Of a stretch of DNA of 38,734 bases, positions 1 through 38,734 are shown piece after piece; position 1 is the stretch's first letter; every line of letters starts with the position of its first letter. Origin of the DNA: Candidatus Saccharimonadota bacterium (lineage in GTDB: Bacteria > Patescibacteriota > Saccharimonadia > Saccharimonadales > AWTP1-31); assembly GCA_003962975.1 (NCBI GenBank), contig RXKC01000003.1:1-38734 (forward strand). Reading direction: 5' to 3'. The notes beneath the pieces were generated by a model. It was not told where the DNA came from and did no database searches. It saw only the letters and a program-made list of their open reading frames with translations. The translations under genes and the position numbers were made by a program.

Positions 1-435
1 GACTTACTAGATAATGCCTACCTACTGGAGGGCGATATATACATTCATGACCCAGCTGTTATCCGGCCCTACGAATACCGCAGTTCATATTGTGGCATAC
101 AAGATAATGTACATTCAGATTGGTACTTCCAGACAAATAATCACTCTATAATAACCAGTCTAGCGTTTGGTGATTGCCCTATGATGGATAATTTCTATCA
201 CTATATTGGTATTTCCTACTGGAGACCTCGTGAGGTAAATAATCTTAAATCAGACTTACAAAGTATTTTATCAAGTCCGCACAAGGAACCTTGTATAGAA
301 AATATCCATTTCAACACACATAAACAACACTATTCGTTTATACTCAGGCAGCTGACAAAAAATTCTGTTACAGAAGTAGATACCTATGATGAATTACAAG
401 CTTTACGCTTTAGCTGCCGTAAAATCCAAGCTTAG
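1..435 (+). CDS. LicC-like sugar/choline nucleotidyltransferase, 3' part (5' end outside window)
   Basis: The reading frame is open from the first base, so this is the last 144 residues of a longer protein; the ATG at 181 is internal. What is seen: a LLEGDIYI stretch, like the metal-binding (D/E)GD strand after the first half of a nucleotidyltransferase fold; a short S-D-W-Y-F strand; a G-I-S-Y-W segment; and a C-terminal SVTEVDTYDELQAL. The order and spacing match the C-terminal half of LicC-type phosphocholine cytidylyltransferases (EGD, W-strand, GVSFW, then YEIDSxxDY near the end). The family joins CTP or another NTP to phosphocholine or a sugar phosphate for envelope decoration. The exact substrate cannot be told, and the N-terminal nucleotide-binding loop is missing from the window. 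It is the only plus-strand housekeeping-like gene before the IS remnant. Confidence 0.55.
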   Translation, partial: DLLDNAYLLEGDIYIHDPAVIRPYEYRSSYCGIQDNVHSDWYFQTNNHSIITSLAFGDCPMMDNFYHYIGISYWRPREVNNLKSDLQSILSSPHKEPCIENIHFNTHKQHYSFILRQLTKNSVTEVDTYDELQALRFSCRKIQA

Positions 436-495
436 TTAACTGGATTCAACAGTGATGTGGTGAATATTGCACAGCGGCTACTTGCGTATCTAGCG

Positions 496-1530
496 TTACT
501 CCGACCAATTGAGCGTCACGGTTGTCCCCTTGCCGGCAGCCGTAGTGAGGTCGATGCTGCCACCTAGGTAGGTCATGATCTCGCGGTCTATGTAGAGGTT
601 TATGCCCAGACCTTCGTGGTCTAGCTGCAGGGCGTCTTGGCCGTCGGCTTTGGTAAAGGGTTCAAAGACATGAGCTAGTTGGTCGTCGGTTATACCCGGC
701 CCGTGGTCGGTAATGCGTAGCGACCGATGTGACGAATTCAGAGTAACCTCAACGGTTGCATTCTTGGGGCTAAAGGCGACCGCATTAGACAGTACGCTAG
801 ACAATACTTGGGTGAGCAACTTGCTGCTGCCGGGCAGGCTGACCGCTAGATTTTCGGGCAGCTGGAGGCGTAGTTGCTTGGCCTCTATCTCGACCTGGAG
901 CTCTTGGACACAATCGGCCAGCACGTCGCCTAGCTTGGTTTGGCTGCCGGCTGGGGATAGCTCGGCTAGTTTGTTGTTTTGGGTAGCAATGAGCAGCTGG
1001 AAGCTATCTACTATCTGGCGCAAGCGGCGCGCACCCTCACGCATAATAGCGCCAGCCGACTGGTAGGCCTGGCTGCTACTTGGCAGTTTGTCTAGTGTTG
1101 CCTCGAGTTTTTGGACGTCACCATCTAATACATCAGCCGTAGTAGTGATCAGCTTGTAACGGGCCGTGTCTAGGGCAGCTGTCTGGCGGGCCAGCATGGC
1201 CTCGGCTTGGTTGCGCTTGCCCCGGGCGCGGCCAAGCAGGCTCATCGACCAATAGAAGATCATGGCTACCAGTAACAAGATGACGGCTTGGCTAGCCAGA
1301 GCTAGGTTGCTGACGTCGAGCTTACGGTAATCTCGGGCTATTAGGTTGGTGACAATAACCAGGCCAATGACGGCTCCAAGTGGCAGCCAGAAACGCAGGC
1401 TGCGGATAATTTTTTGGCCAGTAGCAAGCTTGGGCCAGCTAATGCCCTCAAGCGGTACGTGATCTTCAGAGATGAGTCCAGACCACAGGCTGGCATGGAC
1501 TGCCGTGGCATGACTAATGCTGGCACCTGA
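496..1530 (-). pseudogene. Histidine kinase-like membrane protein, N-terminally truncated, no phospho-acceptor His
   Basis: Two membrane helices (around FWLPLGAVIGLVIV and AVILLLVAMIFYW) are followed by a helical dimerisation-like region and a clear HATPase domain: N box LSNAVAFS, G1 box DHGPGI, F box VFEPFTKAD and G2 box GLGINLYI. The H box is absent: where H-E-(L/F)-R-T-P should stand, the helix reads KLITTTADVLDGDVQKL with no histidine. The frame stays open to 1716, but beyond about 1530 it is only the antisense of a transposase (strand +), so the true N-terminus was replaced or lost there. No methionine lies between the junction and the first helix. No response regulator is nearby. It is either a decaying kinase or an ATP-binding regulator that does not autophosphorylate. 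The junction is uncertain by some tens of bases. Confidence 0.6.
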
Positions 1531-2043
1531 GTCCAGGACTTTACCTACCTGTGGGTCGACCGACAGTACCACTACCTTGCGGTTGTACTGGATCTCAAAA
1601 CCCGGCGCGTGCTGGGTTGGAAGCTCGGACTGCGACACACCAGCAACCTGACTTACACTGTACTGTTGGATGCTCTGAGCAGGCACCCAGTGCCTGCCAT
1701 CTTGCACAGTGACCAAGGCTCAGAATACTTGCGCTACAAGCACCAAGAATTGTGCGCGCGACTAGAAATAACGCTCAGTGCATCCGCCAAATCTAGTCCC
1801 TGGCAGAACGGATTCATGGAACGTTTCTTTGGTACACTCAAGGACGAATTGCCACCACTCAACCAGCTCAAGTCCACCGAGCAGCTCCTCGAAGCCATTG
1901 CCCTAACCGTGCATTACTACAACCACAAACGCCGACACAGTGCCTTGCACAACATGAGTCCGGCAGCTTACGCTGCCAGCCTCCTGGCGGCTACGCCGCT
2001 ACGCAAGAGAAGAGACAGGGTGTTGCAGAAAAGCGGAGCTTGA
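1531..2043 (+). pseudogene. IS3-family transposase OrfB, DDE catalytic core fragment
   Basis: The translated frame starts after a TGA at 1528-1530 and reads VQDFTYLWV, then YLAVVLDLKTRRVLGWKLG, HSDQGSEY and NGFMERFFGTLKDE, ending with the typical YNHKRRHSALHNMSP. These hold all three acidic residues of the DDE triad (D of DFTY, D of HSDQGS, E of MERFF), so the rve core is nearly whole. The part before it (helix-turn-helix and linker, about 100 residues) is missing. In relatives a Trp often precedes VQDFTY; the TGA here could be a mutated TGG or just the junction. A GTG at 1609 would give a protein lacking the first Asp, so the fragment should be inactive. Confidence 0.8.
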
Positions 2044-2065
2044 CACACAGATACTAGAGTGGACA
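1531..2065 (+). mobile_element. IS3-family insertion sequence remnant (right part only)
   Basis: Only the catalytic part of orfB and the right end are present. No orfA frame and no left end are visible; upstream of 1531 the sequence reads as histidine kinase on the other strand. Shortly after the transposase stop the plus strand reads AGAGTGGACA up to 2065, whose complement starts TGTCCACT, a form often seen at IS3-family tips. This end is therefore a proposal. No target duplication can be tested because the left end is missing. Confidence 0.55.
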
Positions 2066-2484
2066 CGCCTCGTAAACAACTTGATAGCAGCTGGAGACTA
2101 CCTCTCCACATGCTCTCGCTAGATGCACGTCTTCACTTTCTAGCCATAGACGGCGACAGCACCTGGGTCGCAAGAGGGCATATCGCTGAAAGCGGGCCAA
2201 TACACAAGATGCCTTTCGTATATGTTTCCGCACAGACCACTTCAGCAGATGCTGCGCTTGGATTGGCAGCACAGAACAAAGCAGAACAGTATGCAGCAGT
2301 GACAGAATCAATTTCTGACTACGACGGTCGACTAATTCGTTGGCGACGCGGTGAAATTGAACCAGAGGGCAATTACGATGTCTTGTCTGTTCCTGAGGGA
2401 AACCTGATGGTTACAGACGCACAGGTGTTTCATATTCCTCCTCCAAACCAGGTGGCTGGTCGCACGCTCTTATACTATCTGTAG
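2059..2484 (+). CDS. Hypothetical protein next to IS end, possibly 5'-truncated
   Basis: I do not recognise this 141-residue protein. It is soluble-looking, with no signal peptide or membrane helix. The GTG start at 2059 falls inside the proposed IS right end and shares the frame of the transposase stop at 2041, so the native N-terminus may have been replaced. An ATG at 2110 (MLSLDARLHFLAIDGD) is a reasonable alternative start; no strong Shine-Dalgarno is seen. The middle is rich in Ala and charged residues, and the end is hydrophobic (GRTLLYYL). It converges on the phosphatase gene with one base between the two stop codons, so no terminator fits between them. Confidence 0.45.
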   Translation: MDTPRKQLDSSWRLPLHMLSLDARLHFLAIDGDSTWVARGHIAESGPIHKMPFVYVSAQTTSADAALGLAAQNKAEQYAAVTESISDYDGRLIRWRRGEIEPEGNYDVLSVPEGNLMVTDAQVFHIPPPNQVAGRTLLYYL

Positions 2485-2485
2485 T

Positions 2486-3121
2486 CTACTCTGCAGATCT
2501 TTTCTGTAATTCAACACCATCAACTTCGTCAACAAGAAGCTCTTTGCCGTCATAGACAAGTTTTACATGTCCCGCGTTGCGGAAAGATCCTGAAGGTAGC
2601 TCAGCCGGTGTGCCGTGCTTGAGCTTTATAAGCATAGTGCGAATGCCACCGCCATGTGCGGCAACAAGAATCGTCTTGCCTGGGTTATCTTGAGCGATTT
2701 GTTCTAAAGCTTCCGTAAAACGATTCGATAACATATGGTCGCTTTCGATGTCTTCAGCAACTTGATGTTCCCAGCGATCTTGTTCGGAAAGGCTATTGCG
2801 GTGATCTTTCTGATCTTCAAACAACTTTCTTAGTCGTTCACTCGGTTTACCCTCAAGTGAACCAAAGGTACGCTCGCGCAGCTGCTCAATGTGGTTGGCG
2901 GTATCAAGTGATTTGCCGTAAATAATTTCAGCTGTCTCGATTGCTCGTTGCAAGTCAGAGCTATACGCACCGTCAAAGTGAATGTCTTTCAGTTTAATAG
3001 CTGTTTGTGCAGCTTGCTTACGCCCTTCGTCTGTTAGCGGCGTGTCAAAATGTCCGGAAATAATCTCATCACGATTTGCTTCTGACTCACCATGGCGTAC
3101 GACATAAATAACTGTTCTCAT
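2486..3121 (-). CDS. Histidine phosphatase family protein (phosphoglycerate mutase-like)
   Basis: This 211-residue protein has the family's two catalytic histidines: VVRHGESEANR near residue 9 (RHG motif, the phospho-accepting His) and VAAHGGGIRTM near residue 155. Between them, YSSDLQRAIETAE carries the second Arg of the phosphate pocket. The length fits small broad-specificity phosphatases (CobC/GpmB/PhoE group) better than cofactor-dependent glycolytic mutase (about 230-250 residues with extra insertions). Substrate is unknown. The start is supported by a TATACT hexamer (3129-3134 on the complement) lying 7 bases before the ATG, which predicts a leaderless mRNA. It is followed at once by the convergent orphan ORF. 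Confidence 0.85.
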   Translation of the reverse strand: MRTVIYVVRHGESEANRDEIISGHFDTPLTDEGRKQAAQTAIKLKDIHFDGAYSSDLQRAIETAEIIYGKSLDTANHIEQLRERTFGSLEGKPSERLRKLFEDQKDHRNSLSEQDRWEHQVAEDIESDHMLSNRFTEALEQIAQDNPGKTILVAAHGGGIRTMLIKLKHGTPAELPSGSFRNAGHVKLVYDGKELLVDEVDGVELQKRSAE

Positions 3122-3166
3122 CTGTTAAAGTATACCACGACTCATAGCATCTAGTGTCGCACAAAG

Positions 3167-4237
3167 CTATACAGCAGGTTCAACTTGTTTAGCCTGAGCA
3201 AGCTGTTGTCTGTGTGCTGACACAAACTCATCTTCAAAGCTCATAGCCTTAGCCGCAAAACGCACCATAGTCGGCATGTGCCTAAGTATACGAAGCTTAC
3301 TTCCCCCAGCCAATTTTTTGTCTTTATAGTGTCTTTGGCGACTATACTCGTTAATATTGCGCGCCTTTACCCACAGGTCATCGCGCACTTCAGGGTCTAG
3401 GTCAGCAACAGCTCGCAACACACCAGCCGCTGACTTCAGGCGAGGGCTGCCTGTTGCGCGACCATGTGCCGTAGCTGCATCAATAGCAATGGCTGCCATA
3501 ATTGTATCGCGCTGCTCAATGGTCATATCTTCATAATGAGGCAATCTGTTGTAGCGAATCATTTTTGACACTACCTGTGGTATGGTGCTTTGTAGACGAG
3601 GTGTTGCAAAAGTCCGAGTTACATTTGCACCTAATGCCCGGGCTGCGACACTGAGAGCAGTATGGTGTGAGCCGTAGATTACGGCTAGCTGTTTTTGCTC
3701 GCCACTCCTGCCTAATTTTCGAGCTATCATAGCTAGCTGGGCCAGTGTGACTCCTTCGCGATGCGAGAAGTAACCTGTATAAAAATCTAGATTGTCGGTC
3801 AAATACTGCTCGCCATCGAGTTGGTGATGACTAAATGCCTGCATGGTTTGCTGCTCATCTTCGTCTGTTCGACCCATAAAGTCATCTACAAGAAAGAAAC
3901 GCGGTTTGTTCGGCAGTGCAGTCAGCATTTTCACCCGCTCAATCGAGAAATCGTCAAATGTCCCTAGAAGTTTTTGCTGCTGTTCGGTTGCAATACCTTG
4001 TATCTCATGATTAACGGCACGCTCGTAGGCTTTAGCCATTGTGCGCACATTCATTCCTTCTCGTTCAGGAATGGATGCAGTTTCTTGTGCTACTGCATCG
4101 GCGGTTTCAAGATGAGGAATAAGATGTGAGAGATTATCCTCTGTATGAGACCAGTATACAAAGTTCAGCTCCACATTTGGAGGGAAAGATAGACGTTCGT
4201 TTTCACGAACAATATCAAGCTCATGCGCAACGTTCAT
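3167..4237 (-). CDS. Uncharacterised 356-residue protein, faintly TraB/PrgY-like
   Basis: I do not recognise this family with confidence. The protein is soluble, with no signal or clear membrane helix, and ends in a basic helical tail. Two features recall the TraB/GumN hydrolase fold: an N-terminal strand ending in W-S-H-T followed by a helix and an acidic turn (ETADAVAQE), and, near residue 190, LAVIYGSHHTALSVAARALG, which has the shape of the G-x-x-H-h segment of TraB proteins. This is a weak fold-level guess. A TATACT hexamer sits four bases before the ATG (AATATA six bases before), so transcription probably starts at the gene. It lies 75 bases after the frameshifted gene on the same strand. 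Confidence 0.6.
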   Translation of the reverse strand: MNVAHELDIVRENERLSFPPNVELNFVYWSHTEDNLSHLIPHLETADAVAQETASIPEREGMNVRTMAKAYERAVNHEIQGIATEQQQKLLGTFDDFSIERVKMLTALPNKPRFFLVDDFMGRTDEDEQQTMQAFSHHQLDGEQYLTDNLDFYTGYFSHREGVTLAQLAMIARKLGRSGEQKQLAVIYGSHHTALSVAARALGANVTRTFATPRLQSTIPQVVSKMIRYNRLPHYEDMTIEQRDTIMAAIAIDAATAHGRATGSPRLKSAAGVLRAVADLDPEVRDDLWVKARNINEYSRQRHYKDKKLAGGSKLRILRHMPTMVRFAAKAMSFEDEFVSAHRQQLAQAKQVEPAV

Positions 4238-4312
4238 AAAGAGTATATTTTAACAGATTCGTACTACTCTGTCAATTATATGACTCCCTCGTTTTATGCT
4301 TTCTTACGCAGT

Positions 4313-5007
4313 TTACGGGGCTATGGGTTGCTTGTCTTTTTTCGTATCGCGAACAGTTACGAGTCCTGCCGAAGCAAGTGACCTATAGAGTCGTGGCGGT
4401 GTAGTTGCCGCTAAGGCCGCTAGGCTTCCGCAGCCGCGCTGCAGTATCCGTAATCTATTGGTGTTTGTAGGCTCAACCTGAGTGAGATTGTTCGCATAAT
4501 CTTCGGACAGGTCGGCTGCTGTATCAACAATAATACCGACCTTCAGCAAATGGTCTAGCCATGTATTAAATGATTCAACTTCTAGGGTCTTTGTGCTGTC
4601 GATGCGCAGGAATTTTGCTGTCTCTGCACCCTCCCAAATTGCGAGATTGGCTAACTGGCTCGCGCTCGTTGCTTGTCGTTTTTGGAGGGCAATATCTTTT
4701 ACAGCAGCTGTGACGCCCAGCAACTCTTGTACTCTTGCGTCATCTCTTGCGAATAAACATCGTTAGATTCTCCCTGGGGTGCAAGAATTAATCTTTCGCG
4801 AGCAGCAAGATCATAGGCTGCTTCTCTTTCCGCTTGCGAACCGGTGCCATCGAGTATATTGTCTAGCTCATAAGCTGATGCGATTAGATACTCCCAATCA
4901 GCAACTTGTTCACGCTCGACTGTCAGCCCAAAGGCTTCAGCAGCACTGGCCAAAATGCTAGGACTACGACTGTAGGTATGGACTTCGGATTCGGCAGTAA
5001 GTGTCAT
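4313..5007 (-). pseudogene. Frameshifted gene, possibly isoprenoid-synthase-like all-helical protein
   Basis: Two overlapping frames, 5007-4699 (102 residues) and 4723-4313 (136 residues, TTG start), look like one protein of about 230 residues broken by a single base. The second frame stays open upstream of its TTG and reads FARDDARVQELLGV, which joins naturally to GESNDVY of the first, while the first runs into an unlikely Cys/Trp tail. The lost base would lie near 4755-4765, in a run of T and A. The protein is all-helical with two acidic spots, YELDNILDG in the first half and VDTAADLSEDY in the second, which recalls the two Asp-rich motifs of squalene/phytoene-type synthases; this is a weak guess. 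Its ATG overlaps the stop of the sugar transferase (ATGA), so the two are co-translated. The alternative is two real coupled genes. Confidence 0.5.
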
Positions 5008-5804
5008 GAAAGCTCTCTCGATGTACTCATACCGACGCTTTGGCGTGCATAATTGATCGCTGTATCGCCAAAGAGTGCAATTGTTTCTAGCATTATCCGC
5101 ATGTCTTCACCGAATGAAGCGGTCTCGAGAATATATTTCATCTCAACATCAATTCGGGTAGCCAACTGCTGCGCATCATCACCTTCGACCTGGCGCCTAT
5201 GGTGTAAATTACTGTACTCGTCAAATATGCCGGGTAGTGCGAGCGCGTGCACCTGAGCCCACTCATCTGCCTTACGCACACCCACAAGACGACGAGCATT
5301 TACGAATTGCAGATCCATGAGTGGTCGCGGACCAATTACCGCCATCTCGCGCTTGGCAACGTTAATAAGCTGCGGAGCTTCATCAATACGCAGCAAGCTC
5401 AGTACTTTTCCCATCTCGCTGCGGCGATCATCGTTGTATCTTCCATTGCTATCAGTTTGTTCATGCACACCGGGCATCGTTCGAAGCTTTAGGATTGTAA
5501 ATGGGTTAGCATGCAGACCCAATCTCTCTTGACGAAAAATTGGCTGTTCATGATCGACTAGCCGCACCGCCGCCGCACCAGCGATAGCAGCTGTACCCGC
5601 TAAAGGCGAAACCACCCCTCCCCACAGCAAATCAAATAACAGCTTCGAGTTGCTGTGCAGATAGTCTCTGCCCTGCCCATCGAACTTAGCCGGATCAAAC
5701 AGTTCTGGATTAACTAATAGTGACCTGAGTCTAGCGTAGTTTGCTTCGGGTTTTCTCATACGTTTTGCAGTTATAAACCCGTACCACCGAAGGCGTATGG
5801 TCAT
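5004..5804 (-). CDS. Undecaprenyl-phosphate sugar phosphotransferase (bacterial sugar transferase family)
   Basis: The domain starts with a hydrophobic re-entrant helix around residues 53-82 (FDLLWGGVVSPLAG and on), then IFRQERLGLHANPFTILKLRTM, the family signature, then LLRIDEAPQLINV (D-E-x-P-Q-L-x-N-V) and MAVIGPRPL. These are the hallmarks of PF02397 enzymes, which transfer a sugar-1-phosphate from a nucleotide sugar to the lipid carrier and start polysaccharide or glycan synthesis at the inner membrane face. At 266 residues it is a short, single-domain form without the N-terminal four-helix part of WbaP. The overlap with the following frameshifted gene (ATGA) shows an operon. A TATAAA is only two bases before this ATG, so the start could instead be the Met at residue 16. 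Confidence 0.85.
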   Translation of the reverse strand: MTIRLRWYGFITAKRMRKPEANYARLRSLLVNPELFDPAKFDGQGRDYLHSNSKLLFDLLWGGVVSPLAGTAAIAGAAAVRLVDHEQPIFRQERLGLHANPFTILKLRTMPGVHEQTDSNGRYNDDRRSEMGKVLSLLRIDEAPQLINVAKREMAVIGPRPLMDLQFVNARRLVGVRKADEWAQVHALALPGIFDEYSNLHHRRQVEGDDAQQLATRIDVEMKYILETASFGEDMRIMLETIALFGDTAINYARQSVGMSTSRELS

Positions 5805-5837
5805 TATTTATACACCAAGAATAACAATAATGAAACA

Positions 5838-5878
5838 CCAACTAAAATGAGCCTCCAATGGAGACTCATTTTAGTTGG
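5838..5878 (-). terminator. 19-bp hairpin that includes the CCA end of tRNA-Pro
   Basis: Bases 5838-5856 pair with 5860-5878, with one C-A mismatch (5852/5864) and a three-base loop. The outer three pairs are formed by the encoded CCA of the tRNA (5876-5878). On the minus strand the hairpin follows the tRNA directly, and its last ten bases before the final CC-pair are T/A rich, but no long T run follows. It can act as a terminator in either direction, between tRNA-Pro and the sugar transferase operon. Because it would sequester the 3' end of the tRNA, it may also matter for tRNA processing. Confidence 0.6.
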
Positions 5879-5952
5879 TCGGGGTGAAAGGACTCGAACC
5901 TTCGACCTCGCGGTCCCAAACCGCGCGCGCTAGCCAACTGCGCCACACCCCG
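5876..5952 (-). tRNA. tRNA-Pro (anticodon UGG)
   Basis: A full cloverleaf is visible on the minus strand: acceptor CGGGGTG (5952-5946) with CACCCCG (5886-5880), discriminator A at 5879, encoded CCA at 5878-5876, anticodon stem CGCGG/CCGCG with loop TTTGGGA (anticodon TGG), and a T arm with GGTTCGAGTCC. The length with CCA is 77. It lies between the stop of the metallo-hydrolase and the hairpin. Confidence 0.97.
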
Positions 5953-5999
5953 ACGAGGGTAATGCACCGCGTAATTTTAACAGATGTAGGAGTGATTTA

Positions 6000-6637
6000 C
6001 TAGAGGTTAATTTCTAGTGGTTGTCCATCAACTGGCTGCAGAAACGTCGTCGATGTGTCAGCAAATATCGCTTCCATACGTTGATACACATTATTGCGCC
6101 AGTCTTCGTTCCACATCCAGTCATGAATAGGCACGATGTACTTTGGCTTGAGCTCCATGCCAAGTTCAATCGCTCGGATGGTTGTTCCCCATGGTGCCTG
6201 GACAGGTAGCAATAAAATATCATTTGTACTGCTAAAGTCGTGCGTATCACCAGGGTCGGTCACCAATCCAAGCAGCTAACAATCAGGTCTTTGCAGGCGG
6301 TACCGAATGGCACAACCTTAGCATGATCAACTGTGGTCACGTCAATGTCAGCGGTACTTTGGTCCGAGACGTTGATGGCTCCATAACCTCGCAGTGCCTC
6401 GTGCGCATCAGCAGGTGCAAGCCACTCCACATCTGGCTGGACACCGACAAGCGCTTTAATAAATGGTTCGCCCATGTGGTCAGGATGCATATGCGTCACG
6501 ACCACTGTATCGAGCTTTGGTAGACTTTCTACAGCAACCAAGCCACTCTGCCAACTAAAAATTCCTGGGTCGATTAAAACCGCCTTGTCTTCGTGTTCAA
6601 TAAGTACACATGAATGCACGAATTTAGTAATCTTCAT
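6000..6637 (-). pseudogene. Metallo-beta-lactamase fold hydrolase (UlaG-like), one-base frameshift
   Basis: The first frame (ATG 6637, stop at 6260) gives MKITKFVHSCVLIE, then IDPGIF and the zinc motif THMHPDHMG (HxHxDH), then runs into SCLDW-stop. The second frame (6266 to 6000) continues with GLVTDPGDTHDF, LLLPVQAPWGTTIRAIE, a helix with ELKPKYIVPIHDW and the end QPLEINL. Together they form a complete UlaG/YtkL-like hydrolase of about 212 residues, so one base was lost or gained near 6270-6290. Metal-binding Asp (GDTHDF) and His (PIHDW) are both in the second piece, so neither piece can work alone. The ATG lies inside the end of the CYTH gene (14-base overlap). The 6760 start in the long frame is antisense-like shadow of CYTH. 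Real decay and sequencing error cannot be told apart here. Confidence 0.75.
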
Positions 6638-7073
6638 CTTTTGCCTTTCCAAACCACTCTGGCGGTTTAGTGTTAAATGAAATTTCTGGAATAATTCCAA
6701 TGTCTCTTGTAGGGTCCAGCTGCGGATAGTGCGCTCTATACACATTGGTGACCGAACCAAACATCACATCATTCCAATCAAGCAAAAGTTCTTGTGCCAT
6801 AGCCTGAACCGCCTGTTTGCTTTTGGCTTCAATTTCGTGCACACTACCAAAAGATTTGTCGACATCGCGTTTGTAGGTAACAGTCACCTTATCACCTTCG
6901 TCTCGTACCCGTGCCCACGCATGCTGCTTCTTTAAACCACCGTCCGGAAAGTCCAGAATAACTCGGTGCATAGTGCGCATTGGCTGCTCGCACACAGCCC
7001 CAATCGCTTTCAATTGTTCTCGGAGCGCATGATGATCAATACGTAAAAACTTTGCCTCAATCTCGGTACTCAT
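6624..7073 (-). CDS. CYTH domain protein with an apparent internal deletion
   Basis: The N-terminus MSTEIEAKFLRID is the ExExK motif of CYTH (class IV adenylate cyclase/thiamine-triphosphatase) enzymes, which bind triphosphates inside an eight-strand tunnel. WARVRDEGDKVTVTYKR gives the second basic strand pair. After VDKSFGSVHEIEAKSK the sequence goes directly to a helix and LDWNDVMFGSVTNVYRAHY, which is the end of the family. Relatives usually carry about 40-50 more residues here, with a second ExE strand and a SYQExRR-type strand. At 149 residues this copy seems to have lost, in frame, that part of the tunnel wall, so activity is doubtful. The start is supported by TATACT (7080-7085 on the complement) exactly 6 bases before the ATG. 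It overlaps the start of the hydrolase. Confidence 0.75.
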   Translation of the reverse strand: MSTEIEAKFLRIDHHALREQLKAIGAVCEQPMRTMHRVILDFPDGGLKKQHAWARVRDEGDKVTVTYKRDVDKSFGSVHEIEAKSKQAVQAMAQELLLDWNDVMFGSVTNVYRAHYPQLDPTRDIGIIPEISFNTKPPEWFGKAKDEDY

Positions 7074-7110
7074 ACATACAGTATACGAGATTTGTCAGCA
7101 TCGCTAAAAA

Positions 7111-7293
7111 TCAGAGCGAGTTATTTTGAGTATACTTACTGCCTATGCCAGCAATAACGCCAAGCAAGAAGATAATAAAGCCGACAACCAACTTAGCAAA
7201 GATTGCAACCACAATGGCAACCACTATCAGAACTAAAGCAGAGAATAGAAGTTGTTGGCTAAAACTTTGTTTGGGGGCTTCTGGTTTAGGCAT
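7111..7293 (-). CDS. Small two-helix membrane protein
   Basis: A 60-residue protein with a short polar N-terminus and two hydrophobic helices separated only by FAKLV, forming a hairpin (LLFSALVLIVVAIVVAIF and VGFIIFLLGVIAGIG), then a short polar tail. I do not recognise it. Its ATG overlaps the stop of the coiled-coil gene (TGATG), so translation is coupled and the two products probably act together. Confidence 0.65.
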   Translation of the reverse strand: MPKPEAPKQSFSQQLLFSALVLIVVAIVVAIFAKLVVGFIIFLLGVIAGIGSKYTQNNSL

Positions 7294-7643
7294 CAGTACT
7301 CCAATGGTATCCCAGTTTTAGCTGATACTTTCTCTGCCCATGCCAGCAGTCGGCGATGCTGCGCATCCCTTGCAGTATTTTCGATATCCTGATCGTCCAA
7401 TCTTTTCGCAAAACTATCTATAGTATTCGTTAGCCTATCAAGACTCGTTCTAATATCGGCAATATCTGTGCGTATCTCTACAAGTTCATCGTGAACGTTT
7501 TGACCAAATGCAGCAATAATCTGTGATAAATCGTCTACCGCGTTTTTAACGATTAGCTCGACGTCTGTCTTAATATTGTCGGTTGCGTCAGAGACAATTC
7601 CTTCAACATCTTTTTTTGAAACAACTGCACTACCCTGTGTCAT
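7293..7643 (-). CDS. Small coiled-coil protein
   Basis: The chosen start is the Met of MTQGSAVV, giving 116 residues. A TATGAT hexamer (7650-7655 on the complement) stands exactly 6 bases upstream, and it overlaps the earlier in-frame ATG at 7664, which is therefore probably promoter rather than coding. The body is one long amphipathic helix with heptad-like spacing (VDDLSQIIAAF, VEIRTDIADIRTSLDRL, IDSFAKRLDDQ), ending in a basic segment AQHRRLLAWAEKV. No catalytic motif is visible. Its stop overlaps the start of the small membrane protein, so it may be the cytoplasmic partner of a membrane-bound pair. Confidence 0.65.
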   Translation of the reverse strand: MTQGSAVVSKKDVEGIVSDATDNIKTDVELIVKNAVDDLSQIIAAFGQNVHDELVEIRTDIADIRTSLDRLTNTIDSFAKRLDDQDIENTARDAQHRRLLAWAEKVSAKTGIPLEY

Positions 7644-7691
7644 AGACACATCATACACCGTCACAAGTATTGTTTCTACTGACGAATATCT

Positions 7692-8324
7692 CTAAATCAA
7701 TTGATCTAGTTGATCAATGACCCGTGTCGGATTGAAGCGCATAAGCTTTGCTTTGTCGTGAAAAGTTTCGTGACTCTTGGGATAAAACAGGACACTATCA
7801 ACTTTGGCATTCTGGGCAGCCTGCATATCTTTGTCTGAATTGCCAACCATAACAGCCTCTTGTACCTCTACCCTTAATTCTTTTAGGGCATGGAGTATGC
7901 ATTCTGGGTCAGGTTTGTGACTGGTGACTTCGTTTGCGGTTACAACGATATCGAATAGTTCGACGAGCTCATGATGAGACAGGACCGCGTCAATTGTTTC
8001 ACGAACCGAGCTAGTAACGAGCGCCAGCTTCTTGCCAGATTGTTTGAGATTTTTGAGTGTTTGGCTCGCGTGATCGTACAGAGGAACCACTTTAACGGCC
8101 TCGTGCGCGGTAGCAGGGAGTTCTTTATTGAAGTTCCGCAGGTCGTCGCCGGTCAGGCCAAACTTTTCGGCAGCAGACCAGTCGCCAAAACTTTCGGCTA
8201 TTTGTTTGTCGGTAATCTCTAGGCCGTACTTGCGGTACAGATCGCGTTCGACCCGCAACCACACCTCAAGTGTCTGAGCTAGTGTTCCGTCCCAGTCAAA
8301 CAAATAGGCCTTGTACTGCTTCAT
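7692..8324 (-). CDS. HAD-superfamily phosphatase (phosphoglycolate phosphatase / beta-phosphoglucomutase-like)
   Basis: All four HAD motifs are visible: I, LFDWDGTLAQT at residue 8 (nucleophile and acid Asp); II, LVTSS near residue 100; III, the Lys in HKPDPE near residue 137; IV, MVGNSDKDMQAA near residue 160. A helical C1 cap lies between motifs I and II, placing it in subfamily I with Gph and PgmB. The cap gives no clear substrate. The ATG follows the RNase Y stop by eight bases, and no Shine-Dalgarno is seen; the overlapping TAATAC could even be a -10 element. It reads as the last gene of the rny unit. Confidence 0.85.
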   Translation of the reverse strand: MKQYKAYLFDWDGTLAQTLEVWLRVERDLYRKYGLEITDKQIAESFGDWSAAEKFGLTGDDLRNFNKELPATAHEAVKVVPLYDHASQTLKNLKQSGKKLALVTSSVRETIDAVLSHHELVELFDIVVTANEVTSHKPDPECILHALKELRVEVQEAVMVGNSDKDMQAAQNAKVDSVLFYPKSHETFHDKAKLMRFNPTRVIDQLDQLI

Positions 8325-8332
8325 TGAATGTA

Positions 8333-9847
8333 TTACTTAGCGAATTCGACGGCCCGTGTTTCGCGAATAACGTTCACCTTGATGGTTCCAGGATACTGCA
8401 TGGTGCTTTCAATTTTGTTGGCGATATCACGAGCCAAGCGAATAGCACTAAGGTCATCGATATTCTGCGGCTTCACAAACACACGCACTTCACGTCCTGC
8501 GCTAATGGCATAGCTCTTATCGATACCCTCGAAACCGTTGGCAATGTTCTCGAGTTCTTTCATACGTTCTGCAAAGTTTTCGGCACTGATGTTGCGGGCT
8601 CCTGGTCGGGCTGCGCTAATGGCATCAACAACGCGCACAATAATTGCTTCTGTGCTGGTAGCTTCGACATCATCATGGTGTTGTTCAGCCGCCAAAGCAA
8701 CTTCTTCTGGGGCACCATACTTGCGCAGCATCTCACCACTAATGTGGTGATGCTTGCCTTCCATTTTATGGGTCAGAGCCTTGCCAAGGTCATGTACCAA
8801 AGCAGCATATTTCGTGATGCGCACATCTGCACCAACTTCTTCAGCGATAATGCCAGCAATGTGGGCCATTTCTGTGGAGTGCTTGAGGACATTCTGACCA
8901 TAGCTGGTACGGAATTTTAGCTCACCCAGTAACTGCAAGATTTCTTTTGGCATACCAATAACACCAACTTCGCGGGCGGCATCTTCGCCGGCGCGCATGA
9001 CATCTTTTTGGACATTCTTTTGTGCCTTGTCCACAACCTCTTCAATCCGACCTGGGTGAATACGGCCGTCTTTCATAAGGAGCTCAAGGGCTTGTCGCGC
9101 AACTTCTCGGCGAACTGGGTCAAACGAGCTAAGAATAATCATGCCTGGGGTGTCGTCCACCATGATGTCTACACCAGTAGCCCGTTGTAGAGCCTGGATG
9201 TTACGGCCTTCCTTGCCAATGATGCGACCCTTCATTTCTTCGTCAAGTAGTTTGACTGCTGTAACCGTTCGCTCAGCAGTAACTTCACTAGCCATACGTT
9301 CCATGGCACTAGTGATGATGACTGCAGCTTTTTCTTCAGCATTATCGCGCGCCTCGTTCTGTAACTTAGAAACCAAGCCCGTGAGATCATTTTTGATGTC
9401 TCGCTCGGTCATCTTCATCAACTTATCTGCTGCATCTTCTTTGGTGAGCTTAGCAACTTTCTCAAGCTTCTCTTGCTGCTTTTTGCGGATTTCGCGGATC
9501 TCGTTCTTGAGATCTTCTAGTTCGTCCTCGCCTTTGCGCAAAGCTTCGTTGCGTTTGTCGAGCTGGTCCAATTTTTTGTCGAGCGACTCTTGCCTGTCCA
9601 GAAGCTTTTGCTCAATCGCTTTTGCCTCTTTGCGGCGGAGCTGCTCGTCTTTACGAGCTTCGTCAGCTAGTTTGGCTGCTTCTTCACGAGCATCAGCAAT
9701 TTGCTTGTCGGCTTCTTTTTTGGCTTTCTTGAGTTCCTTATCAGCCGCATCCTGGGCAGTACCGAGTTTACGTTTAGTTATGGTCGTACTGGCACCAAAG
9801 CCAACGCCAATGCCAGCCAATGCCAGTAGAATGGTTATTGGATCCAT
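8333..9847 (-). CDS. rny: Ribonuclease Y
   Basis: 504 residues, the usual length for RNase Y, the membrane-bound endoribonuclease that starts mRNA decay in many Gram-positive bacteria. Domains in order: one N-terminal membrane helix (about 3-22); a long charged coiled coil (about 30-190); a KH domain with the G-x-x-G loop in GRIIGKEGRN (207-216); and an HD domain with HSTEMAHIAG (His323) and VHDLGKA (His352-Asp353), followed by EQHHDD. This order is diagnostic. The ATG has a good Shine-Dalgarno (AAAGGAAA), unlike many neighbours, and a leader of about 115 bases that could hold a control structure. Long plus-strand open frames across this gene are antisense shadows. Confidence 0.96.
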   Translation of the reverse strand: MDPITILLALAGIGVGFGASTTITKRKLGTAQDAADKELKKAKKEADKQIADAREEAAKLADEARKDEQLRRKEAKAIEQKLLDRQESLDKKLDQLDKRNEALRKGEDELEDLKNEIREIRKKQQEKLEKVAKLTKEDAADKLMKMTERDIKNDLTGLVSKLQNEARDNAEEKAAVIITSAMERMASEVTAERTVTAVKLLDEEMKGRIIGKEGRNIQALQRATGVDIMVDDTPGMIILSSFDPVRREVARQALELLMKDGRIHPGRIEEVVDKAQKNVQKDVMRAGEDAAREVGVIGMPKEILQLLGELKFRTSYGQNVLKHSTEMAHIAGIIAEEVGADVRITKYAALVHDLGKALTHKMEGKHHHISGEMLRKYGAPEEVALAAEQHHDDVEATSTEAIIVRVVDAISAARPGARNISAENFAERMKELENIANGFEGIDKSYAISAGREVRVFVKPQNIDDLSAIRLARDIANKIESTMQYPGTIKVNVIRETRAVEFAK

Positions 9848-9971
9848 AGATTTCCTTTCTATAAGATACGACTCGTCACAGCATCACTTTCACTTCTTTA
9901 GTTGCCAACTTGTCGTAGATGCAATTTAGTTAAATCGGTAGTTGCTCTCAAACGCAAGCTATCCTACCTAA

Positions 9972-9980
9972 ATCATAGCA
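9972..9980 (-). promoter_or_regulatory. Extended -10 promoter of rny
   Basis: The complement reads TGCTATGAT, an extended -10 (TGn plus TATGAT). A weak TTAATC lies 17 bases further upstream as a possible -35. Transcription would start near 9965, giving rny a leader of about 118 bases. Confidence 0.45.
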
Positions 9981-10000
9981 CAAATTCGTAACCGGATTAA

Positions 10001-10873
10001 CTACAGCTGCACAGCAAATACGGTCAAACGTTGGGCATACGTTTCGGTCGCTTTATCAAAGGCACCCGTGCACGTAATCAGGTTGAGACCAGGCTTTCCC
10101 GGTTCAATTGATTGCATGGCTGCTCGCATATCAGTTTTATCAGCATCGCTCACCACACTACTAACAACCCTATACGTAAATGTCTGTCCGTCGCCGCGTT
10201 CAACTTCAATCTGGTCATCAGCGCGCAGATCTTTGAGGCGATAGAACGCACCTTTTGTGGTTTTGCCCGACACGTGGCTGTCTAGTAGCATCGCACCACT
10301 CTCCCCGGGTTTTCTGCTCATCCGATACCAACCAACATCATGCACGTTGCCAGGTGCATTAAGTGCTCCATTTCTGTCTAGCCCTTGTGCCGTCACACGT
10401 GCCTTAACTCCAATCTTCGAAATATGAATGTATCGGGGTTCTGACGGATCAACCATATGTAAAGCAAAAGCCTGATCTGATGGCTTTTTTTCGCTGGAGT
10501 CTGTCTGTGCAGCTGGCGCGCTGGTTAATTGAGCTTTGATCTCCTTATTAGTCTTAAGTCCCAGGGCAGCCACCGCTATACCGGCAACAAACACTATAAT
10601 AGCCATAGCTAGCAATGCTTTTTGCCCAGCCGGGTGGTGACGACGCGGCTTACTGATGGCGACAGGCTGGGTCGTGACTGCACGCAACAAGACTTGTGAG
10701 CGTGCCTGACGAGGTTGAACTGGTAAGGCAATCGATTGACGGAGCGCTACTGGTATAGGCCTTGAAACAGTGGCGACAGGACGAACGGGCTTCATAAAAA
10801 TCGACCCACGACCAAAACCTCTGAACGAACCATTCAGTCCAACAGCAGTATTACCGGGAGGCGTGGGCGACAT
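10001..10873 (-). CDS. Class F-like sortase (sortase 1)
   Basis: 290 residues: an unusual Pro/Arg-rich cytoplasmic head (1-80), one membrane helix (about 86-106), a linker, and a sortase beta-barrel from about 145. The catalytic set is visible: His200 in LLDSHVSG, Cys268 in LITCTGAFD and Arg282 in QRLTVFA. The SHVSG/TCTG-FD pattern matches the single-domain sortases of classes E/F. Sortases cut an LPxTG-like signal and join the protein to a cell-surface amine. A substrate with VPNTG is encoded two genes upstream. The ATG is preceded by a run of A-rich sequence (GCAAAAACAAAAAACAAAA) instead of a Shine-Dalgarno, shared with sortase 2. It lies 65 bases after tsaB. Confidence 0.88.
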   Translation of the reverse strand: MSPTPPGNTAVGLNGSFRGFGRGSIFMKPVRPVATVSRPIPVALRQSIALPVQPRQARSQVLLRAVTTQPVAISKPRRHHPAGQKALLAMAIIVFVAGIAVAALGLKTNKEIKAQLTSAPAAQTDSSEKKPSDQAFALHMVDPSEPRYIHISKIGVKARVTAQGLDRNGALNAPGNVHDVGWYRMSRKPGESGAMLLDSHVSGKTTKGAFYRLKDLRADDQIEVERGDGQTFTYRVVSSVVSDADKTDMRAAMQSIEPGKPGLNLITCTGAFDKATETYAQRLTVFAVQL

Positions 10874-10938
10874 ATCTTTTTTGTTTTTTGTTTTTGCGAA
10901 CCTTTGTATAGGTTACCCTCCAGAGTTGAGAGTGTCAA

Positions 10939-11331
10939 CTACTTCTTTTGCTGCGTGATGTGTACAGGCGCTCCATACTGCGGTATGACGGTCTGTTGGT
11001 TTTTACCTTTCAGTAAAGCATTCACCACTTGCTCTTGCCAATCTTCACCTGTCGTACCAACAATGGCTGCCTGATTAGCGGCCGCCAAGGCGTTAGCAAC
11101 GCTCAGACCAATCCTCAGACCGGTAAAGCTGCCTGGTCCTTGGTAACAGCCGATACCCTGTACATCTGCCCAAACTTTATTGTGTTTTGTGAGCAATGCT
11201 TCAATTTGCGCATGTATTGTCTCAGCTAGCTGACGATGAGCCTCCCAGTGGAATTGCTCTAGCAGCGTAGCATCCTCATACAAGGCAAGCTCTGCTTCGG
11301 GCTTATCGGTACGCATGGTCAAAAGTATCAT
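10939..11331 (-). CDS. tsaB: TsaB-like tRNA threonylcarbamoyladenosine protein, N-lobe only
   Basis: The motif YQGPGSFTGLRIGLSVANALA (residues about 63-82) is the TsaB/YeaZ hallmark. TsaB is the inactive partner that binds TsaD for t6A37 synthesis on tRNAs. The protein has 130 residues, against about 220-230 in E. coli and B. subtilis: the N-terminal lobe with the dimer interface is present, and the second lobe is replaced by a short tail. The chosen start (MILLTM) has TATACT (11338-11343 on the complement) exactly 6 bases before the ATG; the upstream GTG in the same frame overlaps that promoter. It lies between two sortase genes, with tsaE about 3.2 kb away on the same strand. Confidence 0.88.
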   Translation of the reverse strand: MILLTMRTDKPEAELALYEDATLLEQFHWEAHRQLAETIHAQIEALLTKHNKVWADVQGIGCYQGPGSFTGLRIGLSVANALAAANQAAIVGTTGEDWQEQVVNALLKGKNQQTVIPQYGAPVHITQQKK

Positions 11332-11352
11332 GCGTTTAGTATACGACACAGA

Positions 11353-12354
11353 TTAGTTAACTTGTTCGGCGTAGACGATAACTCGATCGGCAAAAGTGTT
11401 TGTCTGCTTATCAAACTTACCGGTGCACGAGATCAGATTGAGGCCATGCTTGCCTTTTGTGACAGAAGTAAGCGCACGCTGCATATCGACGTTTTCGGCA
11501 GCGACCTTTTCGGTCTTGACCACTACATATGTCAACGTAGTTCCGTCACCTTTTTCGAGCAGAATACTATCGCCGGCTCGCAGTGAAGCAATGTTTTTAA
11601 ACACACCTGGTTGAGTTGGGCCAGATACGTGACCGTCCAGAAGGGTTGCCTTACCTGCCTCACCGGGTTTGGCGCTGCCGGTGTACCACCCAGCATCGTG
11701 AATGTTTGCCGGTGCTACAACTGCATTCTTAGTATCGAGTCCCACCTGTAGAACGCGTGCTTTGGTGCCAAGCTTCGGTATTTGTATGATCCGAGGCAGA
11801 TCTGCTGAAACCGCATACTTGTCTAGATTATTTGGCTTGCTTTCGTCAACACCCGTTGGTCCAGCTGCGGCACGGGCTGTGGCTGCAGCCGTAACCTTAG
11901 TATCAACACGAAATGAATGCAGGGATGCTGCCAACCCGACTGCGAACACGACGGCTGCCATGGCAAACAACGCGTAATTCGGCAAAAGCTTAGCACGCTT
12001 GGCCTTAAGCTGCGTTTTATATTCGCTGCGCCAGTTGGCGGCTTTGTCGGCAAAGTCGATTCGGGTAGCTTGCTTCTGTAGTACTGCCTGTTCCAATGTC
12101 ATTGCTGGACGTAGCACTTTGCTCTGCGCGGCTGGTGACATGCGCGGGGCTATAGAAGAAGTGGTCAGTATAGGAGCTTTAGTGTGCGCTTGCGGCGCGC
12201 TCTTTACTGTAGCTGCAGCTTTTTGCACGTCCGCAATTGCGCCATTTTTTGGAGCAGCTGCTCGCACTGCCTGAGGTTCTGCCGGCTTGGATTCGTATGG
12301 GCGAATTCTTCCGTACAGGAAAGACCGATTAAACTGGATTGACTCTGCACTCAT
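11353..12354 (-). CDS. Class F-like sortase (sortase 2)
   Basis: 333 residues: a long Ala/Pro-rich and basic cytoplasmic head (1-120), one membrane helix (about 123-144), a short stalk, then a sortase domain from about 186. Catalytic residues: His242 in LLDGHVSG, Cys310 in LISCTGKFD and Arg324 in ADRVIVYA. It is clearly a paralogue of sortase 1 in the domain, with a different head. It starts 56 bases after the stop of the VPNTG protease, so that protease is the obvious first substrate. The leader before the ATG is almost pure A with single C spacers and no Shine-Dalgarno. The 120-residue cytoplasmic head is long for a sortase and could dock partners. Confidence 0.9.
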   Translation of the reverse strand: MSAESIQFNRSFLYGRIRPYESKPAEPQAVRAAAPKNGAIADVQKAAATVKSAPQAHTKAPILTTSSIAPRMSPAAQSKVLRPAMTLEQAVLQKQATRIDFADKAANWRSEYKTQLKAKRAKLLPNYALFAMAAVVFAVGLAASLHSFRVDTKVTAAATARAAAGPTGVDESKPNNLDKYAVSADLPRIIQIPKLGTKARVLQVGLDTKNAVVAPANIHDAGWYTGSAKPGEAGKATLLDGHVSGPTQPGVFKNIASLRAGDSILLEKGDGTTLTYVVVKTEKVAAENVDMQRALTSVTKGKHGLNLISCTGKFDKQTNTFADRVIVYAEQVN

Positions 12355-12410
12355 ATTGTTTTTATTTTTTGTTTTGTTTTTTTGAACGAACGATCCGGAC
12401 TAACGAACTA

Positions 12411-14372
12411 CTAACGGGCTGCTGAGTAACGCTTGGCGATAACAGCGATGGTTGCTGATGTCAGAACAGTGGCAGCTAGGGTAGCAGCAGGGTTGTTACG
12501 TAGGAGACCTGCAAAGCCTGTGTTTGGCACTCCTGGAGTTCCATTGAGGATATCGCCGTCATTACCAACGTTTGGTCCGTCAGGAAAACCATCGTCTGCA
12601 GCGCCAGCCACAAAACCTACGATGCGCTGTGCTGTGTAGTCGTTATCGTCAGCACATGTGATGGTATGCGACTGAGAACCAGAACTTGCAGTAACTGTTA
12701 CGACACCTTCGTCATTAGTGATCGGGAACGTGTCGTCTTCTGTAGTACAACTTGTTGCGTTTGGTGCCGTTACCGCGATCTCAACGCTCTCGCCCTGGGT
12801 AAAGTCAGCACCCTGAACCTCTGCGTCTGTAATTGACGGCTTGTCGTTAAGAGCTGCCAATGCATCGTCAAGTACAAAGCGCTTTTTAGTGATGGCAGTA
12901 TAGTTTGGCCTGTCTTCGACAATGTTTACACCTGTTTCTTGCATGATGCGAAGTACAGTCGAGACCGTAGCAGTTGGATTCTTTTGACGCATGACTGCCC
13001 AACCGCCAGCTGTAATTGGTGAAGCGAAAGATGTACCTTGTGTCGCAGTAAGCGTATCGTTATTATTAGCAAGCATCAGACCTTGGTCATTAGCATTGAG
13101 CAGGTCTCCACCCGGAGCAAAAATATCTGTAAGCTGACCGTTCTGCGTATAGTACGCGATGTCATCATCTTTTGAGCTAGATGCCACCCCAATTGCTGGA
13201 TCTAGACAGCCAGGAGATGCAACTTTGTTGGCGTTGGAGTTATAGGTTGGTTGACCATTACCACTGTCAGTGTTACCTGAGTTACCAGCAGCAACAACCG
13301 GCGCAATGTTAAGGCCACGCATTGCTTGCATAAGGCTGTTGTCGGTTGCTGCGCCAGGACTTGTGTCACATTCCGTCAAGTTAGTGTACGCACCGCTACC
13401 AAAACTCATGTTCAAGGCAACGATTGGGTCATCAAGAACGGCATCGTTCTGAAGCTGTAGAATATGGTTCATTCCAGATAGAATGCCGGCGCTGTCAAGC
13501 TTCCAGCAAGTCGATACGGTAGAGCCGTCGTTGCACCAGTCTTCGTGACCAGCCATCTCTTGCCATTTCGTGAATACTTTAATCGTTACAAGTTTAGCGT
13601 TCTTAGCTACACCAGAATAGTTGTCTGAGCCCGCCGTAACAACAGCACCAACAGCAGCACTTGCTACAGCAGTACCGTGGTCACAGGTTGAAATAGTACC
13701 AGTACAGTCACTAGAGAATGAGGAACCAGTTGCAGTACTAGACGCGACGCCACCAGGACAACCGCTGGTTATGACAACGTTGTTATAGGTTTCATTTTCC
13801 ATACTAAAGCAGGCTTCGCTGACAACTTTGCTGGCGAGCATAGGGTGGTTGGTTTTAAAACCATCATCTATCACACCTACAATGGTGCCGTTGCCAGTAA
13901 AGTTAGTTGTACCGTCACTAAACCCGTTAGCTACGGTTCCACCCAAAACAGGAATCGCTTGATGCATCTCGGTGTCTAGCAGCTTGTTTTCGGCAATAGT
14001 AGTGATGCGCTTGTTCGCGCGCAGAGAAGCTTCACCTTCGGCGTCTACCTGCACAATTGAGGTTGGCATTTCGCTCAGGTTACGGACTACCTTCTTGTAC
14101 CCTTTAGTGTTGCTTAGCTCAGTCATAAACTGGTTCTTGAGCCAGCGATATTTGGCACGCTTTTGTGAGACGGTTTCAGCTTGGGCTGGTTCACCTGGCA
14201 AGCTGTCGTAGCTTACTATGAATGTTTTTACTGGGCCGTTAGGTTCTGGACTACTTTCAGCCCGAACAGGCGATACCATAGCCAGTGCAAAACTGGCTAT
14301 TTGCACTGCAACAACTAGCGTCAAAGCTCCGACACTAAATACTTTATGTGCTTCCTTCCGTATGTCTCTCAT
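12411..14372 (-). CDS. Secreted subtilisin-like (S8) protease with VPNTG sorting signal
   Basis: 653 residues. Domains: signal peptide (1-38, cut after VRA); inhibitor I9-like propeptide (about 47-130); S8 domain with Asp169 (GVIDDGF), His232 (DHGTAVAS), oxyanion Asn364 (AAGNSG) and Ser448 (GTSFASP); an Ig-like beta region (about 510-590); an acidic spacer; then V615-P-N-T-G619, a hydrophobic helix (about 627-646) and KRYSAAR. This tail is a complete cell-wall sorting signal of LPxTG type. The protein should be cut by a sortase and displayed on the surface, where it may process host or envelope proteins. Paired Cys residues suggest disulfides. The ATG has AAAAGGAAA upstream within an A-rich leader, and a TTGACA-type promoter. 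It opens the sortase 2 - tsaB - sortase 1 run. Confidence 0.93.
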   Translation of the reverse strand: MRDIRKEAHKVFSVGALTLVVAVQIASFALAMVSPVRAESSPEPNGPVKTFIVSYDSLPGEPAQAETVSQKRAKYRWLKNQFMTELSNTKGYKKVVRNLSEMPTSIVQVDAEGEASLRANKRITTIAENKLLDTEMHQAIPVLGGTVANGFSDGTTNFTGNGTIVGVIDDGFKTNHPMLASKVVSEACFSMENETYNNVVITSGCPGGVASSTATGSSFSSDCTGTISTCDHGTAVASAAVGAVVTAGSDNYSGVAKNAKLVTIKVFTKWQEMAGHEDWCNDGSTVSTCWKLDSAGILSGMNHILQLQNDAVLDDPIVALNMSFGSGAYTNLTECDTSPGAATDNSLMQAMRGLNIAPVVAAGNSGNTDSGNGQPTYNSNANKVASPGCLDPAIGVASSSKDDDIAYYTQNGQLTDIFAPGGDLLNANDQGLMLANNNDTLTATQGTSFASPITAGGWAVMRQKNPTATVSTVLRIMQETGVNIVEDRPNYTAITKKRFVLDDALAALNDKPSITDAEVQGADFTQGESVEIAVTAPNATSCTTEDDTFPITNDEGVVTVTASSGSQSHTITCADDNDYTAQRIVGFVAGAADDGFPDGPNVGNDGDILNGTPGVPNTGFAGLLRNNPAATLAATVLTSATIAVIAKRYSAAR

Positions 14373-14411
14373 TTTTATTTCCTTTTTTGTTGTATAAAGA
14401 ACTTCAGTTCG

Positions 14412-14440
14412 AGCTTATGGTTAACCTGTACTTTTGTCAA
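14412..14440 (-). promoter_or_regulatory. Promoter of the S8 protease
   Basis: The complement reads TTGACA (14440-14435), 17 bases, then TAAGCT (14417-14412). The -35 is perfect and the -10 has TA...T. The start point near 14405 gives a leader of about 35 bases ending in the A-rich Shine-Dalgarno region. The rest of the space up to tsaE holds a short inverted repeat around TACAGC...GCTGTA near 14492-14516, without a T run. Confidence 0.6.
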
Positions 14441-14536
14441 GCACGAATATAGATATAGTTAACTTATTTACAACATTTATACACAGATACGCTTCGTTTT
14501 ACAGCGTTAGCATGCTGTAGGCCTATGTTGTGTTTT

Positions 14537-15004
14537 TTAGCTTACTTCACTTAGCAGGTATGCAAGCGATGTCGGAACATGAGCCGTGATCTGGCGTGAA
14601 GTATCACCCGTACTCTTGATCGAGAGTGTAAACCTGTTGGCAGGCAGTACATCATGGACAATATCTGCCCACTCCACAACTGTAATAATCTTTGAATCGT
14701 CGATAAACTCGGCAAGTTCATACTGCAGCAGACCAGGATCATGCAGGCGATAGAAATCATAATGCACCAACCTCAGGTCACCAGCAGTGTACTGTTTACT
14801 GACAGTGAAAGTTGGACTAGCTACTTTGTCTGAGCTACCCATTCCTCGAGCGAGCCCGCGCACAAAAGTTGTTTTACCGCCACCCAAATCGCTGGTCAGC
14901 TCGATAACCTCCCCGCCCTTTAACTGGCGGCCAATGGCCTCACCCAGCTTTTCGGTCTCCTCGAAGCTTGCGGAGGAAAGCTGTAAGGTCTTGTCGGTAC
15001 TCAT
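14537..15004 (-). CDS. tsaE: TsaE, ATPase for tRNA t6A synthesis
   Basis: 155 residues from MSTDKTLQL, the usual TsaE size. The P-loop is LTSDLGGGKTTFVRG near residue 33, followed by SPTFTVSKQY and the typical LVHYDFYRL and VVEWADI segments with the catalytic-site Asp and Glu. TsaE hydrolyses ATP to reset the TsaB-TsaD complex. The longer frame to 15109 is not used: the family begins at MSTDK. This start lies 65 bases inside the end of the lamin-tail gene, a long overlap that implies coupled translation. tsaB lies further down the same strand, after the protease and sortase 2. Confidence 0.93.
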   Translation of the reverse strand: MSTDKTLQLSSASFEETEKLGEAIGRQLKGGEVIELTSDLGGGKTTFVRGLARGMGSSDKVASPTFTVSKQYTAGDLRLVHYDFYRLHDPGLLQYELAEFIDDSKIITVVEWADIVHDVLPANRFTLSIKSTGDTSRQITAHVPTSLAYLLSEVS

Positions 15005-16196
15005 ATGCCCCATATAGTACCGCAAGGCCTCCCGCTCCAGCAATAATCTGAGGATGAACTTTGGGCTTTGGAGGATTAGGATCATCAGCTCGCTTGTCAT
15101 TAGCAGCACCTGAAGCTGCCTTTGCTGTTGCTCGACTTGTTGCTTTCTTTGTGGTCTTTTTTACCGAAGAGGATACTCTTGATTTAGACGTACTGGCATT
15201 AATTGTCGCATCGGTACTAGCCCATCGGTTATGGTCACCGGGAGTGGGTATGGTTGACCATCGCCAATCACTACCGTCTGACGACCAACTCATCCCAGCC
15301 TGTGCTTTCGGGTAACTGACCTCACTGATAACGCTACCGATTGACGTAGCCAGTTGCACTTTGCTGCCACTGTTACTGAGTGCAAGTTTCGTATCAGAGC
15401 TATACAGAACAACATAGCCTTTAGCTGGCACAGACACATCCTCAAGCAAATACGTCGCGCTGGATGATGCACCCACCATGAGCTTTAAGCCATTCAATGA
15501 CGCAGCTTGCGAAGCATCATTAAATATCTCGATGAACTCGTCAGCGGCGTCGGTCGCCGGCGATATAGGATCGGGCAGTAATTCTGTTATTCGCAGATTA
15601 GCCATGGACACGGTATCCTGTTCCTGGACTTCGTCCGTGGTTTGCGTGTCAGTGGCAAAATCAGCCGCATTATTGCTGGTATTCTGAAATACCCCTCGCG
15701 CGTCCTGTCGCCGTTGTAATAACTCACCCGGCTTTGGCGCAACTGCGGCTTGCTGCAGAGCTGCAGCGGCCGTACCCCAGCCTAGAGTGTCGAGAACTAT
15801 GGTCTTTCCGGAAGCAGAATGTTTAAGTCGCACATGGCCGCCAGCAACTGCTAACGTGCTAGCAAATTGCTGGTCCATTTCTGGATCATCGGCCGGAGCG
15901 CCAGCTTTAAGAATGAATCGTTGACCAGCTGCAATACTACCCTGCAAACGAATGACTCGACTTGCCTTCGTGGTGTCAGCTGGCTTCGCCGACAAATACT
16001 CTAATGTGTACCCTTCTAGAGTTTGTGTAGCAGAAGTAACATTCGCCAGAATAATCTTCTCTTCACTAGCATTGGCTACACTACCAGTTTGTATGCCAAC
16101 GATTAAGATTGAGTCCGTTTTCTCTGCGTGCACGACTGGCACGCTGATCGAAACTGACGCCAATATGCTCAAGGCTACCCCTGTTATTTGCTTCAT
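14940..16196 (-). CDS. Secreted lamin-tail-domain surface protein
   Basis: 418 residues from MKQITGVALSILASVS. Signal peptide 1-24 (cut near VHA). Two Ig-like lamin-tail (LTD) modules follow: the first (about 30-130) with EKIILANVTSATQTLEGYTLEY and GQRFILKAG, the second (about 215-330) with LRITELLPDP, DEFIEIFNDASQ, LNGLKLMV and GYVVLYSSD, ending in WSTIPTPGDHN. A Ser/Thr/Lys/Ala-rich linker, a Pro segment, a weak hydrophobic stretch (IIAGAGGLAVLYGAYEY) and a basic end KLRGDRKAG anchor it in the membrane. No LPxTG motif is seen. LTD proteins are often found on bacterial surfaces, sometimes with nucleases; here no nuclease domain is present. The open frame extends to 16286, but that part overlaps the divergent gene region and lacks a signal peptide. 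Confidence 0.82.
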   Translation of the reverse strand: MKQITGVALSILASVSISVPVVHAEKTDSILIVGIQTGSVANASEEKIILANVTSATQTLEGYTLEYLSAKPADTTKASRVIRLQGSIAAGQRFILKAGAPADDPEMDQQFASTLAVAGGHVRLKHSASGKTIVLDTLGWGTAAAALQQAAVAPKPGELLQRRQDARGVFQNTSNNAADFATDTQTTDEVQEQDTVSMANLRITELLPDPISPATDAADEFIEIFNDASQAASLNGLKLMVGASSSATYLLEDVSVPAKGYVVLYSSDTKLALSNSGSKVQLATSIGSVISEVSYPKAQAGMSWSSDGSDWRWSTIPTPGDHNRWASTDATINASTSKSRVSSSVKKTTKKATSRATAKAASGAANDKRADDPNPPKPKVHPQIIAGAGGLAVLYGAYEYRQDLTAFLRKLRGDRKAG

Positions 16197-16313
16197 ACTT
16201 GCTACTATAGATCCCAAAAAGCTTGCTAGTAAAATGGGTTTTACTTTTTTACAACTTATTGTTTTAGCATGAGTATTTCTACGCACTATTTGTCGGTACG
16301 CTATACTAGAAGT

Positions 16314-16847
16314 ATGTTGGTTTTATCCAAATCGCTTCTTAATCAGCCCGTCATGAGCCTTCGCACTGGCCGACCTGTTGCTACTGCCGTTCAGGCAATT
16401 ATTAACCCGAATAATCTCAAGATTGAGGGTTTTTACTGCATCGATTCCGAAAACAAAGGCAAACAGTTAGTACTGCTGCACCGTGATATACGCGATGTTT
16501 TACCTGCCGGCATAGTTGTTGATGACTACGATGTTTTAACGGATCCAGAAGACCTTGTTCGCTTAAAGAAGGTCATGGAATATCAGTTTGAAGTTATTGG
16601 CAAAGCCGTCGTAACCGACAAAAAAGCCCGACTTGGCAAAGTAACCGACTATTCAACCGACCCTGAAAGCATGTACATAAAGAAACTCTACGTTGTCCAA
16701 AGCGTCTTTAAAAGTCTGTCTGGTGGCAACCTCGGCATTGATCGCAATCAAATCGTGGAAGTCACGAATTCAAAGATTGTTGTTCGCGACCTACTACAGC
16801 CTGTGCCTGCTGACGCGCCTGTCACCGAACCAATGCCTGCAGGCTAG
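16314..16847 (+). CDS. PRC-barrel domain protein
   Basis: 177 residues with two PRC-barrel-like modules: LNQPVMSLRTGRPVATAVQAIIN near the start and FEVIGKAVVTDKKARLGKVTDYSTD near residue 100, the typical 'G + x V x x x x G x x L G x V' pattern. These small beta barrels bind RNA or proteins (RimM) or photosystem parts, and stand-alone forms are mostly of unknown role. The start MLVLSKSL is chosen because TATACT (16302-16307) ends exactly 6 bases before it; the earlier ATG at 16269 would lie upstream of this promoter. It converges on recX, sharing a CTAG that supplies a TAG stop to both genes. Confidence 0.78.
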   Translation: MLVLSKSLLNQPVMSLRTGRPVATAVQAIINPNNLKIEGFYCIDSENKGKQLVLLHRDIRDVLPAGIVVDDYDVLTDPEDLVRLKKVMEYQFEVIGKAVVTDKKARLGKVTDYSTDPESMYIKKLYVVQSVFKSLSGGNLGIDRNQIVEVTNSKIVVRDLLQPVPADAPVTEPMPAG

Positions 16848-17449
16848 GCGTCTTCCGACACCAGCGCGCTTTTGGCGTCGCCATAGTTATAGCCCTGCCG
16901 TATGAGATAAGCCAGCAACTTTTCATCATCCTGATAGCGACTTTGTTTGCGTTTACGTCCAACAAGATCTTTGAGTACTGCCAACTCATCAGTTTCATCT
17001 TCTTCTAAAACTTGCGAGATAATATCATCACTCACCCGCTTAGCTTTCAGTTCTTGCTGCAAGCGACGCTTGCTGGTGCTTTTTAGCAAACGTCTTGTTT
17101 CAACCCAACGACGTGCGAAATCAAGGTCATCCAACCATTTGCCGGTATACAACTTGGCAATAATCTCTTGTATAAGTTCAGGGTCGTAGTCTTTGCGCTT
17201 GAGATAATCACGAATCTCCCATTCACTGCGTGGCCGCCGTGCCACCTGACCCAAAGCCTGGCTGTAGGCTTTGTCAGTTTTGGCTGCATCCTTATATGAT
17301 GCCAGCTGATCTTTGGTGAGTTCAAGCCCAATGCGCAGACCACTTGTCATCAACGCATTTTCACTGAGTCCAAATACAAACTTTCCATCTACAAAGATAG
17401 AGTAGCGTCCTTCCCGCTTAACCTGCTGTTTTATGTCCGTGACCTGCAT
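16844..17449 (-). CDS. recX: Regulatory protein RecX
   Basis: 201 residues made of repeated three-helix modules: ALGQVARRPRSEWEIRDYLKRK, then ELIQEIIAKLYTGKWLDDLDFARRWVETR, the classic RecX signature, followed by RRLQQELKAKRVSDDIISQVLEE and a third repeat to YNYGDAKSAL. RecX binds in the groove of RecA filaments and limits them. recA lies 0.9 kb upstream on the same strand with two genes between. The ATG comes 6 bases after the stop of the hydrolase gene, so the genes are translationally linked. The N-terminal beta region (YSIFVDGKFVFGLSENAL) is typical for Gram-positive RecX. Confidence 0.93.
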   Translation of the reverse strand: MQVTDIKQQVKREGRYSIFVDGKFVFGLSENALMTSGLRIGLELTKDQLASYKDAAKTDKAYSQALGQVARRPRSEWEIRDYLKRKDYDPELIQEIIAKLYTGKWLDDLDFARRWVETRRLLKSTSKRRLQQELKAKRVSDDIISQVLEEDETDELAVLKDLVGRKRKQSRYQDDEKLLAYLIRQGYNYGDAKSALVSEDA

Positions 17450-17455
17450 AAGCTG

Positions 17456-18034
17456 CTATAGAATGCCGTCTTGTTTTAAGCGAGCTATGAGTTCTGGCAG
17501 CTCGGTAATACCTGAGCTTCCGCCTAAATGGTGACCCCCGGGCATAGCAATGAATGTACCCTGCACCTGCTGACATAGCTGCTTTGCATCTTCAATATCA
17601 CAGTAAGGATCATTGTCGCCGTGCACAAAATAGAATGTGTCAGCTTGAGCTGTTAATTTGGCTGAATCAAAATCATGGATAAACAAATCATCAAAGTTAC
17701 CCGCTGGGAAAACTCCCAAATCTTTTGTCCACTTTTCGTTTAGAAAAGTACCGGCAAGCACAACTGCCTTAGCATGAGGAAACCACTCACTGAGCAGCAA
17801 GTTGAGCGCAGTCGTTGCACCAGACGAATGACCAACGAGTATATTATCCGAAAAGTCCCAGCCCGATTTCTGCAAAAACTGTTCATATGTTTTCTGGTTT
17901 GGACGATCATTGTCTGGTAGAAGCGGCGCATACACCTCATAGCCAGCTTGCTCTAGCTGATGCTTAACCCACGGCAACCAATGCTCATTTGGATTACCGC
18001 TAGTGCCATGAAGAATTGTGGCTCGTTTTGTCAT
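17456..18034 (-). CDS. Alpha/beta hydrolase of the RBBP9/YdeN family
   Basis: 192 residues, the usual length. ATILHGTSGNPNEHWLPWV gives the N-terminal oxyanion loop; ILVGHSSGATTAL holds the nucleophile Ser in GHSSG; FVHGDNDPYCDI has the acid Asp; and GGHHLGGSSG has the catalytic His. The family comprises serine hydrolases of unclear natural substrate. A TAAGAT hexamer ends 7 bases before the ATG, so the gene may be transcribed alone although it follows the recA unit at close distance. It leads into recX with a 6-base gap. Confidence 0.88.
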   Translation of the reverse strand: MTKRATILHGTSGNPNEHWLPWVKHQLEQAGYEVYAPLLPDNDRPNQKTYEQFLQKSGWDFSDNILVGHSSGATTALNLLLSEWFPHAKAVVLAGTFLNEKWTKDLGVFPAGNFDDLFIHDFDSAKLTAQADTFYFVHGDNDPYCDIEDAKQLCQQVQGTFIAMPGGHHLGGSSGITELPELIARLKQDGIL

Positions 18035-18066
18035 GCTATGTATCTTACTCTGGTTTACTAATCAAG

Positions 18067-18339
18067 TCAGCTACTGACGGCCAGCATTTCTCGGATGGCT
18101 AGGCGGGCAGAGACCACGACAATAGCCGTTTCGACCGCTTTGCAAGCCCATTCTAGCGCCGTGCCATTTTGAACAGAAATCTGATCACCAGCCAGGGCAA
18201 CTGTACCTAAGACTGTGCCAACTGTACCTACCGTTGCCCGAATATCGGAGCGGTCAAAACCCACACCGGCTGGCCTTTCGGGCGTCTCATTTTGACGCCG
18301 CCAATGCGATGTCCAAGCGCCAGGAAAGAACGGGTTCAT
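18067..18339 (-). CDS. Small hypothetical protein directly after recA
   Basis: 90 residues, not recognised. The ATG follows the recA stop with two bases between (TAATCATG), which argues for a real, coupled gene. It has a polar head rich in Arg, Trp and Pro, then a small-residue hydrophobic stretch (ATVGTVGTVLGTVALAG) and a second apolar helix (AVETAIVVVSARLAI), so it may sit in the membrane. No motif links it to recombination. Confidence 0.55.
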   Translation of the reverse strand: MNPFFPGAWTSHWRRQNETPERPAGVGFDRSDIRATVGTVGTVLGTVALAGDQISVQNGTALEWACKAVETAIVVVSARLAIREMLAVSS

Positions 18340-18341
18340 GA

Positions 18342-19382
18342 TTAGTCTGCTTTAGCGGCAGCGTCAGCCACTTTTTTGGCAAGCTCGTCGAGCACCTTAG
18401 TATTTTCTTCCAGGTACGTCTTGGTAGCTTCGCGGCCTTGACCGATTTTGGCATCGTTATAGGCAAACCACGCACCAGATTTTTCGACAATCTCGTGCTG
18501 TACAGCAAGGTCAAGCACATCACCACTGCGCGAAATACCTTTGTTGTACATGATATCGAATTCAGCCTGGCGGAAAGGCGGGGCAATCTTGTTTTTTACC
18601 ACCTTAACACGCGTGCGGTTACCTAGAATTGTTTCGCCTTGCTTTATCTGTGCAATACGACGAATGTCCATACGTACACTCGCATAGAACTTAAGTGCAT
18701 TACCACCCGTGGTAGTTTCTGGGTTACCAAACATAACACCAATCTTCATGCGAATTTGGTTAATAAAGATAACTGTTGCCTTTGAGCGGCTAATGACACC
18801 CGTGAGTTTTCGTAAGGCCTGGCTCATAAGACGAGCTTGTAAGCCCATGTGACTATCGCCCATGTCGCCTTCTATTTCAGCGCGTGGAACAAGCGCTGCG
18901 ACTGAGTCAACAACAATCAGATCCACCGCATTACTGCGTACCAAAGTTTCTACAATTTCTAGTGCCTGTTCACCATTGTCAGGCTGGGACAAAAGTAGAT
19001 TTTCAACATCAACACCAATTCGCTTGGCGTAGCCAGGATCAAGGGCGTGCTCGGCATCGATGAATGCCGCAGTACCACCTTGCTTTTGAATTTGCGCAAT
19101 AGCATGAAGTGTTAGCGTAGTCTTACCAGAAGACTCTGGGCCATAAATTTCTATGACACGACCTTTTGGAATACCACCACCCAAAGCTAGATCGAGTGAT
19201 AGACTGCCCGTTGGAATACACTCAACCTTCTCGGCATAGGCGCTACCGAGTTTCATAATAGACCCTTTACCGAATTGTTTTTCGATAGTGTCTAGAGCCA
19301 GGCCTAATGCCTTGCTTTTACCATCAGATGCTGCCGCTGGGGCGTCATCAGTCTTTGTCGTTTTAGGCTTCTTATCAGCCAT
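18342..19382 (-). CDS. recA: Recombinase RecA
   Basis: 346 residues from [10 protein letters not shown]. Walker A is [10 protein letters not shown]; Walker B lies in [10 protein letters not shown]; loop L1 follows [25 protein letters not shown]; loop L2 region is [28 protein letters not shown]. These are near-invariant RecA segments. RecA forms filaments on single-stranded DNA for recombination and the SOS response. The start at 19382 is fixed by a strong Shine-Dalgarno (AGGAGGG) ten bases upstream; the longer frame to 19403 would include it. The leader is about 80 bases long and contains two perfect palindromes. The N-terminal extension before the core is Lys/Thr/Ala rich, like the C-terminal tail. 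Confidence 0.98.
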
Positions 19383-19399
19383 AGTTGTTACCCTCCTGA

Positions 19400-19475
19400 C
19401 CAATATTGGCCACTTTATAAAACATATGTTTTCATCACCCTTGAATGTATCTCATGGGTATATAGATAGTATACC
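19400..19475 (-). promoter_or_regulatory. recA promoter and palindromic leader
   Basis: On the complement an extended -10 TGGTATACT (19476-19468) sets a start near 19461. The -10 sits in an inverted repeat GGTATA/TATACC (19457-19475). Downstream, in the leader, are two perfect palindromes: AAAACATATGTTTT (19419-19432) and CCAATATTGG (19400-19409). The second ends just before the Shine-Dalgarno. None matches the standard LexA boxes I know (GAAC-N4-GTTC or CTGT-N8-ACAG). They are candidates for operators or RNA hairpins. Confidence 0.45.
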
Positions 19476-19567
19476 AACCTTAGGTGCATGTTAATTGCTA
19501 GAGCAAAGAATCTCCTGTAATTAAGTCAACATGTCTCCGTCTTGCCTATTCTAGACAACACGCTAAC

Positions 19568-19596
19568 TTGACGCCATAATACTAACGGTTGATAAT
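19568..19596 (+). promoter_or_regulatory. Promoter of the pilin-like gene
   Basis: TTGACG (19568-19573), a 17-base spacer and GATAAT (19591-19596). The -10 ends 7 bases before the ATG at 19604, so the mRNA should start at or next to the start codon. Confidence 0.65.
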
Positions 19597-19603
19597 TATC
19601 CGC

Positions 19604-20053
19604 ATGCATATAAAACAAAAGCAAGATGGCTTCACTATTGTTGAGCTCTTAATAATCATTATTGTCATAGGAATATTGGCTGCGCTAATTCTTACGACCG
19701 CAACCGACTATCGACAAAAGGAACGTAACAAAGAACGACAAACTGACATCAAGTCACTGCAAGTTGGTATTGAAGGGTACTATGCCCAACACGGGAAATA
19801 TCCCACTCTTAGTGAATTGAATGACAGTAACTGGCGGACCAAAAACATCAAGGCACTTGAACCCGATGAATTGAAAGATCCGAGCGGTACTGGCTCTAAG
19901 CTTGTCGAAAGTCCCACTGCTAATAGTTACAGTTACGAAGTAAAGGCAAACGACGACACAGTCTGTGACAATAATGTCAAAGACTGCTCAAAGTATGTAC
20001 TAACTGCCACCTTTGAGGGTGGTGACAGCTTTAGTAAGAATAATCTAAATTAG
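19604..20053 (+). CDS. Type IV pilin-like protein
   Basis: 149 residues from MHIKQKQDG. The prepilin signal is visible: a short basic leader, Gly, then FTIVELLIIIIVIGILAALI with Glu at +5, the standard cleavage and assembly motif. The helix continues through TTATDYRQKERNKERQTDIKSLQVGIEGYYAQHGKYPT, as in major pilins and pseudopilins. The C-terminal half is a small globular domain with two Cys (CDNNVKDC) that can form a short disulfide loop. The earlier ATG at 19589 lies inside the promoter and was rejected. No pilus ATPase or platform gene is in the window. With comEC nearby, a role in DNA uptake or host attachment is likely but inferred. Confidence 0.88.
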   Translation: MHIKQKQDGFTIVELLIIIIVIGILAALILTTATDYRQKERNKERQTDIKSLQVGIEGYYAQHGKYPTLSELNDSNWRTKNIKALEPDELKDPSGTGSKLVESPTANSYSYEVKANDDTVCDNNVKDCSKYVLTATFEGGDSFSKNNLN

Positions 20054-20059
20054 CTTACG

Positions 20060-20845
20060 TTAGGTAGTTGGCGGGTAAGGAGGCTGTTGATTTTGGTATG
20101 GCTGATCCTGTCCACTAGGCGCAGGGGATGGAGAGCTGGGCGGCGCTGATTGATATGGTTGTTGCTGGCCATTTTGAGTAGGTGGCGGGAAAGGCACGCC
20201 GTAATTATACCCCTGCTGTCCACCGCTTGGCGTGTTGCTAGCACTCTGAGAAAATGCATAGGTGCGCTGCTCTTCGCGGAACTCTGATTCGCGGCGACCC
20301 ATAAACTGCTGTCGAGCCTCAAGCACTACTTTGGCGTAATGATCAGCATAGGGGCAATATTCAAAATGGAAGTTCTCTTGTTCACCGGCAGTTTCGATAA
20401 GCAGCTTGCCGTAATTAAAGAGTGTCGGGAAGAATCCACTTTTACTGGCTGTGACGTCTTCGACACTTGAAATGGCCAACTGTGAAACCTTGCGACTAAA
20501 TAAGCTGGTCTGCAGAGTTTGGGTTATGGTCTTATCAGTTACCACCAAATTGCTCTGGTAATAAATGATAGTGGCCACAAACACAATGACCAGCATGAAA
20601 CCTAAGATCAAGACTGCACCAAGGCCGATAAATGAATATAGGTCAGCATTTTCTTCGGGATTCAAAAACTCGGGGAGCAGGTAGTAAATCAAACCGCCCG
20701 CTGCCATTAAGCCAACAAAGACCTGCGCGTAGAGCTTAACAATACCAAATGGATGATGCTTGATTACAGCCAGAACTTTTTCGTCATCATCAACACGGTT
20801 AAGGGTGTCATGAAAGTTTTGCTTGGGTCCGTGCATAGGCTTCAT
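20060..20845 (-). CDS. Membrane protein with bacterial PH domain and Pro/Gln-rich tail
   Basis: 261 residues. An N-terminal cytoplasmic segment (EKVLAVIKHHPFGIVK) leads to two membrane helices (about 38-60 and 72-95), then YYQSNLVVTDKTITQTLQTSLFSRKVSQLAISSVEDVTASKSG, the YdbS/YdbT-type PH (PF03703) pattern, and a beta-rich end of the domain. The last 70 residues are Pro, Gln, Ser and Tyr rich and disordered. Role unknown. The ATG overlaps the ruvB stop (TAATG). The same bases form a perfect TATAAT that ends 7 bases before a second ATG (20836, MHGPKQ), so the gene may have its own leaderless transcript besides coupling to ruvB. Confidence 0.8.
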   Translation of the reverse strand: MKPMHGPKQNFHDTLNRVDDDEKVLAVIKHHPFGIVKLYAQVFVGLMAAGGLIYYLLPEFLNPEENADLYSFIGLGAVLILGFMLVIVFVATIIYYQSNLVVTDKTITQTLQTSLFSRKVSQLAISSVEDVTASKSGFFPTLFNYGKLLIETAGEQENFHFEYCPYADHYAKVVLEARQQFMGRRESEFREEQRTYAFSQSASNTPSGGQQGYNYGVPFPPPTQNGQQQPYQSAPPSSPSPAPSGQDQPYQNQQPPYPPTT

Positions 20846-21882
20846 TATAACAGGGATGGCTGGCTTTCGATATGGTTAGTTTTTGGCTGCTTTCCAAGGT
20901 GAGTGTAGGCCTTTGCAGTTACTTTACGGCCCCGTGGCGTACGCTCGAGCAAGCCAATCTGCAGCAAGTATGGCTCGTAGAAGTCCTCGATCGTGCTCCG
21001 TTCTTCGGCGGTAAGAGCAGCCAGTGTCTCGACACCAACTGGTCCACCATTATGACTATCAATTATTGCCGTCAAAAGCATGCGATCACCTGGGTCAAGT
21101 CCTAGCTCATCAACCTCAAGAAGTTCGAGAGCTTTCGTGCTTATGACAGTATCTATAATGCCATCGCCGTTAACATCGGCGTAATCTCGTACTCGACGCA
21201 GCAAACGATTGGCGATACGCGGCGTCAAACGCGCCCGCAAAGCTAGTTCTTGAGCTGCAACTGGATCAACCTGTATGCCTAAGATGCCAGCGGCTCGTTC
21301 AATGATCTGAGAAATTTCTTGTGCAGTATAAAATTCTAAGCGGTGTATCATACCAAAACGATCACGCAGCGGTGCGGCCAAAGCTCCGGTGCGAGTGGTC
21401 GCTCCGATCAAGGTGAACTTTGGCAGATCCAAGCGCAAACTTTTTGCACTTGGCCCCTTGCCTAACATGATGTCGAGTTTAAAATCTTCCATGGCACTGT
21501 ACAGCACTTCTTCAACCGTGCGGTGCAAACGATGCACCTCATCGATAAACAAAATGTCACCGTCCTGCAGATTGGTCAGCAAACTTGCAAGGTCGCCGGC
21601 TCGCTCGATTGCCGGGCCGCTGGTGATGCGAATCTGAGCACCCATTTCGTGTGCAATAACGCTCGCCATGGTTGTCTTTCCCAGACCTGGCGGACCATAT
21701 AACAAGACGTGATCGAGCGGTTCACCACGTTTTTTGGCAGCGTCAATTGCCAACTTTATGTTTTTCTTTAAGCGTTCTTGCCCGATATAATTCGCAAAAT
21801 CTTTTGGACGAAGCGTTTGTTCGAGCTCCTGCTCTTGCTCATCAGCCTCTTCGGCCGCATCTACAATTCTCTCTATTGCCAT
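20845..21882 (-). CDS. ruvB: Holliday junction branch migration helicase RuvB
   Basis: 345 residues from [10 protein letters not shown]. Walker [11 protein letters not shown], Walker B FIDEVHRL, sensor 1 [18 protein letters not shown] and the winged-helix end [19 protein letters not shown] are all RuvB-specific. RuvB hexamers drive branch migration with RuvA. The start is moved from 21903 to 21882 because TACAAT (21889-21894 on the complement) ends exactly 6 bases before this ATG, and family members begin near here. ruvA is 60 bases upstream on the same strand but has its own such promoter. The last codons overlap the PH-domain gene. Confidence 0.97.
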
Positions 21883-21942
21883 ATCAATATTGTACACTGG
21901 CAAACTACCAATGCCCGCAATTAGAGGTCGCCCTTGTAGATG

Positions 21943-22518
21943 CTAAAACCTTAATGCCTGCTTAACTCGTTCTTCAACGGGTAGATCACTATCAATTTTA
22001 GCAAGCGCCGCTTGTGCATCAACATCACTGTAGCCCAGTGTCATAAGAGCTTGTACAGCCTCATCATTTTGGTCTACACCTGCTCGACCCACAAGGTCCT
22101 CGGCCGCCCCACCGACTGGTGCGCCAACTTTGTCTCGCAGCTCAACAACTATTTGCTCGGCTGCTCGCTTACCGACACCTTTGGCAGTTTGTAATTTCTT
22201 TACGTCTCCACCGGCAATAGCACGGCGCACTTCAGCCTCATTGCCTATGTCGAGCACGGCTAGTGCACCCTTTGGACCAACATTTTTTACCGTGAGCAGT
22301 TGCTCAAAAAGCTGCTTTGTACTCAGTGATTTGAATCCAATAAGGTCGTGCAGATCCTCTTTAATGTGCTCGTGAATATATAGCTTTGTTTCGGTACCAG
22401 TTGGCAGAACTGCCTGGTCTGACGACGAGACTAAGACGCCGTACCCAACGAAGCCAACCTCGAGCACGACTATATTTCCTTGATGCTCGGTCACCATACC
22501 CGTAAGCGTCGCTATCAT
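21943..22518 (-). CDS. ruvA: Holliday junction DNA-binding protein RuvA
   Basis: 191 residues. N-terminal OB fold (MIATLTGMV, VGFVGYGVLVS, YIHEHIKEDLHDLIGF), then two helix-hairpin-helix units (LTVKNVGPKGALAVLD and LQTAKGVGKRAAEQIVVELRDK) and the C-terminal RuvB-binding helix bundle after a Gly/Ala linker (VQALMTLGYSDVDAQAAL). This is the full three-domain layout. TATGGT (22525-22530 on the complement) ends 6 bases before the ATG. Confidence 0.97.
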   Translation of the reverse strand: MIATLTGMVTEHQGNIVVLEVGFVGYGVLVSSSDQAVLPTGTETKLYIHEHIKEDLHDLIGFKSLSTKQLFEQLLTVKNVGPKGALAVLDIGNEAEVRRAIAGGDVKKLQTAKGVGKRAAEQIVVELRDKVGAPVGGAAEDLVGRAGVDQNDEAVQALMTLGYSDVDAQAALAKIDSDLPVEERVKQALRF

Positions 22519-22643
22519 GCTTCTACCATACCATACAGAAGCTGGTCGGACTTGGGAGTGGCGCCGCGCGGGGCAACACCCAAAATTTTGATTTACAAAA
22601 TTTTAGAGGTGGACGCGGCGACAGGACCCGCAAGTCCTTGCAA
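22519..22643. other. ruvC-ruvA spacer with several inverted repeats
   Basis: This 125-base gap holds three nested structures: a GC-rich imperfect hairpin around 22555-22582 (GGGAGTGGC with GCAACACCC), an A/T hairpin CAAAATTTTG-attta-CAAAATTTT near 22580-22605, and AGGAC-ccgcaa-GTCCT near 22623-22639. No gene or clear T-run terminator is seen. The ruvA promoter lies at its end. Coordinates of the arms are approximate. Confidence 0.4.
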
Positions 22644-23117
22644 CTAGCGGAGAGTCATCGAGCAGGTTATGGCTGCTGCCAGGGCGTCGGCGGCGTCGTC
22701 GGGTTTGGGGATTTCTTTGAGTTTGAGGATGGTGCGAACCATTTCTTGCATCTGTTTTTTGTCAGCTTTGCCATAGCCAGTGACCGCCTGCTTGATCTGT
22801 ATCGGCGTGAATTCGTGCAGCTGCAGGTTATTTTGTTGACCAAGCAGCAACACGACTCCGCGAGCTTGAGCTACGGTCATGGCAGTGGTTACATTGCGTG
22901 CAAAGAATAGTTTTTCTACCGACATAACTGCAGGTTTATTCTGCGTAATTATGTCCTGTAATTCTTCATAAATTGTTTGCAGTCGCACAGCGTCATCTTC
23001 TTTGACTGGCGTTCGTATTACACCAGCATCAACCAGCTGTAAGGCTCCGCTTGAGTCTACATCAATAACTCCGAACCCCAAGATTCCTGTACCGGGATCA
23101 ATGCCGAGGATTCTCAT
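22644..23117 (-). CDS. ruvC: Crossover junction endodeoxyribonuclease RuvC
   Basis: 157 residues, the standard length. The RNase H-like fold begins with MRILGIDPGTGILGFGVID (catalytic Asp7); the second acid is in SVEKLFFARN (Glu of VEK), and the last two are in the C-terminal PDDAADALAAA. It resolves Holliday junctions processed by RuvAB. The ATG overlaps the end of the IMPase gene by 20 bases, so the two are co-translated. The repeat-rich spacer follows before ruvA. Confidence 0.97.
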   Translation of the reverse strand: MRILGIDPGTGILGFGVIDVDSSGALQLVDAGVIRTPVKEDDAVRLQTIYEELQDIITQNKPAVMSVEKLFFARNVTTAMTVAQARGVVLLLGQQNNLQLHEFTPIQIKQAVTGYGKADKKQMQEMVRTILKLKEIPKPDDAADALAAAITCSMTLR

Positions 23118-23901
23118 TGTCGATCAGCCTTACGATCTCATCATGGACAAGGCCATTGCTTACCAGCAAGCCGTCGCCCCATTCATTGAACTTTCTTGGC
23201 TTACCGCTGAGGTCAGTTACAGTGCCGCCAGCCTCTTGCACAATCAGAGAAATAGCCGCTGCATCCCATGGTGAACCATACTGCATGCAGGCAGCAATGA
23301 ATCTGCCTTCAGCAACAAGTAGTCCGCCGTATGTAAAGCTCGGAAAACTATAAAAGCTGGCGCCGCGGCGCTGCAGCTCGTCGAACATGTCATTAATCGA
23401 CTCATGGTTTTCTTTTTTAAGACTTCGAAAGCCCAGAGCATATTGATTCTTAAAATCATTAACTGCCGAAACCTTAAGTGGCTCGCCGTTCACCAAAGCC
23501 CCCATGCCGAGTTGTGCTGTAAACAGCCTGTCTAGGAACGGATCATAGACCACACTCAGTTGCACATTACCTTTGTGTACGAGAGCCAAACAGAAAGTCG
23601 AGAGTGGTAAGCCCAAACTGAATGGCGAAGTGCCATCAACTGGGTCAACCACCCACAGCCATTCTCGTTCTGTTTCGTAGGAATCTTCTTCGCCAATCAC
23701 CCCAAATTCAGGGTAGTGCGCCTTAACTTTTTCAATCACTAGTGCGTTGACTGTGTTGTCAGCCACGGTCACCGGCGAGTCGTCTTCTTTTAGTTCAATG
23801 CCGATATCGTCTGCTCGAAAATAGCGCTTCATGATCACGCCGGCTTCGTGCGCCAAGCCCTTGGCAAAATCTAGAGCGCTGGCAAGCTCAGCGTCAGTCA
23901 A
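23098..23901 (-). CDS. Inositol monophosphatase family phosphatase
   Basis: 267 residues. Motifs of the Mg- or Li-sensitive phosphatase family: VIGEEDSYE (metal Glu), WVVDPVDGTSPFSLGLP (the D-P-x-D-G-T motif that binds two metals) and GSPWDAAAISLIVQEAGGTVTDLSG (the WD motif). Substrates in the family range from inositol phosphate to histidinol phosphate and PAP; the sequence alone does not decide. Its ATG overlaps the yebC stop by 8 bases and its end overlaps ruvC by 20, so it is locked into the yebC-ruvC operon. Confidence 0.9.
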   Translation of the reverse strand: MTDAELASALDFAKGLAHEAGVIMKRYFRADDIGIELKEDDSPVTVADNTVNALVIEKVKAHYPEFGVIGEEDSYETEREWLWVVDPVDGTSPFSLGLPLSTFCLALVHKGNVQLSVVYDPFLDRLFTAQLGMGALVNGEPLKVSAVNDFKNQYALGFRSLKKENHESINDMFDELQRRGASFYSFPSFTYGGLLVAEGRFIAACMQYGSPWDAAAISLIVQEAGGTVTDLSGKPRKFNEWGDGLLVSNGLVHDEIVRLIDNENPRH

Positions 23902-24625
23902 CCTGCACTCCGTCTGCTATATCAAAATTCACATGCGTATTGCTGACGTCATCAAGATTCTCGAGCGCGTCCATAACCTTCATTATTTTGCGCGCAACAT
24001 CAGCATCGGTGACCTCTACCGTATTGTTTGACACATAGGTAAGTTCGGCTTCCAGGATTTCGATGTCCTGGTCTTTTAGAGCATCACGCACTTTGGCAAG
24101 ATCAGCCTTTTCGGTATAAATAACTGACTCGTCATCTTCTTCAACAACGTCTTCGGCGCCGGCATCGAGTGCTTGCAACATTAAGTCATCGCCACCACCC
24201 TTAACGCGGATCATGCCTTTGTGATCAAACTGAAAGGCAACCGCACCCTTTTCAGCAATGTTGCCGCCGTTCTTACTAAAGGCTAGCTTTACTTCTGGAT
24301 ACGTCCGGTTAATGTTGTCGGTGGCACACTCTACGAGCACCGCCACACCACCAGGCCCATAGCCCTCGTACATGACTTCCTGGATTTGTTCGCCACCTAG
24401 TTTGCCCGAGCCTCGATCGATGCTGCGCTGGATATTCGCAGAGGGCATGTTAGCCGCTTTGGCTTTATCGATGGCAAGTCGCAGGGTAAAGTTTGTATCT
24501 GGATCAGCGCCAGCACGAGCGGCAATAGCAATAGTATTACCGAGCTTCGTAAACACTGCGCCACGGGCAGCGTCTTTAGCTCCTTTTTGACGTTTTATGG
24601 TTGACCATTTGCTGTGACCAGACAT
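23894..24625 (-). CDS. yebC: YebC/PmpR family regulatory protein
   Basis: 243 residues. MSGHSKWSTIKRQKGAKDAARG is the signature start, followed by the conserved acidic middle (YEGYGPGGVAVLVE, TDNINRT) and FDHKGMIRV. YebC proteins are conserved DNA- or ribosome-binding factors and usually neighbour ruvC, as here. A Shine-Dalgarno (AGGAG) precedes the ATG by about 8 bases. comEC ends its frame 28 bases upstream on the same strand, so this operon probably starts at comEC or here. Confidence 0.96.
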   Translation of the reverse strand: MSGHSKWSTIKRQKGAKDAARGAVFTKLGNTIAIAARAGADPDTNFTLRLAIDKAKAANMPSANIQRSIDRGSGKLGGEQIQEVMYEGYGPGGVAVLVECATDNINRTYPEVKLAFSKNGGNIAEKGAVAFQFDHKGMIRVKGGGDDLMLQALDAGAEDVVEEDDESVIYTEKADLAKVRDALKDQDIEILEAELTYVSNNTVEVTDADVARKIMKVMDALENLDDVSNTHVNFDIADGVQVD

Positions 24626-24653
24626 AGCGTATCTCCTGCAATTTAGGTAGTTG

Positions 24654-26114
24654 TTACAGCACCGGCTCGGAAAGAGTGGGGCGTTTTACTCCTTGAATCC
24701 TACCATTTTTTGGCGCTTTTCGCCATAGGACTACAAACAAAAAGAACAGCAGTGTGTAGATGGTGGCAACCTGCCAGACCTGCATGAAGGCATGCGTTTT
24801 GGCGATTGGCAGTGACGCTAAAACTCTGACTATGTCGACTACGTACGTCATGACGAACAACGTCGGCACCGCAAACCAGCCGGGCAAGCCGGGCACCAGC
24901 ATACTCATCACGCCAGCAAAAAAACTGGTAGCCATAATAATCGGTATCGTAGGTACTACCATCATATTTACAAGCACAGCAATGGCTGATACGCGCCCAA
25001 ATATAAACATAATCAGCGGTAGGGTCATCAGCTGAGCGGCCAGCGTCTCTAGCAATAACTGACCAACGAGCTTTGGTGGGTTTGCACAAAAGCGCCCTTC
25101 TAGCAGCGGAGCCAAAATCAATACACCAGCAAAGGCCAAGAACGAGAGATACCAACCAATATCACTCCATATGTAGGTCGGAGCCCAGCCAGCCGTTGCT
25201 GCTGCCGCCAACAAAATAATCACGAGTGGTTTAAACTGGCGACCATAGTACCACGCCCAGATACTCAACCCACTCACAATTGTCGCTCGCACGATTGATG
25301 CACTGCCGCCAGTTATAACAACAAATACCGTAACCAAAGCAGCCATAATGCATGTCGCCTGGTACTTAGAATGCTGTCGTAACAACCGCCGAGCGGTATG
25401 TATAAGTATGGTTAGGTTGTAGCCGCTCACAGCCACGATGTGTGTCAAGCCAACAACAGAAAGTTGTTCTTCAAACTCCGTGGGCAGACTGGTGCGTTGA
25501 CCAATCAAAACACCCAGTGCAAATGAGCCATGCGGCTCGGGCAAGCTAGACAAAACGGCACTACTAAATCGCCGCCTCAAGTTCTGCAGCAATGAATCGT
25601 TGGTCTGTAGGCGGGTAACTTTTGCAAAACTCATACTAGCCTGTCGACTACCACGGCTCGGATATAACATTGCGGTGATCTGTAGTCTATCGCCCCGGTA
25701 GATCATCGGTTCACCATAGCCCTGTACTTTGATACTGCCGGGTAATTTCTGGTACAAGGGTGTCACAAGCTGCACCTGCCCAACATCAAAGCCTAGTTGA
25801 GCTTTATCCGTATAAACTGCATCACTCAGTGCCACGGAGTGTATAGTGACTTTTTGCTTTGCCAAATTAGAGTAGGGGAGTAGCTGCCGTGCATACTGGG
25901 TGCCGCGCCAACACCCTAACCCAAGACCTATTATGACTATGCTTAACAAGCTAAGTTTTGTCCGCAAAAGTAGCAGGGGAGTGAGACACAAAAGCAACAG
26001 AACCATGACCGGGCCATCCGGACACGAAACACGCCGTGCGCATACCAGGCCCAGCAAGAATGCTGCCAAACCAAGGCTAAGTACTGTTGTCTGTCGGTAG
26101 TATTGCTTCCCCAC
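24654..26114 (-). CDS. comEC: ComEC/Rec2-type DNA uptake channel without MBL domain
   Basis: 486 residues with a GTG start. Three helices at the N-terminus, then an OB-like soluble domain (about 85-170, VTIHSVALSDAV, LPGSIKVQGYGE, GDRLQITAML), then the Competence domain (PF03772): GSFALGVLIGQRTSLP, FEEQLSVVGLTHIVAVSGYNLTIL and about eight further helices including SIVRATIVSG. ComEC moves single-stranded DNA across the membrane. The C-terminal metallo-beta-lactamase nuclease domain of B. subtilis ComEC (about 776 residues) is absent; the protein ends after the last helix with a basic tail. TAGGCT (26121-26126 on the complement) ends 6 bases before the GTG. It is transcribed away from tRNA-Lys. 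Confidence 0.92.
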   Translation of the reverse strand: MGKQYYRQTTVLSLGLAAFLLGLVCARRVSCPDGPVMVLLLLCLTPLLLLRTKLSLLSIVIIGLGLGCWRGTQYARQLLPYSNLAKQKVTIHSVALSDAVYTDKAQLGFDVGQVQLVTPLYQKLPGSIKVQGYGEPMIYRGDRLQITAMLYPSRGSRQASMSFAKVTRLQTNDSLLQNLRRRFSSAVLSSLPEPHGSFALGVLIGQRTSLPTEFEEQLSVVGLTHIVAVSGYNLTILIHTARRLLRQHSKYQATCIMAALVTVFVVITGGSASIVRATIVSGLSIWAWYYGRQFKPLVIILLAAAATAGWAPTYIWSDIGWYLSFLAFAGVLILAPLLEGRFCANPPKLVGQLLLETLAAQLMTLPLIMFIFGRVSAIAVLVNMMVVPTIPIIMATSFFAGVMSMLVPGLPGWFAVPTLFVMTYVVDIVRVLASLPIAKTHAFMQVWQVATIYTLLFFLFVVLWRKAPKNGRIQGVKRPTLSEPVL

Positions 26115-26186
26115 TACTTGAGCCTAACGTTATGGCCGTCGCCAACCAAAAGCACACCCCATGACGTATTGGACTAGGACACGTGA

Positions 26187-26214
26187 TTGACTTTTTTGTA
26201 AAAATAACGATAAT
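26187..26214 (+). promoter_or_regulatory. Promoter of tRNA-Lys
   Basis: TTGACT (26187-26192), a 16-base A/T-rich spacer and GATAAT (26209-26214). Transcription would start near 26221, about 30 bases before the tRNA. Confidence 0.55.
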
Positions 26215-26251
26215 GTAAGGAGTTAATTTTACTTTAAGAAGCCGACCCTGC

Positions 26252-26328
26252 GGGCCCATAGCTCAGTTGGTTAGAGCAGTGGCCTTTTAAGCCACGTGTC
26301 CTGGGTTCGAATCCCAGTGGGCCCTCCA
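26252..26328 (+). tRNA. tRNA-Lys (anticodon UUU)
   Basis: Acceptor GGGCCCA (26252-26258) pairs with TGGGCCC (26318-26324); CCA is encoded at 26326-26328. D arm contains AGCTCAGTTGGTTAGAGC; anticodon stem GTGGC/GCCAC encloses CTTTTAA (anticodon TTT); the T arm has CTGGGTTCGAATCCCAG. The discriminator base at 26325 is T, while Lys tRNAs usually carry A. Confidence 0.95.
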
Positions 26329-26343
26329 ATCCCGGCTATACTT

Positions 26344-26371
26344 AAACAGAAGCAAAATGCTTCTGTTTTTT
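26344..26371 (+). terminator. Intrinsic terminator after tRNA-Lys
   Basis: A perfect 10-bp stem AAACAGAAGC/GCTTCTGTTT with a five-base loop is followed by a T run to 26371. The -10 of the next gene begins three bases later. Confidence 0.85.
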
Positions 26372-26385
26372 GTTACAATAACGAT

Positions 26386-26601
26386 ATGCAGGTAAAAAAC
26401 TTTGTTATGATTGCTACTACCGCTTTAGCCGTATTCGGCTGGATAAGAATCATGGTCGTTTACCCGGGAACTAACTTTGATGGAATTGGCTTATTTTCAC
26501 CCTCAAAGAAAACCCGGGCAAAGACTCGTCGAGGAATGTGGCTAAGTTTTGCGATTCTCCTCCCGTGGTTATGTGTTTTCGTTTGGTGGATGTCAGCTTA
26601 G
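26386..26601 (+). CDS. Small two-helix membrane protein
   Basis: 71 residues from MQVKNFVMIATT. One helix (about 5-26) and a second (about 52-69) flank a basic loop SPSKKTRAKTRRG, so both ends probably face outward or the loop lies in the cytoplasm. Not recognised. TACAAT (26374-26379) ends exactly 6 bases before the ATG, while the long frame from 26296 starts inside the tRNA and was rejected. Confidence 0.6.
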   Translation: MQVKNFVMIATTALAVFGWIRIMVVYPGTNFDGIGLFSPSKKTRAKTRRGMWLSFAILLPWLCVFVWWMSA

Positions 26602-26646
26602 CACAAAGCTGGTTGTGATAAGCTCCACGATGGCCCTCCACAAGCA

Positions 26647-26683
26647 TTGACACTATAATCTATCATCTATACAATAGATTATA
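26647..26683 (+). promoter_or_regulatory. Promoter and palindromic operator of the toxin-antitoxin pair
   Basis: A near-perfect promoter: TTGACA (26647-26652), 17 bases, TACAAT (26670-26675), 7 bases before the ATG. A perfect 10-bp inverted repeat TATAATCTAT (26654-26663) / ATAGATTATA (26674-26683) lies in the spacer and over the -10 and start point. This is the place where a ribbon-helix-helix antitoxin would bind to repress its own operon. Confidence 0.8.
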
Positions 26684-26961
26684 TGAAAACTGCTACTATA
26701 AATTTTAAGACAGATGAAAATACGAAGGTAAAAGCCCAGGCTGTTGCAAAACAGATTGGCATACCGCTTAGTAATCTGCTTAATGCTTACCTTTATGAGC
26801 TTGCTTCTACTGGTAGTGTTCATTTTACTGCTTCTGAGCCCATGACCGAAGAGATGGAAAAACGTATCGAGCAAGCCGAAAAAGAAATTGCCGCCGGAGA
26901 AGTCAGCGGTCCTTTTGAAACTCTAGAGGAAATGTTTGCGCATCTGGATAATCTTAAATGA
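26683..26961 (+). CDS. RelB/DinJ family antitoxin
   Basis: 92 residues. The N-terminus KTATINFKTDENTKVKAQAVAKQIGIPLSNLLNAYLYEL is a ribbon-helix-helix DNA-binding fold of the DinJ kind (beta strand, then two helices, the second beginning with LS). The acidic helical C-terminus (TEEMEKRIEQAEKEIAAGE) would wrap around the toxin. Its stop overlaps the toxin start by four bases (ATGA), giving the usual antitoxin-first order. The palindrome over its promoter fits self-repression, and the mRNA should be leaderless. Confidence 0.9.
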   Translation: MKTATINFKTDENTKVKAQAVAKQIGIPLSNLLNAYLYELASTGSVHFTASEPMTEEMEKRIEQAEKEIAAGEVSGPFETLEEMFAHLDNLK

Positions 26962-27218
26962 TTATCGAAACTACCAAAGCATTCGATAAGCAATATACAA
27001 AATTGAATATCAAAGTAAAAACTGCTTTTAAAGCAAGGGTTGAAATTTTTAACAGTGCCCCTTTCGACAGCAGATTACGCAACCATGCTTTAAAGGGCAA
27101 GTATTTAGGCTATAGAAGCATTGACGTTACTGGGGATATTAGAGCTTTGTATACCATCAAAGGCGATACTGTAATCATATTTGGCTTTATAGGCACACAT
27201 TCTCAACTATATAAATAA
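26958..27218 (+). CDS. RelE/YafQ-type toxin
   Basis: 86 residues with the RelE fold: ETTKAFDKQYTKLN at the start, a helix (VKTAFKARVEIFNSAPFDSRLRNHALKGKYLGYRSIDVTGDIRALYTIKGDTVIIFGFIGTHSQLYK is the conserved core in pieces: LRNHALKG, GYRSIDVTGDIRALY, VIIFGFIGTHSQLY). The H-x-L-x-G, D-I-R and G-T-H-S-x-L elements match YafQ, an mRNA endonuclease acting at the ribosome; the His of GTHS corresponds to its catalytic His. Coupled to the antitoxin by ATGA. Confidence 0.9.
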   Translation: MIIETTKAFDKQYTKLNIKVKTAFKARVEIFNSAPFDSRLRNHALKGKYLGYRSIDVTGDIRALYTIKGDTVIIFGFIGTHSQLYK

Positions 27219-27363
27219 ATGACTTGTTGCTTTTGAGCTCAGTTGTAGCAACGATACATACTGCCATCCAATCTAAGCCCTAGTAGGAATACTACATAAG
27301 AAGCTGGGGAACGGCTCCCTTTTGTCAACCTCTGCTTAAGCCTTCTTGTGGTAGACTGGATTT

Positions 27364-27720
27364 ATGCAATGGATAAAACCTGACCCTGAACTTATTAAGA
27401 TATTTGATGAGGCATTTCCAGCAGGCGACGGTGTGGAGCGAAGGAAAATGTTTGGGTACCCTTGCGGTTTCGTGAATAATAATATGTTCATAGGAATGCA
27501 CCAGCTGGATTTCGTGGCTCGTTTACCCGAGGAAAGACGCAGACAGCTTATAGATGGCGGTCAAGCCAGACAATTTGAGCCAATGCCTGGCCGAACGATG
27601 AAGGAATACATAGCTATAGAGCCAGAAATAGCAAACAGTGTAGAAAAATTATCAAAGTTATTCCAAGAAGCCTTGGAATACGCTTCCAGTCTTCCTCCCA
27701 AAATAAAGAAACATAGCTAA
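27364..27720 (+). CDS. TfoX/Sxy N-terminal domain protein
   Basis: 118 residues. RRKMFGYPCGFVNNNMFIGMHQLDFVARLPEERR is the TfoX-N (PF04993) core, followed by FEPMPGRTMKEYIAIEPE. In gammaproteobacteria TfoX activates competence genes, but stand-alone TfoX-N proteins occur widely and their role is not known. The C-terminal DNA-binding-like half of TfoX is absent and replaced by a basic tail PPKIKKHS. TAGACT (27352-27357) ends 6 bases before the ATG. A link to the comEC and pilin genes is attractive but only inferred. Confidence 0.82.
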   Translation: MQWIKPDPELIKIFDEAFPAGDGVERRKMFGYPCGFVNNNMFIGMHQLDFVARLPEERRRQLIDGGQARQFEPMPGRTMKEYIAIEPEIANSVEKLSKLFQEALEYASSLPPKIKKHS

Positions 27721-27835
27721 TCTAGCCGTAATAAGACCAATTACGCAGAGAAGCGCATATAGTCTGGTTCCCATAAACCTAAGTACTGTTGTGTCGATAA
27801 AAACTAGGAAAATTTTTTATGGTACAGTTAGGTTT

Positions 27836-28231
27836 ATGAATGTAAAACAAATAATCAAAGCACATTTAGTAAGTTCGCTGGTTGTTGGAATGCTAATCGG
27901 ATTCTTGGTAATTATTAGTAGCGACAGTAAGCCGGTAAATAGTTTACCTGCGCTAGCCATGGGAATTATTTTGTCTTTCATAGCATACGGCGGACCTGTC
28001 ATTGCCGGGTTAATCGTGCTCTGGTTAATCAAGAAAAAATTGCTCTGGGTTTCTCTCAAACCATATTTAGTAACTTACTATGTTCTGGTGGTTTTGTTTC
28101 TTGTCCAACTTTGGACTACCAGCAACGAAGTAGATTCAGGGTTTGCTTTATTGGGCTTCCCCTGGCTCCCAATACCTGCTTTACTTGTTTGTATTTTTTA
28201 TGGCTTTGCTATGAGTCGGCTTCGCAAGTAA
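27836..28231 (+). CDS. Four-helix membrane protein
   Basis: 131 residues from MNVKQIIKAHLV. Four hydrophobic helices: SSLVVGMLIGFLVII, AMGIILSFIAYGGPVIAGLIVLWLI (long, possibly two), YLVTYYVLVVLFLVQLW and FPWLPIPALLVCIFYGFAM, with basic KKK and RLRK ends. Not recognised. The ATG at 27836 is preferred to 27791 because TACAGT (27823-27828) ends 7 bases before it. Confidence 0.6.
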   Translation: MNVKQIIKAHLVSSLVVGMLIGFLVIISSDSKPVNSLPALAMGIILSFIAYGGPVIAGLIVLWLIKKKLLWVSLKPYLVTYYVLVVLFLVQLWTTSNEVDSGFALLGFPWLPIPALLVCIFYGFAMSRLRK

Positions 28232-28276
28232 AAGCATCCGTTATATAGCTCAAGCCACAATTGCTACAATGTAGTT

Positions 28277-28636
28277 ATGAAACACACCCATACTGAAACA
28301 GATCTACCTATTGAGAACCAGTACCCAAAACTAGTCAGAGATAACATTCCTGTCATGATAGAACGAGATGGTAAAACTGCAACTACTCATATTGCTGGCG
28401 AGGAAGAATATGTTAGTTTTTTACTTGCAAAGCTCGTAGAAGAGGCGACGGAACTTAAAAATGCAGTCGATTCAGACCACAGACAAGAAGAGATCGCTGA
28501 TGTGAGAGAAGTTCTGGGGGCCATACAGGCTGCTCTTGGCTTTTCAGAAGACGAGTTAAGAGAAGTACAAGCCAGCAAGCTTGCCGAGCGAGGCGGTTTT
28601 GCGGGTCGTATAATTTTGGATTTGAAGCCCGAGTAA
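28277..28636 (+). CDS. MazG/HisE-like NTP pyrophosphohydrolase
   Basis: 119 residues. YPKLVRDNIPVMIERDGK is the typical start of the small house-cleaning phosphoribosyl-ATP pyrophosphohydrolase-like family (KLVRDxIP), followed by LLAKLVEEATEL and EEIADVREVLGAIQ, the EExxE and ExxD metal-binding helices. Such enzymes cleave NTPs to NMP and PPi. TACAAT (28265-28270) ends 6 bases before the ATG, predicting a leaderless mRNA. Confidence 0.88.
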   Translation: MKHTHTETDLPIENQYPKLVRDNIPVMIERDGKTATTHIAGEEEYVSFLLAKLVEEATELKNAVDSDHRQEEIADVREVLGAIQAALGFSEDELREVQASKLAERGGFAGRIILDLKPE

Positions 28637-28698
28637 CAACTGCCACTGACAAGCCTACAGCCGTCGCAGAAAATGGCCTAGCGGTGCTGGAAGTTTTT

Positions 28699-29196
28699 CT
28701 ATTTTTTGTGTCTACTCTTCTTGGCATGCTTAAAGTTTTTGCCACCAGCCCATAGTTGAAAGAGGCACAACAAGCTAGCCACACCAATCAGAAGCTCGCG
28801 GTACTGTAGTAACTCGTCCCATAGACTTGTACCGTACACAGCAGCTTGTAGAGTTTCAGGTAACACCGGTAACGCTAAAAACATGGCAGTCACCCCCGTC
28901 AAGAGTGCCGGAAAAAGGTTAATCAACCACTTACCACCAGCTGCCGTTCGGCCGAGAAACAGAATGGTCAATAAAGCTGGAAATACTAACAGCCCCAACC
29001 GCACTCCAGACTGCATACCCGGGCCATAATTTTTGGTAAACAGCTGCAGCATATCGAGTGCCTGATCGCCCAGAAACGTACTGAGGACACTGCCGACACA
29101 CAATGACATAAACACCAAAGCCGCCCGAGCCTGCGCCAGCACAATCAACATGGTCGGGATACCGACCAACAGGCCAATAACAATAAGCGGATTCAT
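28699..29196 (-). CDS. Multi-helix membrane protein of unknown function
   Basis: 165 residues with about five hydrophobic segments (LIVIGLLVGIPTMLIVLAQ, ALVFMSLCVGSVLSTFL, LGLLVFPALLTILFL, LINLFPALLTGVTAMFLALPV, ELLIGVASLLCLFQLW) and a strongly basic tail NFKHAKKSRHKK. Not recognised. TAGACT (29203-29208 on the complement) ends 6 bases before the ATG; the GAGGGC between could also serve as a weak Shine-Dalgarno. Confidence 0.65.
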   Translation of the reverse strand: MNPLIVIGLLVGIPTMLIVLAQARAALVFMSLCVGSVLSTFLGDQALDMLQLFTKNYGPGMQSGVRLGLLVFPALLTILFLGRTAAGGKWLINLFPALLTGVTAMFLALPVLPETLQAAVYGTSLWDELLQYRELLIGVASLLCLFQLWAGGKNFKHAKKSRHKK

Positions 29197-29579
29197 GCCC
29201 TCAGTCTAGCAGTAAATACTCCCGAAAAGCTATTGCTCCACTGATTTAGTCCATCCATTGTGCTAGATGATATTGGCAACCTTCACATTAAGATTACAGC
29301 TTTGCCGTTGCAATTGCTCCTATCCAACGAGGCATGGCTAATCAAGATGCTACCGTCTCTCGACCAAGTTCTCACTACAATCGACTATCGCTTTATGCGA
29401 GTTTCCTGTCTACCCAAACCGAGATACGAATCTTAAACACCTACTTAGTAGGCCCAGGTGCTGTGGGTACTGAAGCAGCTACTAACTCAACACTATAGGA
29501 CTGGTAGTATATCGTGTTTGTAGTACTTATTATCCCACCGCCCACTGGGCTGTAGCCTCGCTCTCAGCAATGTGTTTGC
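29197..29579. other. 383-base stretch without a convincing gene
   Basis: Besides the promoter of the membrane protein at its left end, I see only a weak plus-strand frame (29334-29498, 54 residues, no clear start signal or motif) and a small GCCC-ACT-GGGC hairpin near 29540-29550 that could mark the end of the rimK operon, though no T run follows. It may be a decayed gene. Confidence 0.4.
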
Positions 29580-30482
29580 TTAGGCGCCGACGCGGTCTTT
29601 GCGCTGTTTGGCCTTGGCGTTTTGTTCGATATATTCGATAATCTTTTCGGCAATATTGCGGCCAGTCACCTGCTCGATACCAAAACCGGGACTTGGATTA
29701 ACTTCTAGCACCAGCGGCCCTCGATCCGAACGCATCATGTCAACACCGCAAATCGACAGACCCATGGCTTTAGCGGCCTTGAGTGCCGTCTTACGCTCTT
29801 CGTCAGATAACTTAACCGTTGAACCTTCGCCGCCTTGGTGCAAGTTTGATCGGAAGTCATCATCAAGACTCTGTCGTTTCATGCTAGCAACCACGCGACC
29901 ACCAACCACAAAGGCACGAATGTCCTCACCAGCCGATTCTTCGACAAATTCTTGCACCAAAAAGTTTACGCCTTCCACATAGAAGGCCTGCATTACCGCC
30001 TGGGCAGCCTTGCGGGTTTCGGCAAGTACGACACCATTGCCGTGTGTCCCACGCGCAACCTTGATAATCAGCGGCGCACCACCGGCTTGTTCTACAACGT
30101 CATCAACATCACTGGTTTCACGGGCGAACACGGTTTTTGGAATACCCACATCTGCCCGAGCTAAAATTTGCATGCTACGCAACTTATCACGAGAGCGGTT
30201 AATTGCGATCGAGCTGGCTGTCGTGTAGACACCCTGCATTTCAAATTGGCGTACTATGGCAGTACCATACTTGGTGATACTCTGGCCAATGCGCGGAATA
30301 ATAACGTCAATGTCACCTAGGTCATCACCCTGGTACCGAACAACAGGGCGGCTTTTTTCGACGGTTACATAACATTCGGCGTGGTTAATAACCCGAACAT
30401 TGTGACCACGCGTAATAGCCTCTTCCATGAGACGCTTTGTTGAGAAATTACCCGGACCACGGCTGAGGATTGCAATATTCAT
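29580..30482 (-). CDS. rimK: Ribosomal protein S6-L-glutamate ligase RimK
   Basis: 300 residues, the same length as E. coli RimK and similar along its whole length: MNIAILSRGPGNFSTKRLMEEA, VIIPRIG, YGTAIVRQFEMQGVY, RSRDKLRSMQILAR, GGAPLIIKVARGTHGNGVVLAETR, DFRSNLHQGG and LEVNPSPGFGIE. It is an ATP-grasp ligase; metal-binding Glu and Asn are in EVNPSPG. RimK adds glutamates to the C-terminus of S6 and can make free poly-glutamate. An AAGGTG Shine-Dalgarno stands before the ATG, nine bases after the stop of the RimB-like gene. It is the last gene of the DUF1704 - RimB-like - rimK operon. Confidence 0.93.
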   Translation of the reverse strand: MNIAILSRGPGNFSTKRLMEEAITRGHNVRVINHAECYVTVEKSRPVVRYQGDDLGDIDVIIPRIGQSITKYGTAIVRQFEMQGVYTTASSIAINRSRDKLRSMQILARADVGIPKTVFARETSDVDDVVEQAGGAPLIIKVARGTHGNGVVLAETRKAAQAVMQAFYVEGVNFLVQEFVEESAGEDIRAFVVGGRVVASMKRQSLDDDFRSNLHQGGEGSTVKLSDEERKTALKAAKAMGLSICGVDMMRSDRGPLVLEVNPSPGFGIEQVTGRNIAEKIIEYIEQNAKAKQRKDRVGA

Positions 30483-30491
30483 AGCTGCACC

Positions 30492-30896
30492 TTACTTCTT
30501 ATATTGTGTTGCGTCAACCATTAGCTTATTGAGTCGCAGGAAGCGACGACCGATCAGAACGGGGTGTTTCATGCCAGCACGATGCGCTAGCGTAATACGA
30601 ATTGGGTACTCGACATTGCGAATGACGACAATGGTATGGACGGCAAAGCGACGCTCGGTTTGACCATTCGAACTGGTGACGGGTAGTGTTCGGTACCGCA
30701 CTGCCGTATGCTCTGGATGTGATTCATCCAAGGGCGTGAATTTTAAGACCGTCCTGCCATCGACTGTTTCCTCACGAATATTCAGACAATGGATAGCTCC
30801 ACTGTAGGCACCGGTATCGATCTTGGCTGTAACGTTTTTTATACCCAATTCTGGAAACGCTACTTTTTCGAAAATTCCAACGACTGAATCAGACAT
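30492..30896 (-). CDS. RimB-like retropepsin-fold protease (PF05618)
   Basis: 134 residues from MSDSVVGIFEKV. FPELGIKNVTAKIDTGAYSGAIHC holds the D-T-G-A active-site loop of pepsin-like proteases in the RimK-linked 'ATP-dependent zinc protease' family; VTSSNGQTERRFAV and HPVLIGRRFL complete the barrel. In Pseudomonas RimB acts with RimK on ribosome modification. The start at 30896 has a strong Shine-Dalgarno (GGAGG) 6 bases upstream and overlaps the end of the DUF1704 gene by 8 bases; the frame to 30923 was rejected. Its place between the peptidase and the ligase makes it part of one functional unit. Confidence 0.88.
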   Translation of the reverse strand: MSDSVVGIFEKVAFPELGIKNVTAKIDTGAYSGAIHCLNIREETVDGRTVLKFTPLDESHPEHTAVRYRTLPVTSSNGQTERRFAVHTIVVIRNVEYPIRITLAHRAGMKHPVLIGRRFLRLNKLMVDATQYKK

Positions 30897-32334
30897 ACGT
30901 TCCTCCGGTTGCGGTATGAGCAATAGCTAACTGCCGCTTGTTTGTTGGATCAAATTTACCAGTGAGCAAGAAGTAGAACATGGAATCGTTTCCTACATTA
31001 TCATTCCACAGTGTAACGGCACTAACCTTGCCCAGCAAGTAGCTGAGGTCCTTGTTATACGTCACAGGAAAGTCTAGTTCGGCCGTGCGATCTATTGGTG
31101 CGCCACGGAAAATACGCAGCACGTCATCATAAGCCTGAGACCGAACTTCTTCGATAGCTTGTTCTTGTAGCTGCCCGCCAGACTTCTTTGCTTCAAGCAA
31201 AGCGAGCAACCGCCAAGTTACCTCGAAGACACCACGAAAGTCTTTTTCCACATAGGCCAAGGCATTGTTAAGTGTGCCTCTAAAGTTAACCACCGTCCAC
31301 GGCGTGTCTGTCTTTGCTGCCACATTTTGTAGTACCGAGGCAGCACCTTCTTCGAAAGTAAGATAATCTGGCGCCTCACCAGTGTCGAAGGTTGTGTACA
31401 ACCCATTACCCATGACAGCGATATTGCTCATTCTACCCAGCACATATTTGAGACCGTGCCAGCCAAGCTCGTGTACGGCAACTCCAAAAAGTGCATCGTC
31501 TGTCTTGATCGGACTGCGCTTATCACCGACCCGCACGCCCTTATCTTCTTGGCTCCACGACAAGGCACCACCAGGCGCTTTGAACGCTTTTACCAAATTA
31601 TCCAGGCCGCGAGAATCAATTGCGTCCTGCATGACCGCCACAATATCGTCTGGCTCGAACGCGTCTTTACCCGCAGCGAGTAATGCTTGCCTACCTCGCG
31701 TGACTGCCTGTCTTTCTGGCTGGAAAGTCTTGTCTACCATTTCTGCCAGATACCCACGTGCGTCTTCGCTGAGTGTTGGAAGAGGTGCAACTGTTGTGTC
31801 GCCGTGAGCCCCAAAGAAACTTTCTGCAAGTTCATCATATATTTCGCGAGCCTGTCCCTTATACTCAACCCCACCAACCATCTTTTCAAGCTCATTCACC
31901 AGTCCAGCAAAAATTTCTGGTCGGTACACACCATATAGGCTTTCGTTAGTCTGCTGATACAGCTGAGCATTCTCGGCAAACTGATCATCTGTTTGTTGTG
32001 GTTGATTTAAATCTGTCGCTTGCAGCAAAAATTGCGCTTCGCGGCGACGATACCCGATGGTGCCTTCGTAGGCTTCGCGAGCATCACTACCAAGCCCTTG
32101 GGCGTTTTGGGCAGTAACGAAAAGTTGGCCTAACGACTGCTCTCGCTGTGAAATATCAGCCCGATCAAGCTTTGGGTACTCTATGTGCGGATTAGCTGTA
32201 CCCGCCAAGAAAGCCGCCTTAGCAGCAGCACGTTGAATAGGGTCACCTTCGAAAAACTCGTACGTTTGTAACCCAATATAGGGGTGAGCCAGCACCATAT
32301 TGCCCAGCTCGGCTTGGTCGACAACAGTAGTCAT
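30889..32334 (-). CDS. DUF1704/MATCAP-type zinc carboxypeptidase-like protein
   Basis: 481 residues. The catalytic region has H288-E-L-G-W-H293, the HExxxH form typical of DUF1704 (QEGLA-motif and tubulin tyrosine-carboxypeptidase family), then F327-E-E-G-A-A, the downstream Glu motif that supplies the third zinc ligand. The first half is helical with a long linker; the end is helical too. Eukaryotic relatives remove C-terminal Tyr or Glu from tubulin tails. Here the gene overlaps RimB-like by 8 bases and precedes rimK, so removal of RimK-made glutamates is the natural guess. It has its own strong promoter (TTGCAA-17-TATAAT) with a leader of about three bases. Confidence 0.83.
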   Translation of the reverse strand: MTTVVDQAELGNMVLAHPYIGLQTYEFFEGDPIQRAAAKAAFLAGTANPHIEYPKLDRADISQREQSLGQLFVTAQNAQGLGSDAREAYEGTIGYRRREAQFLLQATDLNQPQQTDDQFAENAQLYQQTNESLYGVYRPEIFAGLVNELEKMVGGVEYKGQAREIYDELAESFFGAHGDTTVAPLPTLSEDARGYLAEMVDKTFQPERQAVTRGRQALLAAGKDAFEPDDIVAVMQDAIDSRGLDNLVKAFKAPGGALSWSQEDKGVRVGDKRSPIKTDDALFGVAVHELGWHGLKYVLGRMSNIAVMGNGLYTTFDTGEAPDYLTFEEGAASVLQNVAAKTDTPWTVVNFRGTLNNALAYVEKDFRGVFEVTWRLLALLEAKKSGGQLQEQAIEEVRSQAYDDVLRIFRGAPIDRTAELDFPVTYNKDLSYLLGKVSAVTLWNDNVGNDSMFYFLLTGKFDPTNKRQLAIAHTATGGTYV

Positions 32335-32343
32335 AATCGCGCA

Positions 32344-32372
32344 ATTATACCAGTTTTTACTCTTTTTTGCAA
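32344..32372 (-). promoter_or_regulatory. Promoter of the DUF1704-rimB-rimK operon
   Basis: The complement reads TTGCAA (32372-32367), 17 bases, TATAAT (32349-32344), with TGG before the -10 (extended form). The -10 ends 9 bases before the ATG, so the 5' leader is only two or three bases. Confidence 0.75.
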
Positions 32373-32388
32373 TACTTTGGGTGCTGAG

Positions 32389-32499
32389 CTAGTTACTGGA
32401 ACTAACCCGTAGATAGGCCAGCACAATAAGGCTAACCACCACTGCCAAAATGCAGATTAGTATGGGGATTAAACCGGACTCATTGAGCTTTCGCGTCAT
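32389..32499 (-). CDS. 36-residue single-helix membrane peptide
   Basis: The frame reads MTRKLNESGLIP, a 19-residue apolar helix (ILICILAVVVSLIVLAYL) and RVSSSN-stop. A basic head, one helix and an Arg at its end is a coherent membrane peptide, which random sequence seldom gives. A TACTAT hexamer ends 8 bases before the ATG, inside the inverted repeat CATTACT/AGTAATG. It lies 17 bases before the promoter of the DUF1704 operon on the same strand, so read-through could join them. Not recognised; could be an anchor or regulator of that operon. Confidence 0.5.
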   Translation of the reverse strand: MTRKLNESGLIPILICILAVVVSLIVLAYLRVSSSN

Positions 32500-32588
32500 T
32501 ACTGTTAATAGTAATGCTTTCATTAGTATTAGTAAATATTGACTGGCTCCACATCTGTTATTTCTGGTATTATGGTAATGGTTATTTC

Positions 32589-35120
32589 ATGAACGATACC
32601 AAAACAAATCTCTATAATTTAGATATAGCACCGGCCCTGGCAGAGCTGAAGACCTCACATCAAGGTCTGTCTGGCCATGAAGCTTCGCGGCGCTACAAAC
32701 AGTTTGGCCCCAATGAATTGAGCGTCAAAAAGGCACCGCTTTGGAAACGTATTGTAGAACCCTTTGCTAGCTATTTCGCCATGGTGATTGTTGCAGCTGC
32801 TCTACTGAGCTTGTACGAACAAAAATGGTTCGAAGCCGGCATCATCAGTTTTATTCTGGTTACGAACGCGATTATTTTTTACGTACAGCAATTTTCTGTA
32901 GAAAAAGCTCTCCGGTCTTTGCGTGACCAAGATGTACAGACTACCGACGTGGTTCGTGAGGGCACAATCATAAAGGTTGCCAGTGCAAAGCTTGTGCCAG
33001 GTGACATTGTGCATATTGCTGAAGGTATGAAGATACCTGCCGATGGACGACTGATTGATGTTAGTCATCTAGAAATTGATGAGTCAATGTTAACCGGCGA
33101 AAGCTTGCCTATCCATAAACACGCTGCTGCCATGGCCGGCAAACTGCAGGTATATGAGCAAAAGAACATGTTATTTAAGGGCACCTATGTTCGGTCTGGC
33201 ATGGGCTTGCTGCTTGTCAGCGAAACTGGTGACCACACCCAACTTGGTGCTATCAACAAGCTAGCTTCAGAAGCAGACGACGGCAAAACACCAATTGAGC
33301 AAAAGATCGATGCCCTAACAAAGAAATTGTTGATTGGCATTGTGATCGTTTCTGCGGCCGTCTTTGCCCTAGCACTGGTGCGCGGCACTCACATAGATGA
33401 AGCTCTCCGTTTTACCCTAAGTTTAATTGTCTCTGCCGTTCCAGAAGGCTTGCCGGTAGCCATGACCTTAGTGCTATTGTTTAGCGCAAACCGCATGGCC
33501 AAGCAAAAGGCCTTGGTGAAAAAACTTGCTGCCATGGAAACCATGGGTGCAATCACCTTAATTGTGACCGACAAAACCGGTACCATAACGCGTAACCAAT
33601 TGGCCATTGCCGACCAGTACACTCCGCACACAAAACCAGAGTCATTTTTGACCGCAATTGCCGCCAGCCTGAACGGCAGCACTAAGCATGCCGCGGATCC
33701 ACTAGATGTGCTTTTGCAGGCCACCGCGGGAAAGAAATATGCCTTGAAGGCTGCCAAGAAAGTACACGACTTCCCCTTTGACCAACAACTTCGCCTGAGT
33801 GGAGCGGTCTGGCAAGTCGGCAAACATTACATGCTATACGTTAAAGGTGCTCCCGAAAAAATCATGAGCCATACCACCCACGCGCGGGGTCTGCAGGTTG
33901 CCCTGGCCGACTTTACGAGCAAGGGCTACCGCACTATTGGCTTTGCCAGCAAAAAACTCACATCTAAGCCTGAAGAACTGAATGCAAAAACGCTAGCTAA
34001 TATGCACTTCGAAGGCTTTGTTGGCCTCAGCGACCAACTGCGGCCCAACATTCATAAGGCAGTCGAAGAAGCCCATCGTGCCGGCATCGAAGTTGTCATG
34101 CTCACTGGCGACCATGCCGCAACAGCCAGTTATGTTGGTCAGCAAACTGGCATTATTAGTAATCCAAATCAAGCAGCCAACAGCAGCGCAATAGAAGGCA
34201 AGTCTGACGATGCCATTCGAGCCTCGCTGGAAACAACGCATGTATACGGACGTGTACTGCCCGAACATAAGTACGCACTACTAAAAGCGGTGCGCGGTCA
34301 TCACATTACAGCCATGACCGGTGACGGCGTAAATGACATACCAGCTTTGGTTGCTGCAGACGCCGGCCTTGCCATGGGCAGTGGCAGTGGTGCTGCCAAA
34401 GATGCCAGTGATATCGTGCTAGTAAACAGCAACTTCATGACCATTATTAACGCCGTGCGGTCTGGTCGCACCGTGCTGGCTAACATTCGAAAAATGGTTG
34501 TTTATCTTTTGGGTACCAGCGGAGGCGAAGTCCTAACTATGCTCTGTGCCCTGCTGCTTAACATTCCGCTGCCGATAACCGCCATCATGGTGCTGTGGGT
34601 TAACTTGGTAACAGACGGTGTGACGGTCATTCCGCTGGGGCTAGCTCAGGGCGAAAAACACCAGATGCAGCAACCGCCAGATAACCCTAAAGCACCTTTG
34701 CTAAATAAAATTCTACTGAGCCGAGCTATCGTTTTGGCGGTGACCATGGCTGTAACCGTGTTGGCTGTGTTTAAGGCTAACCTATCAAACGGCCTGGAAT
34801 ATGCCCAGACAATGGCTTTCCTCAGCCTCATCGTTATTCAGTGGGCCAATGCACTTAACATGAACTTCGAACATCACTCATGGGTACGTAATTTCATACA
34901 TCCGAATTACAAGCTCTTGGCAGCTATTAGCGGATCCGTCCTTATAAATGGTCTACTGTTCTGTACGCCTCTCCGAAACTATTTCGGTCTGAGTGCCCTC
35001 AGTCTGTCAGACGCCACAACTGCGAGCCTGGTTCCGACAGTAATTGCCTTTATCACTTGTGACCTGCACAAGCTATTTACGTGGCGCTTGCGTGCCCGAC
35101 AATTACACCACGCACGCTAA
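32589..35120 (+). CDS. P2-type cation-transporting ATPase
   Basis: 843 residues from MNDTKTNLYN. Order: N-terminal cation-ATPase domain (LSGHEASRRYKQFGPNEL), actuator with LTGES, M4 PEGLP (285-289), phosphorylation site D328-KTGTIT, nucleotide domain with KGAPE, hinge with TGDH and G-D579-GVND, then six C-terminal helices. M4 PEGLP and M6 WVNLVTDG match Ca-ATPase (SERCA-like) ligands, but M5 reads TSGGEV where SERCA has SNxGEV, so one Asn ligand is replaced by Ser. Ca2+ or Mn2+ export is likely, yet the ion is uncertain. An extended -10 TGGTATTAT lies 15 bases before the ATG. Its last 18 bases overlap the convergent lipid kinase. Confidence 0.92.
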   Translation: MNDTKTNLYNLDIAPALAELKTSHQGLSGHEASRRYKQFGPNELSVKKAPLWKRIVEPFASYFAMVIVAAALLSLYEQKWFEAGIISFILVTNAIIFYVQQFSVEKALRSLRDQDVQTTDVVREGTIIKVASAKLVPGDIVHIAEGMKIPADGRLIDVSHLEIDESMLTGESLPIHKHAAAMAGKLQVYEQKNMLFKGTYVRSGMGLLLVSETGDHTQLGAINKLASEADDGKTPIEQKIDALTKKLLIGIVIVSAAVFALALVRGTHIDEALRFTLSLIVSAVPEGLPVAMTLVLLFSANRMAKQKALVKKLAAMETMGAITLIVTDKTGTITRNQLAIADQYTPHTKPESFLTAIAASLNGSTKHAADPLDVLLQATAGKKYALKAAKKVHDFPFDQQLRLSGAVWQVGKHYMLYVKGAPEKIMSHTTHARGLQVALADFTSKGYRTIGFASKKLTSKPEELNAKTLANMHFEGFVGLSDQLRPNIHKAVEEAHRAGIEVVMLTGDHAATASYVGQQTGIISNPNQAANSSAIEGKSDDAIRASLETTHVYGRVLPEHKYALLKAVRGHHITAMTGDGVNDIPALVAADAGLAMGSGSGAAKDASDIVLVNSNFMTIINAVRSGRTVLANIRKMVVYLLGTSGGEVLTMLCALLLNIPLPITAIMVLWVNLVTDGVTVIPLGLAQGEKHQMQQPPDNPKAPLLNKILLSRAIVLAVTMAVTVLAVFKANLSNGLEYAQTMAFLSLIVIQWANALNMNFEHHSWVRNFIHPNYKLLAAISGSVLINGLLFCTPLRNYFGLSALSLSDATTASLVPTVIAFITCDLHKLFTWRLRARQLHHAR

Positions 35121-35981
35121 GGCGCGGTGCTCGATGCCTACAGTAACTGTCGCCTTGGCTTTGATATCAAAAATCTCGCCGTCACACTGAACGGGCTGTT
35201 TTTTGATAGTTGTAAAGACATATTTGTCTGTCTGCTGCGTATAGCGCAGACCAATGGTGGCTGATTTGACAATTACACCAAACATAAAGGGCTTGCTAGG
35301 TGGTAGAGCGAATACTTCGAACAAGCCGTCATCGACTTCAGAGGCCTTTTTGGCAAGCCCCAAAACCTTAGACATTTTTGCCAGGTTACTCATCACAATG
35401 CTTTGGTACTCTTGCTTCTTGCCGTTCTCTCTAATGGCAAAAGGCTGTGACTTTAGGAGTGATTTCAGGGAGATGATAATTTCGTTGGCCGCATTCAGTT
35501 TTGCTTTGTTCAGCTCTTTGCTAATCTCGGGCGTCACACCAAAACCTACATATGAATGCGCATACCGTTTATGAGTATGGTCAGTTGTTTCCGTGACCAC
35601 CGTCAGTACATCAATATGTCGACGTTTGCCTTCGACTATTTGTTCGACCACATTCCCCTCATGCACCTGCTTATAATGATCATTGGCGTTGCCAGATGGC
35701 AATACTCCAGTAGTTGGGTCGGCTCCTTCGGCTTTGGCACGCATGGCTCCATTGACAACTTCATTGTAGCCACCATCGCCACTCGAAGAGATAACTAAGG
35801 GATGAGCGCTGGCTTTCGATAGCTCATAGGCTAGTTCTTCGCCGTGTCCAGCGTGATCAGTTGGACGCAGATCGCTTTCAATACCCTTGTGCTGCAAAGC
35901 TTTATGCAGTTTTTCGGCATTAGCTTTACTATTCCCAGTGCTTTTTGGGTTATACAAAATCGTAATCGACGAATAGTGCAT
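35103..35981 (-). CDS. Diacylglycerol kinase-like (YegS/DgkB) lipid kinase
   Basis: 292 residues from MHYSSITILYNPKSTG. The catalytic domain has SSGDGGYNEVVNGAM, the counterpart of GGDGTxNEV, and LPSGNANDHYK, the counterpart of LPxGTaND; the C-terminal beta sandwich has QCDGEIF with the conserved DGE. The substitutions (GGDGT to SGDGG, GT to GN) are at nucleotide-binding loops but keep the Asp, Glu and ND residues. The likely role is lipid phosphorylation with ATP at the membrane. TACACT (35988-35993 on the complement) ends 6 bases before the ATG, inside the end of the upstream gene. Its end overlaps the ATPase by 18 bases in convergent orientation. Confidence 0.85.
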   Translation of the reverse strand: MHYSSITILYNPKSTGNSKANAEKLHKALQHKGIESDLRPTDHAGHGEELAYELSKASAHPLVISSSGDGGYNEVVNGAMRAKAEGADPTTGVLPSGNANDHYKQVHEGNVVEQIVEGKRRHIDVLTVVTETTDHTHKRYAHSYVGFGVTPEISKELNKAKLNAANEIIISLKSLLKSQPFAIRENGKKQEYQSIVMSNLAKMSKVLGLAKKASEVDDGLFEVFALPPSKPFMFGVIVKSATIGLRYTQQTDKYVFTTIKKQPVQCDGEIFDIKAKATVTVGIEHRALACVV

Positions 35982-35985
35982 GCTC

Positions 35986-36969
35986 TTAGTGTACCAGGAC
36001 GGCACTGGTCAAGTTATCATACATTTCGAGAACTGCCTGGTTCATAGCGGCTACCGAGGCTTCACCCCGAGGATCTTTCATACGGAATGGTGCAGTATCA
36101 AAGAGTAGCTGTCGCCCCATAATTGCGGCGTCTGCGGCGGCCTCTGGGTCTGGGCAGTAAAAGAATGTATCAAATTTGCCACCAGTAACCCCTACATTAC
36201 GTTGCTCAGTCAGGCCAAGCGCATCGATGTCTGCACCAACTGCTTCCATAAGCACTACCGTGTCGCTAACTCGCCATGGCTCCGCCCAGTACGAATAAAT
36301 ATTGTTTCGCGGATCTGTACGCACGGGATCAATAGCACGCGAACCATCACGCTTATTGCGTGAACGCACAGATGCCAAATGAGACCTGAATGCTTCTTCA
36401 CCAGCTGGTGTGGCGATTGATAATCCAGCAGCTTCGGTCTGTCGCCAGGCTGCCTCGGTGGCGTTACATTTTACAAATGCCCTAAAGCAAAGATCTACGT
36501 CATCGATTTCACGCACGACTGGCGCGAGATTACGACCATCAACGAGCAAGAAATTATAATCACCACTATCGCGTACCGCTTCTACGCGCGTCTTAAAGCC
36601 ATCTTTGACCGCTGTGCGTACGTCTGGAACACTACCAATGTTTGAAACCATGGCCTCAATGTCATCTGCATACAAACTTTTACGGCCTACCTCTGTAATC
36701 AGCTCAGCTTTGCGCGCTAAAGCACTCACAAACATTCGCGAATCCACTGCCATGACTGCACGCGTCATGACGTCATCGGGCATGTCAACTTCTATAATTC
36801 CGGATCGTTCCAAGAAGCGAGTAAGCGCTCTGTAGTCTAAGCCGGTTTCTTCACTTGCCACACCCTCTCGACTCTCAACAACTGTTTTGACCAACGTACC
36901 CTTGCCACCACGAGTAACACCCGTAATTTCAGCGACTTGTAGTTGTGATTCTGGCCGGCCTAAACTCAT
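35986..36969 (-). CDS. Cytidylate-kinase-like P-loop protein, enlarged
   Basis: 327 residues, against about 220-230 for bacterial CMP kinase. The P-loop is ITGVTRGGKGTL (17-26), with a GKGT end as in adenylate kinase rather than the usual GSGKST. DYRALTRFL follows as in the CMP-binding start (GAMYRA). DGRNLAPVV (144-152) corresponds to the EGRDIGTVV strand; FRAFVKCNATEAAWR to the core strand before the lid; and RNKRDGSRAIDPVRTDPRNNIY to the RDxxRxxxPL segment. After it come about 100 residues I cannot place (WRVSDTVVLMEAVGADIDALG, FDTFFYCPDPEAA). So it is probably a CMP kinase relative with an additional C-terminal domain, substrate unproven. The next gene starts four bases after its stop. 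Confidence 0.65.
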   Translation of the reverse strand: MSLGRPESQLQVAEITGVTRGGKGTLVKTVVESREGVASEETGLDYRALTRFLERSGIIEVDMPDDVMTRAVMAVDSRMFVSALARKAELITEVGRKSLYADDIEAMVSNIGSVPDVRTAVKDGFKTRVEAVRDSGDYNFLLVDGRNLAPVVREIDDVDLCFRAFVKCNATEAAWRQTEAAGLSIATPAGEEAFRSHLASVRSRNKRDGSRAIDPVRTDPRNNIYSYWAEPWRVSDTVVLMEAVGADIDALGLTEQRNVGVTGGKFDTFFYCPDPEAAADAAIMGRQLLFDTAPFRMKDPRGEASVAAMNQAVLEMYDNLTSAVLVH

Positions 36970-36991
36970 ATTGTTATATTTTCTCTCATAT

Positions 36992-37013
36992 AAAAGCGGA
37001 GCCGTAGCTCCGC
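36992..37013 (-). terminator. Intrinsic terminator after mraY
   Basis: On the minus strand the stem GCGGAGC/GCTCCGC (37013-37007 with 37002-36996, loop TACG) is followed by TTTTAT. It ends the mraY transcript and separates it from the kinase-like gene. Confidence 0.85.
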
Positions 37014-37068
37014 CTACGTAGTTCGCATAACATAATACCAGAAAGTCAGAAAAATACCAGAGGTTATG

Positions 37069-38094
37069 CTATGAGATATAGCCGCCAGTAAGAGCGAGGA
37101 TGATCCCTAGAACCGCGCAGACTTGTCCAATAATCCAAAAACGCATGGTAACTTTTGTCTTTGGCCAACCAGTTGCCTCAAGATGGTGGTGCACTGGCGC
37201 AGATATAAAGATTCTCCGACCGAGAAACTTTTTCGATAGAATTTGCAGCAAGCTTGATCCTGCTTCTGCTACGAACACTAAGCAAATAAGCGGCAGTAAA
37301 AAGATAGTATCGGTGAGCATGGCTACCACTCCAAGGGCGGTGCCAAGTGAGAATGACCCTACGTCACCCATAACAAAACGTGCAGGCGGGATATTAAACC
37401 AAACGTATGAAAGCAGCGCACCAACTACGGTAAAGCAAAACGCCGCGATGCCGAAGTTGGCCTGCAAAAAGGCAATCACACCGAATGCTCCATATGCACT
37501 CAGCAACAGACCGCCAGCCAAGCCGTCCAGTCCATCGGTAATATTCACGGCATTACTAGTACTGACGACGACCAGAATAAACAGAGGGATAAGCAGCCAC
37601 CCAAGCGTAAACTGGTTAATAAATGGCACCTGTATCGAGGTATAGCCAAGCTTGAAATAAAAGAAGAATGCACATGCGGCAGATACGGCTGTGATCATGC
37701 CAAACTTCAGCGGTGCTCGCAGACCAGCAACTCCACCACCCTTGCCTCTGATGTTAATGATGTCATCGAGTAGTCCCACAAAACCACCACCAATTAAGGC
37801 GGCTAGTGGCAACCAGGTCTGTTCGCGGCTAAGATTGCCACCGAGGGTAACGAAAGAAATAGCTGCTACCGGAATCATGCCAGCCATACGTGGTATCGTT
37901 CGCTTGATGCGCAGCTTGGCGATAACCTTTAGCTCTTGGCCAGTCGTGTCATGTGTCCGAACACTCTTCCACCACTTATACTTGTAGGCAAAGTGCGTGT
38001 AAACAGGGGTGAGAAGCATGGCTACACAAAAGGAGAAGAAGCTCAGTACCGCCATGGTAGTAGCTTCGTTTGTGAACTGGTCGAGTGAAAACAT
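37069..38094 (-). CDS. mraY: Phospho-N-acetylmuramoyl-pentapeptide transferase MraY
   Basis: 341 residues, ten membrane helices. Diagnostic loops: IKRTIPRMAGM (the TPxMGG region), GGGFVGLLDDIINI with the Asp pair, SNAVNITDGLDGLAGGL with the metal-binding Asp, MGDVGSFSLGTALG, and FISAPVHHHLEATGWP with the HHH motif. It moves phospho-MurNAc-pentapeptide from UDP to undecaprenyl phosphate, giving lipid I, so the organism makes its own peptidoglycan. The ATG has a Shine-Dalgarno (AAAGGAAA). No other mur or fts genes are adjacent. With the sugar transferase at 5 kb it shares the same lipid carrier. Confidence 0.96.
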   Translation of the reverse strand: MFSLDQFTNEATTMAVLSFFSFCVAMLLTPVYTHFAYKYKWWKSVRTHDTTGQELKVIAKLRIKRTIPRMAGMIPVAAISFVTLGGNLSREQTWLPLAALIGGGFVGLLDDIINIRGKGGGVAGLRAPLKFGMITAVSAACAFFFYFKLGYTSIQVPFINQFTLGWLLIPLFILVVVSTSNAVNITDGLDGLAGGLLLSAYGAFGVIAFLQANFGIAAFCFTVVGALLSYVWFNIPPARFVMGDVGSFSLGTALGVVAMLTDTIFLLPLICLVFVAEAGSSLLQILSKKFLGRRIFISAPVHHHLEATGWPKTKVTMRFWIIGQVCAVLGIILALTGGYIS

Positions 38095-38206
38095 GGGTTT
38101 CCTTTTCGGATTTTCGTTTAGATTACTTATAGTCAGTCTATCATACAGGGGCTAGCGTGTAGGTAGCTTTTATGCCACAAATCATCTACCATAGCCTCGT
38201 ACTCTT

Positions 38207-38734
38207 ATGACAAAAGTAACCCCTGCGAATCACCCTCTACTCATTCTTATCCGCGGCCTGCCAGGAAGCGGTAAGTCATACATCGCCAAAGCACTTGAAC
38301 CAGAGTTAGCAGAAAGATTTGGTAGCAACACATTTATAAATCTCGATCCAGACGCCACTGACTACAACAGCCAAGCCTACCAAGCCCATACCGAACGGTT
38401 AGATAAAGAAGGTGTCGACAAAATATTGCACCCGTATCGATTTCTACGTGCACAAGCCTACCAAGCAATTGAAGACCACAAGCTCATTTTTTGGAACCAA
38501 CCATTCACAAGTCGTGAAAGCCTCACAAAAGTCATTGCTAACTTACAAGGTTATGCCAAAGACCACAGCACAACACTGCCAGTTCTGATTGTCGAGGTCG
38601 AGATAGACCCAGCCACCGCTAAAGAACGAGTGGACCAACGCAAACAAGCTGGTGGTCATGGACCGTCCGACAAAACCTTTGCACGCTTTACTGATGACTA
38701 CGAAACTTTCGCCGACATGGGTCATCCCACCATT
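38207..38734 (+). CDS. P-loop kinase-like protein (zeta toxin / polynucleotide kinase type), 3' end outside window
   Basis: 176 residues are visible and the frame is still open at the last base. LLILIRGLPGSGKSYIAKAL is a strong Walker A near residue 12, followed by a strand with NLDPDATD that resembles the substrate-side Asp of zeta/AAA_33 kinases, and VDQRKQAGGHGPS, an Arg-rich lid-like segment followed by a conserved-looking GGHGPSDKTFARF. The fold should phosphorylate a small molecule or nucleic acid end; no target is evident. No antitoxin gene precedes it, so a zeta-type toxin is less likely. It is divergent from mraY across a 112-base gap. Confidence 0.75.
   Translation, partial: MTKVTPANHPLLILIRGLPGSGKSYIAKALEPELAERFGSNTFINLDPDATDYNSQAYQAHTERLDKEGVDKILHPYRFLRAQAYQAIEDHKLIFWNQPFTSRESLTKVIANLQGYAKDHSTTLPVLIVEVEIDPATAKERVDQRKQAGGHGPSDKTFARFTDDYETFADMGHPTI

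Follow-up and report, generated by a model that had tools for sequence, protein, structure and literature searches.

The 38,734-nt stretch analysed here (the window), part of a 252-kb contig of a Saccharibacteria/CPR genome (1.21 Mb, 97% complete), carries a rim operon in which the writer RimK and the eraser RimB are, on balance, probably joined by a second, unrelated peptidase that acts as an extra or alternative eraser of ligase-made tails. This metallopeptidase is a divergent relative of the MATCAP/DUF1704 family. As judged from sequence comparison, it very probably acts on the products of the ATP-grasp ligases of its locus, beside or instead of RimB. We draw the link between peptidase and ligase in action from RimB-less operons of the order peptidase-ATP-grasp-rimK and from gene fusions in other CPR classes. 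From characterised relatives we infer that the peptidase works as a carboxypeptidase (TMCP/MATCAP) and that RimK ligates glutamate, and the RimK product is the presumed substrate of the peptidase. RimK would put glutamates on a protein C-terminus or make free poly-alpha-glutamate, and the RimB-like retropepsin would cleave inside the poly-Glu tail. By homology, the MATCAP-like metallopeptidase would shorten, from the C-terminal end, the tails that the ATP-grasp ligases of this locus produce, and this trimming would set tail length or recycle the tails.

Genes and products of the window locus

Three ORFs are packed end to end on the minus strand (29580-32334). They encode the metallopeptidase (481 aa, 30889-32334), a RimB-like retropepsin (134 aa, 30492-30896) and the L-glutamate ligase RimK (300 aa, 29580-30482). 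The RimB-like ORF and the peptidase stop overlap by 8 nt and rimK lies 9 nt further on, which agrees with the three overlapping or nearly touching genes described in an earlier, sequence-only reading. For the RimB-like protein we took the ATG at 30896 as the start, ahead of which lies GGAGGA; the TTG at 30923 is just where the automatic ORF call begins. That reading had also placed the three genes under one strong promoter. A promoter-like site on the minus strand (TTGCAA-17-TATAAT, 32344-32372) matches 10 of 12 consensus positions, is the best of the region and suits the three genes, but it sits downstream of a small membrane ORF and, as a consensus match, is a candidate and no proof. A gap of 10 nt separates it from the peptidase ATG, so the message of the three genes would be almost leaderless.

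The small membrane ORF (minus strand, 32389-32523) encodes a single-helix protein of 44 aa, or 36 aa from the ATG at 32499, and its homologues lie upstream of rimB or the peptidase gene in many relatives. The 36-residue membrane peptide noticed earlier is thus a real and conserved neighbour; the suggestion that it ties the system to the membrane found no support. Members of this family share the pattern QxGF(I/V)(P/T)-hydrophobic-helix-RV, which recalls the start of type IV pilins. Downstream of rimK, a multi-helix membrane protein of 165 aa (minus strand, 28699-29196) has homologues in related loci. Between this gene and comEC, two small overlapping plus-strand ORFs (26683-27218) resemble, from their sequence, a RelB/RelE-type toxin-antitoxin pair; this insert is absent from the other rim loci. 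On the other side, a divergent gene that reads as a P-type cation ATPase (32514-35120) stands where most relatives have dnaJ, which indicates that the upstream side of the window's rim locus was rearranged.

The peptidase contains the motifs HELGWH (an HExxxH metal-binding/catalytic motif, residues 288-293, minus strand, 31456-31473) and FEEGAA (minus strand, 31339-31356), as the sequence-only reading had pointed out. E329 of the latter is the presumed third metal ligand, given its conservation and the EEG motif described for TMCP1 (PMC10499314). H288, E289, H293 and E329 were identical in all 69 aligned sequences, the window protein included, and the motif spacing was HExxxH in 62 and HExxH in seven of the homologues. 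We conclude that selection keeps the active site, and a catalytically dead peptidase was set aside.

The window peptidase alone matched PF08014 at E=1.7e-4 (21.1 bits), which is below the 27-bit cut-off, and we therefore call it a divergent MATCAP relative and not a Pfam member. All of the first nine homologues matched PF08014 (best 7e-17), and a profile built from these nine reached human MATCAP1 (7z5g) at E=1.1e-5, with an alignment across the HE...H, EEG, RG and KD positions. In a profile-profile comparison, 69 homologues aligned with the MATCAP domains of other CPR classes over 327 columns (probability 100, E=1.4e-38), and these domains in turn matched 7z5g (profile, 3e-32). The AF2 model of the window peptidase had a pLDDT of 95.8, and a PDB fold search with this model returned no MATCAP among its matches. 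With a fused CPR relative as control, the fold search found 7z5g at E=1e-11, followed by M32 carboxypeptidases. On this evidence the assignment to DUF1704 is correct, although the single sequence gives it little weight, and the aligned family settles the kinship. The viral contigs searched gave no relative.

The other two products were as described earlier, a DTGA protease and a full-length RimK. RimK passed the NCBI S6-ligase equivalog NF007764 (338.3 bits, cut-off 331), its closest solved structures are RimK, and it matched Candidatus Saccharibacteria records with up to 92% identity. The RimB-like protein passed PF05618 (58 bits, cut-off 27; E=9.5e-16). The RimB equivalog NF052261 scored best among the RimB/RloA models, with 68.8 bits against a cut-off of 200. 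By these scores the retropepsin is RimB-like and not a RimB equivalog. Its gene adjoins rimK, its DTG catalytic triplet is present (minus strand, 30810-30818), and related loci keep D[TS]G in 79 of their 80 RimB-like ORFs, the one without it being truncated.

Distribution of the peptidase and absence of RimB

The peptidase is carried by 110 of 393 genomes of the order. We sampled 68 homologue loci beyond the window, all from the same order, with flanks of ~7 kb each. In 50 of the 68, rimB or rimK lay within 7 kb of the peptidase gene (same strand in 47, peptidase upstream of rimB in 41), and the remaining 18 peptidase loci were away from rim genes. This neighbourhood spans at least 12 family-level groups, so the expectation that it would be kept in related genomes was borne out. 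The usual gene order, with flanking genes named from their sequences, is dnaJ - (small membrane ORF) - peptidase - (second ATP-grasp) - rimB - rimK - (DUF192) - 165-aa membrane protein - comEC - yebC. The dnaJ-comEC locus gathers diverse second ATP-grasp ligases, and some of these are joined to RimB, on one side or the other (examples of such loci are L134, L144, L158, L161 and L173). The peptidase tree requires at least 10 changes of the rim label along well supported branches, which indicates repeated gain or loss of the rim association. When rim loci were instead collected by way of RimK, 66 had sufficient upstream sequence and 13 of these held the peptidase; it is therefore an accessory and not a fixed part of the rim locus.

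We counted co-occurrence over the 393 genomes, ignoring relatedness and defining a strong RimK by E<1e-100. Strong RimK occurred in 308 genomes, and 302 had a RimB-type domain. RimK accompanied the peptidase in 103 of 110 peptidase genomes, compared with 205 of the 283 others (p=1e-6, kinship ignored), but among the 61 nearest genomes, presence of the peptidase did not as such go with that of RimB (10/48 vs 4/13).

Nine of the 393 genomes had RimK without RimB. The peptidase was present in eight of these nine, compared with 95 of the 299 genomes with both RimK and RimB (Fisher p=8e-4, kinship ignored); the remaining one, G062, reaches a completeness of only 76%. A separate search for PF05618 in six of the eight RimB-less peptidase genomes found no match, and the domain was present in both control genomes. 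The eight genomes belong to three family groups (f4, f31 and f35), and in all of them the peptidase gene heads a peptidase-ATP-grasp-rimK operon. Neighbouring genes of these operons share 1-4 nt or are separated by no more than 19 nt (seven loci measured: six of the eight genomes and the named record L332). This result suggests that the peptidase stands in for RimB in some species of these tiny symbiotic bacteria, as an interchangeable eraser of glutamate tails.

Fused proteins, substrate and alternative readings

Other CPR classes encode fused proteins, 667-1027 aa long, in which MATCAP forms the C-terminal part. Two of these (L219 and L234) have an N-terminal ATP-grasp domain like that of alpha-L-glutamate ligases (TIGR02291, 6e-85 and 2e-70) and MATCAP at the C-terminal end (PF08014, 2.3e-60 and 2e-33). 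Eight fusion proteins aligned over their full length. A retropepsin-like stretch separates ATP-grasp from MATCAP and was matched weakly (20-31 bits), at a constant position, in seven proteins. Among 14 fusions, D[TS]G was intact in three and HExxxH in all 14; the metallopeptidase thus seems to have taken over in these proteins. The gene preceding the L219 fusion encodes a PKD and 7TM protein that matched 7TM_transglut (PF14402, 3.4e-26) and RloB. The fusion itself is located at 4822-7218 of L219, and the like was seen in L220, L226, L227, L250, L257, L222, L221 and L234. The ligase-retropepsin-MATCAP fusion is perhaps more striking than the window locus. Single-gene MATCAPs of other CPR also adjoin ATP-grasp and retropepsin genes (L232, L248 and L252). 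Outside CPR, an Aminobacter plasmid has genes for an N-formylglutamate amidohydrolase, a QEGLA protein and a glutathione synthetase in a row; three other plasmids had no such neighbours.

The sequence-only reading had proposed a glutamate writer-eraser operon with ribosomal protein S6 as a possible target. Its families, its operon and its link between peptidase and ligase (through neighbourhood, RimB replacement and fusion) are supported, and S6 as the target is not. The S6 protein of the window genome ends in ...DDDEKDED, with Asp as the C-terminal residue. A C-terminal Glu was as common without as with the erasers, being found in 26 of 38 genomes with RimB and nine of 12 without, and in eight of 13 peptidase carriers and 27 of 37 non-carriers. 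S6 tails were therefore dropped as support for the target.

An unlikely alternative is that the peptidase works for the second ATP-grasp ligases instead of RimK and removes the residue that they add, as in tubulin tyrosination and detyrosination. A second ATP-grasp gene was found in 28 of 51 peptidase-bearing rim loci, compared with 14 of 53 without the peptidase, but the two samples differ in make-up. Every RimB-less operon also holds a second ligase, so the peptidase may serve that ligase instead, and in L015 the second ATP-grasp gene overlaps the peptidase gene. Moreover, the ligase in the fusions is of the TIGR02291/ATPgrasp_ST type and not RimK. However, many loci have peptidase-rimB-rimK without a second ligase between. 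The window is one of them, and with no second ligase next door its peptidase would have to act on a product made elsewhere. Turnover of a free poly-alpha-glutamate, stored or exported like cyanophycin, seems less probable still; here RimK would make the polymer, RimB would cut it and the metallopeptidase would degrade it to glutamate. RimK stimulated by RimB does make free poly-alpha-Glu in vitro (PMC11957791), the two membrane proteins are conserved neighbours, and the lack of support for S6 would fit this reading. Against it, the locus showed neither a gene for polymer export nor a known storage gene, and protein tails are the substrates of the closest characterised MATCAPs (PMC10499314).

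The neighbourhood could also result from hitch-hiking, with the dnaJ-comEC block merely conserved across the taxonomic order and the peptidase an unrelated passenger, as the peptidase loci located elsewhere and the other genes collected by the block might indicate. We consider this very improbable. The place and strand of the peptidase gene are constant, with overlapping genes, and the repeated changes of the rim label on the peptidase tree show that the association is not one frozen accident. The replacement of RimB in eight genomes, together with the proteins of other classes that join this kind of peptidase to ligase and retropepsin domains, largely refutes hitch-hiking. Taken together, we favour a rim operon in which the metallopeptidase is an additional or alternative eraser of tails made by the ligases of the locus.

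Comparison with known systems

Part of this system is already established. Reversible polyglutamylation with RimB as eraser and RimK as writer has been published (Little 2025, PMC11957791); RimB takes Glu off RpsF and stimulates RimK, and to this extent the earlier proposal is old. RimB-RimK hybrids have also been published (PMC11957791). In the literature searched, nothing linked DUF1704 with RimK or RimK with Saccharibacteria. Nor did we find there a MATCAP-type partner in rim loci, the replacement of RimB or the fusion, parts of which Iyer et al. 2009 may predict. That work reportedly describes neighbourhoods of ATP-grasp amidoligases and is the most likely earlier source for the link.

The Pseudomonas Rim system (RimB/RimK and RimA) likewise has RimK next to a RimB-like retropepsin, so that a single operon encodes both eraser and writer (PMC11957791, PMC10092738). 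In contrast, the CPR locus adds a MATCAP-like metallopeptidase, which in eight genomes is present without RimB. The CPR loci also have second ATP-grasp ligases and two membrane ORFs, and no RimA was seen. The Rlo system of Pseudomonas aeruginosa consists of the retropepsin RloA, the inactive transglutaminase/7TM protein RloB and the ATP-grasp protein RloC, and the published rlo operon has no metallopeptidase (PMC12239564). The CPR fusion resembles it in carrying an Rlo-type TIGR02291 ligase, and L219 has an RloB-like 7TM neighbour (compare L343), but ligase, retropepsin and MATCAP are combined in one protein and the retropepsin triplet is mostly lost. The window locus differs from Rlo, which has a secreted retropepsin and an RloB-type 7TM protein: the window RimB-like protein has no hydrophobic stretch of signal-peptide strength, and no RloB-like gene lies beside its gene. 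The QEGLA (TIGR02421) operons of Proteobacteria share the DUF1704 superfamily, and the Aminobacter row includes a glutathione-synthetase-like ATP-grasp. However, the window peptidase scored 16.1 bits with TIGR02421 (equivalog cut-off 338.65), and the Aminobacter QEGLA operon is without RimB or RimK.

The prokaryotic name of the peptidase superfamily, 'flavohemoglobin expression-modulating', is silent on mechanism, and we found no reported bacterial substrate. The link to RimK gives this superfamily a directly testable reaction. If the favoured reading is true, reversible bacterial polyglutamylation would have a second erasure chemistry, in Saccharibacteria/CPR with their little-known regulation, and the locus would offer a parallel, in bacteria, to the editing of tubulin tails by the ATP-grasp/MATCAP pair. 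The human TMCPs (MATCAPs) are metallocarboxypeptidases that shorten poly-Glu chains, and members of this family remove Tyr and Glu from tails (PMC10499314). The window protein shares with MATCAP1/MATCAP2 (TMCP1/TMCP2, KIAA0895L/KIAA0895) the HExxxH and EEG site and a profile match, and a likeness of fold was seen for the fused CPR relatives. Unlike the human proteins, it has no tubulin to act on, is very divergent and larger, and its gene adjoins that of a glutamate ligase. More tentatively, and with considerable doubt, the DUF1704/MATCAP peptidase and the ATP-grasp amino-acid ligase might form an old, portable bacterial writer-eraser module acting on protein tails, with interchangeable retropepsin and metallopeptidase erasers, of which the eukaryotic tubulin code, with its TTL/TTLL writers of the ATP-grasp type and MATCAP erasers, would be a descendant or an echo.
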